Below, one piece after another: positions 1-51,296 of a DNA stretch of 51,296 nt. This stretch comes from Actinomycetota bacterium (GTDB taxonomy: Bacteria; Actinomycetota; Actinomycetes; Actinomycetales; Microbacteriaceae), in NCBI GenBank assembly GCA_020161315.1, contig JAIUOH010000025.1, positions 1 to 51,296 on the forward strand. The letters run 5' to 3'. Position numbers and translations under genes: made by a program. Positions within the stretch are counted from its first letter, which is position 1; every line of letters begins with the position of its first letter. The notes under the pieces were generated by a model. The model saw only the letters and a program-made list of their open reading frames with translations. It searched no databases and was not told where the DNA came from.

Positions 1-74
1 GCGGACCCGATCACCTGCATGCGGTCGAGGAACCTCGGTCTGAGGGTCGCGAGTTCTTGCTTTGTAAACGACAT
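1..74 (-). CDS. Partial N-terminus of a probable IS30-like transposase
   Basis: A reading frame starts with ATG at 74 and runs off the left edge after 24 codons (MSFTKQELATLRPRFLDRMQ..., then VIGS). The start resembles the N-terminus of actinobacterial IS30-type transposases, where a short Arg/Leu-rich helix precedes a helix-turn-helix, but 24 residues are too few to prove the family. The supporting evidence is outside the frame: 28 bp just upstream (100-127) match the terminal sequence found beside the certain IS30 C-terminus at the right edge of the window. A GGGAG ribosome-binding site sits 11 nt before the ATG and, like the ATG, lies in a hairpin. Confidence 0.5.
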   Translation of the reverse strand, partial: MSFTKQELATLRPRFLDRMQVIGS

Positions 75-116
75 GGTGGTCGCAACTCCCTGCTGTCAGG
101 GTGTTGCGACCACCAT
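73..116. repeat. 14-bp perfect inverted repeat covering the start of the IS gene
   Basis: ATGGTGGTCGCAAC at 73-86 pairs perfectly with GTTGCGACCACCAT at 103-116. Inside it, CCCTG (88-92) pairs with CAGGG (97-101) around a four-base loop, leaving one T/T mismatch between the two stems. On the minus strand the structure contains both the ribosome-binding site and the ATG of the putative transposase. An RNA entering from the flank would fold and hide the start, while a transcript starting inside would not. This is a known protective layout in other IS families; here it is inferred. Confidence 0.75.
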
Positions 117-127
117 TAGAACCCGCC
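100..127. mobile_element. Probable terminal inverted repeat (left IS30-like element)
   Basis: The 28 bases at 100-127 (GGTGTTGCGACC... ending GAACCCGCC) match the reverse complement of 51170-51197 at about 20 of 28 positions, including GGTGTTGC at one end and CCGCC at the other. The second copy lies just beyond the stop codon of a clear IS30 transposase. The outer edge of the left element is therefore placed near 127. The target-site duplication cannot be judged because the other end of the element is outside the window. Confidence 0.55.
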
Positions 128-167
128 ATACGAGGCAGGGGCATTCTTCGTTCTTGTCGCTCGAACT

Positions 168-1268
168 CTAGACAGCTACCCACTCGACCGAGGTCGTGAA
201 CTCCTCGAGCAGCTCAGGGATCGGCGTCACGCCGAGACCCGGGCCTGTTGGCACGGTGAGATGCCCGTCTTCCATAACCCACGGCTCGGTGATGTCGGTG
301 GCGTAGAAGCGCCCGCTCGCCGAGACGTCGCCTGGCAACGTAAACCCCGGCAGCGACGCCAGCGCAATGTTTGCGGCGCGACCGAGCCCAGTTTCGAGCA
401 TGCCGCCGCACCAGACGGGCACGCCCGCGGCTGCAGCGAGGTCGTGAATGCGGCGCGCCTCGAGATACCCACCGACGCGGCCAGGCTTGATGTTAACCAC
501 GCTCGTCGCCCCGAGCCGAATGGCCGCGGCCGCGGTCTGCGCCGAGGTGATCGACTCATCGAGACAGATCGGCGTCTTCAGCATCTTTGCGAGGTCAGCA
601 TGACCGACGATGTCTTCTTCTTCGAGCGGTTGCTCGATGAGCAACAGGTCAAAGTCATCAAGCTTGGCAAGCTGCCGTGCGTCGCGCAGCGTGTACGCGG
701 TGTTCGCGTCGACCTGCAGCAGCACCTCGTCGCCAAACTTCTCGCGAACCGCGCGCACCGCCTCGACATCCCACCCCGGCTCAATCTTGAGCTTGATGCG
801 CACGTAGCCCTCGTCGATGTAGCCACCAACCGCATCAAGCAGCTCAGGGATCGAATCCATGATGCCGACCGAGACACCGCACGGCACGCGGTCATGCACC
901 GAGCCGAGTTCACGGGCGAACGAACGGCCTTCGATTCGCAGCTCGGCGTCGAGCAGACTCGTTTCGAGCGCCGCCTTCGCCATTGGGTGGCCCTTGAATT
1001 TGTGCAGCGCCTGCGCGACACCGTTCGCATCGCGCACGCCAGCGACCGCGGGAACGAAGTACCGTTTCAGCACGTCGACCGCACCCTCCGTGTACTCGGG
1101 CGAGTACACCGGCTGCGGCAGTGAGACGCACTCTGCCCACCCCTCGGCACCGTCGGTGACGGCCTTCACCAGCAGAATGTCACGCTCGGTCTGCGTGCTA
1201 AACGAGGTGCGAAACGGCGAGACGAGCGGCAGCGCAATGCGGCGCAGCTCAAACCCTTCGATCTTCAT
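168..1268 (-). CDS. N-succinylamino acid racemase / o-succinylbenzoate synthase family enzyme
   Basis: Enolase-superfamily protein of 366 residues, usual length for the MenC/NSAAR group. The barrel carries the complete catalytic set: K159-x-K161 (IKLKIE), metal ligands D187, E212 and D237, and acid/base K261 (VVNIKPG). Family members either make o-succinylbenzoate for menaquinone or racemise N-succinylamino acids. No menaquinone gene is nearby, whereas a GNAT acyltransferase and an M20 deacylase lie directly upstream in the same direction. That is the arrangement known for the succinylation-racemisation-desuccinylation pathway that turns D- into L-amino acids, so racemase is the favoured role. 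It is the last gene of the operon, 57 nt after the GNAT gene; its ribosome-binding site (AGAAGAAAG) is weak. The family is certain, the substrate inferred. Confidence 0.85.
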   Translation of the reverse strand: MKIEGFELRRIALPLVSPFRTSFSTQTERDILLVKAVTDGAEGWAECVSLPQPVYSPEYTEGAVDVLKRYFVPAVAGVRDANGVAQALHKFKGHPMAKAALETSLLDAELRIEGRSFARELGSVHDRVPCGVSVGIMDSIPELLDAVGGYIDEGYVRIKLKIEPGWDVEAVRAVREKFGDEVLLQVDANTAYTLRDARQLAKLDDFDLLLIEQPLEEEDIVGHADLAKMLKTPICLDESITSAQTAAAAIRLGATSVVNIKPGRVGGYLEARRIHDLAAAAGVPVWCGGMLETGLGRAANIALASLPGFTLPGDVSASGRFYATDITEPWVMEDGHLTVPTGPGLGVTPIPELLEEFTTSVEWVAV

Positions 1269-1325
1269 GGTTGTTCTACTTTCTTCTGTGAAATTCGTTT
1301 GTGAACTCTTCTGCGAAACAGCGGT

Positions 1326-2144
1326 TTACGCCGAAGCGCGCCGCAAGATGTACCCGGTGCCGCGTACAAAGCCGACAATTTGCCAGCCGTCGCGCATCAG
1401 CCCGGTGAGCTTTTCACGCACCGTGGTGCGCCAGAGCTTCGCTTCGCTGGGTGCGCTCAGGCGCAGGGCCTCGATGTCGTCGGGCACCGAAATGCACACG
1501 GTGTCGCCAACCTCTGTCAGCTCGGGCTGCACGCCTTTCGAAATCAGCGAGCACACCTGCGGGTCGCGCAGGCGCCATCGAACGAGCAAGCGATCACTCG
1601 TGTCGCCCGCGTTGATCGCATCGCTCATCGCGCCATAGAAGTTCTCGAGGTACTCGACGGGCAACGCCCCAAGCTTTCTCATGTTGAAGCTTGCGTTGCG
1701 CGAGATCAGAGGGTCGTAGGTCCACTCGATGGTGTCGATGCCGCGCTCGAGCGCCCATGCGCGCTGATGTAGCTTCAGCGCGTACCCGAGCGATTTACCG
1801 ACGAACCCGGGGGTGACCCCCGAGATATGGCTGTGCAGGGTGAGACGTTCTGGGCTCGAGTGCAGGCCGAGCGATGCCCCCACGAGCTCGCCGTCTACGA
1901 ACGCACCTGCAATGTAGTTTCCGGTCTTCCCAAGCACTCGCACAAACTCTCTCGGCAGCACCGAGTTTTGGGGCGTGCGACCCCAGATGAGGTTGAGCAG
2001 ATCGATGACCATGACTTCTTCTTCGCCGCCTCGCATCTCGCGAATCAGCGCACCGGCTGCGGCTGCAGCACGCTCGGCGTCTGCCTGCGCCTGGCGCAGC
2101 ACATCATCGCGCAAGGCCTCGTCTGGCAACGTCTCAGTGCTCAT
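1326..2144 (-). CDS. GNAT-family acyltransferase (candidate amino acid N-succinyltransferase)
   Basis: 272-residue protein resembling the COG3375 group of predicted acyltransferases with a GNAT fold. The central part (around GAFVDGELVGASLGLHS and GVTPGFVGKSLGYALKLHQR) fits the GNAT beta4/acetyl-CoA-binding loop region, followed by IEWTYDPLISRNASFNMRKLG, a stretch typical of this group. Its ATG overlaps the stop codon of the M20 gene by four bases (ATGA), so translation is probably coupled. In Geobacillus a GNAT protein beside the racemase transfers succinyl from succinyl-CoA to D-amino acids; the same role is inferred here. The C-terminal third is less conserved and may define the acceptor. 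The acyl donor and acceptor are not visible from sequence. Confidence 0.75.
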   Translation of the reverse strand: MSTETLPDEALRDDVLRQAQADAERAAAAAGALIREMRGGEEEVMVIDLLNLIWGRTPQNSVLPREFVRVLGKTGNYIAGAFVDGELVGASLGLHSSPERLTLHSHISGVTPGFVGKSLGYALKLHQRAWALERGIDTIEWTYDPLISRNASFNMRKLGALPVEYLENFYGAMSDAINAGDTSDRLLVRWRLRDPQVCSLISKGVQPELTEVGDTVCISVPDDIEALRLSAPSEAKLWRTTVREKLTGLMRDGWQIVGFVRGTGYILRRASA

Positions 2145-3286
2145 GCGTGACCTCCGCTCGATTCGCTCAGCAGCTCGGCAATGAGTGCCCCGAGAAGCCT
2201 CGTCCGCGGCTCGATCTCGGCGACGATCACGTGCTCCGACTCAGCGTGCGCTCCCCCGCCAACGGCGCCGAGCCCGTCGAGCGTTGGCACACCAATGCCT
2301 GCCGTGAAGTTGCCATCGCTCGCCCCGCCGACGGCGACACCGTCGAGTGCTTCTAACCCGAGCCCCGCGGCGAGCGCGTTCGCCCGCTCGCACAGTGCGG
2401 CCGAGGCAGTGCGCTCAAGCGGCGGTCGGTTCACCCCGCCCAACACCTCAATGCCTGCTCCCGGCAGCACCGGCTTCAGCTCGCGAAGCGCGCGGTCAAC
2501 CCGCTGCTGCTCGGCGGCGCTGCGCGCCCGCACGTCGATCTTGAGCGTCGCCCGCGCCGGCACGGTATTGCTCGTGGTGCCAGAGATCGCGAGCGTCGGT
2601 GTCACCGTCGTGCCGAGCGCCGCGTCACCGAGCGCTGCGATCGCAAGCACCTGGTGCGCCAGCTCGACCGAGGCGTTGACCCCCTTTTCTGGTTCGAGGC
2701 CCGCGTGCGATGCGACCCCGTCGATCACGATTTCGTAGAGCGAGACCCCTTTGCGCTCGAGCTTCAGGGCGCCGCCATCTGCCGAAGCCTCGAGCACGAG
2801 CGCCGCTTTTGCGCCGCTGGCGGTCGCTTCAATGAGCGCACGCGAGTTTGGCGAGCCGAGCTCTTCGTCACCCGTGACGAGCAGCGTGATGCCGTCTCGG
2901 TGATCCAGCGCCGCAATCGCGTGCATCGCCATCGCAAGCCCTGTTTTCATGTCAAAGCAACCGGGCCCGGTGAGCACCCCGTCGCGCACGGCGAACGGCA
3001 TGCGCGTGAGGGTGCCGAGCGGCCAGACCGTGTCGTGGTGCGCAAGCACGAGCACCTCGGTGGCCGCACCGAACTGCCAGCGCAGGTGGCTCACGCCGCC
3101 TATCTCGATGCGCTCGGGTGCGACGCCAAAGAGCGTCTCGCCGAGCGTCGCCACGAGAGTCGCCGAGCCAGCGACGGCAGCGTAGTCGGTTGACGGCGAC
3201 TCGCACTCTACGAGGGATCGTATGGTGTCAATGATGTGTTCGAGTTGCACGGGTGCTGGCACGATGTCACAAACCTCTCTGCTCAA
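2141..3286 (-). CDS. M20 family metallopeptidase / N-acyl-amino acid deacylase
   Basis: Carboxypeptidase G2-like zinc hydrolase. Metal-binding residues are all present: H83-x-D85 (AHHDTV), D112 (GCFDMKTG), the catalytic glutamate pair E141-E142 (GDEELGSP), E166, and a C-terminal GGGAHAE histidine. The family removes acyl groups from, or splits, N-acyl amino acids and glutamyl conjugates in the cytoplasm; no signal peptide is seen. Within this operon the expected job is hydrolysis of the N-succinyl-L-amino acid delivered by the racemase. The start is uncertain: a TTG at 3286 overlaps the upstream stop (TTGA), whereas a GTG at 3262 has a better GAGAGG ribosome-binding site. Residue numbers use the TTG start. 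Confidence 0.85.
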   Translation of the reverse strand: MSREVCDIVPAPVQLEHIIDTIRSLVECESPSTDYAAVAGSATLVATLGETLFGVAPERIEIGGVSHLRWQFGAATEVLVLAHHDTVWPLGTLTRMPFAVRDGVLTGPGCFDMKTGLAMAMHAIAALDHRDGITLLVTGDEELGSPNSRALIEATASGAKAALVLEASADGGALKLERKGVSLYEIVIDGVASHAGLEPEKGVNASVELAHQVLAIAALGDAALGTTVTPTLAISGTTSNTVPARATLKIDVRARSAAEQQRVDRALRELKPVLPGAGIEVLGGVNRPPLERTASAALCERANALAAGLGLEALDGVAVGGASDGNFTAGIGVPTLDGLGAVGGGAHAESEHVIVAEIEPRTRLLGALIAELLSESSGGHA

Positions 3287-4758
3287 CGAAGTTGCCCGCG
3301 TAGGCCACGACCGGGATAGGAGTCGGCCACGATGTCGCCGCCCCGCACCACGAACTCACCGCGCACGAGCACGTGTTCGATGCCGATCGAGGGCCTAGTG
3401 CTGTCGAGATACGTTGCCTGATCAGTGACGCGAGCGGGATCAATAACGGTGATGTCAGCGTCTGCACCTATGCCGAGGTGCCCCTTCGCATCGAACGCGG
3501 GTGTAGTCGAGCGCATCACCCGAGCCGGCAGGTAGCTGCACCGGCGAAAGGCCTCGAGCCAGCTCCACGCGCCGTGCTCTCGCACCATCATGCGAAGCGA
3601 ACGAGCAAACGTGCCCGCTGTTCGAGGGTGGGTCATGCCACCCGCCGGCAGCGGCCACTCGCGGGTGTCGGTGCTGCCGTCGGGCCAGACCACGGGCATC
3701 GCGTCAGACGCAACGATGCTGTCTTCGAAGGCGAGCGATCGCTCGAGCAGCGCGCGGTCGCTCGCGCTGCTGTCGTCGAGAAACTCCACAATGCACGCCG
3801 CGCCGGGGTCGGTGCTGCGCACGTGGCGCAGATGAGCCTCATCGCGGATGCGCTCGCCCGTCGCCACAAGCACGATGCTCGAGGGGGCAATGCCCCAGGC
3901 CGGCAACCGCTCGGGCGCGAGAAAGGCGGCCCCAATACCGGTGCTGCCCGCCCCGTACGGGTAGGCCTCGACGGTAATCGATGCGCCGCCCGCGCGGGCG
4001 CGCTCGATCACGCCGAGCGTGCGGTCAATGTGGCGACGTGAAGTGCTGTTGACGTGGCAGTGGTGCACTTGACCGCCGAGGTCCATCGCGACGGTTGCTG
4101 CCTCTTCGGTGCCGTCGACCGGTGTCGTCGGGTCGGCCTCAACGATCTCGCGCACGTGGGTAAACGTCGGCACCCCCGCACGCGCGGCCAGCTCGTTCAC
4201 TGCCTGGTATTCGCGAGGATCGCTACGCGGGGCATACCCTTGCAAAATACCGATGCCGAGCGCGCCGTCGCCAAGCTCGCTCTCGAGCCGCCCCAGCCAG
4301 GCGCGCAGCTGAGTCGGAGACGAGTCGGCTTGCCATGCCGGGTCGCCGAGAATCGAGAGGCCCGAGACGAAATCGGCCTCGGCCGTATAGCCCGAGAGCA
4401 CCTCAGCTCGCGCCATGCCCCATGACGCCGAGAACCCGAAGTTGATCGGTCGCCCCTCGCCAGCGGCCTTCGCGTAGGCGAGCTCAACCGGCAACAAGCC
4501 TGCCTCAAGCTCAAGCGCGGTCGTCACGCCGTCGCGTGCCTGCAGACGCTGACCCGCGATCGAGTTGACGTGACTGTGCATGTCGATGAATCCCGGACCC
4601 ACGATATTGCCCGAAACATCAACGACCTCGGCACCCTCGGCAACAAGGTCAACGCCGATATTGGCGATCTTGCCGTCAACGATGAGCACGTCGGCGATCA
4701 TGTCTGATCCCACGCCCGGGTCAATGACGCGCCCGCCCCTGAGCAGTACCCGGCTCAT
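3283..4758 (-). CDS. D-aminoacylase-like amidohydrolase
   Basis: 491-residue amidohydrolase-superfamily protein of the N-acyl-D-amino acid deacylase/dihydroorotase type. It has the N-terminal beta-sandwich segment and metal site H61-x-H63 (GFIDMHSHVNS), further histidines H201 (TFTHVRE) and H232-H235 (VHHCHVNS), and the catalytic Asp D352 (ASDAMPVV). The Cys that bridges metals in classical D-aminoacylases (in VGNCG) is absent; the equivalent strand reads ALELEAG, which offers E83 or E85. The ATG at 4758 was chosen over an upstream in-frame ATG because it follows GGAGGTGG and overlaps the preceding stop by four bases. Likely removes N-acyl groups from D-amino acids or splits a cyclic amide; the exact substrate is open. 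Confidence 0.8.
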   Translation of the reverse strand: MSRVLLRGGRVIDPGVGSDMIADVLIVDGKIANIGVDLVAEGAEVVDVSGNIVGPGFIDMHSHVNSIAGQRLQARDGVTTALELEAGLLPVELAYAKAAGEGRPINFGFSASWGMARAEVLSGYTAEADFVSGLSILGDPAWQADSSPTQLRAWLGRLESELGDGALGIGILQGYAPRSDPREYQAVNELAARAGVPTFTHVREIVEADPTTPVDGTEEAATVAMDLGGQVHHCHVNSTSRRHIDRTLGVIERARAGGASITVEAYPYGAGSTGIGAAFLAPERLPAWGIAPSSIVLVATGERIRDEAHLRHVRSTDPGAACIVEFLDDSSASDRALLERSLAFEDSIVASDAMPVVWPDGSTDTREWPLPAGGMTHPRTAGTFARSLRMMVREHGAWSWLEAFRRCSYLPARVMRSTTPAFDAKGHLGIGADADITVIDPARVTDQATYLDSTRPSIGIEHVLVRGEFVVRGGDIVADSYPGRGLRGQLR

Positions 4759-6194
4759 GCGGCCACCTCCTCTTGTTTCGGCAAGCACCGCACATCGACA
4801 TAGACGCACGATCTGCCGTCTACTTCGGTGAACGCAACCCTCGTCCACGGCGAGAGCGCATCGGCGCGCGCAACGAAGTGGTTCGCGGTGCCGGCGGGCA
4901 GCAGCTGCACGCGCACGGCCGAGGCGCCGCCCGGTTCGTGCAGCTTCGCGAGGGTCGCCAGCAGTGTGCCGTCTTCGGCTCTCGCTACCTCCACGCGGGT
5001 GTTGAAGTCGGCATAGCTGCCGAGCAGCGCGTCATCGATCTCAGCTTCGATCGCCGGGCCGCTCGGGCTTGTGCCGGGGCCTGGCGCAGCGCCCACGAGC
5101 TCTTGCGCAATCGCCGCGAGAATCTCGGGGCCGGCGAGCTCGTGCACCCCGCCGTTGCAGAACACGACGATCGCTACGCCGTCATCTGGCAGCACCTCGA
5201 GCCAGGCCTTGTTGCCAATAGTGGTGCCGCCGTGCGAAATCGTGGCGTGGCCCTGCCAGTCGTTCAGCATCCACCCGAGACCCCATCGCGGCACAATCGC
5301 GCCGGCCGCAGCGTCGAGTGTGACGTGCGTTTCAGTCATGAGGCGAACAGATTCTTGGCTCAACAGCGCCTCACCAGCGGCGCCCGGCCCTCCCCGCCCG
5401 CCCCGCAAGAACGCGGCAGCGAAGTCGAGCAGGTCATCGGCGCTGCTCGAGATAAGACCGGCGGGGCCCATAGACCGCACAATCGTCGACACCGGGGCGA
5501 GCACCCAGTCTCTTTTGCCTGGCTCGCGCACGTGCCCGTGCTGATACCTATGACTCATGACGTCTTCGGGCAGCGTCAAGAACTGCCGCAGCCCAAGACG
5601 CGCGCTGATCCTTTTCTGTAATGACGCGTCCCAAGTACCACCGTCGAGCACCTCGATCACGCGGCCCAGAATCGACCAGCCAGAGTTGCAATACGACCAG
5701 CCGCTGCCGGGCGAAAACAGCGAGCGCGACTCGCTCAGTGCCGAGACGTAGCGCTCGAGCGCATCGTCGCCCCGGCCGGTATCGGTAAACACGTCGCCGT
5801 CAATGCCCGAGGTGTGGGTCAGCAGGTGACGCACCGTGACGCTCGCCGCATCGACCTCGGCGAAGCTGATGCCGGGCAGCAGCTCGGCGATCGGGGTGTC
5901 GAGCTCGAGCCTGCCCTCTTCTCGCAGCTGCATGATCATGGTCGCGGTGACGATCTTCGTGATCGACCCGATCTGGCACAGCGTGTCAGGGGTGGTTTCA
6001 ACGCCGGTGCGCAGGTTTGTCACACCCGTGCTCGACACGAATCGCTGCGTTCGACCCGATTGCGCGTCGACCCGAATCGCACCCGCGACGATGCCCGGCA
6101 CTCTGTGGCGCCTTGCCACGTCTGCGAGCAGGGACTCCCCTCGAAGTGCATCAAATGGCGAGATGCCGTGGTCGAGGCGCTGCTGTGCGTTCAT
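4755..6194 (-). CDS. Serine hydrolase, class C beta-lactamase / D-aminopeptidase family
   Basis: 479 residues. The penicillin-binding fold motifs are intact: nucleophile S77-I-T-K80, Y168-C-N170, and H321-G-G323 replacing KTG. A C-terminal domain of about 130 residues follows, as in esterases and D-aminopeptidases of this family. There is no signal peptide, so it acts in the cytoplasm, unlike secreted beta-lactamases or DD-peptidases. First gene of the five-gene operon, overlapping the amidohydrolase start by four bases. With its neighbours the most economical role is cleavage of imported D-amino acid-containing peptides or amides, feeding D-amino acids to the rest of the pathway. Esterase or lactamase-like activity is possible. 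Confidence 0.85.
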   Translation of the reverse strand: MNAQQRLDHGISPFDALRGESLLADVARRHRVPGIVAGAIRVDAQSGRTQRFVSSTGVTNLRTGVETTPDTLCQIGSITKIVTATMIMQLREEGRLELDTPIAELLPGISFAEVDAASVTVRHLLTHTSGIDGDVFTDTGRGDDALERYVSALSESRSLFSPGSGWSYCNSGWSILGRVIEVLDGGTWDASLQKRISARLGLRQFLTLPEDVMSHRYQHGHVREPGKRDWVLAPVSTIVRSMGPAGLISSSADDLLDFAAAFLRGGRGGPGAAGEALLSQESVRLMTETHVTLDAAAGAIVPRWGLGWMLNDWQGHATISHGGTTIGNKAWLEVLPDDGVAIVVFCNGGVHELAGPEILAAIAQELVGAAPGPGTSPSGPAIEAEIDDALLGSYADFNTRVEVARAEDGTLLATLAKLHEPGGASAVRVQLLPAGTANHFVARADALSPWTRVAFTEVDGRSCVYVDVRCLPKQEEVAA

Positions 6195-6281
6195 ACTCGC
6201 AGACTAGTAGCGATTGCGGCGGGCTACTTTGTCGCTTCGCACTACAGAAACCAAAACGACTTGTCTGGTTCTACAGGGCGA

Positions 6282-6319
6282 GCGTGGGGCGGTGCGCCTT
6301 CCGACACCACCCCACACGC
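6282..6319 (-). terminator. Possible terminator after the flavin monooxygenase gene
   Basis: Just past the monooxygenase stop, GCGTGTGGGGTGGTG on the minus strand pairs imperfectly with CACCGCCCCACGC about ten bases later. The stem is strong and GC-rich, but no T-run follows. It separates the gene from the D-amino acid operon downstream. Confidence 0.45.
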
Positions 6320-8226
6320 TACTCCTGTGGCAGCAAGAACTGCCCGAAGAAGTCGGTCAGCTCTTCGCGCGCGCTCAGCGGCAGAATGTGCGAAACGTAG
6401 TGGTCTGGGCGCACCACGACGATCGCGCCGTCGCGTGACACCCCGCGCTGATCGAAGATGTCGTCGCCCTCGATTGCCGCGTAGATCTTCTCGTAGTCGG
6501 GCAGGCCGTACGGACCGCTCGCGGGCAGAAACACCTTTGGCACCGTTTCGATTGCGACGTCGTGGTGCGGCTGCTGGTACACGGCTTTCACGTCAAACAC
6601 CGTATCGATGTCAACACCGGTTGGCGTGAAGCGAGCAATCGGCGACGCGGCGTCTGAAAGCATCCACTCTGCCCAAGCGTTCAACGCGGTGCGGCCGGTA
6701 TCTGCGAAAGCGTAGATGCGGAAGCGACCGTCGGCGCGGTGATGGTGTCCGATGTGCACGGGCACCGCGTCGGCAACGCGCACGGTGTTCACCGACTTGA
6801 AGCGTTTGCCGAGCGTGAAACCGGTCGCGAGCTGCTGCTGCACCTCAGCAGAGGTGACGATCGAGGGTTCGTACTCGGTCATGAAGCCTGCAGGGAACTC
6901 TGCGGTGCGCACGTAGAAGTCAGCAACCTCGTCGGGCGATTCGAACTCTTCGGGCTTCTTCGCCATGAGCGTTGACCACTCGAGGTCGAAGTCGATCAGG
7001 TTCTGGGCGGTCACCTGGCGCTCGTCGCTGTAGGTGCCGAGCAGCTCATCTCCCGCCATACCCGTGAGCACGTACCCGAGCTTCCAGGCCAGGTTCCAAC
7101 CGTCTTGCATCGAGACGTTCATGCCCTGGCCCGCCTTCGCGCTGTGCGTATGGCAGGCATCACCCATCAAGAACACGCGAGCCTTGCCGTCGGGCGAGGT
7201 GGCCTCGTCGTCGAAGCGATCTGTGAGGCGGTGCGCCACTTCGTAGACGCTGCTCCAAGCGACGTCTCGCACGTCGAGCGTGTAGGGGTGCACGATGGCA
7301 TTGGCGCGCTCGATGACCGCCTCGACCGGGGTCTTTCGCACCTGCCCACCGTCGGCCTTGTCGACCTCACCGAGGTCTACGTAGATACGGCAGAGGTGGT
7401 TGCCCTCGCGCGGAATGTGCAGAATGCTGCCTGCCTCGCTGTGAATGATGCACTTCTTGCGAATGTCGGGAAAGTCGGTCACAGGCAGCACGTCCATGAC
7501 GCCCCAGGCGTGAAACGACTGGTCGCCGCGCAGCGAGCCGCCGATTGCCGAGCGCACGGCCGAGCGCGCGCCGTCTGCACCGATCACGTACTTTGCCCGC
7601 ACCACGCGGGTCTCGCCGCCTGTCACGCCAGCGGCGTCAGCGTTGATGCCTGCGCCGGTATGGCCACTCACGCGCCGCAGCGTGACGCTCACCGGGTAGT
7701 CACCCTCGCCCGTCACCTCAAGGTCCTCGAACTCCCAGCCGTAGTCGACGTCGCCACGAGCCGGCGCACGACGCGCGTACTCGGCAAAGTAGTCGATCAC
7801 GCGCGCCTGGTTCACGATGAGGTGCGGAAACTCGCTGATGCCCTGGGGGTCGTCGGGCGTGGTTCCAGTGCGAATGATGTTCGCCGGGCTTGCCGGGTCG
7901 GGGTTCCAGAACGCAGTCTCGGTGATCTGATAGGCCTCTTGAATGATCTGCGGCGCAAAACCGAATGCCTGAAACGTCTCGACGCTGCGCGCCTGAATGC
8001 CGTCGGCCTGGCCGAGCACAAGCCTGCCGTCGCGTCGCTCGATGATGCGCGTGACTACCCCTGGAAACATCGCCAGCTGGGCATGGGCGGCGATGCCGGC
8101 CGGGCCCGATCCAACGATCAATACATCGATCTCGTCTGGCAGTTCTGCGGGTCGGTCGATACCAACGCCGGCCGCGGGCAACACTCGGGGGTCGGTCGAC
8201 ACGTATCCGTGGTGGTGAAACTGCAC
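6319..8226 (-). CDS. FAD-dependent aromatic hydroxylase, 3-hydroxybenzoate 4-monooxygenase-like
   Basis: 635-residue class A flavoprotein monooxygenase, matching the length of MobA/phenol 2-monooxygenase proteins. It shows the FAD Rossmann motif G39-S-G-P-A-G44, the DG motif (GADG, 216-219), the GD motif G355-D356 (LMGDACHTHSAKAGQGMN) and a C-terminal thioredoxin-like domain of about 170 residues. The N-terminal FHHHGYVSTDPR and the region around RSVETFQAFGF resemble 3-hydroxybenzoate 4-hydroxylases, which make protocatechuate using NADPH and O2. GTG start with a strong GAGGAGAAAA site. No ring-cleavage genes are adjacent, so the substrate is tentative. Monocistronic, divergent from the AAA+ gene. 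Confidence 0.85.
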   Translation of the reverse strand: MQFHHHGYVSTDPRVLPAAGVGIDRPAELPDEIDVLIVGSGPAGIAAHAQLAMFPGVVTRIIERRDGRLVLGQADGIQARSVETFQAFGFAPQIIQEAYQITETAFWNPDPASPANIIRTGTTPDDPQGISEFPHLIVNQARVIDYFAEYARRAPARGDVDYGWEFEDLEVTGEGDYPVSVTLRRVSGHTGAGINADAAGVTGGETRVVRAKYVIGADGARSAVRSAIGGSLRGDQSFHAWGVMDVLPVTDFPDIRKKCIIHSEAGSILHIPREGNHLCRIYVDLGEVDKADGGQVRKTPVEAVIERANAIVHPYTLDVRDVAWSSVYEVAHRLTDRFDDEATSPDGKARVFLMGDACHTHSAKAGQGMNVSMQDGWNLAWKLGYVLTGMAGDELLGTYSDERQVTAQNLIDFDLEWSTLMAKKPEEFESPDEVADFYVRTAEFPAGFMTEYEPSIVTSAEVQQQLATGFTLGKRFKSVNTVRVADAVPVHIGHHHRADGRFRIYAFADTGRTALNAWAEWMLSDAASPIARFTPTGVDIDTVFDVKAVYQQPHHDVAIETVPKVFLPASGPYGLPDYEKIYAAIEGDDIFDQRGVSRDGAIVVVRPDHYVSHILPLSAREELTDFFGQFLLPQE

Positions 8227-8430
8227 CTTTTCTCCTCACTTCGGTGTGAGCGGAACGAGATCTCGCCCCTCACGCTCGTTCACTATTTGAACAGCACTTC
8301 TAACTATTGCACACTCAGCATAGGTTGAGTTCTCGAAAATGCCAAGCATCTGACACCAGCAAACAAGCCGGGGCCGAATAACGCAATAATTAACTGAGGA
8401 TCGTTAGATCGAGAGTAAGGACCCCCGGCT
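8227..8430. promoter_or_regulatory. Divergent intergenic region, monooxygenase / AAA+ pair
   Basis: 204 bp between divergent genes, more AT-rich in the middle than the coding DNA, so promoters for both directions are expected here. The ribosome-binding sites are visible at both ends (GAGGAG for the monooxygenase, AAGGA for the AAA+ gene). GATCG repeats around 8400-8414 are short and of unclear meaning. No operator could be assigned. Confidence 0.5.
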
Positions 8431-9828
8431 TTGTCAGAACTCATTGATTCGCTCACGGAGGTGCTGCGCGCAAACCCAAACGCGACACCGCTGCGACTAC
8501 ATCTCGCTGAACTACTTTTGAACGACGGGCAGCGCACGCGCGCCATCGCTGAGCTCGGCATCGTACTCGGCGAGGATCCGGCAAACGCGCAGGCGAAAGA
8601 CCTGTTGCAGCGAGCGATCAGCGTACCGACTGCACCCGCGCCGCCATCCGCGCCCGAGGCGCCGACCGCATCGGAGGCGCCAGCCTCTCCCGAAACTCAT
8701 GCTGAGGCTGCGGGCAGCAGCGCCCCCGCAGGGCGCGAAGCAATCGACTGGGCGAAGCACGAGGCCGAGCTTGGCCTAGACGTTGCTCCCCCGTTCGTAA
8801 ACACCAGTCTCGATAATCTCAAGGGCCACGCTGACACCGGCAAAGACAACCCAAGCAGCGTCGCTGCAGACGACGTGGACGAAGACGGCTACATCGTGGT
8901 CGGCGGCGGCGAAGACCCCAAGTTCTTCGAAGAACCCCAGCCCGAGCGCATCACGCTCGCTGACGTTGGCGGCCTCGAGCAGGTGAAGAATCGTCTGCGC
9001 CTCGCCTTTCTCGAGCCCATGCGCAACCCCGAGATCGCGAAGGCCTACGGCAAGAGCCTGCGCGGCGGGCTGTTGCTCTACGGCCCACCCGGCACCGGTA
9101 AGACGTTTCTCGCGCGCGCTATTGCCGGCGAACTCGACGCGAAGTTTCTCAGCATCACCATCGCCGACATTCTCGACGGCATCATGGGCGAAAGCGAAAA
9201 GAATGTGCGACGCATCTTCGAGCGCGCCAGAGACCTCGCTCCCTGCGTGCTCTTCATCGACGAGCTCGACTCGCTCGGCGGCAAACGCTCGGGCTACTCG
9301 AACATGGGCTGGATGCGCAACGTCGTCAACCAGATGCTGCAAGAGATGGACGGGGTCGGTGCCGACAACGACGGCGTGTTCATTCTCGCAGCGACCAACC
9401 ACCCGTGGGATGTCGATAACGCCCTGTTGCGCCCCGGCCGCTTCGACCGCGTGGTGCTGGTCACCGCGCCAGATCCGATCGCCCGCGGCGAGATTCTGAA
9501 GCACGCGTTCAAGGATCGCCCAATCGCTGGCATCGATCTCGCCGAGGTGGTTGAGGCGACCCATGGCTTCTCTGGCGCCGACCTCACCCATCTCGCGGCA
9601 TCAGCCGCAGAGCTCGCGATGAGCGACTCCATTCTCAACGGCGAGCTGCGTCCCATCGGCATGGGAGATATTCGCGCGGCCCTTGGCGAGGTCAAGCCGA
9701 GCACCGGCCCGTGGTTGCAAAGCGCCCGCAACGTGGTCGATTTTGCAAACGCTGACGGCCGCTACGACGACCTCAAGGATTACCTCGAGGCTGAAGCAAA
9801 GCACAAGCCAAAGAAACAGAAGTGGTAA
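8431..9828 (+). CDS. TPR-AAA+ ATPase
   Basis: 465 residues. Residues 1-62 form a short TPR-like helical repeat; 63-170 are Pro/Ala/Glu-rich linker; 172-440 are a classical AAA domain. Walker A is G218-PPGTGK-T225, Walker B CVLFIDE with D277-E278, sensor 1 N323, and arginine fingers R334 and R337 (LLRPGRFDR). The domain looks like the Vps4/spastin/FtsH clade rather than the clamp-loader or CbxX clade. In pore loop 1, where Vps4-type proteins have Lys-Trp/Tyr before Val/Met-Gly-Glu, this protein reads DGIMGESEK with I251 at the aromatic position. TTG start at 8431 with AAGGA nine bases upstream. The downstream membrane TPR gene overlaps by seven bases, so the two are almost certainly partners. 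Substrate unknown. Confidence 0.85.
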   Translation: MSELIDSLTEVLRANPNATPLRLHLAELLLNDGQRTRAIAELGIVLGEDPANAQAKDLLQRAISVPTAPAPPSAPEAPTASEAPASPETHAEAAGSSAPAGREAIDWAKHEAELGLDVAPPFVNTSLDNLKGHADTGKDNPSSVAADDVDEDGYIVVGGGEDPKFFEEPQPERITLADVGGLEQVKNRLRLAFLEPMRNPEIAKAYGKSLRGGLLLYGPPGTGKTFLARAIAGELDAKFLSITIADILDGIMGESEKNVRRIFERARDLAPCVLFIDELDSLGGKRSGYSNMGWMRNVVNQMLQEMDGVGADNDGVFILAATNHPWDVDNALLRPGRFDRVVLVTAPDPIARGEILKHAFKDRPIAGIDLAEVVEATHGFSGADLTHLAASAAELAMSDSILNGELRPIGMGDIRAALGEVKPSTGPWLQSARNVVDFANADGRYDDLKDYLEAEAKHKPKKQKW

Positions 9829-11546
9829 ACAGCGAGGCCTCTGAACAGGCCGCAAATGCGGCCATGCAACGCGCCGATCTGCTCGTCTCGCAAGACAGAG
9901 AAGAAGAGGCGCTCGCACTGCTCGGCGAGGCGCTGCAGGGCGACCCTGAGCATGTGCGATTACTCACGCACTACGCCTGGGTGCTCATCAGGCTAGACCG
10001 CTACACCGAAGCGCTCCAGTTCACGGAGCAGGTGCTTTCGCTTTCACCCGACCACTCACCGGCCGAGTTTCAGCGCGCACAGGCCCTGCACGGCCTCGGC
10101 GAGATCGCAGGCGCTGAAGAGGCCGCGCTGCGCGGGCTCGAGCAAGAGCCCGAAGATGTGTCGTTTCACCTGCTGTACGCGAGGCTGCTGGCAACCAAGC
10201 TGGGCAGGGGCAAGCAGAAGAAAGTCAGGCGAGCTCTCGCGCTCTCGCACGTCGACACAGCGCTCGAGCTTGATCCCGAGAACCCCCAGACATTTCTGCG
10301 CGCGGCCCAGGTCATGCGCCTGCTCAAGAACAACGATCTCGCTGGCCACTACATAGCGCAAGGCCTGGCACTTGCGCCTGAGCACATGGGCTTGCTCACC
10401 GAGCGCGCCTCGCTCGCTATTGAGACGGTAGAAACGGGCGGCCGTTACGACCTCACCACCCGGCCAACCTTCGAGATGGCGGAAGCCAACAAGCTGCTGC
10501 AACTCGACCCGCAACACGTGGGTGCTCGCCGCACCATGTTCGGTGGGCTGTGGTACGAGCTCGCACGCTTCACCGAGGGGCCGCTTGCTCTGATCGCGGT
10601 GCTCGCCCTCTCGTACGGCGGCACTTTTGTGGCAGACGGCGACGTGCGGGTAGCCTGGCCATTCGCACTGGTGGTTGCGATCTACGGCGGCATCAGAATC
10701 GCGAAGGCGTCGATCGTTTCTTCACCGGCAAACAAAGGTGTTGTGCGCGCGCTCACTCACGAGACGCGCTTCGCCGGGCTCAGGCGCTGGCTCACCGCGT
10801 TCGCGTGGTGCGTGCTTGCCGGAGGCACCATCGGTTTGTTGTTCGTGCGCGACTCGGTCGCCATTCGCTGGATCATTGTTGCCCTCGCCGTTGCGGCGTT
10901 TGCCTCATTCTGCGCGAGCGTGCTCACGCACCTCGCGTACGCAGACGCCGCGAGGCGTTTCGGCGCGTTCGACAGCGACACCAACAGCCTCGTGCGGCTC
11001 GCAGACGAACGAAGCCTGCTGCGCGCGCAGGGGTGGTTTCGGGTGATTGGTCTGGTTGGCGTCTGGGTGGCCTCATTCGCAGTAGCCAACGCACGCGAAG
11101 ACGCACCCTCTGTGGCCTTCATCGCGGTCGGCGCGCTTCTTCTACTGCTGCCTATCGCGATCTTCGCGTTGAGACGGTTCGAGCGAGAGCTACGGGGCGG
11201 GCTGCCCGAGACAACCGACGTACTGAAAGAGACCTATCGCACGCCAGGCGTCCTTGGGCTTGCCTTTGCGGGCCTTGTAGGCATCGCGGCCATCGCGATC
11301 CTCGCCACAAACATCGCGAGGGTGCCCGTACTGCCAAACGAATACGACGCGATCGGCAAATACGAGGCTCACGAGCGAGCGACTACCGACGACGATTGCC
11401 CCGCGAGCGGCGGCAGGCGAGACACTAGCCGCCTGCGCTGCCTCTACGAGAAGCGGCAAGATCTGCAGCAGCAAATGGAAGAGATCGCTGAGCGAACCAA
11501 CGCTTTGCCCGAGCTTGAGGCACCAGACACCAGTCATCTCGGCTGA
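9822..11546 (+). CDS. TPR-repeat polytopic membrane protein, partner of the AAA+ ATPase
   Basis: 574 residues, not recognised as a named protein. Residues 12-240 are TPR repeats (for example ALALLGEALQGDPEHVRLLTHYAWVLI and EALQFTEQVLSLSPDHSPAEFQRAQAL). About seven hydrophobic segments follow near 253-271, 277-295, 323-341, 347-369, 405-424, 430-448 and 476-497. A 75-residue polar tail carries the pattern C-x(n)-C (DDDCPAS...LRCLYEK) and a coiled-coil-like helix. With a cytoplasmic TPR domain and an odd number of helices the tail would be outside, where the two Cys could form a disulfide. GTG start overlaps the ATPase stop region (GTGGTAA). A scaffold that docks the ATPase at the membrane is the natural inference; function unknown. 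Confidence 0.8.
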   Translation: MVNSEASEQAANAAMQRADLLVSQDREEEALALLGEALQGDPEHVRLLTHYAWVLIRLDRYTEALQFTEQVLSLSPDHSPAEFQRAQALHGLGEIAGAEEAALRGLEQEPEDVSFHLLYARLLATKLGRGKQKKVRRALALSHVDTALELDPENPQTFLRAAQVMRLLKNNDLAGHYIAQGLALAPEHMGLLTERASLAIETVETGGRYDLTTRPTFEMAEANKLLQLDPQHVGARRTMFGGLWYELARFTEGPLALIAVLALSYGGTFVADGDVRVAWPFALVVAIYGGIRIAKASIVSSPANKGVVRALTHETRFAGLRRWLTAFAWCVLAGGTIGLLFVRDSVAIRWIIVALAVAAFASFCASVLTHLAYADAARRFGAFDSDTNSLVRLADERSLLRAQGWFRVIGLVGVWVASFAVANAREDAPSVAFIAVGALLLLLPIAIFALRRFERELRGGLPETTDVLKETYRTPGVLGLAFAGLVGIAAIAILATNIARVPVLPNEYDAIGKYEAHERATTDDDCPASGGRRDTSRLRCLYEKRQDLQQQMEEIAERTNALPELEAPDTSHLG

Positions 11547-11567
11547 GCCGCGAGGTGCGCTTCCCCG

Positions 11568-12044
11568 TTATTCGCCGAGGTGCTTGCGAGCCGAAATCGC
11601 GCGATCAGACTCGCGCTTGTCTTGCTTCTCGCGCAGCGTCTGCCGCTTGTCGTACTCTTTCTTGCCCTTTGCGAGCGCAATCTCGACCTTTGCGCGGCCG
11701 TCAAGAAAGTAGAGCTGCAGCGGCACGATCGTCATGCCGCCCTCGCGGGTCTTCTGGTGCAGCTTGTCGATCTGCTGGCGGTGCAGCAGCAGCTTGCGTT
11801 TGCGGCGCGGCGCGTGGTTGGTCCACGAACCGTTCAGGTACTCGGGAATGTAGGCAGCATCGAGCCACGCTTCACCCCGCTCGATGAACACGTACCCGTC
11901 GACCAATGAGGCGCGACCCATGCGCAGCGATTTGACCTCGCTGCCGGTGAGCACGAGCCCAGCCTCGTAGGTGTCGAGAATGTGATAGTCGTGCCGCGCC
12001 TTCTTGTTCGACGCGATCAGTTTCTGACCCGTCTCTTTTGGCAT
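11568..12044 (-). CDS. smpB: SsrA-binding protein SmpB
   Basis: 158 residues, standard length. The N-terminal beta-barrel region ([39 protein letters not shown]) and the basic C-terminal tail ([22 protein letters not shown]) are diagnostic. It delivers tmRNA and its Ala to stalled ribosomes. Last gene of the prfB-ftsE-ftsX-smpB run, 55 bp after ftsX. The tmRNA gene itself, often nearby, is not in this window. Convergent with the TPR membrane protein gene with only 21 bp between them. Confidence 0.97.
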
Positions 12045-12099
12045 AGCAGACAGTCTATCGGCGCAGCCGAGATCCCGCGTGCCAAAACAGGGAACGGCG

Positions 12100-13014
12100 C
12101 TAGACGCGCAGGTACCTGCTAATCGCGACCTTCGCCGCGATCGCGCTGAGCACGATACCCACGCCGATCAGGATCGGCGGCACGATCAACGACTGCTCAA
12201 CCGTGATGTAGCTCGTGAATGGCACATTCTGCACCAGGAAGCCCTGCACAAAGAACTTCACAATGGCGACAGAAGCCACGCTTGCTACCACCGCGCCGAC
12301 GAGCGCCGCGACGATACCCTCGATGATGAACGGCGTCTGGATGAACCTGTTCGAGGCACCCACGAGTCTCATGATGCCGATCTCGCGGCGTCTCGAGAAG
12401 GCAGACAGTCGAATGGTCGTCGAGATCAGCAGCACCGCGGCCACGAGCATGAGGCCCGCGATCGCGATCGCCGTGTAGCTGGCAACGCCAAGGAAGAGGA
12501 AGATGCGGTCGAGCAGGCTGCGCTGATCGCTCACGCTCTGCACCCCTGGCACGCCAGAGAAGGTCTCTTGAATAATCGCCGAGCGCGACGGGTCTTTCAG
12601 CTTCACCCAGAACGTCTGATTAAGCTGCTCTGGTTTTGTGATGTCGAGAATCGGGTTGCCAGCGAACTGCTTCTGAAACTCTTTGTAGGCCTGATCGTGG
12701 TCGACAAAGAAGAAGTCCTCGATGTATGGCTTCAGCACAGAAGAGTTCAGCGCGTCTTTGACTGCCTTGATCTGGTCTTCGCTGACGTCTGTTCCATCAC
12801 AGGTGGCGCTCTGGTCAAAGTCAGTGCAGAGGTAGACCGCCACCTGGGCGCGGTCGTACCAGAACGTCTTCATCTGCTGCACCTGCAGCTGCATCAGAAT
12901 CGCGGCACCCACAAAGGTCAGCGACACAGAGGTGACGAGCACCACAGAGATAACCACCGAGAGGTTGCGGCGCAGGCCGTTCCAGACCTCGCCGAGCACT
13001 AGTCCGAGCCTCAT
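12100..13014 (-). CDS. ftsX: Cell division protein FtsX
   Basis: 304 residues. One N-terminal membrane helix ([21 protein letters not shown]), a large extracytoplasmic loop of about 140 residues containing two Cys ([12 protein letters not shown]), then three further helices with the FtsX-type [15 protein letters not shown] motif between them. It couples FtsE ATP hydrolysis to peptidoglycan hydrolases outside the cell. Start overlaps the FtsE stop by four bases. The Cys pair in the loop could form a disulfide. Confidence 0.96.
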
Positions 13015-14177
13015 CGTACGGGCCCCACATCTGTCTGATCGTCGGGCATCAACCCGAGCGCCTCGGCGTAGCTGCCGGGTGGCGGCGCAAGTTTTGGTTT
13101 CGCGTCTGCTTCTGGGCGATCAGTGCGCACCGTCAAGTCAAGCTCTGCGGGGAGCGCTGATTCGTGCGCCGCGGGCTCGGGGGTGGCCGTTTCACGCTCA
13201 TGGGCGAGGATCGGAGCCGCGGCCTGCGTGACCTGCGCCTGCGGCTGGGGCGCGGCTTCTGGCGCGCTGGTCACGGCCGGGGCCGCCTCAGTCTCTGGCT
13301 GGGTCGCCTGTGGCTCTGCCGTGACCGCTTCTGGCGCTGCCGGCAGCTCAAACTCGAGCTCCTCCGGGCTGAGCTGCCCCTCTGGCGCCTCGATCGGATC
13401 GACGTCTGCAGCGAGCGTGGCCCGCACCTGGTCTTCGCTCGTGCGCAACACGTGCACGCCAGATTCAGTGAGATCGCCAAGGTCGATCGATGCGGTTTCG
13501 CCGTAGCCGCCGCGCTGCTCATCGCGCACGACGATGCCCTGTGAGAGCTCGATCACGCGCTGCTGCATGATGTCGACGAAGGTCGCTTCGTGGGTGGCCA
13601 TGACGACTGTGGTGCCAGACGCGTTGATCGCGCGCAGCAGCTGCATGATGCCAAGACTTGTTGCCGGGTCGAGGTTACCCGTCGGCTCGTCTGCGAGCAA
13701 GATAGCCGGCTTGTTGACGATCGCACGCGCAATGGCGACGCGCTGCTGTTCACCGCCCGAGAGCTCGTGTGGAAAGCGCTTTGCCTTGCCGCCCAGGCCG
13801 ACCATCTCGAGCACGTCGGGCACAGCCTCTTGGATGAAGCCGCGCGATTTACCGATAACCTGCAGCGAGAACGCCACGTTGTCGTACACGGTCTTGTTGG
13901 TGAGCAGACGGAAGTCTTGAAACACCACGCCGAGGTTTCGACGGAAGTAGGGCACCTTGCGGTTTGAGATCTTGCCGAGGTCGTGGCCGAGCACGTGAAT
14001 ACGACCGGTGCTTGGCTGCTCCTCTCGCAGAATCAATCGCAGGCAGCTCGACTTGCCCGAGCCAGATGCACCGACAATGAAGACGAACTCGCCTCGGTCG
14101 ATATTCAGGCTCACGCGATCGAGCGCAGGGCGCTTGGTGCCCCGGTACTTTTTGCTGACGCTCTCGAAAAGGATCAT
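13011..14177 (-). CDS. ftsE: Cell division ATP-binding protein FtsE with long C-terminal extension
   Basis: 388 residues against about 225-230 for typical FtsE. Residues 1-222 are a complete ABC ATPase: Walker A G36-ASGSGK-S43, signature LSGGEQQR (139-146), Walker B ILLADEP (159-165) and switch H196. Residues 223-388 are an added low-complexity tail rich in Ala, Pro, Glu and Gln, ending in a less repetitive stretch ([19 protein letters not shown]). The frame continues without interruption to the ftsX start (ATGA overlap), so the tail is real coding sequence. It may bind another division protein; this is inference. It drives FtsX conformational changes at the septum. Confidence 0.95.
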
Positions 14178-14244
14178 GACGCGTTTGACCCTACGCGCCC
14201 CCGCGGGCCCGGGCGCGACGGCGCGCCGAACGCACAGCTACCAG

Positions 14245-15351
14245 CTAGTCTTTCTTGAGCGAGCGCCAGCGAATGCCTGCCGCGATAAAGCCATCGAGGT
14301 CGCCGTCAAATACGGCGTCAGGCTGCGAGCTTTCGTGCCCCGTGCGCAGGTCTTTCACGAGCTGCTGGCCGTAAAGAAAGTACGAGCGAATCTGGTCGCC
14401 CCAGCTCGCGGTGACCGAACCGGCGAGCTCCTTCTTTTTCGCCGCCTCTTGCTCACGCTGTAGGAGCAGCAGGCGGGTCTGCAGCACGCGCATGGCCGCA
14501 GCACGGTTCTGAATCTGGCTCTTCTCGTTCTGCATCGACACGACGATGCCCGTGGGCAAGTGAGTGATGCGCACTGCCGAGTCGGTAGTATTCACCGACT
14601 GGCCGCCGGGGCCCGACGAACGGTAGACGTCAACGCGAATATCACCCTCTGGCACGTCAACAGAGGTTGCCTCTTCGAGCAGTGGTATCACCTCGACACC
14701 CGCGAAGCTGGTCTGGCGCTTGTCTGCAGACCCGAAGGGGCTGATCCTTGCCAGGCGGTGTGTGCCGGCCTCGACTGAGAGCGTGCCAAACGCATAGGGG
14801 GCATCGATCTCAAACGTTGCCGACTTGATGCCCGCGCCCTCGGCATAGCTCGTGTCGAGCACCTTGGTGGTGTAGTCGTGCTGCTCTGCCCAGCGCAGGT
14901 ACATGCGGAGCAGCATTTCGGCGAAGTCGGTGGCGTCGTCACCGCCCGCGCCCGAGCGAATGGTCACCACGGCAGATCGCTCGTCGTACTCGCCCGAGAG
15001 CATGGTCTGCACCTCAAGCGCAGAGACCATCGCCTCGATGTCGGTGAGTTCAGCCGCGGCCTCGGCCTCGGTCGACTCGTCGTCCATCTCGCGGGCCAGT
15101 TCTACGAGCACCTCGAGGTCGTCAATGCGCGACTCGACGCCGCGCAACTTGGTCACGCGAGCCTTGTGGTGGCTGAGCTTGCTCGTTACCTTCTGAGCCG
15201 CCTCAGGGTCGTCCCAGAGGCCGGGGGCAGCCGCCTGTTCTTCAAGCTCGATGATCTCTCGCTCGAGGCGCTCGAGATCTAGCACCGCCGCAATGTCGGC
15301 GTAGGTGGAACGGAGGGCGCGAATGCGGGCGCTGAAGTCGATATCGAGCAT
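14245..15351 (-). CDS. prfB: Peptide chain release factor 2
   Basis: 368 residues. The stop-codon reading tripeptide is S204-P-F206 ([16 protein letters not shown]), diagnostic for RF2 (UGA/UAA), and the catalytic GGQ is at 249-251. The frame is continuous from [13 protein letters not shown], so the autoregulatory +1 frameshift found near codon 26 in many bacteria is absent. Heads the prfB-ftsE-ftsX-smpB run typical of Actinobacteria. Confidence 0.97.
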
Positions 15352-15373
15352 GATGCCTTTAAGCTTACTGCGC

Positions 15374-16810
15374 TCAGATCACGGCGTCTTCGTGCACTTG
15401 CAGCGCTCCCTCCCTGGGCTCGGCCGTCCACGCTTGCTCAAGCACACGCACCGAGGCCACGAGGTCGTCTTCGCTCGCCGAGAATGGCAGTCGCACAAAT
15501 CGTTCGAATACCCCCGGGCTACCGAAGCGTGGGCCGGGCGTGAGCTGGAGCCCGAGCCTTGCGCACTCCCTGCTCAGCGCCGAGCTGCGCTGTGCGCCGA
15601 GATCGGCCCACACGCAGGCCCCACCCTCAGCATGAGAAAGCCGCCAATCGGGCAGCAACGCCGCGACCTGCTCGGTGAGCAGCCGGTGCCGAGCGGTCAG
15701 CGAGCGCGTGCGGTACTCCAGAATCTCGTCATAGCGCTCGAGCGCCAGCGCTGCGAGCACTTGCTCCCAACTGCCGGTACCGAGATCGCCGATTCTTCTT
15801 GAAACTTCGAGTCTCGCGATCATCTCGGGCGACGCTCGAATCCACCCGATACGGAGCCCACCCCAAACGGTCTTGCCGAGCGAACCCACGGTGAGTACCC
15901 GATCCTCTTCGTGTGCGTGCGCAGCCGACGCGGCAAACGGCAGCACCGAACGACGCTCACTGAGCGTGAGCTCGGCCGTGGTCTCATCGACCACAACGTA
16001 GCCGCCCTGCGCGCTGAGCTCGGTAAGCAGCTGCGTACGCAGCTCTGATGGCATGCTGAGGCCGGTCGGATTGTGATGGTCTGGAATGAGATAGCTCAGG
16101 CGCGGTGAGGTGCGGCGCACGGTTTCAATCACCGCCACAGCATCGTGACCGTGCAGACCAACAGGCAGCTCAGCGACAAGCGCCCCCGTTGCGGCGAGCG
16201 CCTCGCGAGCGTGGGGGTAGCTTGGTGATTCGATCAGGCTGCGGTCACCCCTCGAGAGCAGCGTTCTCGCGATCAAGAAGATGGCGTGCTGCGCGCCAAG
16301 CGTCACCATGATCTGCCCGGGTGACGTGGCGAGTCCTCGCGCGGTGTAGCGCGCGGCGATCGCCTCCCGCAGCTCCGATCTGCCGAGGGTGTCGTACCCC
16401 GTTGTCAAGAATGTGTCGGGGTGCTGGGCGAACGCCTGGGCACCGAGCTCTTGTAGCCCTGACCAGGGTTCGGGGCAGGCCGCCGAAAGATCGAGCGCAA
16501 ACTGCTGCCCCGCTGCCGGGGTCTCCCCCGCTGCGGGCCTGGGTGCTCGAATCACCGTTCCCGAGCCCTGGCGGGTCAGAGCCACCCCCGTCTCGCGCAG
16601 CCGCTGATAGCTGGCGCTGACCGTGGTGCGGCTCAGGCCGAGCTCTTCGGCGAGCGGTCGCTCAGCTGGCAGCGCGGCACCGGGCACCACGGCTCCGTCG
16701 CGCACAAGCAGCTCGATGCTTGAGGCGAGTTCAAGGTAGCCGTGGCCCTCGCCTCGCCAGTTGCCAAGCAGCTGCGTGAGGCGGCGTGCCGAAACCCGAT
16801 GCGCGATCAT
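15374..16810 (-). CDS. MocR/PdxR-type GntR regulator with aminotransferase domain
   Basis: 478 residues: a GntR winged helix-turn-helix (about 20-88, with [19 protein letters not shown]), a linker, and a fold-type I aminotransferase domain. The PLP lysine is K313 ([14 protein letters not shown]), with N247-PTG (HHNPTG) and Y/D positions conserved. Such proteins sense PLP or an amino acid adduct and control vitamin B6, GABA, taurine or transport genes. It is divergent from a YczE-type gene, a linkage known for one MocR subgroup. The ATG begins directly after one arm of an 11-bp inverted repeat (16812-16822), so autoregulation is likely and the mRNA may be leaderless. Confidence 0.92.
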
Positions 16811-16811
16811 A

Positions 16812-16865
16812 AGTCCACTTTAGGCAGATCGGCCCCTTGAATACCAGGCCAATTTAAAGTGGACT
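16812..16865. promoter_or_regulatory. Inverted-repeat operator between mocR-type and yczE-type genes
   Basis: AGTCCACTTTA at 16812-16822 is the exact reverse complement of TAAAGTGGACT at 16855-16865. Each arm abuts one gene: the left arm ends one base from the regulator ATG, the right arm lies six bases before the membrane-protein ATG. Each arm contains TAAAGT, a possible -10 element for the gene it faces. The symmetric placement suggests one regulator dimer or two monomers covering both promoters. Confidence 0.75.
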
Positions 16866-16871
16866 GTACCT

Positions 16872-17489
16872 ATGTTCTTGCGCCTGCTTCGCCTCATTCC
16901 CGGTCTTCTGCTGTACGGGGTCGCCGATGCGTTCATGATTGAAGCCGCAATCGGCGTCGATTCTTGGACGGTCTTTGCGCAGGGCATCTCGATTCACACT
17001 GGCCTCAGCATCGGCCTGCTCACCAACATCATTGGCCTGCTCGTGCTGCTGCTGTGGATCCCGTTGCGGCAGAAACCCGGCATCGGCACCGTACTGAACA
17101 TTCTCTTGGTGGGCCCTGGCATTGAGCTTGGGCTGTGGCTGCTGCCCACCCCCGATGCACTGTGGCTGCGGGTGGTGTTCTTCGTGATCGGCCTGCTGCT
17201 GCTCGCGGTAGCAAGTGGCATCTACATCGGCGCACACCTCGGCCCCGGCCCCCGCGACGGCCTCATGACTGGCATTCACGCACGCTTTGGCACGCCGCTC
17301 TGGATCGGTCGCACCGCAGTTGAGGTCACAGTGCTCGTGATCGGGTGGATCCTTGGCGGCAACGTCGGGGTCGGCACCGTCGCGTTTGCACTGCTCATTG
17401 GCCCGCTCTGCAACATCACGCTGCCATTGCTCGACCCGGTAGCAGCGAAGAAGCGACGCGAGGCGAAGCTGCTGGCCCCCGCCCCCTGA
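16872..17489 (+). CDS. YczE/YyaS/YitT family membrane protein
   Basis: 205 residues with five or six hydrophobic helices and the family hallmarks: RLIPGLLLYGVADAFMIEAAIG at the start, DSWTVFAQG, TNIIGLLVLLLWIPLRQKPGIGT, and GPGPRDGLMTG. Members are suspected exporters or channels; no substrate is proven. Its divergent MocR-type neighbour is the probable regulator. No Shine-Dalgarno sequence precedes the ATG; the operator half-site is there instead. Confidence 0.85.
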   Translation: MFLRLLRLIPGLLLYGVADAFMIEAAIGVDSWTVFAQGISIHTGLSIGLLTNIIGLLVLLLWIPLRQKPGIGTVLNILLVGPGIELGLWLLPTPDALWLRVVFFVIGLLLLAVASGIYIGAHLGPGPRDGLMTGIHARFGTPLWIGRTAVEVTVLVIGWILGGNVGVGTVAFALLIGPLCNITLPLLDPVAAKKRREAKLLAPAP

Positions 17490-17496
17490 AACGCAT

Positions 17497-17539
17497 CGTG
17501 CCCCCATTCCCCTCGACTGGCTCGGGGTACGGGGGCACG
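17497..17539. terminator. Terminator between converging yczE-type and permease genes
   Basis: CGTGCCCCCATTCCCC pairs with GGGGTACGGGGGCACG across an 11-base loop, with nine perfect outer pairs, a small internal mismatch, and four inner pairs. It lies between convergent stop codons and can serve both directions. No clear T-run. Confidence 0.7.
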
Positions 17540-17568
17540 AAGTGCGATCCTCGACGAAAGCTACTGAG

Positions 17569-18996
17569 CTACTTCGCGTCGTCTTGTTGCGCGACCACCT
17601 TATTGAACCCGGTGACCGGCTGATCCTCGTCGAACGAGGCGGCCTTCTTCTTGAAGCCCCTCGTCAACACGATCAGGTAGACGAGGCCGAGACCTGTCCA
17701 GACCAGACCACCGATGAGCGCGTCAAGGTGCAGGTTTGCCCACAGAATAATGGTCATCGCGAAGCCGATCAGCGGCATGACAATGAAGTTGAAGATATCC
17801 TTTGGCGTCTTGCGACGCCCCTTCCGCACCGCGAACCACGCAATTACCGAGATGTTCACGAACGAAAACGCGATGAGCGCACCGAAGTTAATGAACGCCG
17901 CAATGTTCTCAAGCGTGAACTTGATCGCGAGCATGCATACAAGGCCAGTGAGCACGATGTTGAAGGTCGGGGTGTGGGTCTTCGCGTTGATGAAACCGAA
18001 GAAGCGCTTTGGCAGCACGTTATTGCGGCCCATAACCAGCAGCATTCGCGAAACCGAGGCGTGCGAGGCAAGGCCCGAAGCGAGCGTCGCGCAGAAACCA
18101 GCGGCGGTGAGCACAGCCATGAGGGTCTTGCCACCAACGGCCTCGCCAATAAGCGGCAGGGTCGAGTCTTCGATGAACTGCATATCGCCGCCGGGCGCGA
18201 ACTCGTTCCAGTCAGTGAAACGCGCCTGCGTGAAGTAGCCAGCGATCAAGAAGATCGCACCACCGATGAGCACGGTCAGAATCAGTGCACGGGGCACAAT
18301 CTTCGGGGTGCGTGCTTCTTCGACGTACATGGTAACCGCGTCGAAGCCGATGAACGAGAAGCACACGATGGTGGCGCCCGTAAGCACAGCCGCCATGGTC
18401 ACGCCATCGTGGAAGAACGGCTGCATCGATGCAACGGTGCCAACACCCTCGCCGCCCGCAAGCTGAGCCCACACCATGACAACGAATACGACCATCACAA
18501 CGATCGAGAACACGAGCAGAATCATGTTCACGTTCGAGGTGCCGCGCATCGTCAGGTAGATGATGCCTGTGGTGAGCACGCAGTATGCGACCACCCAGAT
18601 CCACCCGGGCACCGCAGGAAAGATCGCCTCGAGGTAGCTGCGAATGATGAGGCAGTTCACCATCGGCAACAGCATGTAGTCGATCAGCGAAGTCCAGCCG
18701 ACCATGAACCCGACGTTCGGGTGAATCGACTCGCGCACATACGTGTACGCCGAGCCTGCGCTCGGAATCGCGCCCGACATCTTGCCATAGCTGATCGCCG
18801 TGAAGACCATCACGATGAGCGCGACCAGGTACGCAAGCGGCACGACATTGTTCGTGTCGCGTGCGACCATACCGAAGGTGTCAAAGATCACCGTCGGGGT
18901 CATGTAGCCGAGGCCGAGGCCGACGATTGCCCAGAGCCCGAGGTTGCGCTTCAGCGCAGCACCCTTCGCCACACCGGCAGTAGTTGTTGTTGCCAT
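17569..18996 (-). CDS. APC-family amino acid/polyamine permease
   Basis: 475 residues with about 12 hydrophobic helices. The first helix carries the APC substrate motif (LGLWAIVGLGLGYMTP), the second the family GKMSGAIPSAGSAYTYVRES sequence, and helix 6 has ATIVCFSFIGFDAVTMYVEEARTP. It imports amino acids or amines with protons. It lies 110 bp downstream of the PotDABC-like operon in the same direction, so polyamine or a related amine is the likeliest substrate (compare PuuP). Good ribosome-binding site (AAAGGAGAG). A hairpin in the gap to the upstream gene may limit read-through. Confidence 0.85.
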   Translation of the reverse strand: MATTTTAGVAKGAALKRNLGLWAIVGLGLGYMTPTVIFDTFGMVARDTNNVVPLAYLVALIVMVFTAISYGKMSGAIPSAGSAYTYVRESIHPNVGFMVGWTSLIDYMLLPMVNCLIIRSYLEAIFPAVPGWIWVVAYCVLTTGIIYLTMRGTSNVNMILLVFSIVVMVVFVVMVWAQLAGGEGVGTVASMQPFFHDGVTMAAVLTGATIVCFSFIGFDAVTMYVEEARTPKIVPRALILTVLIGGAIFLIAGYFTQARFTDWNEFAPGGDMQFIEDSTLPLIGEAVGGKTLMAVLTAAGFCATLASGLASHASVSRMLLVMGRNNVLPKRFFGFINAKTHTPTFNIVLTGLVCMLAIKFTLENIAAFINFGALIAFSFVNISVIAWFAVRKGRRKTPKDIFNFIVMPLIGFAMTIILWANLHLDALIGGLVWTGLGLVYLIVLTRGFKKKAASFDEDQPVTGFNKVVAQQDDAK

Positions 18997-19024
18997 GTTC
19001 TCTCCTTTGAAGAACCGCAGAATG

Positions 19025-19063
19025 ATCTTTGGGTAGCCGCCTCATTGGCGACTACCCAAAGAT
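19025..19063 (-). terminator. Intercistronic hairpin between potC-like and permease genes
   Basis: ATCTTTGGGTAG (19025-19036) pairs perfectly with CTACCCAAAGAT (19052-19063); four inner pairs follow one mismatch, leaving a loop of about five bases. No T-run follows on the minus strand, so it may be a weak terminator or a stabilising/attenuating hairpin within one transcription unit. Confidence 0.6.
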
Positions 19064-19106
19064 GGACTCTGTCACATTACACCTTTGCGAGGTGCCCGTG
19101 AGGTGG

Positions 19107-19913
19107 TCAAGCTGTCCTTGCCAGCCTCTTTTTCTTGTTGATATTCACCATCTGCACGATGATCACGAGCGCGAGCGCCCCGAAGAACACTATCGACGCG
19201 AGCACGTTCGCCTGTGCGGGCACGCCCTTGAGCGCTGACACGTAGATGAACTTGGGGAAGGTCGTTGCGGTGCCCGAGTTGAAGTTCGTGATGATGAAGT
19301 CATCGAACGACAGCGCGAACGAGAGCAGCGCCGCACCGATAATGCCGGGCGAGAGCATCGGCAGGGTGATGCGCCAGAACACCTGACCTGGCGAAGCGTA
19401 CAGATCTCTGCCCGCTTCTTCGATCGCGGGGTTCAATGACGCGACGCGAGCCTTCACCGCGACCACCACATATGAGATGCAGAACATGGTGTGGGCAAGG
19501 ATGATCGTGCCGAGTCCCTTCTCGACGCCGGCGAGCAGAAACTGCGCCGCGAGGCCCGCGCCGAGCACAACCTCTGGGGTCGCCATCGGCGTGAAGAGCA
19601 GCAGGCTGACCGTCGAGCGCCCCTTGAACTTATAACGCACCAGGGCAATCGCGATCATCGTGCCGAGCACCGTCGCAATGACAGTGGCTACGACGCCGAC
19701 CAGAATCGAGTTGCCAAACGCGGTACACACCTGGGGAGCACCACAGGGGTTCTGCCAGTTCTCAAGGGAGAAACCGTTCCAGATGATGTTGTTGCGACCG
19801 CGCTTCTCATTAAACGAGAACAGTACAACGTGTGCGATGGGCAGCAGCAAGTAAATAAGCGCAATGGTGCCAACAACCGGCACGAACGCCTTGCCAAGAC
19901 TGAAGTTTCTCAC
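19107..19913 (-). CDS. potC: Spermidine/putrescine-type ABC permease (PotC-like)
   Basis: 268 residues, six helices, with the binding-protein-dependent permease EAA loop EEAGRDLYASPGQVFWRITLPMLSPG contacting the ATPase. The first helix (VVGTIALIYLLLPIAHVVLFSFN) and the DDFIITNFNSG motif near the end match PotC rather than PotB. GTG start overlaps the potB-like stop by four bases. Last gene of the four-gene transporter operon. Confidence 0.92.
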   Translation of the reverse strand: MRNFSLGKAFVPVVGTIALIYLLLPIAHVVLFSFNEKRGRNNIIWNGFSLENWQNPCGAPQVCTAFGNSILVGVVATVIATVLGTMIAIALVRYKFKGRSTVSLLLFTPMATPEVVLGAGLAAQFLLAGVEKGLGTIILAHTMFCISYVVVAVKARVASLNPAIEEAGRDLYASPGQVFWRITLPMLSPGIIGAALLSFALSFDDFIITNFNSGTATTFPKFIYVSALKGVPAQANVLASIVFFGALALVIIVQMVNINKKKRLARTA

Positions 19914-20770
19914 AGCAGATCCTCCGCCCCGCTCTTGCGCACATACGTCGCCACGATGATCAGAATGATCGCCATCAGAATGATCGATAGCGACGCCGCC
20001 ATCGGGTAGTTCTGCGTCTGCAAGAAGTTCGACTCGATCACGTTACCGATCATGGCCGTGCCCGTGCCACCAAGAAACTCTCTCGATGCGTTCACGTAGT
20101 CACCCGACATCGGAATAAAGCTGAGCAGCGTGCCCGATACGATGCCCGGCATTGAAAGCGGCAGCGTCACCTTGCGAAACACCGTCACTGGTGACGCGTA
20201 AAGATCGCTGCCAGCTTCTACGAGTCGCAGATCGAGGGCCTGCAACGAGGCGAACATCGGCAACACCATAAACGGGATGAAGTTGTAGACCAGACCAAAG
20301 ATCACCGAACCGTGTGTGCCGATGAATTCATTCGGCAGAATCGACTTCCACGCGAGGGTGCGCAACAGGAAGCTGATGAAGAACGGAGCAACGACGAGGA
20401 TCAGCAGAATGCCCTGCAGCATCGGCCGGTGGCGCACCTTCACACCAATGAGATAGGCCAGGGGGTAGCTGATGAGCAAGCCGATAATCGTGGCGGTGAG
20501 CGAGTAGGCGAACGAGCGCAGCAGGTGTGGCCAGTACTCCTGCATCGCCACCCAGTAGTTCGAGAACTGTGCAGCGGCCACGTATTGTCCGATGCCACCA
20601 CTCTCGGCGGGTGCTTGCAGCGAGGTAATCGCGAGCTGAATGAACGGGGCAACGAAGAAGAGCATCATGTAGGCGATGCCAGGCAGCAGGAGCAGCAGTG
20701 CTATCCAGCCGCGCTTCTTCGGCGCCTGTTCTACGGCCTTCGCGTTCCCAGAGAATGCGGTAAATGCCAT
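19910..20770 (-). CDS. potB: Spermidine/putrescine-type ABC permease (PotB-like)
   Basis: 286 residues with six helices. EAA loop: LVEAGSDLYASPVTVFRKVTLPLSMPG, followed by GDYVNASREFLGG, both typical of PotB. Pairs with the PotC-like protein to form the membrane channel. Eight bases after the ATPase stop, and overlapping the potC-like start. Confidence 0.92.
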   Translation of the reverse strand: MAFTAFSGNAKAVEQAPKKRGWIALLLLLPGIAYMMLFFVAPFIQLAITSLQAPAESGGIGQYVAAAQFSNYWVAMQEYWPHLLRSFAYSLTATIIGLLISYPLAYLIGVKVRHRPMLQGILLILVVAPFFISFLLRTLAWKSILPNEFIGTHGSVIFGLVYNFIPFMVLPMFASLQALDLRLVEAGSDLYASPVTVFRKVTLPLSMPGIVSGTLLSFIPMSGDYVNASREFLGGTGTAMIGNVIESNFLQTQNYPMAASLSIILMAIILIIVATYVRKSGAEDLL

Positions 20771-20778
20771 GACGTTAC

Positions 20779-21966
20779 CTACTCTGCGAGCCCGGCCTGC
20801 GTTGCGATCGCCTGGGTCGAGAAGTCGGCGGTGATAGCACCGGTCTCAAGGTGATCGTCTGCAAGCCCAAACGTGTGCTCAATGAACCAGCTCAGCCAAA
20901 CCTCATCGCCAAGCTTCGCGGCGGGGCCCGCCTCGACGTTCTGCGCGAAGACCTGCACTGTGCCTGCTCCCGGCACCTCGACCGCGTACTGCGTGCTCAC
21001 ACCGATGAACGACACATCGGTGATGCGGCCGGGGCCAATCACGTTGACAGCCGCATCGAAGGCCGGCGCACTCTGGTGCAGGCGCAGCTTTTCTGGGCGC
21101 ACGCCCACTGTGATCGTGCCGCTATCGCGCTCGCTGCGGCGGCGGGGCAGGCTGATCTTGCCCGAGGGTGAGACAGTGTGAATCACTTGGTCGGTGCCGC
21201 CGTCGACGTCGACGGTGAACAGGTTCGACTGCCCCAAGAAGTTGGCCACGAACACCGTTTTCGGCAGCTCGTAGAGCTCTTCGGGGGCACCCATCTGCTC
21301 GATGCGGCCCTTGTTCATCACTGCGACAGTGTCGGCCATGGTCATGGCCTCTTCCTGGTCGTGGGTGACGTGCAGGAACGTGAGGCCGACCTCTTGTTGA
21401 ATCTGCTTCAACTCGAACTGCATCTGGCGGCGCAGCTTCAGATCGAGCGCACCGAGTGGCTCGTCGAGCAGCAGCAGTGCGGGTCGGTTGACCACAGCGC
21501 GGGCGAGTGCGACGCGCTGCTGCTGGCCGCCCGAGAGCTGAGCCGGTTTGCGGTCTGCTACGTGGTCAAGCTCGACCAACTGCAGCGCCTCGTGCGCCTT
21601 GCCAACAGGGTCACCAATCGCGCGGCGACGCAGGCCGAACGCGACATTCTCGAGAATCGTCATGTGCGGAAACAGTGCGTACGACTGAAATACCGTGTTG
21701 ACCGGCCGCTTGTGCGGCTTCAGCGCGGTGACGTCGGTACCGCCGAGCAGGATCTTGCCCTCGGTAGGGTCTTCGAGCCCGGCAACGAGGCGAAGCGTTG
21801 TCGTCTTACCGCAGCCCGAGGGGCCGAGCAGCGCGAAAAACGATCCCGCCGGAATCGTGAGATCTAGGTGCTCGATCGCTGTGAATCCCGGAAACCGTTT
21901 CTGAATGCCGACCAGTTCGAGGTCTGCGCCTGCCTCTGCGAACGATCCGTGTGCAGCCTTCGCCAT
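20779..21966 (-). CDS. potA: Polyamine ABC transporter ATPase (PotA-like)
   Basis: 395 residues: ABC domain with Walker A G48-PSGCGK-T55, signature LSGGQQQR (144-151), Walker B LLLLDEP with D168-E169, then a C-terminal TOBE regulatory domain. Powers uptake through the adjacent PotBC permeases. The start ATG shares one base with the potD-like stop codon (TGATG), indicating coupled translation. Confidence 0.94.
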
Positions 21967-23171
21967 CAGAGACCCAGCACTTTCTGAAACTCTTCCGAGT
22001 ACTTCTTGTCTTCTTCTGGGCTCAGGGTGCGGAAGCTGTGCAGGCGCGTCCAGTCCTGCTCAGACGGGAAGATGAGCGGGTTGTCAGCGTTCTCGGGGTT
22101 GATCTCCTTCATCGCCTCCTGTGTGCCCTTCACGGGAGGCACAAAGGTCACGTAGTCGGCGACCTGCGCCATCACTACGGGGTCGTAGTAGTAGTTGATG
22201 AGCTCCTCAACGAGGCCCTTCTGCTCGGCCGCCGTACCGTTCGGCACGGTGAACGAGTCAGAGGCGATCATGCCGCCCGACTCGGGAATCTCGAGGGTCC
22301 ACTGGTTGTCGTTCTCAGCGTTCAGCATGATGACGTCACCCGTCCACGCCATCGCAGCGAGCGCGTCGCCCGTGATGAGGTCTTGCGTGTAGCTGTTGCC
22401 CTTCACGTTGCCAATCTGGCCGCTCTTGAGGCCGTCATCGAGCCACTGCAGCGCCTCACCCCACTCCTTGTCGCCCCACGCACCAATCGGGTCGTACCCA
22501 AGACCGGCAAGAATCATGCCCATGGTGTCGCGCATCTCGCTCAGCACGACCACCTTGCCCTTGAGTTCGGGCTTCATGAAGTCATCAAGCGTCTTGATGC
22601 CCTCTGGCAGAGCCTTTGTGTTCCACACCCAACCCGAGGCGGGCAGTTGCCAGGGAATGGTGAACTTGCGGCCGGGATCAACATCGAGCGCTTCCCACTG
22701 CGAGTCGACGAGGTTCGCCTTCACGTTCGGCAGGTTCGCGTAGTCGAACTCCTGAATCTGCTTGGCCTGCACCAGACGGCCGTTCATCCAGTCGGTCATT
22801 GTGATGACGTCGTAGCCGGTGTGCTGGTCAGAGGCCAGCTGATCCTTGATCTTGCCGTAGAAGGTGTTGTTGTCATCAATGTCTTCGATGTAATCGACGC
22901 CGATACCGGTTTCTTCAACGAACGTGTCGAGCGAATCCCAGCTACCGGTCTCTTCATTGAAATCGAGGTAGTAGGTCCAGTTGCCCCAGACGACGTTGCC
23001 CTTCTCGCCTCCGCCTGATCCACCGCTGCTACACGAGGCCAAACCAAGTGCGCCGGCGCTTGCGCCTGCAACTGCTGCGCCGCGAAGCAGCTGGCGCCTA
23101 TCGAGCTGCTGCTGGCGCACCATGTTCACGAGGCTGCGAACTACGGGATCTTCGGGCATACGGCTCGTCAT
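21966..23171 (-). CDS. potD: Polyamine-binding lipoprotein (PotD-like), Tat-exported
   Basis: 401 residues. The leader has a twin-arginine pair R25-R26 (LDRRQLLRGA) and a lipobox ending at C47 (LASC), so it is probably exported folded by Tat and lipid-anchored. The mature part is a type-2 periplasmic binding fold of spermidine/putrescine type (WGNWTYYLDFNEETGSWDSL, GYDVITMTDWMNGRLV). An AGGAG site precedes the ATG by six bases. First gene of the operon, transcribed away from the Lrp regulator. Confidence 0.92.
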   Translation of the reverse strand: MTSRMPEDPVVRSLVNMVRQQQLDRRQLLRGAAVAGASAGALGLASCSSGGSGGGEKGNVVWGNWTYYLDFNEETGSWDSLDTFVEETGIGVDYIEDIDDNNTFYGKIKDQLASDQHTGYDVITMTDWMNGRLVQAKQIQEFDYANLPNVKANLVDSQWEALDVDPGRKFTIPWQLPASGWVWNTKALPEGIKTLDDFMKPELKGKVVVLSEMRDTMGMILAGLGYDPIGAWGDKEWGEALQWLDDGLKSGQIGNVKGNSYTQDLITGDALAAMAWTGDVIMLNAENDNQWTLEIPESGGMIASDSFTVPNGTAAEQKGLVEELINYYYDPVVMAQVADYVTFVPPVKGTQEAMKEINPENADNPLIFPSEQDWTRLHSFRTLSPEEDKKYSEEFQKVLGL

Positions 23172-23425
23172 GATGTACTCCTAAGAAATAGTCAGAATCG
23201 GTGACAATCAAATGACGAGATGCCCGGGCACCATCGCCAAAGTCGCTAGGTCGAATATGGCACAGTAGCCCCGCACATGCCAACACGAACACCCAAATCT
23301 TGCCCGAATCTTAACGAAACAGTTACGTGTTATCGCAACCCCCTACTGATTTCGAAGCGCATTTACCCATTTTGCTTCGAAACCCGCAGTTGCGGCCGCG
23401 TTACTTCAGTGAGAAGATCAGTGTT
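23172..23425. promoter_or_regulatory. Divergent control region, potD-like operon / lrp-type gene
   Basis: 254 bp between divergent starts, with AT-rich patches near 23300-23350. Lrp regulators usually bind such gaps, so control of both the transporter and the aminotransferase from here is expected. No specific operator could be read with confidence. Confidence 0.5.
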
Positions 23426-23893
23426 GTGAGCATCAATCGAACCTCGACCTCGCTCGACGCGAAGTCGAAGACGATCATCGAGCTACTGCAGCGCGATGGC
23501 CGCCGTTCGTATGCAGAAATTGGCAAAGCGGTCGGTCTCAGTGAGGCAGCCGTTCGCCAGCGGGTACAGAAGCTCACCGATGCCGGGGTCATGCAGATTG
23601 TTGCAGTGACCGACCCGATGCGCCTCGGCTTTAGCCGCCAGGCCATGATCGGCATTCGCGTTTCAGGCGACACCAGGGTCGTTGCCGATAGCCTCAGCGA
23701 GATGCCCGAGGTGAGCTATGTGGTGCTTAGCGCCGGCTCATTCGATATTCTCGCCGAGATCGTCTGCGAAGACGACGACGCCCTCATCGAACTCTTGAAT
23801 CAAAAGATTCGTGGGATCGAAGGGGTGTCGATCACCGAAACGTTTGTGTACCTGCAACTCAACAAACAGAAATACGACTGGGGAACACGATAA
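23426..23893 (+). CDS. Lrp/AsnC family transcriptional regulator
   Basis: 155 residues: N-terminal helix-turn-helix (KTIIELLQRDGRRSYAEIGKAVGLSEAAVRQRVQKL) and C-terminal RAM ligand domain with GSFDILAEIVCEDDDALIELL. GTG at 23426, preceded by GAGAAG, was chosen; the frame is open further upstream, but the extra 33 residues are unlike the family. Two bases separate its stop from the aminotransferase start, so it likely regulates its own operon and the divergent polyamine transporter. Ligand probably an amine or amino acid. Confidence 0.9.
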   Translation: MSINRTSTSLDAKSKTIIELLQRDGRRSYAEIGKAVGLSEAAVRQRVQKLTDAGVMQIVAVTDPMRLGFSRQAMIGIRVSGDTRVVADSLSEMPEVSYVVLSAGSFDILAEIVCEDDDALIELLNQKIRGIEGVSITETFVYLQLNKQKYDWGTR

Positions 23894-23895
23894 CC

Positions 23896-25287
23896 ATGTC
23901 TTTCGATCCAACCGCTGCGGTCGACACCGCCGCTCTGCAGGCTTCGGCCCGCAAGCACATGTGGCCGCACTTCACCAACCGCAAGGTTCTCAATGACGGC
24001 ATTCCCGTCATCACCCGCGCCGAGGGTCACCACATCTACGACGCCTCGGGCAAACAGTACATCGACGGCCTCGCAGGTCTCTTCGTTGTGAACGCTGGCC
24101 ACGGCCGCGATCGCATCGTGCAGGCTGCTGCCAAGCAGATGAAGCAGCTCGACTTCATGCCGATCTGGTCGTACGCTCACCCCGCCGCTGTTGAGCTCTC
24201 GGAGCGCCTCGCTTCGTACGCTCCCGGCGAGATGAACAAGGTCTTCTTCACCACCGGTGGTGGCGAGGCTGTGGAGTCGGCATTCAAGCTGGCGAAGCAC
24301 TTCTGGAAGATCAAGGGCCAGCCCATGAAGCACAAGGTGATCTCGCGTTCGGTCGCGTACCACGGCACCCCACAGGGCGCCCTGGCGATCACCGGCATCC
24401 CCGACATGAAGAAGTTCTACGAGCCGCTGACCCCGGGTGGTCACCGCGTTCCGAACACCAACCACTACCGCGCAGAAGAGATGGGTGCTCCCACCGATCT
24501 TGAGGCGTTCGGCCAGTGGGCTGCGAACCGCATCGAAGAGGCGATCCTTTTCGAGGGCCCCGAGACCGTTGCTGCCGTGTTCCTTGAGCCGGTACAGAAC
24601 TCGGGCGGCTGCTTCCCGCCTCCCCCCGGTTACTTCAAGCGCGTGCGCGAGATCTGCGATCAGTACGACGTGCTGCTCGTCAGCGATGAGGTCATCTGTG
24701 CATACGGCCGTGTTGGCGACTTCTTCGCTTCGAAGGCGCTCGGCTACGAGCCCGACATCATCACCTCAGCAAAGGGCATCACCTCGGGTTACGTTCCCGC
24801 TGGTGCAATGATCGTCGCTGACAAGGTGTCGGAGCCTTTCGACTCGACCGACAACACCTTCTACCACGGCTTCACCTTCGCTGGTCACCCGGCTGCGATG
24901 GCTGCTGCCCTCGAGAACCTCGACATCTTCGAGGAAGAGGATCTCAACGGCCGCGTGCGCGAGAACAGCCCGCTGTTCCGCGCCGAGCTCGAGAAGCTGC
25001 TCGACATCGACATCGTTGGTGACGTGCGCGGTGAGGGCTACTTCTTCGGTATTGAGCTTGTCAAGGACAAGTCGACCAAGGAGACCTTCGACGCAGCCGA
25101 GAGCGATCGCCTGCTGCGCGACTACCTCTCGCCCGCACTGTGGGAGGCAGGCCTCTACTGCCGCGCCGACGACCGTGGAGACCCCGTTATCCAGCTCGCT
25201 CCCCCGCTGACCATTGGTCCGGCGGAGTTCGCTGAGATCGGCGGCATCCTGCGCAGCGTGCTAAAGGACGCTTCGTCGAAGATCTAA
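23896..25287 (+). CDS. Class III omega-aminotransferase (putrescine/diamine-type)
   Basis: 463 residues, fold-type I PLP enzyme of the putrescine-pyruvate/omega-amino acid:pyruvate group. PLP contacts: D264 (LLVSDEVICAYGRVG) and Schiff-base lysine K293 (TSAKGITSGYVP); TGGGEAVESAFKLAKHF is the phosphate-binding region. It transfers the amino group of putrescine or a similar amine to pyruvate or another keto acid. The neighbouring polyamine transporter and permease support putrescine. Codon choice (many GCT, GGT, GTT and few GCG, GGC) differs from most of the window and is that of a highly expressed gene. Beta-alanine or GABA as donor remains possible. Confidence 0.9.
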   Translation: MSFDPTAAVDTAALQASARKHMWPHFTNRKVLNDGIPVITRAEGHHIYDASGKQYIDGLAGLFVVNAGHGRDRIVQAAAKQMKQLDFMPIWSYAHPAAVELSERLASYAPGEMNKVFFTTGGGEAVESAFKLAKHFWKIKGQPMKHKVISRSVAYHGTPQGALAITGIPDMKKFYEPLTPGGHRVPNTNHYRAEEMGAPTDLEAFGQWAANRIEEAILFEGPETVAAVFLEPVQNSGGCFPPPPGYFKRVREICDQYDVLLVSDEVICAYGRVGDFFASKALGYEPDIITSAKGITSGYVPAGAMIVADKVSEPFDSTDNTFYHGFTFAGHPAAMAAALENLDIFEEEDLNGRVRENSPLFRAELEKLLDIDIVGDVRGEGYFFGIELVKDKSTKETFDAAESDRLLRDYLSPALWEAGLYCRADDRGDPVIQLAPPLTIGPAEFAEIGGILRSVLKDASSKI

Positions 25288-25325
25288 GGTCTGTTTTCGA
25301 CTAGTTCTGACTAGCGAAAAGGATC

Positions 25326-25372
25326 AGCCCGCTCCGGTTTCGAGCTTTGCTCGACCGGGGCGGGCTTTCTTG
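25326..25372 (+). terminator. Rho-independent terminator after the aminotransferase gene
   Basis: AGCCCGCTCCGGT (25326-25338) pairs with ACCGGGGCGGGCT (25354-25366) with one mismatch; the loop has its own CGAGC/GCTCG stem. TTTCTTGT follows. About 39 bp after the stop codon, one of the clearest terminators in the window. Confidence 0.9.
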
Positions 25373-25415
25373 TACGCACGTGTTTTTTGATGGGAAAGCG
25401 CACTAGGCTTGGCGA

Positions 25416-25928
25416 ATGGCAGATCAAGAACAGCGCGAGGCAGCATGGGCGGCAGCTGCGCGGCAGCAAGCTCAAACTTTCGAACCAGCCGTCCCTCCGG
25501 TGTTCGCACAACCAACGCAGTATGTGGTTCCTCCGGCGTACTCGATGCCCGGCACGTACGCCACAGCCGACACCTACGCCGCAGCCGGCACGTACGCCAA
25601 AGCCGGCGCCGCCAAACTCAACAGCCTCGCGGTAGTCTCGCTCATCGTCGCCACGATAGGAGCGCTCGCGAGCTTCTCGCTTCCCTTCGTCGCCAACGCG
25701 CTCTACTACGCTGAGGCCTACGCCTTCATCGACTTCGCACTCAATGCGGTCACCTGGTCATTCGCGATCGTTTCTGGTGCGCTCGCGGCCATCGCGCTGA
25801 ACCCCCGTCACGGCACCCGCTGGCGCTCGGCGGCATACGCCGCGCTGGGCGCTGCCGGGTATGCATGTGTATCGTCGCTCGCGCAGACGGTCGCAGGTGG
25901 CATCATGAGCGCGTTCTCGCTCTACTAA
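25416..25928 (+). CDS. Small membrane protein of unknown function
   Basis: 170 residues. Residues 1-65 are polar and Ala/Gln/Pro/Tyr-rich with a repeat of the type TYA-x-A (GTYATADTYAAAGTYAKAG). Three hydrophobic helices follow: SLAVVSLIVATIGALASFSLPFV, FALNAVTWSFAIVSGALAAIAL, and SAAYAALGAAGYACVSSLAQTVAGG. The layout resembles the DUF4190-like group of actinobacterial membrane proteins, but the family is not certain. It has its own terminators on both sides, so it is monocistronic. Confidence 0.7.
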   Translation: MADQEQREAAWAAAARQQAQTFEPAVPPVFAQPTQYVVPPAYSMPGTYATADTYAAAGTYAKAGAAKLNSLAVVSLIVATIGALASFSLPFVANALYYAEAYAFIDFALNAVTWSFAIVSGALAAIALNPRHGTRWRSAAYAALGAAGYACVSSLAQTVAGGIMSAFSLY

Positions 25929-25953
25929 ACGCAAGGCGCAGCTCGTCAACGGC

Positions 25954-26012
25954 AAAGACAAGCGCCCCGGCAATTGGATCTTCCAGATCCGCTCGCCGGG
26001 GCGCTTGTCTTT
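25954..26012. terminator. Perfect 18-bp bidirectional terminator
   Basis: AAAGACAAGCGCCCCGGC (25954-25971) is the exact reverse complement of 25995-26012. The loop contains a second stem, GGATC/GATCC. An A-run on the left and TCTTTTG on the right give a T-run in each direction, matching its position between convergent genes (the membrane protein and prfA). Confidence 0.92.
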
Positions 26013-26045
26013 TGTCGCGCCAAAACTGGCACGCACGTTTCGCCG

Positions 26046-27119
26046 TTAGCTGCCGAGAGCCTGCAGCCTGTCTTCCTCGTCCATGCGAATGCACGACTCG
26101 ATGACTGGCTCGAGCGCGCCGTTCATCACGGCGTCAAGGTTGTAGGCCTTGTAGCCGGTGCGGTGATCGGCGATGCGGTTCTCTGGGAAGTTGTAGGTGC
26201 GAATGCGCTCTGAGCGATCCATCGTGCGAATCTGGCTCGAGCGGTGCGCCGAAGCCTCGGCCGCAGCCTCTTCTTGCTGGCGCGCGAGCAAGCGAGCCCG
26301 CAGCACACGCATTGCCGCCTCGCGGTTCTGCAGCTGAGACTTCTCGTTCTGCATTGCCACCACGATGCCGGTCGGCACGTGCGTGATGCGCACCGCCGAG
26401 TCGGTCGTGTTGACCGACTGGCCGCCGGGGCCCGACGAGCGGTACACATCGATCTTCAGGTCGTTCTGACTGATCGACACCTCTTCGGGCTCGTCAACTT
26501 CTGGGTATACGAGCACACCTGTGGTCGAGGTGTGAATGCGCCCCTGCGACTCAGTGACGGGCACGCGCTGCACGCGGTGCACACCACCCTCGTACTTGAG
26601 GTGCGCCCATACACCCTGCGAGGGGTCGGTTGCGTTCGACTTAATGGCGACCTGCACGTTCTTGTACCCACCGAGATCGCTCTCGTCGGCTTCGAGCATC
26701 TCGGTTTTCCAACCTTTGCTCTCGGCGTAGTGCATGTACATGCGCAGCAGATCAGCACCGAACAGCGCCGATTCGGCACCGCCCTCGCCACCCTTGATCT
26801 CAAGAATCACGTCGCGCGCGTCATCAGGGTCGCGCGGGATCAGCAGACGCCGCACCCGCTCCTGCCCGTCGGCGAGCTGCTGCTCGAGCTCGGGCACCTC
26901 TTCAGCGAACGCGTCATCTTCTTTCGCCAGCTCGCGCGCGGCCTCGAGGTCGTCGCCAAGCTGCTTCCAGTGCTCGTGCGCCGCTTTGATCTTGCTGAGC
27001 TCGGCATAGCGACGGTTCACTCGCTTCGCACGCGCGGCATCAGCGTGCAGCGCTGGATCAGCCAGCTCTTCTTGCAGCCGCTCGTGTTCGGCGAGCAGCC
27101 CGGCTACCTGCTCAAACAT
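26046..27119 (-). CDS. prfA: Peptide chain release factor 1
   Basis: 357 residues. Codon-recognition tripeptide P187-V-T189 ([14 protein letters not shown]) identifies RF1 (UAG/UAA) and separates it from the RF2 at 14245-15351; the GGQ is at 232-234. Starts two bases after the rho stop codon and is the last gene of the argS-to-prfA run. No methyltransferase gene prmC follows, which is the frequent partner elsewhere. Confidence 0.97.
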
Positions 27120-27121
27120 GC

Positions 27122-29029
27122 TTACGCCCGTCCGCGCTGCGCGAGCGCCAGAAACTCAACGTTCGACGAGGTCTCGCCAAGCCGCTTCAGCACCGACTCG
27201 AGGCCCTCTTCTTGGTTCTCGTCTGCGAGCGCGTGGCGCAGCTGACTCATGAGCTTTGCCTCGGCCTCGCTGGTGAGCAGGGCCTCGTTGCGGGTCGAAG
27301 AACGCACCAGGTCTACGGCCGGAAACACGCGGCGGTCTGCGGCGTCTCCACTCAGTCGCAGCTGCATGTTGGCAACTCCCTCGAGCTCGCCGAGCAGGGC
27401 CGCGTCAAGCTGCGACTCGGGCTGAGCCGAGACGGTCGCGATGACGGTCAACGAGCCGCCGTTCTCGATGTTGCGAGCTGCACTCAGCAGGCGCTTTACG
27501 GGGAACACCGCTGCAGCGTCGAGGCTGCCTGCAGGCACGCGTGTAGCTGCGGGGGCCGCTAGGTTGTAAGCGCGTGCGAGGCTCGTGAGCGAGTCGATGA
27601 GCACGATCACGTCGTGGCCAAGCTCGACGAGGCGCTTTGCGCGCTCGATGGCCAACTCGACGATGGTCGCATGGTCTTCTGCGGGGCGATCAAAGGTCGA
27701 GGCGATGACCTCACCGTTGACAGTGCGAGTGAGCTCGGTGACCTCTTCGGGGCGCTCGTCAACCAGCACCAGCATCAGGTGCGCGTCGGGCTGGTTCTGC
27801 GCAACGGCCTGTGCGATCTGACGCAGCGCGGTGCTCTTGCCGGCCTCGTGCTGACCGACGATCAGGCCGCGCTGGCCCTTGCCGATGGGCGCAAAGAGAT
27901 CGATCACACGAGCGCCGAGCTGGCCCGATTCGGTCTCTAGGCGAATGCGCTCGGTCGGGTAGACCGGGGTGAAGTCTGCAAACTCGGGGCGAGTCTGGTT
28001 CTCTTCGAACGGCTTCGAGTTGATCGAGTCAACCTTGACGATGGCGTTGTACTTCTGGCGGCCACCGTTGTCGCCGTCACGGGGCTGGCGAATCGCGCCA
28101 ACCACTGCGTCGCCCTTGCGCAGGCCGTACTTCTTCACCTGGCCGAGCGAGACATATACGTCACCGGTGCCCGGTAGGTAGCCGCTCGTGCGCACAAACG
28201 CGTAGTTGTCGAGCACATCGAGAATGCCCGCGATGGGCAGCAGTACATCGTCTTCGGTGATCTCTGGCTCGTCATCGCTGCCGCCGCGACGCTTGCGCTC
28301 ACGCTGGCGGGTGCGGCTCGAGCGGGTCTGGCCGTCGTTGCCGTTGCCGTTGTTTGAGCCATTGCCGCGGCTATTGCCGCCCTCGGCCTTTTCTTCGCCT
28401 TCGGCCGGCTTCTCAGCGGCCTCGGCCTCAGCGGGCTTCTGCTCGCCCTGCTCGGCAGCCTGCTCGGCGTTTTCAGCAGCAGCCTTGCGCCCACGGCCAC
28501 GCGTGTTGCGCTTCTTCGGCGCAGCAGCCTCGGCGGCGTTGTCGTCAGCTTCTGCCTTCGGAGCCTCGGCGTTCGCCTCAGCTGCGGGAGCGCTCTCGGC
28601 TGCCTCGCCCTCAGCGGCAGGCGCTTCGCTCGTCTGGCGACGGCGACGGCTCTGGGTTGCCTTCTTCGGCGCAGCGACGGTTGCTTCTGCTGCAGGAGCT
28701 GCCGCCTCCGTAGCCTCAGCTGCCGGGGTCTCTGCTGCTGCGGTTGTAGCTTCAGTGGTTGCCTCAGCAGCGGGCTCGACCGACTCAGCCTTCTTACGAG
28801 CGCGCGAGACGCGCTTCTTGGGTGCAGCTGTTTCTTCGGCTGCGGGAGCCTCGGCAGCGGCGGGTGCCGCAGCCTCAGCAGGCTCAGCAGCGTCAGCAGC
28901 GCTCGAAGTCGTCACGCGACGCGACGCGCGACGGCGCACCGGCGCAGCCTCGGCCGCTTCTGCTGCGGGAGTTTCGACGGGTGTGGCGCTCTGCTCTGGT
29001 GCGCCTTCAGTAATGGAGTTCTGCTCCAC
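27122..29029 (-). CDS. rho: Transcription termination factor Rho with long disordered N-terminus
   Basis: 635 residues from GTG at 29029, chosen because AGAGGACAACC precedes it; an upstream in-frame ATG lacks this. Residues 1-250 are low-complexity Ala/Glu with basic patches ([27 protein letters not shown]) and an Asn/Gly stretch, a feature of actinobacterial Rho. The RNA-binding cold-shock domain starts near 258 ([23 protein letters not shown]). The hexameric helicase core follows ([31 protein letters not shown]). The P-loop reads GQHEAGKS (392-399) where most Rho proteins have PPKAGKT. Function: RNA-dependent transcription termination. Confidence 0.95.
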
Positions 29030-29156
29030 GGTTGTCCTCTCGACAATGTGTGCGCATCGAGTGCCGCCGCAAGCGGGGCGTGCGGTACGCACGACAAAAA
29101 GTTTCAATCACCGAATCGGTGAGGAAATGGTTCACGACGCGTGCGAACGAAAGCCG

Positions 29157-30074
29157 CTACGCGGAAACCTCTTCTACTGTAGCACCCTTGATGTCAACGG
29201 CAAGGAAGTGCGGGGTCCACTTGCTCGGCTGCGCCTCAGCGATTGCGGCCGCGGCGATGCGCTCACCCGGATCGCCCGCGAGCACGAGCACCGATGGGCC
29301 GGCACCCGAGACAACAGCTGCGTGACCGGCGGCTCGCAACTCACGAATCAGATCGCGGGTCGCGGGCATCGCCTCGCCGCGGTAATTCTGGTGCAGGCGG
29401 TCTTCGGTGGCCTCGAACAGCAGCTCTGGGCTCTGCGTGAGCGCAGCGACGAGCAGCGCCGAGCGCGACACGTTGAAGACCGCGTCTTCGTGCGGAACGT
29501 GCTTGGGCTGCAGACTGCGAGCGAGCTCGGTCGACATCTTGAATTCGGGCACCAGAACGAGGGGCGAAACGCCACGGTGCACCATGAGGCGCTTGAACCG
29601 AGGCTCATGGTCGCCGGTTACCCAGGCAATGGTAAGCCCACCGAATAGCGCTGGTGCCACGTTATCGGGGTGCCCCTCTAGGTCAGTGGCAAAACGCAGC
29701 AGATCTTCTTCGCTCAGCTGCAGAGGGTCTGCATCGTGTGCGAGCAGCCCTGCCGCAATCATGACACCGGCGACGATCGCCGACCCCGAAGACCCCATAC
29801 CCCGTCCATGCGGAATGCGGTTGTACGCATCAATCTCGACGGCGGGCATCTCACGTCCGAGCTTCTCGTAGACGTAGGCGGCAGACTTTGCGACCAGATT
29901 GGTTTCGCCGGTAGGAACTTCGCCCTCACCTACCCCGTGCACGTTCACGAGCACGCCAGATTCTGCTGTTCTGACAACGAGCTCGTCTGCGTAGGCCAGA
30001 GCGATGCCGAGGGTGTCGAAGCCGGGGCCAAGGTTTGCGCTGGTAGCTGGAACACGTACGCGAAGAGTGGTCAT
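29157..30074 (-). CDS. thrB: Homoserine kinase
   Basis: 305-residue GHMP kinase. Substrate region VPATSANLGPGFDTLGIALA at 8-27 and the ATP loop IPHGRGMGSSGSA at about 87-98. Phosphorylates homoserine for threonine synthesis. The ATG overlaps the homoserine dehydrogenase stop by four bases. Threonine synthase, often between hom and thrB in Actinobacteria, is not present here. Confidence 0.96.
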   Translation of the reverse strand: MTTLRVRVPATSANLGPGFDTLGIALAYADELVVRTAESGVLVNVHGVGEGEVPTGETNLVAKSAAYVYEKLGREMPAVEIDAYNRIPHGRGMGSSGSAIVAGVMIAAGLLAHDADPLQLSEEDLLRFATDLEGHPDNVAPALFGGLTIAWVTGDHEPRFKRLMVHRGVSPLVLVPEFKMSTELARSLQPKHVPHEDAVFNVSRSALLVAALTQSPELLFEATEDRLHQNYRGEAMPATRDLIRELRAAGHAAVVSGAGPSVLVLAGDPGERIAAAAIAEAQPSKWTPHFLAVDIKGATVEEVSA

Positions 30075-31384
30075 GAGTTGCCCTCGAGTCGAAGAACGCT
30101 GGTCACCTCGGCGACCGCTGGATTGTTGCTCAGCGCGTAAACGGTCGCGGCGAGATCTGCCTCACGCGCCGTGTGCGTGCCGATGACGAGTGACGCGTTG
30201 CCACCTGTCTCGCCCTCGGGCACCGACTGCTCGACGCTTGCCGCCGACACCCCGTGCTCGTTGAGCAGGCCAGCAATGGTGGCGAGCACACCCGGTTCGT
30301 CGTGCACCTGCAGCATGATCTGGTAGCGGGTAAGCACCTCGTCGACCGAGAGCACCGGCAGCTCTGCGTGTGCAGACCCTGGAATACCGGGGCCGCCCGC
30401 AACGTGACGGCGCGCCGCGGTCACCACGTCGCCGAGCACCGCAGAGGCGGTCTCGACGCCGCCCGCACCGGCACCGTAGAACATGAGTTCGCCAGCGGCT
30501 TCAGCCTCAACAAACACCGCGTTCTTGCCGCCGTGCACCGCGGCAAGCGGGTGCTCACGGCTGATGAGCGCGGGGTACACGCGAGCAGACACGCCCTCGA
30601 CCCCGCCCTTCGTGCTCAGGCGCTCGGCGATTGCGAGCAGCTTGATTACGTAGCCAGCGCGTGCGGCCGCCTCAATCTGGGTGAGCGTGACGCCCGTGAT
30701 GCCCTCGCGGTGTACCAGGTCGACCGGCACTTCGGTGTGAAAGGCGATGCGCGCCAGAATCGTTGCCTTCTGCGCCGCGTCATATCCCTCGACATCAAGG
30801 GTTGGGTCGGCCTCAAGATAGCCAAGCTCACTCGCTACGCGCATTGCCTCTTCGGCCGAATCACCGAAGCGATCCATACGGTCGAGAATGTAGTTGGTCG
30901 AGCCGTTCACAATGCCCATCACGCGCACAATGTGATCGCCCGCAAGACTCTCGCGCAGCGGGCGAATGATCGGAATAGCACCGGCAACCGCTGCTTCGTA
31001 GAACAGCTGCGCGCCCACCTGCTCGGCGGCATTCGCAAGCTCTGAGCCGTGCGCCGCGATGAGCGCCTTGTTCCCTGTCACGACATCAGCACCGCCCTCG
31101 AGCGCGCGCAGAATCAGCGTGCGTGCGGGCTCAATGCCACCTATCAGCTCGATCACAATATCGGCGCCAAGCACCAGCTGCTCCGCGTCAGTGGTGAAGA
31201 GCTCACGGGGCAAATCAACGTCACGCTTCGCATCGAGATTGCGCACGGCAATGCCGGTGAGCTGCAGCCTTGCACCGATGCGAGCGGCCAGCTCGTCGCC
31301 CTGCTCAAGCAGCAGTCTGGCTACTTGCGAGCCGACTGAGCCGCCGCCGAGAAGTGCAACACGGAGGTCGCGGTATGCGGTCAC
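30071..31384 (-). CDS. hom: Homoserine dehydrogenase
   Basis: 437 residues. N-terminal NAD(P) Rossmann motif VALLGGGSVGSQVARLL, central substrate domain with GIVNGSTNYILDRM and ELGYLEADPTLDVEGYDAAQK, and a C-terminal ACT domain (LQVHDEPGVLATIAGLLNEHGVSAASVEQ) that allows threonine feedback inhibition. GTG start. A 105-bp gap upstream after lysA may hold its own promoter. Confidence 0.96.
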   Translation of the reverse strand: MTAYRDLRVALLGGGSVGSQVARLLLEQGDELAARIGARLQLTGIAVRNLDAKRDVDLPRELFTTDAEQLVLGADIVIELIGGIEPARTLILRALEGGADVVTGNKALIAAHGSELANAAEQVGAQLFYEAAVAGAIPIIRPLRESLAGDHIVRVMGIVNGSTNYILDRMDRFGDSAEEAMRVASELGYLEADPTLDVEGYDAAQKATILARIAFHTEVPVDLVHREGITGVTLTQIEAAARAGYVIKLLAIAERLSTKGGVEGVSARVYPALISREHPLAAVHGGKNAVFVEAEAAGELMFYGAGAGGVETASAVLGDVVTAARRHVAGGPGIPGSAHAELPVLSVDEVLTRYQIMLQVHDEPGVLATIAGLLNEHGVSAASVEQSVPEGETGGNASLVIGTHTAREADLAATVYALSNNPAVAEVTSVLRLEGNS

Positions 31385-31489
31385 TTCTGTGTCTCTCTTT
31401 CGTTGTGTCTATCTAAGTGTGTTACTCAAGGAACGAGGCCGCTTCGAGCCGGTAGTGACAGTGTGCCTGCTACCACCGACATTGCTGGC

Positions 31490-32884
31490 TCAGGCGAAGC
31501 TCACGCTTTTTGCCACCAGCTCGTCTTCGGTTTCACCGCGCACGATCATGCGGGCCTCGCCGTCGCGAACCGCAACCACCGGGGGCCGCGGCACATAGTT
31601 GTAGTTGCTCGAAAGCGACCAGCAGTAGGCGCCTGTTGCTGCGACCGCAAGCAGGTCACCCGGGGCAACGTCGCCGGGCAGCTGCTCGCGCTGCACCACG
31701 ATATCGCCCGATTCGCAGTGCTTGCCCACGACGCGCACGAGTGCCGGCGCCGCCTCGCTCGCACGGTTAGCGAGCACGGCATGGTAGTCAGCGCCGTAGA
31801 GCGCAGGGCGAGCGTTGTCACTCATGCCGCCGTCGACGCTGATATACAGTCTGCTGTCGTAGCCGAGGTCGAGCGGGTCACCTGCCGCGTCTGAACCGCT
31901 CAACTGCACCGGCTTCGTCGTGCCGACCGAGTAGAGCGTCACGCCGGCCTGCCCGATGACGCTGCGACCAGGCTCAAACGCGAGCTTCGGCAGCACAACA
32001 CCGAGTTCGCCACACGTCATCGCCACGATGTCGGCGAGCTGCGCCGCGAGTACCGCGATGTCTGGTGCCGAATCGGCCTGTGCCGCGGTGTAGGCGATGC
32101 CGAACCCGCCGCCGAGGTTGAGCTCTGGCACGGGTGCCCCCAGCACCTCAGCAAGCTCGGCATACACGCCGAGCAGGCGCCTAGCCGACTCACGAAACGC
32201 CTCACTCGAGAAGATCTGCGAACCGATGTGGCAGTGCAACCCCGCAAAGTCGAGGCTCTCGTGCGCCGCAATAGACGAGGCGATCTCGACGGCGCGCGCA
32301 AGCGGCAAACCAAACTTCTGATCCTCGTGAGCAGTCGCGAGAAAGTCGTGCGCCCCCGCGTGCACACCGCTATTAATACGCAGACGCACGCGCTGACGCA
32401 CCCCGGCCGCGCTTGCCGCGGCCGCGATCCTCGCGATCTCTTGTTCGCTGTCGACAATCAGGGTGCCGACGCCCACCGCAACCGCGCGCGCAATCTCTGC
32501 GTCGCTCTTGTTGTTGCCGTGAAAACCGATCTGCGACGGTGCCACACCGGCGGTGAGGGCAACCGCGAGCTCTCCGCCGCTCGCAACGTCGATGTTGAGG
32601 CCCTCTTCGACCATCCAGCGCGCCACCTCGACGCACAAAAACGCCTTGCCCGCGTAGTACACGGTGGCCTCGGTGCCGACGCGCGCGAACTCGCGCTGCA
32701 GTGCCTCACGAATCGCTCGAGCCTTGCCTCGAGCGGCACCCTCGTCAACAACGTAGAGCGGCGTGCCAAACTGTTCCGCAAGCTCGGTAGCCCGGATCTC
32801 GCCGAGTTTCAGCTGCCCACAGTCGCGCCCGCGGCGAGCGGTCGGCGGAAACACGCGCTGGTCGATGGCGTTGAAGTCAGTCAC
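31490..32884 (-). CDS. lysA: Diaminopimelate decarboxylase
   Basis: Fold-type III PLP decarboxylase making L-lysine from meso-diaminopimelate. PLP lysine lies in YYAGKAF (K80); GGGFGIAY binds the phosphate; the dimer-partner cysteine motif is GKHCESGDIV. The chosen GTG at 32884 (464 residues) lies seven bases after TACAAT, a good -10 element, suggesting a leaderless message; a TTG 21 bases upstream is the alternative. Downstream of the DUF2993 gene by 20 bp or more, before hom. Confidence 0.95.
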   Translation of the reverse strand: MTDFNAIDQRVFPPTARRGRDCGQLKLGEIRATELAEQFGTPLYVVDEGAARGKARAIREALQREFARVGTEATVYYAGKAFLCVEVARWMVEEGLNIDVASGGELAVALTAGVAPSQIGFHGNNKSDAEIARAVAVGVGTLIVDSEQEIARIAAAASAAGVRQRVRLRINSGVHAGAHDFLATAHEDQKFGLPLARAVEIASSIAAHESLDFAGLHCHIGSQIFSSEAFRESARRLLGVYAELAEVLGAPVPELNLGGGFGIAYTAAQADSAPDIAVLAAQLADIVAMTCGELGVVLPKLAFEPGRSVIGQAGVTLYSVGTTKPVQLSGSDAAGDPLDLGYDSRLYISVDGGMSDNARPALYGADYHAVLANRASEAAPALVRVVGKHCESGDIVVQREQLPGDVAPGDLLAVAATGAYCWSLSSNYNYVPRPPVVAVRDGEARMIVRGETEDELVAKSVSFA

Positions 32885-32925
32885 TCGGCCAATTGTAGTG
32901 CTCAAGGTATGCGGCCAGGCGCTTG

Positions 32926-33732
32926 TTACGGCGCCCCGCAGCTGCCGGGCTGCATTTGCTTAGGGTTCGACAGCAGGTCGGGCGCCAGCGACGCAGTCAC
33001 GGTCGCCGAGCCTCCCTGCGAGTTTGCGCGCAGGTCAATGTCGGTCAGGGTGATGCCCGCAGGCAGTCTGTCACGCACGCACACCGTATGCGTATCGAGC
33101 AGGGCGGCCGCGGTCTCACCGAGCATCGGCCGGAGCTGCTCTGCCGACAGGTCGAAACCCGCCGCCTTGATCTCGGTAGGACTCACCAGCACGTCACCGT
33201 TCTGAATCGAGAGCGCGAGCGACGCAGCAATCTGCGTTTCCCAACCAAACATCTCCATTGTGCGACCAAGCTCAATCTCGCCGTTGCGCACGGTGCCCTC
33301 GTCAAGTGCGCCGTCGCTCACGAGCGAGACAAGCGCGCTCATGTCTTTCGACGGGATCGTTGCCGAAGCGGTCACACCTTTCATCTCACCCGCGGTGGGG
33401 TTGAAAGGGATCGAAGCCGCGCTGGCCGACAGGTCAGCCTCAATGCCGTCGAGCACCTTAATGCCGGGCACCTGCATTGTGACATCGCCCACTCGCCCGG
33501 TGATCGTATGCAGCAGCACCGAGCCACCGAGTTCAACCTCAACGGGGTGATCTTCCTTGAGATGCAGGTTGTCGCGCACGAGCCCTGCGATAACGTTCGG
33601 AATAATCGCGCGCAGGCCGAGCTCTGCGAGACCCGCGAAAGCTGCAACCGCAAGCACGATCACGAGTATGCGCATCCACCAGCGCGGCTTGGGCTTTGCC
33701 GTCGCAGCGGGCTCCACGAGGTCGGTGGTCAC
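32926..33732 (-). CDS. DUF2993 (LmeA-like) lipid-binding membrane-anchored protein
   Basis: 268 residues: a short cytoplasmic Pro/Lys segment, one membrane helix (WMRILVIVLAVAAFAGLAELGLR), then an extracytoplasmic DUF2993 domain of about 215 residues with the family repeat pattern VELGGSVLLHTITGRVGDVTMQVPGIKV. Mycobacterial LmeA of this family binds phospholipid and acts in lipoglycan elongation; whether that holds here is unknown. GTG start overlaps the argS stop by four bases. The gene is often linked to argS in Microbacteriaceae-like genomes (recollection, not checked). Confidence 0.82.
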   Translation of the reverse strand: MTTDLVEPAATAKPKPRWWMRILVIVLAVAAFAGLAELGLRAIIPNVIAGLVRDNLHLKEDHPVEVELGGSVLLHTITGRVGDVTMQVPGIKVLDGIEADLSASAASIPFNPTAGEMKGVTASATIPSKDMSALVSLVSDGALDEGTVRNGEIELGRTMEMFGWETQIAASLALSIQNGDVLVSPTEIKAAGFDLSAEQLRPMLGETAAALLDTHTVCVRDRLPAGITLTDIDLRANSQGGSATVTASLAPDLLSNPKQMQPGSCGAP

Positions 33733-35459
33733 AGACGCTCCGGCGCGGTGACACCGATCAGATCGAGACCGTTCTTCACGACCTGACCGGCCGCATCATT
33801 CAGCCACAGGCGGGTGCGGTGCAGGTCGCTGACCGTTTCTTCGCCCTGCGGAATCACGCGGCACTGGTCGTACCAGCGGTGGAAGTCGGCGGCGAGCTCT
33901 TCGAGGTAGCGTGCAACGCGGTGCGGCTCACGCAGCTCGGCGGCACCCGCAACCACGGCCGGGTACTGCTGCAGCTTGCCGAGTAGCTCGGTCTCGGTCT
34001 CGTGGGTCAGCAGCGAGGGGTCGAAGCCGTCTTCGCGGCGCACGCCAGCGGCCTCGGCGTTGCGGTCGACCGCGCAGCTGCGCGCGTGTGCGTACTGCAC
34101 GTAGAAGACCGGATTGTCGTTGGTGCGGCTGCGCAGCTTCTCGCCCTCGAGCGACAGTGGCGAGTCTGCCGGGTAGCGCGCGAGCCAGTAGCGCAACGCA
34201 TCGCTGCCAAGCCACTCGAGCAGGTCGTCGAGCTCGACAATGTTGCCCGCGCGCTTCGAAAGGCGTGCGCCGTTGAGGTTGACGAGCTGGCCGATGAGCA
34301 CCGAGATGTCGGTCTCGATGTTGTCACCCGCGGCACCGGCAATCGCGGTCAGGCGGCCAATGTAACCGTGGTGATCGGCGCCAAGCAGGTAGATCTTCTC
34401 GCCGAAGCCGCGATCCTTTTTTGAAAGATAGTAAGCAGCGTCTGCAGCGAAGTAGGTGTAGATACCGTTGCCGCGTGTGAAGACGCGATCTTTATCGTCG
34501 CCGAAGTCGGTCGTTCGCACCCAGATAGCGTCGTCTTCTTCGAAGACATGACCTTGCTCACGCAAGCGGTCGACGGCCGCGGCGATGGGGCTCTTCGCAC
34601 CATTTTCGCCCTCTGCGTGCAGTGTGCGCTCCGAGAAGAAGACGTCAAAGTGCACGTTGAAGCGCTCGAGCGAGTCTTGAATCTCGCCGAACTGCTGCTG
34701 GTAAGCAGCCTCTTGTGAGAGTTCGAGAGCCTGTTCGCGGTCGCTCGCGGCAATCTCGGCAAGGTTTGGAATCTGCGCGAGTACCTTCCGGCCAAGCTCA
34801 CCGATGTACTCGCCCGGGTAGGCATCTTCGGGAGCAGGCTCGCCGAGCGCCGCGGCCAGCACCGAGCGGCCGAACTTGTTCATCTGGGCGCCGGCGTCGT
34901 TAATGTAGTACTCGTTGGTCACCTTCGCACCCGCCGCACGAAGCACGCGCGAGAGTGAGTCGCCGAGCGCAGCCCAGCGGGTGTGCCCGAGGTGCAGCGG
35001 GCCCGTCGGGTTCGCGCTCACGAACTCAAGGTTGATGTTCTGGCCCGCGAGCAGCTCGCTGCGACCGTAAGCATCGCCCAACTCGACCACGCGGCGCGCG
35101 GTTTCGCCCGCGCTCGCTGCGTCGAGGGTGATGTTTATGAATCCGGGGCCAGCGATTTCGGCCTTCGCAACGCCCTCGATCTCCTCGACCTGTGCCACGA
35201 TCTGAGCCGCGAGCTCACGCGGGTTCATACCGATGCGCTTCGCAAACTTCATCGCGAGGTTTGATGCCCAGTCGCCGTGATCGCGGTTCTTGGGTCGTTC
35301 GGGTGCCGCCTCAGCTTCGGTTACGACAGTCTCGGCCGCGTCGCTGGTCAGGTCAGCGCCGTCGGCTCCGTCTGCCCCAGAGGTCGCCGCGCTTCGTCGC
35401 TCCGCGATGATCTCGGTGAGAATACGGGCGAGGTGTGCGGCAAGTTCTTGAGGAGTCAC
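33729..35459 (-). CDS. argS: Arginyl-tRNA synthetase
   Basis: Class I synthetase of 576 residues from GTG 35459. HIGH motif is HLGH (SANPTGPLHLGHTRW), KMSKS equivalent is RLSKRAGN, and the C-terminal DALR anticodon domain ends in MLGNT-like AGQVVKNGLDLIGV. The N-terminal Add1 domain has an acidic Ala/Gly/Asp insertion of roughly 35 residues (GADGADGADLTSDAAE...). No Shine-Dalgarno site is seen; TAGAAT lies eight bases before the GTG, suggesting a leaderless message. A TTG nine bases upstream is the alternative start. Confidence 0.96.
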   Translation of the reverse strand: MTPQELAAHLARILTEIIAERRSAATSGADGADGADLTSDAAETVVTEAEAAPERPKNRDHGDWASNLAMKFAKRIGMNPRELAAQIVAQVEEIEGVAKAEIAGPGFINITLDAASAGETARRVVELGDAYGRSELLAGQNINLEFVSANPTGPLHLGHTRWAALGDSLSRVLRAAGAKVTNEYYINDAGAQMNKFGRSVLAAALGEPAPEDAYPGEYIGELGRKVLAQIPNLAEIAASDREQALELSQEAAYQQQFGEIQDSLERFNVHFDVFFSERTLHAEGENGAKSPIAAAVDRLREQGHVFEEDDAIWVRTTDFGDDKDRVFTRGNGIYTYFAADAAYYLSKKDRGFGEKIYLLGADHHGYIGRLTAIAGAAGDNIETDISVLIGQLVNLNGARLSKRAGNIVELDDLLEWLGSDALRYWLARYPADSPLSLEGEKLRSRTNDNPVFYVQYAHARSCAVDRNAEAAGVRREDGFDPSLLTHETETELLGKLQQYPAVVAGAAELREPHRVARYLEELAADFHRWYDQCRVIPQGEETVSDLHRTRLWLNDAAGQVVKNGLDLIGVTAPERL

Positions 35460-35517
35460 AAGGATCAATTCTAGCCGTTGCCCCGCACCCGCTCTGTCGC
35501 GATCGCTTCGCTTTCGA

Positions 35518-37362
35518 TTAGGTGCCCGCAGCAGCCTTCCGCTTGTGTGCCAGAACGAGCGCGCCCACGGCCATCAGTAGGAGCGCGCCGCCCACGGGCA
35601 GGCCAAAGCCGACCTCTTGGCTGACCCCCGTGGCGGGCAGCTTTTCGGCCGGGCGTGTGGTCGACCCTTCCAGCGGCGAAACGATCCATCGCGCATACCA
35701 GGTCTGTGTGAGCGGCCCGTCAGCGCCGTTTCCGAGCATCGTGTCAACGCCCAGCGTTTGCTGGGCGTTGGATCCCGGAGCCACCTCACTGAACCAACCC
35801 TGAAACGCAAAATTTGATCGCGTAGGTGCTGGCGGCGTACCAAGACCCGCGGCCGCAAGCGTCGCCGCAAAGACGCGCAATTCGCCAGGTGCCGCGCTGC
35901 CACCGTTCGGCGCGAACTGCAGCAGGTAGTTATGCACGGAAACGTTCCCGGGGTTCGTGACGGTACCGGTGTTTTGTATCGCGCCTTCGTTCACCACCGC
36001 GCCCGAAACGGCGAGTGTGCCCGAGTTGGCAATGGTCACGCCCGGCGGCACACGCAGCGTGCTTCCTGCCTCAATCGTGAGCTGACCGGCATTGCCCAGC
36101 GATCCGAACTGCGCCCCAAGGTTGCCTTGACCGACAGCGCTCGCACCGGCCTGCGCCGACACCGTCACATCGGCACCAGCGCCGACGCTGACCGCCGCCC
36201 CCGAACCAACGGGATACTGTGTGCTGCTAATACCGCCACCGATACCTGCGCCGCCACCCATTCCACGGGCTACGACAGTGCCGCCGGTGATCGACGTTGC
36301 TACGCCTGAGCTGAAGGAACCGCCGCCGATCCCGGCAGCCCCGCCAATATCGACATGAGAGCCGCCAATCGCTGTGACGCTGCCACCGCTGATCGCAACG
36401 GTCATGTTGCCGGTAGCCCCCTGGCCGATTCCCGGCCCGGCCGCATAGTCGTTTGCGCCGCCGCGTGCGGTCACGGTGCCACCCTCAATGATCACCGGGC
36501 CCGCGCTGCGGCCGCTCGCCGCGCCGATGCCGGCACCACCAAACTCTCCACCAGTAGCGTCAACGATACCTCCGGAGATGGTGATCACCCCACCGTTCTC
36601 ACCACCGTTCAAGCCACCACCGCCGATGCCGGCGCTGCCGCCGTGGGCAGTCGCGGTCACCGTGCCCCCACTGATGGTGATGATTCCGCTTCCACCGTTG
36701 CCTGCACCGCCGATACCCGCCCCGTCAGAGTCGCCAGGGTAGTCGCCAGCACCACTGCTGGCAGTGACCACGCCCGCGGTGATCGTCACGGTGCCAGCTT
36801 CCTTGTTGACTCCAGCGCCGATGCCGGCACCGTCAGCGCCACCGGCTGCAATCACGGTGCCCCCGTTGATGAGGGTCGTCCCTCCGGCGCCCCAATGGCC
36901 GCCTCCGATGCCAGCGGCAGCATCGCCGCCGTTCGCCTCAACGGTGCCGCTTTCAATGGTGATCATGCCCGATGTTTGATTATCTGAGCCGCCGATGCCG
37001 GCACCGTTACCCCCACCGGTTACCGTCAGCGCTCCCCCACCCTGCGAATCTCGAATGACGAGCGCCGAGCCCTGACCGACCTCGATACCGGCGAATCCGG
37101 TACCCGCTGTGACCTCGAGCTCGTGCCCGTTCAGGTTGAGCACCAGGTTGCCCGCCGCGGGAACGGCGAGACGACCGTCGCTGGGTACAACAGTGATGTT
37201 ACTGTCGAGCCGAAGCACGTCTCCGGCCGCCGCCGAGCTCATCGCAGCGATGAGTGCCGCCGGAGTCGAGATGCTTACAGTCGCTGCCGCCGCCGGCGCG
37301 ACCCCGCCGAAACCCACAAGTGCTGCGCACGCGACCGTCACAGCCACCATTCGAAATCGCAT
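35518..37362 (-). CDS. LPXTG-anchored surface protein with Gly-rich beta-helix-like repeats
   Basis: 614 residues from ATG 37362, which follows GGGGG; the longer open frame upstream lacks a leader. Signal peptide 1-27 (VAVTVACAALVGFGGVAPAAAA). Residues of about 80-430 hold some nine repeats of 28-38 residues of the form hydrophobic-TI-x-GGTV-x-A-x-GG...GAGIGGG, which predicts a parallel beta-helix. Then comes a segment with AFQGWF and TWYARW resembling InlB B-repeats (Listeria-Bacteroides repeat). C-terminus: L575-PATG579, a 20-residue hydrophobic stretch, and HKRK, a complete sortase signal. Likely adhesin or carbohydrate binder; no enzyme motif seen. No sortase gene is in the window. Confidence 0.88.
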   Translation of the reverse strand: MRFRMVAVTVACAALVGFGGVAPAAAATVSISTPAALIAAMSSAAAGDVLRLDSNITVVPSDGRLAVPAAGNLVLNLNGHELEVTAGTGFAGIEVGQGSALVIRDSQGGGALTVTGGGNGAGIGGSDNQTSGMITIESGTVEANGGDAAAGIGGGHWGAGGTTLINGGTVIAAGGADGAGIGAGVNKEAGTVTITAGVVTASSGAGDYPGDSDGAGIGGAGNGGSGIITISGGTVTATAHGGSAGIGGGGLNGGENGGVITISGGIVDATGGEFGGAGIGAASGRSAGPVIIEGGTVTARGGANDYAAGPGIGQGATGNMTVAISGGSVTAIGGSHVDIGGAAGIGGGSFSSGVATSITGGTVVARGMGGGAGIGGGISSTQYPVGSGAAVSVGAGADVTVSAQAGASAVGQGNLGAQFGSLGNAGQLTIEAGSTLRVPPGVTIANSGTLAVSGAVVNEGAIQNTGTVTNPGNVSVHNYLLQFAPNGGSAAPGELRVFAATLAAAGLGTPPAPTRSNFAFQGWFSEVAPGSNAQQTLGVDTMLGNGADGPLTQTWYARWIVSPLEGSTTRPAEKLPATGVSQEVGFGLPVGGALLLMAVGALVLAHKRKAAAGT

Positions 37363-37439
37363 CGTTGCCCCCAACATTGATTCTGTTTGGAGCCTAACAG
37401 TCGGGTTATCAAGGCAAAAGGGGGCTACACAACCGGAAC

Positions 37440-39167
37440 TTAGCCGTTGCCACCACTCCTTACGGCTTCGGCTGCGGTCGTCGCGATAATGCCAAATGAA
37501 ACTGCGCCTGGATCTGGCCATCCAATGGAGCGCTGCGAGAGCACTCGGGCGCGCCCAAGCTTGGGTTCGAGCTGAGCAGTGTTCGTCGCTGCGTCCTCCG
37601 CTGCTCGTGCAGCCTCTTCCCAAATTTCTGTGGCCGAGCCACCCTTCTGTAACCCCGTTTCAAAGGCTGAGGCAAACGCAAGCTGAGCGTCGAGCATCGT
37701 CTTATCGCCAAGCGAGGCCCCACCGAGGCGTTCGATTGCGCTCACGAACGCTTTTACCGCCTCGAACTGGGTCGCGAGGTCTGCACCCCGATCGTTACCA
37801 AGCACGTTGCCAGCGGCGGTGAGGGCCGCACCCCAGAGCGCGCCCGAGGCGCCACCGGAGGCCTCTGCCCAGCGGTCCCCCGCGCCAACGAGCACAGTGA
37901 GTGCTCCGCCGCCCTGTTCAGCAAGCTCACGCGCAGCCTTTGCCGCGGCAGCCGAGCCCTTAACCATGCCGATACCGTGGTCGCCGTCACCCGCCACCGC
38001 GTCGATGGCACCCAGATGCGATTCCGCGGTCTCCATCGCTTCGGCTACTTGCGCCGCGAGCAACGCGATTTGCCCTGCGAGTCGCCGTGATTCTTCTCCG
38101 CCCTCGGCCCCCACTTCAATGAGAGGCGCTTCGACAGAGAACTCCACATCTGCGGGCAATTGCTCGGCAAGCGGCAGACGTCTACGGTAAGCGACCGTGT
38201 CGCACTCAGAGAAGTAGTGCAGTTCAAGTTCATCGTCGAGCCACATGACGGTAAGCGAAACCCCGCCCATGTCGAGTGACGTCATAAACTCGCCAACTTC
38301 ACCCTCGACTACTTCGAGTCCGGCAGCCTGAAGCTCGTTCAGCACAGCACCATAGGTGACATACAGCTCCTCATACTTTGCCGAGCCGAGACCGTTCAGT
38401 TGCACGACCACGCGTTTACCCGCGCCCTGGGGCGCCTCAGCAACCAGCCTGGTCACCAGCAGGCGAGCAACCTCATCTGATGTCGCCAGGTCAATCTCTT
38501 CGATTCCAGGCTCGCCGTGAATGCCCAGGCCAACGCCGATGCGCTGTTCGGGCACAGTGAACAGCGGGCCCTCAGCACCGGGAAGCGTGCAACCAGAGAA
38601 TGCAACACCGAAGGTGCGCACGCTCTCGTTCGCGTGCACAAACAGGCGCGTAACCTCGTCAAGGTTGAGCCCGGCTTCGGCGGCACCGGATGCGACGCGC
38701 AGCACATGCATCGATCCCGCGATCCCACGTCGCTTCGAACGCTCTGCATCAGAAGCCGAAGCAATATCGTCGGTTGTGACCGCTGTGCGAACTTCGATGC
38801 CTTCAGCCCGAAGCCGCTCTGCTGCCTGACCAAAATGCAGCACGTCGCCCGCGTAGTTCATGAAGCCAAGCAGCACCCCGCCGCCCTGATCGGCTGCCTT
38901 TGCCACGCTCGCTACCTGCGAGGCTGAGGGCGAGGCAAAGATATTGCCGGTAACTGCCCCATCTAGAAACCCCTGGCCGACGAACCCTGCGAACGCGGGA
39001 AAATGCCCACCACCTCCGCCCGAGATCACCGCGACCTTCCCAGCACGAGATTGGGTGGAACGGACGATGCCGCCGTAAACCTTGCGAACGTAGTGCGGGC
39101 ACGCACGCACGAACCCGTCTACGAATTCTTGAGCAAAGTTCTTGGGGTCGTTAAACAGTCTGGTCAT
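37440..39167 (-). CDS. Dihydroxyacetone-type kinase, fused DhaK-DhaL
   Basis: 575 residues. DhaK half (1-340) has GGGGHFPAF (50-59), D108 (YAGDVLHF) and H217 (GIHGEPG), which binds the carbonyl substrate covalently. DhaL half (365-575) has the Mg-ATP aspartates D389, D394 and D396 (DAVAGDGDHGIGM) and the GDRWAEASGGASGALWG loop. The single-chain form uses ATP directly. Such kinases act on dihydroxyacetone, glyceraldehyde or, in catabolic operons, tetruloses such as erythrulose. It closes an operon for a polyamine-type ABC transporter, which points away from a housekeeping role. Substrate unknown. Confidence 0.9.
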   Translation of the reverse strand: MTRLFNDPKNFAQEFVDGFVRACPHYVRKVYGGIVRSTQSRAGKVAVISGGGGGHFPAFAGFVGQGFLDGAVTGNIFASPSASQVASVAKAADQGGGVLLGFMNYAGDVLHFGQAAERLRAEGIEVRTAVTTDDIASASDAERSKRRGIAGSMHVLRVASGAAEAGLNLDEVTRLFVHANESVRTFGVAFSGCTLPGAEGPLFTVPEQRIGVGLGIHGEPGIEEIDLATSDEVARLLVTRLVAEAPQGAGKRVVVQLNGLGSAKYEELYVTYGAVLNELQAAGLEVVEGEVGEFMTSLDMGGVSLTVMWLDDELELHYFSECDTVAYRRRLPLAEQLPADVEFSVEAPLIEVGAEGGEESRRLAGQIALLAAQVAEAMETAESHLGAIDAVAGDGDHGIGMVKGSAAAAKAARELAEQGGGALTVLVGAGDRWAEASGGASGALWGAALTAAGNVLGNDRGADLATQFEAVKAFVSAIERLGGASLGDKTMLDAQLAFASAFETGLQKGGSATEIWEEAARAAEDAATNTAQLEPKLGRARVLSQRSIGWPDPGAVSFGIIATTAAEAVRSGGNG

Positions 39168-39217
39168 TGCCTGTGGGTCTCCGTGGTGAGTGTGAGTTGA
39201 AGTCGATGGTGATTGCT

Positions 39218-40270
39218 TTACGCGGCGATCACGCGAATGTCGGCCGTGTCGAGGGTGAGGCCGACCTTGACGCCGTGTGCGACGCGGGGCATCGCGGCAC
39301 AGCGCACCGTCAACACGGCGTCTGCAACGCGCACCTCGGCGTCGGCTGCACCCCCGAGGTAGCTCGCGCCCTCGAAGGTTCCAAAGAGCTGGCTACCGCC
39401 CGCGCCGGCGTCTTCTGTGAGGCGAACCTGCTCCGGCCTGATCACTGCAAGCACGGTATCGCCCGTTTGGCTGTCGGCAGGCACGCTCAGCGGCAATGCA
39501 CCGAAGCCAGTAAGCTGCACACCCTCGGGCACGACCTTGCCCTCAACAATTGTTGAGCTGCCAATGAACTCGGCACAAAACCGACTGTTTGGCTGCTCGT
39601 AAAGTTCTGCCGGGGTGCCAAGCTGCTCGATCTGCCCATCGCGCAGCAGCGCCACACTGTCGGCGAGACTCATCGCCTCTTCTTGATCGTGCGTGACGAT
39701 CACAAAGGTCATACCTGTCTCGCGCTGCAGGCGCTTCAGCTCTGACTGCATGCCAACGCGCAACTGGCGGTCGAGCGCCGAAAGCGGCTCGTCAAGCAGC
39801 AGCAGCTTGGGGCGCTTCACAATCGAACGGGCGAGCGCAACGCGCTGGCGCTGACCACCAGAAAGCTGAGCCGGTCTGCGATCAGCAAGGTGCCCAAGCC
39901 CAATCATGTCGATCGCCTCGGCCACGCGGGTCTTGATCTCACCGCGTGAGAGCTTCTCTGCCTCTAGCCCGTATGCGATGTTCTTCGCGACCGACATGTG
40001 CGGGAACAGCGCATACGACTGAAACATCAGGCCGACCTCGCGCTTGTTTGCGGGAAGCGCGAGCAGGTCTTTACCATCCAGCTCGAGGGTTCCCTCGGCA
40101 GCCTGCTCAAAGCCAGCAATGACGCGAAGCAGGGTCGACTTGCCGGACCCCGAGGGGCCAAGAATTGCGAACATACCACCAGCTTCAATATCGAGATCGA
40201 TGTCTTTCAGCGCGTGCGTGGTGCCGTAGTAGGCCTGCAGGCCACGGATAGTGAGGAGTGGGGTGCTCAA
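39218..40270 (-). CDS. ABC transporter ATPase, polyamine/iron-type (PotA/FbpC-like)
   Basis: 350 residues: Walker A G38-PSGSGKST46, signature LSGGQRQR (136-143), Walker B LLLLDEP (D160-E161), and a C-terminal TOBE domain. ATG overlaps the stop of the upstream permease by four bases. Fourth gene of the second transporter operon; 50 bp separate it from the kinase. Confidence 0.93.
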   Translation of the reverse strand: MSTPLLTIRGLQAYYGTTHALKDIDLDIEAGGMFAILGPSGSGKSTLLRVIAGFEQAAEGTLELDGKDLLALPANKREVGLMFQSYALFPHMSVAKNIAYGLEAEKLSRGEIKTRVAEAIDMIGLGHLADRRPAQLSGGQRQRVALARSIVKRPKLLLLDEPLSALDRQLRVGMQSELKRLQRETGMTFVIVTHDQEEAMSLADSVALLRDGQIEQLGTPAELYEQPNSRFCAEFIGSSTIVEGKVVPEGVQLTGFGALPLSVPADSQTGDTVLAVIRPEQVRLTEDAGAGGSQLFGTFEGASYLGGAADAEVRVADAVLTVRCAAMPRVAHGVKVGLTLDTADIRVIAA

Positions 40271-41070
40271 GGTTTCCTCCTGAACATAAGGGGCATGACG
40301 ATGCGCTGCGCAAGCAGCACCGCGCCGAGGCTCACCACGAACATGACAGCGGCGAGCGCGTTCACCTCGGGAGTGACACCGAAGCGCACCATCGAATAAA
40401 TCTGAATGGGAAGGGTCTGAGAGTTCGTCGAGGTGGTGAAGAATGCCATCAAAAACTCATCCAGCGACAGGGTAAAACCGAGCGCAGCACCGGCAACGAT
40501 TGCTGGTGCGAGCTGCGGCAGCACGACTCGCATGAACGTCGTTGTGCCGCTTGCCCCGAGATTCGTTGAGGCCTCTTCAAGGCTCTTTTCCATGCTGCCG
40601 AGCCGCGCAAGCAGCACAGCCGCGACGATTGCGATTTCAAACGACGCGTGCGCCAAGATCACAGAGTGCAGCCCAATCGCGGCCTTCGCCAGGCCGAACA
40701 TGCTGAGAATGCCGATGCCCAACAGAATGTCTGGAATGAAGGCGGGCAGCGTCGCGAGCGATCTTGCAAGCGGACCCCTTGCGTAGCGGTGCACACCAAT
40801 CGCGAGCATCGTGCCGAGCACCACAGCGATCGCTGTCGAAGCGAGCGCGACGATCAGCGTCACTTGCAGACCGCTCATCAGTGGGCCGGGGCTGAATGCT
40901 TTGACGTACCAGTCGAGGCTAAATCCCTCCCAACGCAGCACGCTTCTTCCAGAATTGAAGCTCATCACGATCACCACGATGATCGGTACGTAAAGAAAGA
41001 TGTAAAGCAGCGCAAGGGCGATCCTCGAAAGCACCTTGCTGCCGGTCTTACTCATCGACGGCGCACTCAT
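40267..41070 (-). CDS. ABC permease, PotC-type
   Basis: 267 residues, six helices. EAA loop LEEASTNLGASGTTTFMRVVLPQLAPAI. The first helix (ALALLYIFLYVPIIVVIVMSFNSG) and SLDEFLMAFFTTSTNSQTLPI match PotC-like subunits. Overlaps both neighbours by four bases. Confidence 0.92.
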   Translation of the reverse strand: MSAPSMSKTGSKVLSRIALALLYIFLYVPIIVVIVMSFNSGRSVLRWEGFSLDWYVKAFSPGPLMSGLQVTLIVALASTAIAVVLGTMLAIGVHRYARGPLARSLATLPAFIPDILLGIGILSMFGLAKAAIGLHSVILAHASFEIAIVAAVLLARLGSMEKSLEEASTNLGASGTTTFMRVVLPQLAPAIVAGAALGFTLSLDEFLMAFFTTSTNSQTLPIQIYSMVRFGVTPEVNALAAVMFVVSLGAVLLAQRIVMPLMFRRKP

Positions 41071-41948
41071 TTGCTACCCCCTTGAATTCGCCGAATCACC
41101 ATCGACTGCGCAACGAGTAGCAGCACGAGAAGCAGCAACAGCACAAGCGCAAGCACCGAACCGAGTGGCCAGTTTCTCGCGACGAGAAACTGGTCTTGAA
41201 TGACGTTGCCAATAAGCAACACTCGGCCGCCACCGATGAGGTCGGGCACCACGAAGTTCGACATTGACGGCACGAAGACGAGCACTGCACCGGTGAGTGC
41301 GCCGGGCAGAGTGAGCGGCAGATCGACAGTACGGAAGCTTCTCCACGGACTCGCGCCAAGGTTACGGGCTGCGTCACCAAGCGAACTGTCAAGGCCCTCG
41401 GCCGAGGCAGCCAACGGCAAGATCATGAGTGGCAAATACAAATACACGAGCACGAGAATCACGGCTTCGGGCGAGTACAGCATGCGCAGCGGGGTTTCGA
41501 TCACACCGAAGAGCTGCAGTGCGCCGTTGATGGTTCCGGCGTCACCGAGCAGAAGCATCCAGGCGTACGCACGAATCAAAAAGCTAGTCCAGAACGGAAT
41601 AAGAATCGCGACGAGGGCAATAATGCGGCCGCGCGGCGTCAACGTGCGCATCGCCCAAACCGCGGCATATGCCACGACCAGGCAGATCAGTGTCACCGTT
41701 GCCGACATCAGCAGCGATGAGCCGAGCACCTGTGCATACACGGGGCGGGTGAGCTCAGCGAAGTTTTCGAGTGTGAACTCGGGCTTGAAGCCCCCAATGC
41801 GGCCGCGCTTGAAGAAGGCACTGACCAGCACGATACCGAGCGGCACAGCCACGAATAGCAGCAGAAACAGCCCCGGGATGCCGAGAGTGAGGATAGCTCC
41901 TACCGCCCGCGTTTGACGCGAGCGGTAGGAGCGAACGGGCTTGGTCAC
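41067..41948 (-). CDS. ABC permease, PotB-type
   Basis: 293 residues, six helices. EAA loop SLGDAARNLGASPWRSFRTVDLPLTLPGAL followed by VPSMSNFVVPDLIGGGRVLLIGN, typical of PotB-like subunits. GTG start shares a base with the stop codon of the binding-protein gene. Confidence 0.92.
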   Translation of the reverse strand: MTKPVRSYRSRQTRAVGAILTLGIPGLFLLLFVAVPLGIVLVSAFFKRGRIGGFKPEFTLENFAELTRPVYAQVLGSSLLMSATVTLICLVVAYAAVWAMRTLTPRGRIIALVAILIPFWTSFLIRAYAWMLLLGDAGTINGALQLFGVIETPLRMLYSPEAVILVLVYLYLPLMILPLAASAEGLDSSLGDAARNLGASPWRSFRTVDLPLTLPGALTGAVLVFVPSMSNFVVPDLIGGGRVLLIGNVIQDQFLVARNWPLGSVLALVLLLLLVLLLVAQSMVIRRIQGGSK

Positions 41949-43036
41949 TAGCCTGCCCTGATCTCGGTGTTGATGCGGTTGTAGATGTCGATCGCGTCGC
42001 CCACGTCTTCAATCTGTTCCATCTGCGCAAGCGAGGCACCGTCGCGAATCAGCGCAGGGTACTTCTCGAACAGCTCGTCCGGGAGCGACTCCATCGCCGC
42101 ACGGTTCGGCACGTTGTAGAGCAGGTTCTCAACGAGCCAGGTCTGGTTCTCGGTCTCGAGAATGTAATTCATGAAGGCGTGAGCGGCCTCACGGTTCTTC
42201 GAAGACTTCAGCAGCACCATGCCGTCAACCCAGAGGTCTGAGCCTTCCTTTGGCATCGCGAAGCTCACTCGCGGATCTTCAGAAGCCGCAGTGTTGCACC
42301 AGCCGTCGTGACCGTGCGAAAGCACAGCCTCGCCCGCGATGAGCTTCTCGCCGTAGGTAGTGTTGTCGAACGCAAGCGACTTCTGCGCGGCGTTCTTCAG
42401 CACTGCACCAACCTCGTCAAGCTCTGCTTCATCGGTGGTGTTGATCGAATACCCGAGCAGGCGCTGCGCCGGAATAAATGTCCATCGCATGTCGTCCATC
42501 AGCGTGGTCTTGCCGACAGCTTCGGGGGCTGGTTCGAGCAGGTCTGCCCACGAGTCAGGGGTCTCTGCGACAAGGTCTTCGCGGTAGCACAGGCCCGTGG
42601 TGCCCCATGCGTAGGGCACATTGTGTTTCAGATCGGGGTCGAAAGCAAACTTTCGCACCTCGGGGTAGAGGTTTTCAAGGTTTGGCACCGCGCTCTGATC
42701 GATCTCAGATGCGAGACCCTCTTCTACGAGCACGCTAATAAAGTTGCCCGCGAGAAACACGATGTCGATCCCGGAGTCTGCCGAGGCGGTGACCTTGGCG
42801 AAGCCTTCTTCGTTGGTTGCGTGGTGCACGATATTGAGTTTGACGCCCGTCGCCGCTTCGAAGTCCTCAGCCAGAGTCGGCGAGTAGTACTCGGGCCAGG
42901 TCGAAATGGTGAGCGTCTGCTCGCTGATGTCTGCGTTGGGGTCGAGCTCACTTGATCCGCCGGAGCTACACGCCGTGAGCGCGATCGCGGCGACAGCTGC
43001 GGCCGCCGAAAGTTGTACTAATCCTGAACGGCGCAT
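41948..43036 (-). CDS. Polyamine-type substrate-binding lipoprotein
   Basis: 362 residues. Sec-type leader and lipobox LTAC with C23, then a PotD/PotF-like binding fold (LTISTWPEYYSPTLAEDFEAATGVKLNIV). No twin-arginine, unlike the first PotD-like protein, so the two receptors use different export routes. First gene of an operon of binding protein, two permeases, ATPase, and kinase, transcribed away from the cupin gene. Ligand not known; the linked kinase and cupin argue against simple polyamine uptake. Confidence 0.9.
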   Translation of the reverse strand: MRRSGLVQLSAAAAVAAIALTACSSGGSSELDPNADISEQTLTISTWPEYYSPTLAEDFEAATGVKLNIVHHATNEEGFAKVTASADSGIDIVFLAGNFISVLVEEGLASEIDQSAVPNLENLYPEVRKFAFDPDLKHNVPYAWGTTGLCYREDLVAETPDSWADLLEPAPEAVGKTTLMDDMRWTFIPAQRLLGYSINTTDEAELDEVGAVLKNAAQKSLAFDNTTYGEKLIAGEAVLSHGHDGWCNTAASEDPRVSFAMPKEGSDLWVDGMVLLKSSKNREAAHAFMNYILETENQTWLVENLLYNVPNRAAMESLPDELFEKYPALIRDGASLAQMEQIEDVGDAIDIYNRINTEIRAG

Positions 43037-43222
43037 CCGCTCCTCCTTTGGATTGGGCCTGCTCGACAGCTCTGTCGAACACCAGTTTGTGTAATGAACG
43101 CTAAATGAAGTTTTATCCGCTCGAAATCTATTAATAGCGCACTCGGCCTCATTTATCGAATAAAAGCTAGAAGAATTATTTGGAATCGTTTCCCTGGCAG
43201 TGAATCGTTATACAGTGGTGCC
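43037..43222. promoter_or_regulatory. Divergent control region with a palindrome
   Basis: 186 AT-richer bases between the transporter operon and the cupin gene. TCGACAGCTCTGTCGA at 43063-43078 is a perfect 7-bp inverted repeat with a two-base spacer, close to the transporter start and suited to a TetR dimer. On the other side TATACA at 43209-43214 is a likely -10 for the cupin gene, placing the transcript start at or near its ATG. Confidence 0.6.
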
Positions 43223-43555
43223 ATGAATCACCTCATCACAACGGTCAAAGATGCCCAGCTGAGCTACTCAGACGAACCGGCGGTCGCAGACAATCCAGCC
43301 GCGTCTGCGGGCATCCTCGAGTTCGAACCCGTCGCCGGAGCCGCAACCGGCATTTGGGAGATGAGGCCCGGCGTTGCCCAGTTTGATGACGATGACGAGC
43401 TTTTTGTCGTGCTTTCAGGCAGCGCCACCCTCACCTTCACCCGCAGTGGCGATACTGTAGACATCGGCCCGGGGTCTGTGGTTCGCCTCTACACCGGGCA
43501 GCAGACCCTGTGGCGCGTGCATGAAACGCTCCGAAAGGTGTACGTATCAAAGTAG
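43223..43555 (+). CDS. Small cupin (DUF861-like)
   Basis: 110-residue single cupin barrel: IWEMRPGVAQFDDDDELFVVLSGSATLTF and IGPGSVVRLYTGQQTLWRVHETLRKVYV match the (S)-ureidoglycine aminohydrolase-like Cupin_3 group. The usual metal histidines of motif 1 are not evident. Lies upstream of a TetR gene and divergent from the kinase-linked transporter. It may bind or modify the same small molecule, or act as a sensor; function unknown. Confidence 0.78.
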   Translation: MNHLITTVKDAQLSYSDEPAVADNPAASAGILEFEPVAGAATGIWEMRPGVAQFDDDDELFVVLSGSATLTFTRSGDTVDIGPGSVVRLYTGQQTLWRVHETLRKVYVSK

Positions 43556-43594
43556 ATCCGGCTGCCCGCAGTCGGCGAACACAAACGGGGTGAC

Positions 43595-44200
43595 ATGGCA
43601 AGGCCAAAACGGCAAGACAAGCGTCGAGCTTCGCTAGTCGCTGCGGCACAGCGCGCGATCGTCAAGCATGGCCCAGACGGCGCCATTCTGAACCGCATCG
43701 CCGAAGAGGCCAACGTCGCGCCGCAAACCGTCACGTACTACTACCCAGATGTCTCGGGACTCTTGCTTGATGCAGTGCGGCACGCGATGGATCGCTTTTA
43801 CAATGCGAGGGTCGAGGCATTGGGCAACTTCTCTGGGCCGGCCGACGAACAACTCAAATTGATGATTTCGCTCGGACTGCCCGCGACCCCAGAGGACCCA
43901 GAGGTGCGGTTACTCTGCGAGATGGGCGGTGCAAGCGCGCGGTTTCCGATCATCGCAGCCCTGCTCTCAACGCTCTTCGATCGAGAGGTCAGCATGTACC
44001 GCTCGGTGCTCGAAGCGGGTGCTGCGAGCGGCGTGTTTCAGTTGCAACGCCCGAGCGAAGAGATTGCCCGCAACCTGGTCTCGCTTGAGGATGCATACGG
44101 CTACCGCCTGATAGGTCACCACCCGACCATTTCGTCGAGGCGCGCGCTCGACCTCATTCTCGGCTACGCCACCCTCAGCACTACCCTGCAGGCGGGCTGA
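43595..44200 (+). CDS. TetR family transcriptional regulator
   Basis: 201 residues. N-terminal helix-turn-helix (AAAQRAIVKHGPDGAILNRIAEEANVAPQTVTYYYPDVSGLLLDAV) and an all-helical ligand domain. 39 bp after the cupin gene, same strand, likely co-transcribed. Probably controls the divergent transporter-kinase operon through the palindrome at 43063-43078; inferred from position. Confidence 0.88.
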   Translation: MARPKRQDKRRASLVAAAQRAIVKHGPDGAILNRIAEEANVAPQTVTYYYPDVSGLLLDAVRHAMDRFYNARVEALGNFSGPADEQLKLMISLGLPATPEDPEVRLLCEMGGASARFPIIAALLSTLFDREVSMYRSVLEAGAASGVFQLQRPSEEIARNLVSLEDAYGYRLIGHHPTISSRRALDLILGYATLSTTLQAG

Positions 44201-44262
44201 GGCCAGGGCGGTCACAGCGTGCATCGCGCTTGCGCTAGGCTGGTGCGGTGATCTACTGCTCG

Positions 44263-44335
44263 CCTTCGTAGCTCAGGGGATAGAGCGCTGGTTTCCGGTA
44301 CCAAAGGTCGGGGGTTCGAATCCCTCCGAGGGCAC
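44263..44335 (+). tRNA. tRNA-Arg (CCG)
   Basis: 73-nt cloverleaf: acceptor GCCTTCG/CGAGGGC, D-arm GCTC/GAGC, anticodon stem CTGGT/ACCAA, loop TTCCGGT with anticodon CCG at 44296-44298, T-arm GGGGG/CCCTC-type with TTCGAAT loop, discriminator A. The outermost anticodon-stem pair is a C-A mismatch and the acceptor has a T-G wobble. CCA is not encoded. A Rho-independent-like terminator follows. Confidence 0.95.
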
Positions 44336-44347
44336 TGATCATCTAAC

Positions 44348-44385
44348 AAGGGGTCTTCATCGCTTCGGTGGTGGAGGCTCCTTGC
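44348..44385 (+). terminator. Terminator after tRNA-Arg
   Basis: CAAGGGGTCTTCATC (44348-44362) can pair along its full 15 bases with GGTGGAGGCTCCTTG (44371-44385), counting G-T wobbles, around an eight-base loop. It follows the tRNA by 12 bases. No long T-run. Confidence 0.65.
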
Positions 44386-44443
44386 TGTTGACGGCGAAAT
44401 GTTACCGGGTACCCTCGCACTGGCAAACATGAAACAATGCAGC

Positions 44444-45223
44444 ATGGCCGCAAAGAACTTTGATCCCGTCGCCCACAATCGCATCGCGTGGGATCGCCTG
44501 GTAGATGACGGTAACGAGTGGTCTCGGCCTGTCGACGCAGAGACGGTGGCTCGCGCTCGCGCGGGTGACTGGAGCGTCGTGCTGATCGGCTACGAGGCGG
44601 TGCCGCGCGAGTGGTTTCCCGCTGAGCTGAGTGGTACGCGCCTGTTGTGCCTTGCCTCGGGCGGCGGCCAGCAGGGCCCGATCTTGGCTGCTGCCGGCGC
44701 TGAGGTTACCGTGTTCGACAACTCACCGAAGCAGCTCCTCCGCGATGAAGAGGTGGCGGCACGCGACGGCCTGCATATTCGCACTGCGCTTGGGGATATG
44801 CGCGATCTCAGCGCATTCGAAGACGACAGCTTCGATGTAGTGTTCAACCCGGTCTCAAACGTGTTCTGCCCAGACCTTGCACCGGTGTGGCGAGAATGTT
44901 TTCGCGTGCTGCGCCCGGGAGGGCTGTTGCTCACCGGCTTTATGAACCCAGACATCTTCATCTTCGATGAGGCAGCCCTCGATCGGGGCGAGTTGATCGC
45001 TCGCCATCCACTGCCCTTTCGCACCACCGACCTACCCGAGGCAGAGCGGCTCGCGGCCCAGGCCGCCGGGCCGCTCGAATACAGTCACTCGCTCACCGAG
45101 CAGATCGGAGGGCAGCTCGCAGCGGGCTTCACGCTCACCCACCTTGTTGAGGGCCCGCACCACGACGACATCACGGCAAAATACTTTCCCGCCTACATTG
45201 CTACGAGGGCGCTCAAACCATGA
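44444..45223 (+). CDS. SAM-dependent class I methyltransferase
   Basis: About 260 residues. Motif I LLCLASGGGQQGPILAAAGAEVTVFDNS, then GDMRDLSAFEDDSFDVVFNPVSNVFCPDL and RVLRPGGLLLTGF, all Methyltransf_11-type. The N-terminus NRIAWDRLVDDGNEWSRPV is common in actinobacterial methyltransferases annotated only by fold. Start uncertain between ATG 44429 and 44444; neither has a clear ribosome-binding site. Overlaps the DUF1801 gene by four bases. Substrate unknown. Confidence 0.85.
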   Translation: MAAKNFDPVAHNRIAWDRLVDDGNEWSRPVDAETVARARAGDWSVVLIGYEAVPREWFPAELSGTRLLCLASGGGQQGPILAAAGAEVTVFDNSPKQLLRDEEVAARDGLHIRTALGDMRDLSAFEDDSFDVVFNPVSNVFCPDLAPVWRECFRVLRPGGLLLTGFMNPDIFIFDEAALDRGELIARHPLPFRTTDLPEAERLAAQAAGPLEYSHSLTEQIGGQLAAGFTLTHLVEGPHHDDITAKYFPAYIATRALKP

Positions 45224-45651
45224 AACGAACAGACACCTCGGTCGACGAGTTTCTCCGTTCGTTCGAAGAACCAAGAGCTAGCGATCTTGCCGAGCTCGAC
45301 GCGCTGATTCACGCAGAGCTGTTTGGTTGCGAGCGCGTGCTCTGGGAGGGTGTGTTCTGGGGTGGCACAGAACAGCGCATCATCGGCTATGGCACCCTCC
45401 TGCAACCGCGCCCAAGGGGCAAGCAGGTCGAGTGGATGCTCATCGGCTTGGCCGCGCAGAAGCAGCATCTGAGCGTGTATGTGAACGCGGTCGAAAGCGG
45501 CGAATACTTGGTTCGCAATCGAGCGGCCACTCTCGGCAACGTGAAGGTCGGAGCCAGCGCGCTCACCTTTAAGAAGCTCGAAGGCCTCGACCTCGACGCG
45601 TTTCGATCACTGCTTCGCCGCGCCCTCGAGCTAAGCCACAAACCCGCCTAA
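45220..45651 (+). CDS. DUF1801 domain protein
   Basis: 143 residues with the DUF1801/YdhG-like pattern: N-terminal helix SVDEFLRSFEEPRASDLAELDALIH, beta-strand core VLWEGVFWGG...GYGTL and SVYVNAVESGEYLVRN, C-terminal helix FRSLLRRALEL. No proven function for the family. Start ATG overlaps the methyltransferase stop (ATGA), implying co-translation. Confidence 0.8.
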   Translation: MKRTDTSVDEFLRSFEEPRASDLAELDALIHAELFGCERVLWEGVFWGGTEQRIIGYGTLLQPRPRGKQVEWMLIGLAAQKQHLSVYVNAVESGEYLVRNRAATLGNVKVGASALTFKKLEGLDLDAFRSLLRRALELSHKPA

Positions 45652-45667
45652 TTAGCTTGGCGTGGGA

Positions 45668-46225
45668 TCAGGCCAGGCGATCCTCTTCGAAAACCTTGCG
45701 GGCAGCACCGCTGCGACGCGCTGCCAGCGCCGCGAACCACAGCGCAAACCCGACAACCGGAATGATGATGTCGGTGTAGAGCACGGTGCCAGCGTTGTGA
45801 GACGAGTAGTTGCCGTTCTGCACGATGTCGACGATGTGCGTTGCCGCCGCACCCCACAGGAAGCAGGCCGGCACGACCAACGCCAGAAACTTCGCACTCA
45901 TCGGCAGTCGCTTCGATGCAGCGATCACACCAACGATGCCCATGCCGAGGCTTGCATAACCAACCTCGGCCTGAAACCCGTTGTTCTCCCAGCCGATGAG
46001 TGAGGCTGAAAGGTCACCAAATACCGTGTGCATAATACCGTTGTAGATGTAAGTGATGCCGATGCCAACGAGCAAGAACCAGTTGAGCAACGTCACCCAA
46101 AGGTCGTACCCTTTTCGTTTTCGCACAGCGATGATCACGACGGCGATGACCAGGCCAACCACAGTGAAGGTCGCGGTGAAATTCATCAGCACGAACGCAA
46201 TAATTTGGCTCAGTGGATCGTTCAT
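45668..46225 (-). CDS. Four- to five-helix membrane protein (DUF6790-like)
   Basis: 185 residues; hydrophobic segments near 8-32, 43-65, 88-105, 111-130 and 150-170. GITYIYNGIMHTVFGD and the conserved LIGWENNGFQAEVGYASLGMG are features of the DUF6790 group, an uncharacterised membrane family. GAGGGAG site seven bases before the ATG. Convergent with the DUF1801 gene with only 16 bp between stops, and divergent from the large surface protein gene. Confidence 0.78.
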   Translation of the reverse strand: MNDPLSQIIAFVLMNFTATFTVVGLVIAVVIIAVRKRKGYDLWVTLLNWFLLVGIGITYIYNGIMHTVFGDLSASLIGWENNGFQAEVGYASLGMGIVGVIAASKRLPMSAKFLALVVPACFLWGAAATHIVDIVQNGNYSSHNAGTVLYTDIIIPVVGFALWFAALAARRSGAARKVFEEDRLA

Positions 46226-46350
46226 TGGTGGCTCCCTCTACCCTTGGTATTTACTTTGCCAGCAAACCCCCGCAACAGGCAATGCGCGCAGAAATCACGC
46301 AGTCTGCGCGTTGGCCCCACTGCGCCCGTCAAAATCCAGGCCCCGGGTTT

Positions 46351-46356
46351 TACAAT
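46351..46356 (+). promoter_or_regulatory. -10 element of the large surface protein gene
   Basis: TACAAT lies six bases before the ATG at 46363. With normal spacing, transcription would start at the ATG itself, giving a leaderless mRNA; no ribosome-binding site is present. No clear -35 was found. Confidence 0.55.
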
Positions 46357-46362
46357 CCGAAG

Positions 46363-49300
46363 ATGATCCCCACTACGCCAGTGCATCAGCCTCGATCGAT
46401 CAGTCGTGCACTGCGCGGCACCGGCATGGCGCTTGCCGCAGCGCTCGCTCTCGGCGGCCTGACGCTCTCCCCCGGCAACGCCTCGCTCGCAAGCGCCGCA
46501 GAGCCAGAAAACAGCTCACTCGTGGGACAGGAGTTCGTGTTCACGAGCCCGAGCGGCAGCAACTGGACCGTGCCAGCGGGCGTCTCGGTCGTGGTCGTCG
46601 GCCTGCGCGGTGGCACGGGCGGCGGTACGTGGGGTGCGAACGGTGGCCGCGGTGCCGACTTTGCCGTGCGTGTGCCGGTCAAAACCGGCGACGTACTCAC
46701 TGTCTACGCGGGCCAGCACGCCACCGGCAAGAACGACAAGCGCGACGGTGGCAAAGGTTTCATCAACGGTGGCACCGGTGGCAAGGGTAGCTTGAGCGGC
46801 AGCCATGGCGGCGGGGGCGGCGGCGCTGGTGCCGTCAAGCTGAACGGCGAGCTGATCGCCGTGGCGGCGGGCGGCGGCGGGGGCGGCGGCTACAGCGGCA
46901 AGCCGAATATCGGCATCAAGGATCTGACCACGGCGTTTGAGGCGGCGGGCGGCTACAAGGGATTGAATAAGCCCGAGGGCTCGTTCACCCATATTTCTGG
47001 AGGCGAGGGCGCGGCCCTGTACCGCGGCGGCGTGAGTGGTGCGACCGCTGGCCAGGGGTCAACTCCCGGCGCAATTGGTGAGAACGGCAAGGATCAGCCG
47101 AGCTTTGCGGGCTACCGCAAGAGCGGCACGGGCGGTGGCAACGCCGGTTACTTCACCGGCGGCGGAGGCGGAGGCGGCGGAGGAGGCGGTTGGCCCGCAA
47201 GCGGCACTGGCGGTGGCGGCGGCCGCAAGTTTCAGCACTACGCAGGCGGGTCCGGTGGTGGAGCCGGCATGAACTGGGTGAAGAGCGGTGTACCCGGGCT
47301 GCAGATTGATAGTGATGCGCAGCGCCCCGAAGACATGCACGACTACTTTGGCCCGCTTGCTGCCCCTGGCACCGCGAAGATTTTTGTTCCCGTGACCACG
47401 ACAATCAAGGCGAGCGCCCCGATCAAGGTGCAGCTGGGGCAAGACCTGCCGCTTCGAGTGCGCACCGTAGACACCCGAGTACAGAACGCACCGCTGCGTG
47501 GATCAATTCTGATCACCGAGGGTGATTGGCAGATGGGAAAGGACACCTACCGGCTGTTCAAAACGACGAGCGGCGACCAAACAATCTCGGTTCCGACTGG
47601 GACGGCCCCAAAGACCCAGCTCAACGTGGGCACGCACACACTGACGGTGTCATATTGGCAGTCGCAGTACGACACGAGCCGCGATTACCAGCCGACCGCG
47701 CAGACAACCGTGACGTTCGAGGTAGTTGCGCCAGAGCCCGACCCAGACCCAGTCACACCGGGCGACGCTTCGGCTGGCGGCGAGGGAACCAGCAGCGGCG
47801 ACGGCACCAGCAGCGGCGAGCAAACTGCCGATTCGCAGGCAAGCTCCGACAGCGGAGGTGATGGGTCGGGCCAGGAAAGTGACGCGCAGGGTACGGGTGA
47901 CGCAGAGTCGGGTTCGCAAGACGCTGACCCCGAACCAGAGCCTCCGACCCCAACTGCCGTGTCAACAACAACCGAGCTCACGCTCGACAATGCCCCCACC
48001 CACTACGGTGACCTCGCCTGGCTCACGACAAAGGTCACGCCGAGCGGGGCCTCGCTCTCGATGATCGGGGCGGCAGTGACTCTCGAGGTCGACGGGATCG
48101 ATCACCTCACCATGCCGCTCCTTCCTCCACTTGAAGAGGGCATCTTCACTAGTTTTCTGCCGGCTACTTTGCCCGTCGGCACCCATCTCGTCCGAGCAAA
48201 ATACCTGGGCACGACTGGCGATGGAGTGGGCGACGGCGGTTCGCTACCGTCTGCGAGCGAGACGCTCCAGATCGTTATCGAGCGCGCGCCGACAGCAACC
48301 GCAATCACGAGCGCCCCCTCAACGGTCTCCGCGTTCGAGCCGTTTGACGTCGAAGCAACGGTCACGAAAACGGGCATCGGCACTGGCTTCGACGGAAGCG
48401 CGGTGCTCCTCGCGAATGGCAGCCCGCTGATGTACGTCGACCTCGACGCTGATACCGCCAGGTTCGAGGGAGTCGTCGCACCACCCGGCACCACTGAGCT
48501 CACCGTCGCCTACCTTGGCGACACGGCCGGCAATTTTGCACTGTCGACGTCGCCCGTGAGCGCAATTACCGTGACTGATGTTGCAACGCAGACGACGCTC
48601 GAGCAGTCAACACACGTCGCCAGGGCCGACCAAGCGGTGACGTTCACCGCGACTGTGACAAACGTCAGCCCGTCGCACACTGAAGACCCCCGCGGCGAGC
48701 TTGAGGTGCTGTTCGACGGCGAAGTGGTGCTCACGATTCCCACGGGTCTCGACGATGACCCAGAATCGGGCGACGGCGAGGCACGCTTCGAAATCGAGGG
48801 CAGCGGGTTCACGCTCGGCACACACGACGTGCAGGCGCGCTTCGTCCCAGCGCAAGGCTTCGCAGAGTCACAGAGCCCTGAGGGCGAGAACTCTCTGCAG
48901 GTACTTGGCATCGCGACCGTGCTCACCCCGGAGCACACGCAGCTCAGTGGTACCCCCGGCCACCCCGTCACAGTGAGGGTCAACGCAACGGTTGCCGATG
49001 ATGCGCCAGCACCGGCTTCGCGCGCAGCGTCGCCCGCCGCCGCGGGTGATCCCGTCGACGGCTACGTGCAAGCGTTCGTGGGCGACACGCCGCTCGGTGA
49101 CCCCTTTGAAGTCGAGCACGGGCAGGCCGATATTGCGCTCTCGGGTCTCGGCGTGGGCACACACGAGGTCGAGTTGCGCTTCACCGCCTTCGAAGCGTTC
49201 ACGCAGCGCAGCGCTGCGACCGTGCAGGTGCGCGTGACAGCCGATGCTTCGACCGGCACCGGGCTGTCGAACACGGGCGGGGTGAATCCCGCTCCGCTCC

Positions 49301-49377
49301 TGCTCGGGGCCGCGGCGCTGCTGGCGCTCGGAGCAGGCGCGCTGATCCTGCGCCGCAAACCCACGAAGACGAACTAG
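46363..49377 (+). CDS. Large surface protein: Gly-rich domain, Ig-like repeats, LSNTG sorting signal
   Basis: 1004 residues from ATG 46363 (an upstream in-frame extension lacks a signal peptide). Signal peptide 1-45 (cleavage near SLASA). Residues of about 55-335 match the ALK-like glycine-rich fold (FVFTSPSGSNWTVPAGVSVVVVGL, then VLTVYAGQ and many Gly runs up to ten). Next, one Ig-like module, an acidic Ser/Gly/Asp linker (about 500-580), then four Ig-like modules of Big_3 type beginning TTTELTL, TATAITS, TQTTLEQ and IATVLTP. C-terminus: L968-SNTG972, 20-residue helix, RRK. The motif departs from LPXTG and suits a housekeeping class E-like sortase. Probably an elongated stalk exposing the Gly-rich domain. 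Confidence 0.88.
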   Translation: MIPTTPVHQPRSISRALRGTGMALAAALALGGLTLSPGNASLASAAEPENSSLVGQEFVFTSPSGSNWTVPAGVSVVVVGLRGGTGGGTWGANGGRGADFAVRVPVKTGDVLTVYAGQHATGKNDKRDGGKGFINGGTGGKGSLSGSHGGGGGGAGAVKLNGELIAVAAGGGGGGGYSGKPNIGIKDLTTAFEAAGGYKGLNKPEGSFTHISGGEGAALYRGGVSGATAGQGSTPGAIGENGKDQPSFAGYRKSGTGGGNAGYFTGGGGGGGGGGGWPASGTGGGGGRKFQHYAGGSGGGAGMNWVKSGVPGLQIDSDAQRPEDMHDYFGPLAAPGTAKIFVPVTTTIKASAPIKVQLGQDLPLRVRTVDTRVQNAPLRGSILITEGDWQMGKDTYRLFKTTSGDQTISVPTGTAPKTQLNVGTHTLTVSYWQSQYDTSRDYQPTAQTTVTFEVVAPEPDPDPVTPGDASAGGEGTSSGDGTSSGEQTADSQASSDSGGDGSGQESDAQGTGDAESGSQDADPEPEPPTPTAVSTTTELTLDNAPTHYGDLAWLTTKVTPSGASLSMIGAAVTLEVDGIDHLTMPLLPPLEEGIFTSFLPATLPVGTHLVRAKYLGTTGDGVGDGGSLPSASETLQIVIERAPTATAITSAPSTVSAFEPFDVEATVTKTGIGTGFDGSAVLLANGSPLMYVDLDADTARFEGVVAPPGTTELTVAYLGDTAGNFALSTSPVSAITVTDVATQTTLEQSTHVARADQAVTFTATVTNVSPSHTEDPRGELEVLFDGEVVLTIPTGLDDDPESGDGEARFEIEGSGFTLGTHDVQARFVPAQGFAESQSPEGENSLQVLGIATVLTPEHTQLSGTPGHPVTVRVNATVADDAPAPASRAASPAAAGDPVDGYVQAFVGDTPLGDPFEVEHGQADIALSGLGVGTHEVELRFTAFEAFTQRSAATVQVRVTADASTGTGLSNTGGVNPAPLLLGAAALLALGAGALILRRKPTKTN

Positions 49378-49844
49378 CGCACGATCGCGGCGGGCGCCTC
49401 CCCCGAGGCACCCGCCGCGATGCGCTGAAAAATCGACGTCATCATCGCCAATTCCTCTTCGCTCAACAGCCCGAAGGCGCGCTCTCGCACAAACTCGAGG
49501 TGCTGTTCTTGCAGGCGAGCGACACGCTCACGACCCACATCGGTGAGGATCGCCGTGACGGCGCGCGCGTTCGTCGGGCTGCCGATTCGTTGCACCCAGC
49601 CAGCTTGCTCCATTTGCCCGATCTGGTAGGTGAGACCGCTACGCGTCACCCCGACCGCCTCAGCAAGCTCGTGCATGCGAAGGCCCTCTGGCGACTGCTC
49701 GAGCATAAAGAGAATCTCGAACTGCACGAGCGAAATGCCGCCGAGTCGCTGTATCTGATTACCCAGGTTCAGACGGACCGACACAATGGCTCGTTTCAGC
49801 GCGGCGTACGCAGCGAGTTCGGTACTTGTGATCGATTCGGGCAT
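49374..49844 (-). CDS. MarR family transcriptional regulator
   Basis: 156 residues with the winged helix EQSPEGLRMHELAEAVGVTRSGLTYQIGQMEQAGWVQRIGSPTNARAVTAILTDVGRERV. Usually a repressor released by a small aromatic or drug-like ligand. Divergent from a DUF3533-type membrane gene, its probable target. Its stop codon overlaps that of the surface protein gene on the palindrome CTAG. Confidence 0.92.
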   Translation of the reverse strand: MPESITSTELAAYAALKRAIVSVRLNLGNQIQRLGGISLVQFEILFMLEQSPEGLRMHELAEAVGVTRSGLTYQIGQMEQAGWVQRIGSPTNARAVTAILTDVGRERVARLQEQHLEFVRERAFGLLSEEELAMMTSIFQRIAAGASGEAPAAIVR

Positions 49845-49872
49845 GCGGCAAGTGTAGCCTCATTTCGATTTG

Positions 49873-49929
49873 AGTTTAAATTTGAACTCGACCACTCTTG
49901 CCTTGCTCGAGTTCAAATTCGAATTCGAA
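49873..49929. promoter_or_regulatory. MarR operator region with two palindromes
   Basis: AGTTTAAATTTGAACT (49873-49888) is palindromic at 14 of 16 positions and TTCGAATTCGAA (49918-49929) at all 12. AATTTGAACTCGA (49879-49891) is also the exact reverse complement of 49907-49919. Position between the divergent marR and efflux genes, and the AT-rich 16-18 bp form, fit MarR binding sites. Confidence 0.75.
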
Positions 49930-49970
49930 GATTCTGCGAACACAAAGCGCCGCCACCCGAAAGGCCACTC

Positions 49971-51122
49971 ATGCAGGCTGCCACTCAGCCAACCCCGCCC
50001 TCGTCGTTCCGCAAGGCAATCGCCCTCGCGCTCGCGGCCGCCGCAGTCGTCTGCGTAGTACTGCTTGCCTTCGCGTGGCCGTCCATCACCTCAACACCGC
50101 ACGGCCTGCCTGTCGGCGTGGTCGGCTCGGCAGAGCAAGTCTCACAACTCGAAGAACAGCTTGCCGATCAGTCAGACGGCGCGCTCGAGCTTACGAGCTT
50201 CGACGATCGTGACTCTGCCGTCGAGGCAATCACACATCGCGAGGTGTACGGGGCGATCGTGCTCGGCGAGCAGAAGGCAGACAGCTTCACTGCGCCCGAG
50301 ATGCTGATCGCGACGGCAGCAAACTCGGCCGTCGCGCAGATGCTTCAGAGCATGGCGAATGGCATGCAGGCACAGCTCACCGAAAACGTGAACGCCGGTG
50401 TCGAGCAGCAAGTGCAGCAGCTCATCGACACCCTGCGCGCGGTGATGTCGGGGCAAGCCCCCGCAGCTGCGCCCGGAGCGGCCCAGCTTCCCACCACCTT
50501 CGCGATGCCCGATGCCAAGATCACCGTCACCGATATCGCGCCGTTCTCAGAAGACGATCCCCGCGGGGCCGGCCTCTCGGCTGCCGCTCTGCCGCTCGTC
50601 ATGGGCGGCATGATCGGCGCGATGATCATCTCGACCGCGATTCATGGCAGCCGCCGCCGCTTGGTTGCCCTCATCGTGTACACGCTCGTGGCCGGCGCTG
50701 CGCTTTCGGCGATTCTTGAGGGCTGGTTCGGCGCGCTTGAGGGCAACTATGCGCTGAATGCGCTCGCGATCACCCTCTCGATCGGTGCGATCTCTGCGAC
50801 AATCGTGGGGCTGCGTAGCGTGTTCGGCTTTGCGGGCCTTGGCCTCGGAGCGGTGCTCATGTTCTTCTTTGCGAACCCGATCTCTGGCGCAGCACTGCCG
50901 CCCGAATTTCTGGTCGGCTCGTGGGGCACCATCGGACAGTGGTTCCCGCCAGGGGCCGGCCTCACGTTGCTGCGCACGCTCTCATACTTCCCTGACGCAA
51001 GCACAACGTTTCCCTGGCTCGTGCTGAGCGGGTGGGCGCTCCTCGGACTGCTGCTCATCTGGATCGGGTCACTCAAGAAACCAGCTGTGACCGCGAGGCC
51101 GTCTGCACCCGCAGAACCCTGA
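49971..51122 (+). CDS. DUF3533/YhgE-like membrane protein (ABC-2-type exporter fold)
   Basis: 383 residues from ATG 49971, which follows AAAGG by seven bases. One N-terminal helix (AIALALAAAAVVCVVLLAFAW), an external domain of about 160 residues (LPVGVVGSAEQVSQLEEQL, YGAIVLGEQKADSFTAPEMLIATAAN), and five to six C-terminal helices (GLSAAALPLVMGGMIGAMI...). This is the YhgE/Pip/DUF3533 topology, related to ABC-2 permeases but without a partner ATPase here. Under the divergent MarR regulator it may export a toxic compound; substrate unknown. Confidence 0.82.
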   Translation: MQAATQPTPPSSFRKAIALALAAAAVVCVVLLAFAWPSITSTPHGLPVGVVGSAEQVSQLEEQLADQSDGALELTSFDDRDSAVEAITHREVYGAIVLGEQKADSFTAPEMLIATAANSAVAQMLQSMANGMQAQLTENVNAGVEQQVQQLIDTLRAVMSGQAPAAAPGAAQLPTTFAMPDAKITVTDIAPFSEDDPRGAGLSAAALPLVMGGMIGAMIISTAIHGSRRRLVALIVYTLVAGAALSAILEGWFGALEGNYALNALAITLSIGAISATIVGLRSVFGFAGLGLGAVLMFFFANPISGAALPPEFLVGSWGTIGQWFPPGAGLTLLRTLSYFPDASTTFPWLVLSGWALLGLLLIWIGSLKKPAVTARPSAPAEP

Positions 51123-51169
51123 GCGACCGCGCAGCGAAAGGCATCAATGAAAGGAGGGCCCCGTCGATC

Positions 51170-51197
51170 GGCGGATTCGTCCGGTCGTTGCAACACC
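51170..51197. mobile_element. Terminal inverted repeat of the right IS30 element
   Basis: GGCGGATTCGTCCGGTCG... through CAACACC on the plus strand, 11 bp beyond the transposase stop. It is the counterpart of 100-127. The outer edge of the insertion is placed near 51170. Confidence 0.65.
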
Positions 51198-51207
51198 GGG
51201 GTGATTG

Positions 51208-51296
51208 TTAGGGCTGAATATAGCTGCTAAAACGCTCGGCTGGGTTTTCCCAGCCGAGCGTTTTGCGTGGTCGGCCGTTGAGCTCTTGCGCAACGT
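51208..51296 (-). CDS. Partial C-terminus of an IS30 family transposase
   Basis: The frame enters from the right edge and ends at TAA 51208-51210. The last 28 residues (VAQELNGRPRKTLGWENPAE, then RFSSYIQP) are the conserved end of the IS30 integrase domain, where LN-x-RPRK-TLGW/F-x-PAE is the hallmark around the catalytic Glu region. The rest of the gene is outside the window. Confidence 0.88.
   Translation of the reverse strand, partial: VAQELNGRPRKTLGWENPAERFSSYIQP
51229..51264. repeat. 16-bp perfect hairpin inside the transposase 3' end
   Basis: AAAACGCTCGGCTGGG (51229-51244) is the exact reverse complement of 51249-51264, with a TTTT loop. It encodes part of the conserved KTLGWENPAERF stretch. 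T-runs flank it on both strands, so it looks like a bidirectional intrinsic terminator placed within coding sequence. Confidence 0.85.

Follow-up and report, generated by a model that had tools for sequence, protein, structure and literature searches.

The end of this contig from a member of the Microbacteriaceae raises the question of whether five closely spaced genes encode a route that turns D-peptides or capped D-amino acids into L-amino acids, and whether that route is all present at this locus. The window (the whole stretch of DNA that was analysed, 51,296 nucleotides) carries these genes on the minus strand between positions 6194 and 168 (Table 1), and we confirmed the arrangement described in the initial annotation: the S12-type serine hydrolase, D-aminoacylase-like amidohydrolase (DAA), M20 metallo-hydrolase and GNAT-family genes are joined by exact 4 bp overlaps at three junctions (4755–4758, 3283–3286 and 2141–2144), and the racemase gene follows GNAT after a 57 bp gap. 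It should be noted that the S12–DAA overlap uses the ATG at 4758, the mechanical ORF of DAA having a longer GTG start, and that the DAA–M20 overlap hinges on the TTG start of M20, for which a GTG at 3262 is a possible alternative.

Table 1. Features at the start of the window, with positions counted from its first letter.
Feature	Position	Strand	Remarks
S12-type serine hydrolase	4755..6194	-	479 aa, PF00144
D-aminoacylase-like amidohydrolase (DAA)	3283..4758	-	491 aa, NF006560/PRK09061
M20 metallo-hydrolase, carboxypeptidase G2 type	2141..3286	-	PF01546, PF07687; start TTG 3286 or GTG 3262
Divergent GNAT-family protein	1326..2144	-	Weak Pfam matches; racemase neighbour
Enolase-superfamily NSAR/OSBS racemase	168..1268	-	Nearest solved structure 1sja
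Insertion sequence end, contig boundary	1..128	.	Bases common to contigs C30, C25 and C3

The best solved match of the racemase is the Amycolatopsis NSAR/OSBS 1sja (584.7 bits), and when the window protein was aligned with 13 of the 72 racemase ORFs we built from related loci, K159, K161, D187, E212, D237, K261 and R264 were invariant across all 14 rows. We take K161 and K261 to be the catalytic lysines, D187, E212 and D237 the carboxylate metal ligands, and R264 the second-shell Arg; the motif N[VIL]KPxR is found in 70 of the 72 ORFs. The M20 protein matches the two Pfam families listed in Table 1 as well as the carboxypeptidase G2 structure 1cg2 (1.2e-33), and H83/D85, D112, E141/E142, E166 and H347 (381-aa numbering), presumably the two-zinc ligand set plus the catalytic Glu, are invariant in five aligned rows. 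We regard it as a candidate N-acyl-L-amino acid deacylase.

At a threshold of 0.001, neither Pfam nor NCBIfam matches the GNAT-family protein. At E<=1 it matches PF13480 (0.0052) and PF00583 (0.056), both below the curated cut-offs, and among 45 aligned rows (44 of the 65 listed GNAT references plus the window protein) PF00583 was matched at this level by 38 (best 6.4e-5) and PF13480 by 25 (best 8.2e-6). Matches to solved structures are weak, the nearest sequence being 1mk4 (E 0.032), with a profile search returning the GNAT 8heh (E 0.095), an integron cassette protein (0.48) and four other chains (0.49–0.77). A scan of the phylum with the GNAT profile returned 30 loci, of which 29 have a racemase within ~1.5 kb (one of these is the window genome's own paralogue on contig C69), and for this reason we do not consider the grouping of these genes to be due to chance. 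Amongst the 198 other genomes of the same family, the racemase was found in 33 of the 36 which carry the GNAT and in 16 of the 162 in which no GNAT was detected (Fisher 4e-22, with genomes counted as independent despite their kinship). The window GNAT is a candidate amino acid N-acyl(succinyl)transferase.

Upstream of these genes, the S12 hydrolase matches PF00144 (9.8e-60, 202.9 bits) and bears out the serine hydrolase proposed earlier from its motifs, with SITK at residue 77 (S77/K80), YCN at 168 and HGG at 321 providing SxxK, YxN and HxG. No signal peptide was seen by eye, and the best solved-structure match is 7spn (labelled IS11), with others to the alkaline D-peptidase 4y7p (2e-24), ClbP and the carboxylesterase 1ci8; it is a candidate intracellular D-aminopeptidase/esterase. 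DAA scores 612.8 bits against NF006560/PRK09061 (cut-off 340), and H61, H63, H201, H235, D352, Y266, Y268 and the HPR at 377–379 are invariant across 14 rows. It resembles the solved D-aminoacylase and N-acyl-D-glutamate deacylase (1m7j and 3gip) in its HxH (H61, H63), late catalytic Asp (D352), YPY and HPR, but the similarity is weak (best 72.7 bits) and in the alignment the position of the D-aminoacylase Cys, which we assume to be a metal ligand, is occupied by Ala preceded by Glu85. The N-acyl-D-amino acid hydrolase of the initial annotation is supported only as far as a D-aminoacylase-like amidohydrolase.

Comparison with relatives places these genes in a wider setting. We examined 80 named loci, which are the best 80 of at least 581 by M20 similarity and whose counts are no census (hits under 60 bits were excluded). 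M20, GNAT and racemase lie in a single same-strand run in 66 of these best 80, which rules out chance or mis-assembly as the origin of the window genes. The run around M20 includes GNAT in 70/80, racemase in 66/80, a PucR-type regulator in 55/80, S12 in 51/80, S9 in 38/80, oligopeptide-importer ATPases in 34/80 and DAA in 12/80 of the same best-matching loci, with M55 D-aminopeptidase genes nearby in three; M20 immediately follows DAA in 11 of the 80, and the exact five-gene order was seen again in one. The 4 bp DAA–M20 overlap recurs in 10 of 11 related built pairs (starts chosen by script). In G028, Pfam identifies oligopeptide ATPases, S9 and S12 domains and PucR, while at the Leucobacter komagatae locus (L064) it finds permeases, ATPases, SBP_bac_5, S12, PucR and an M55 D-aminopeptidase, and tblastn gives S12–DAA–M20–GNAT–racemase–PucR in the same order as in the window. 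In Agromyces italicus, M55, an importer and another amidohydrolase adjoin M20–GNAT–racemase–PucR. The earlier proposal of a D-peptide front end joined to an NSAR core therefore held to the extent that core and hydrolytic genes share a run which recurs with importer, S9/S12, PucR and, in a few cases, M55, and this conserved gene set speaks more strongly for the D-peptide reading than the window could by itself.

The combination is nevertheless variable. The initial annotation had looked to co-occurrence of all five families within the same bacterial family, where the full set proved rare: a close DAA is present in 2 of 199 genomes, the window genome included, and in the sole other one (G176) no core genes were seen within the ~1.4 kb fetched on each side of DAA. 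M20 adjoins GNAT–racemase in just three of the 30 phylum-scan loci picked by GNAT, so that the fixed core is the GNAT plus the racemase. From 84 loci we built 72 racemase, 72 M20 and 70 GNAT ORFs (loci without a buildable ORF were excluded, as was one 50-aa GNAT fragment from the GNAT tree), and on quick trees with all rows labelled DAA changed four times for the racemase (three forced by starred branches), five times for M20 (three forced) and three times for GNAT (two forced); the DAA group test restricted to labelled rows gave one change. We offer as a speculative extension, itself rather unlikely, that throughout the Actinobacteria GNAT–racemase acts as a plug-in core repeatedly joined by varied front ends (S9 plus S12, DAA, another amidohydrolase or M55) and an oligopeptide importer, making one regulated system that would turn D-residue peptides, including the non-ribosomal antibiotics of competitors, into L-amino acid food.

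At the window locus, the importer and the L064-type PucR are missing, and an insertion sequence end, recognised from 127–128 identical bases at the ends of contigs C30, C25 and C3, lies ~40 bp downstream of the racemase; the claim of a complete route here could not be upheld. We considered whether a PucR gene might lie just beyond the insertion sequence at the window edge and rejected this, as the L. komagatae PucR has its best match in the same genome in the C69 regulator (45%) and no regulator of the L064 type was found. M55 is also absent from the window genome. On balance we favour the view that the five genes in the window are a shortened version of a D-residue salvage module of actinobacteria.

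The analysis establishes the genes, their order and overlaps, the conservation of the neighbourhood and the conserved catalytic residues. For such a module each enzymatic step, the identity of the acyl group, the preference of the front end for D-residues, the direction of flow and the mode of regulation are inferred. The cluster, common to many actinobacteria, probably serves to convert D-peptides or capped D-amino acids to L-amino acids. Where the copy is full, peptides would enter through an oligopeptide ABC importer, and cytoplasmic S9/S12 peptidases, or here S12 and DAA, would liberate free D-amino acids from them. The GNAT would N-acylate these, with succinyl-CoA the most likely donor, the enolase-type racemase would equilibrate the N-acyl-D and N-acyl-L forms, and M20 would deacylate only the L-form and so draw the flow to L-amino acids, with the PucR-type regulator governing full copies. 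We assign this salvage reading as a whole (front end, acylation, racemisation and L-deacylation) a probability of about 0.6.

The strongest alternative, though still an unlikely one, is the salvage of N-acylamino acids or short peptides of either handedness, where racemase and M20 would only make both forms usable and there would be no D-specific front end. The S12 and amidohydrolase families are broad, the S12 matches include carboxylesterases, the DAA active site is altered, and passages of PMC7431475 indicate that NSARs take many N-acyl groups. It would, however, leave unexplained both the pairing of an acyltransferase-type protein with the racemase and the M55 D-aminopeptidase neighbours.

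It is less probable again that the racemase functions chiefly as the MenC (o-succinylbenzoate synthase) of the cell, with the remaining four genes unrelated to it and engaged, for example, in general peptide or acylamino acid hydrolysis. In its favour, the racemase exceeds the cut-off of the NCBIfam equivalog TIGR01928, named OSBS (308.5 bits, cut-off 200.65), and a MenD over cut-off and a MenE-like ligase are present in the window genome; these speak against the argument that there is no menaquinone pathway and hence no need for OSBS. Against PRK02901, presumably the actinobacterial-type, dedicated MenC, the racemase scores 69.2 bits, below the cut-off of 288, and no protein in the genome exceeds it, the sole matches being the window and C69 racemases (a PF13378 match on C65 was ruled out as MenC, being an enolase). 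An OSBS-only racemase with no menC elsewhere had been named in the initial annotation as a refutation of its proposal, and half of this applies: no dedicated MenC was found beside MenD and the MenE-like ligase, but the C69 protein is a second NSAR-family paralogue which could provide OSBS. Nor did we find a MenB over cut-off in the genome (best 114.4 versus 342.7 bits; the two best matches, on C5 and C27, are by eye ordinary enoyl-CoA hydratases, and there are four weaker matches besides), which may reflect a gap in the assembly that conceals both menB and menC. Moreover, the GNAT–racemase pairing seen across the phylum has no role in menaquinone synthesis, and an NSAR-family racemase at E<=1e-60 is absent from three congeneric genomes.

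A reverse flow seems to us very improbable; here L-amino acids would be acylated by the GNAT and then inverted by the racemase, and deacylation of the D-form by the amidohydrolase would yield D-amino acids. NSAR and D-succinylase have already been used together for D-amino acid production, according to part of PMC7431475, and DAA does share its run with M20 in the dozen loci noted above, but the M20 of the operon, if L-specific, would work against this, DAA is missing from 55 of the 66 runs holding M20, GNAT and racemase (from the best 80 loci), and the importer and peptidases suggest uptake and breakdown. We give equally little weight to the idea that the cluster acts chiefly on antibiotics or signalling peptides with D-residues made by neighbouring organisms (non-ribosomal peptides or opened beta-lactams), with detoxification as important as nutrition: ClbP and the alkaline D-peptidase are among the S12 matches and tblastn matched a PF13354 beta-lactamase-like protein in six DAA runs (the L099 copy alone being Pfam-confirmed), but there is no resistance or biosynthesis gene among the annotated genes at the window locus and the importer suits nutrition better.

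D-Amino acids build up from cell walls, non-ribosomal peptides and protein that has racemised, and their reuse by environmental bacteria is generally attributed to oxidases, dehydrogenases and PLP racemases. If the salvage reading is correct, the importer–peptidase–acylation–racemisation–deacylation cluster would be a second, irreversible and nitrogen-conserving route spread across many actinobacterial genera. None of the open-access papers listed describes the cluster in its title or the start of its abstract, which is weak evidence of absence. The nearest known pathway is that of Geobacillus kaustophilus, in which Sakai et al. in 2006 are said to have described a GNAT-type N-succinyltransferase, NSAR and M20-type L-desuccinylase which together convert D- to L-amino acids irreversibly. 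The window likewise has a GNAT, an NSAR-family racemase and an M20, but its M20 is a carboxypeptidase G2-type enzyme and an S12 hydrolase and amidohydrolase are added upstream, while relatives add an oligopeptide importer, S9/S12 or M55 upstream and PucR after. The GNAT, NSAR and M20 core is a known pathway, and the importer, peptidases and regulator are the new part.

The DppA system of Bacillus subtilis pairs an M55 D-aminopeptidase with a peptide ABC transporter, and loci L063 and L064 similarly have a D-aminopeptidase beside an oligopeptide importer; in contrast, the window genome has no M55, and we know of no NSAR or GNAT in Bacillus dpp. The Amycolatopsis NSAR/OSBS enzymes (1sja, 4a6g and 7s8w), known mostly as biocatalysts, are the closest solved structures to the window racemase and share its catalytic residues and R264. 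The G. kaustophilus NSAR has been used with an L-succinylase, as part of PMC7431475 reports. The Amycolatopsis racemase gene sits, at the eight loci fetched, in a DAA–M20–GNAT–racemase run, and if our reading is correct the cluster would provide a biological role for enzymes of the NSAR/OSBS family known mainly from biocatalysis, which could be put to the test in named strains (Leucobacter komagatae or Amycolatopsis, for instance).

The five open reading frames (ORFs) that the initial annotation had placed in a row with four-base overlaps were all recovered, with 4 bp overlaps at three junctions (S12/DAA, DAA/M20 and M20/GNAT, where DAA is the D-aminoacylase-like amidohydrolase) and the racemase gene following after a gap of 57 bp. 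Upstream, 124 bp separate the end of a phenol 2-monooxygenase gene from the S12 gene; a consensus scan of this gap found no promoter-like site, and tblastn with the monooxygenase gave nothing above 60 bits in 80 loci from named genomes (the best 80 of 581 matches). The TPR-AAA ATPase and TPR-repeat protein genes beyond it overlap. The window opens with an insertion sequence (IS) end that contains an inverted repeat (positions 1–128). Contigs C30, C25 and C3 have exactly these bases at their ends, and C29, C67, C71, C53 and C18 match them less well (76–77%), so the contig breaks inside a repetitive element some 40 bp past the racemase gene.

Features of the cluster and its upstream flank (window coordinates)
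Feature	Position	Strand	Basis
S12-type serine hydrolase	6194-4755	minus	ORF + family match
Amidohydrolase (DAA)	4758-3283	minus	NF006560/PRK09061
M20 hydrolase	3286-2141 (alternative start GTG 3262)	minus	ORF + family match
GNAT-like protein	2144-1326	minus	ORF
Enolase-superfamily racemase	1268-168	minus	ORF + family match
Phenol 2-monooxygenase, directly upstream of cluster	6319-8226	same as cluster	NF006144
TPR-AAA ATPase	8431-9828		CDC48/proteasome-ATPase-like AAA domain
TPR-repeat protein	9822-11546		

The racemase's top match among solved structures is the Amycolatopsis N-succinylamino acid racemase/o-succinylbenzoate synthase (NSAR/OSBS; 584.7 bits). TIGR01928 of NCBI calls this family OSBS, so the two activities cannot be told apart by sequence. 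The two catalytic lysines, the three carboxylate metal ligands and the second-shell arginine R264 are all conserved. The M20 protein belongs to the carboxypeptidase G2 type, matching 1cg2 at 1.2e-33, and its metal residues are invariant in five aligned rows. No family match was found for GNAT at 0.001; at E<=1, PF00583 matches 38 of 45 GNAT rows and PF13480 25 of 45. The solved structures closest to DAA (<=72.7 bits) are N-acyl-D-glutamate deacylase and D-aminoacylase. Its HxH, late Asp, YPY and HPR motifs are intact, but the position of the D-aminoacylase cysteine is taken by Ala with an adjacent Glu (invariant in 14 rows). SxxK, YCN and HGG motifs mark the S12 protein; the best of its hits to solved structures is an entry labelled IS11, with alkaline D-peptidase, ClbP and carboxylesterases also among them.

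Among 199 genomes of the same family, GNAT occurs in 37, the racemase (E<=1e-60) in 50 and both in 34. Leaving out the genome under study, both were found in 33, GNAT alone in three, the racemase alone in 16 and neither in 146 (Fisher 4e-22, uncorrected for kinship). The 16 racemases lacking a detected GNAT (genomes G011, G026, G037, G039, G042, G052, G076, G077, G084, G093, G140, G147, G155, G168, G191 and G192) may be solo OSBS enzymes. Across the phylum, 67 of 396 genomes have a match to the GNAT profile (E<=1e-20), and since the racemase lies beside GNAT in 29 of 30 listed loci and M20 in only three (one of the 30 being this genome's own C69 copy, with both), GNAT and the racemase form a fixed pair to which M20 and the front ends are attachments. 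The initial annotation had read all five genes as one salvage operon; across Microbacteriaceae, most genomes with GNAT also have the racemase, and a close DAA is present in 2/199 genomes, own included (next best match, 78 bits). DAA rows fall in three places on the racemase tree (window plus Leucobacter komagatae; a nine-row clade of Amycolatopsis and S. atratus; Blastococcus). With every row labelled, a quick tree needs four DAA changes, three forced by starred branches, a scatter which fits repeated joining or loss.

Gene neighbourhoods were compared in named genomes scanned with the M20 alignment, keeping the best 80 of 581 confirmed matches, to which the locus counts of this comparison refer; loci were mapped by tblastn (hits >60 bits), a run being same-strand genes around M20 with gaps <700 bp. 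M20 runs include GNAT in 70/80 loci, the racemase in 66, PucR in 55 (53 with the racemase), S12 in 51, S9 in 38, importer ATPases in 34 and DAA in 12; DAA is missing from 55 of the 66 runs that have M20, GNAT and the racemase, and M20 stands without partners in seven loci. The commonest order (21/80) is ATPase-ATPase-S9-S12-M20-GNAT-racemase-PucR. Single ORFs carry S9 prolyl-oligopeptidase-type and PF00144 S12 domains in G028 (1121 aa, L036:2001-5366) and G129 (1116 aa, L038:9496-12846), both adjoined by oligopeptide ABC ATPase genes. Besides this importer-type cluster, G028 has a second GNAT-racemase pair (L037, C1:511000-528000), where a further copy of GNAT and an M20 are also found close to a gene of the SHMT family.

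DAA lies immediately 5' of M20 in 11 of these best 80 of 581 loci (eight Amycolatopsis, one Kutzneria, Streptomyces atratus and L. komagatae). In Blastococcus (L121) it follows PucR, and one further locus (L096) has it at another place. A PF13354 beta-lactamase-like gene (L099:16325-17380) adjoins an S12 gene downstream of DAA-M20-GNAT-racemase, and its protein has tblastn hits in six DAA runs. Solely L. komagatae (L064) repeats the window order S12-DAA-M20-GNAT-racemase, surrounded by a permease, a permease-ATPase fusion, an ATPase, SBP_bac_5 and PucR, and closed off by an M55 D-aminopeptidase gene in divergent orientation; the fusion is a 623-aa oligopeptide importer ORF joining ABC permease and ATPase domains (L064:2534-4405). 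The racemase nearest to that of the window (93%) is from Agromyces italicus (L063), where M55, importer and another Amidohydro_3 protein precede M20-GNAT-racemase-PucR. L075 gives the third M55 hit, and the own genome gives none.

On contig C69 (L034), the own genome has M20-GNAT-racemase-PucR a second time, accompanied on the other strand by genes for an S9-family peptidase and an SBP_bac_5 protein. The racemase of this second set clusters with the eight other loci labelled as that layout (support 100/99). GNAT was not found in three congeneric genomes, nor was the racemase at E<=1e-60, and the genes are therefore accessory. As assembly contamination is 5.29% (assembly table), C14 and C69 may come from different organisms; their GC contents are alike (62.9% and 63.8%).

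The own genome has a MenD match over cut-off and a nearby ligase best matched by 2-succinylbenzoate-CoA ligases, so OSBS activity should be needed. The same locus (C48:41000-59000) also holds ORFs judged by inspection to be MenA and UbiE/MenG. The initial annotation had counted against its own reading a racemase active only as OSBS with no menC elsewhere in the genome. A search for a dedicated, PRK02901-type MenC gave just the two racemase paralogues, both far under cut-off. MenB is likewise missing over cut-off (its two best candidates look like other enzymes), so that assembly may have lost both menB and menC. Another possibility is that one of the two NSAR-family enzymes doubles as OSBS. 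Neither case excludes a salvage role for the cluster.

In the salvage role, the cluster most likely works as follows: imported peptides or N-acyl-D-amino acids would be hydrolysed by DAA or the S12/S9 peptidases; GNAT would acylate the D-amino acid, the racemase equilibrate the acylated D/L pair, and M20 take the acyl group off the L-form. The strongest single argument is that a protein of acyltransferase type is paired with a racemase from a family that acts on N-acylated substrates. A D-peptide origin is suggested through guilt by association with the importer, the S12/S9 pair and M55 in three loci.

The core pathway is reportedly known from Geobacillus through work by Sakai et al. in 2006. 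A search of the open-access literature, with subscription papers outside its reach, found no account of a cluster with importer, peptidases, DAA, M55 and PucR, and as far as that literature shows these are new relative to the known core. PMC7431475 describes uses of the Geobacillus pathway enzymes.
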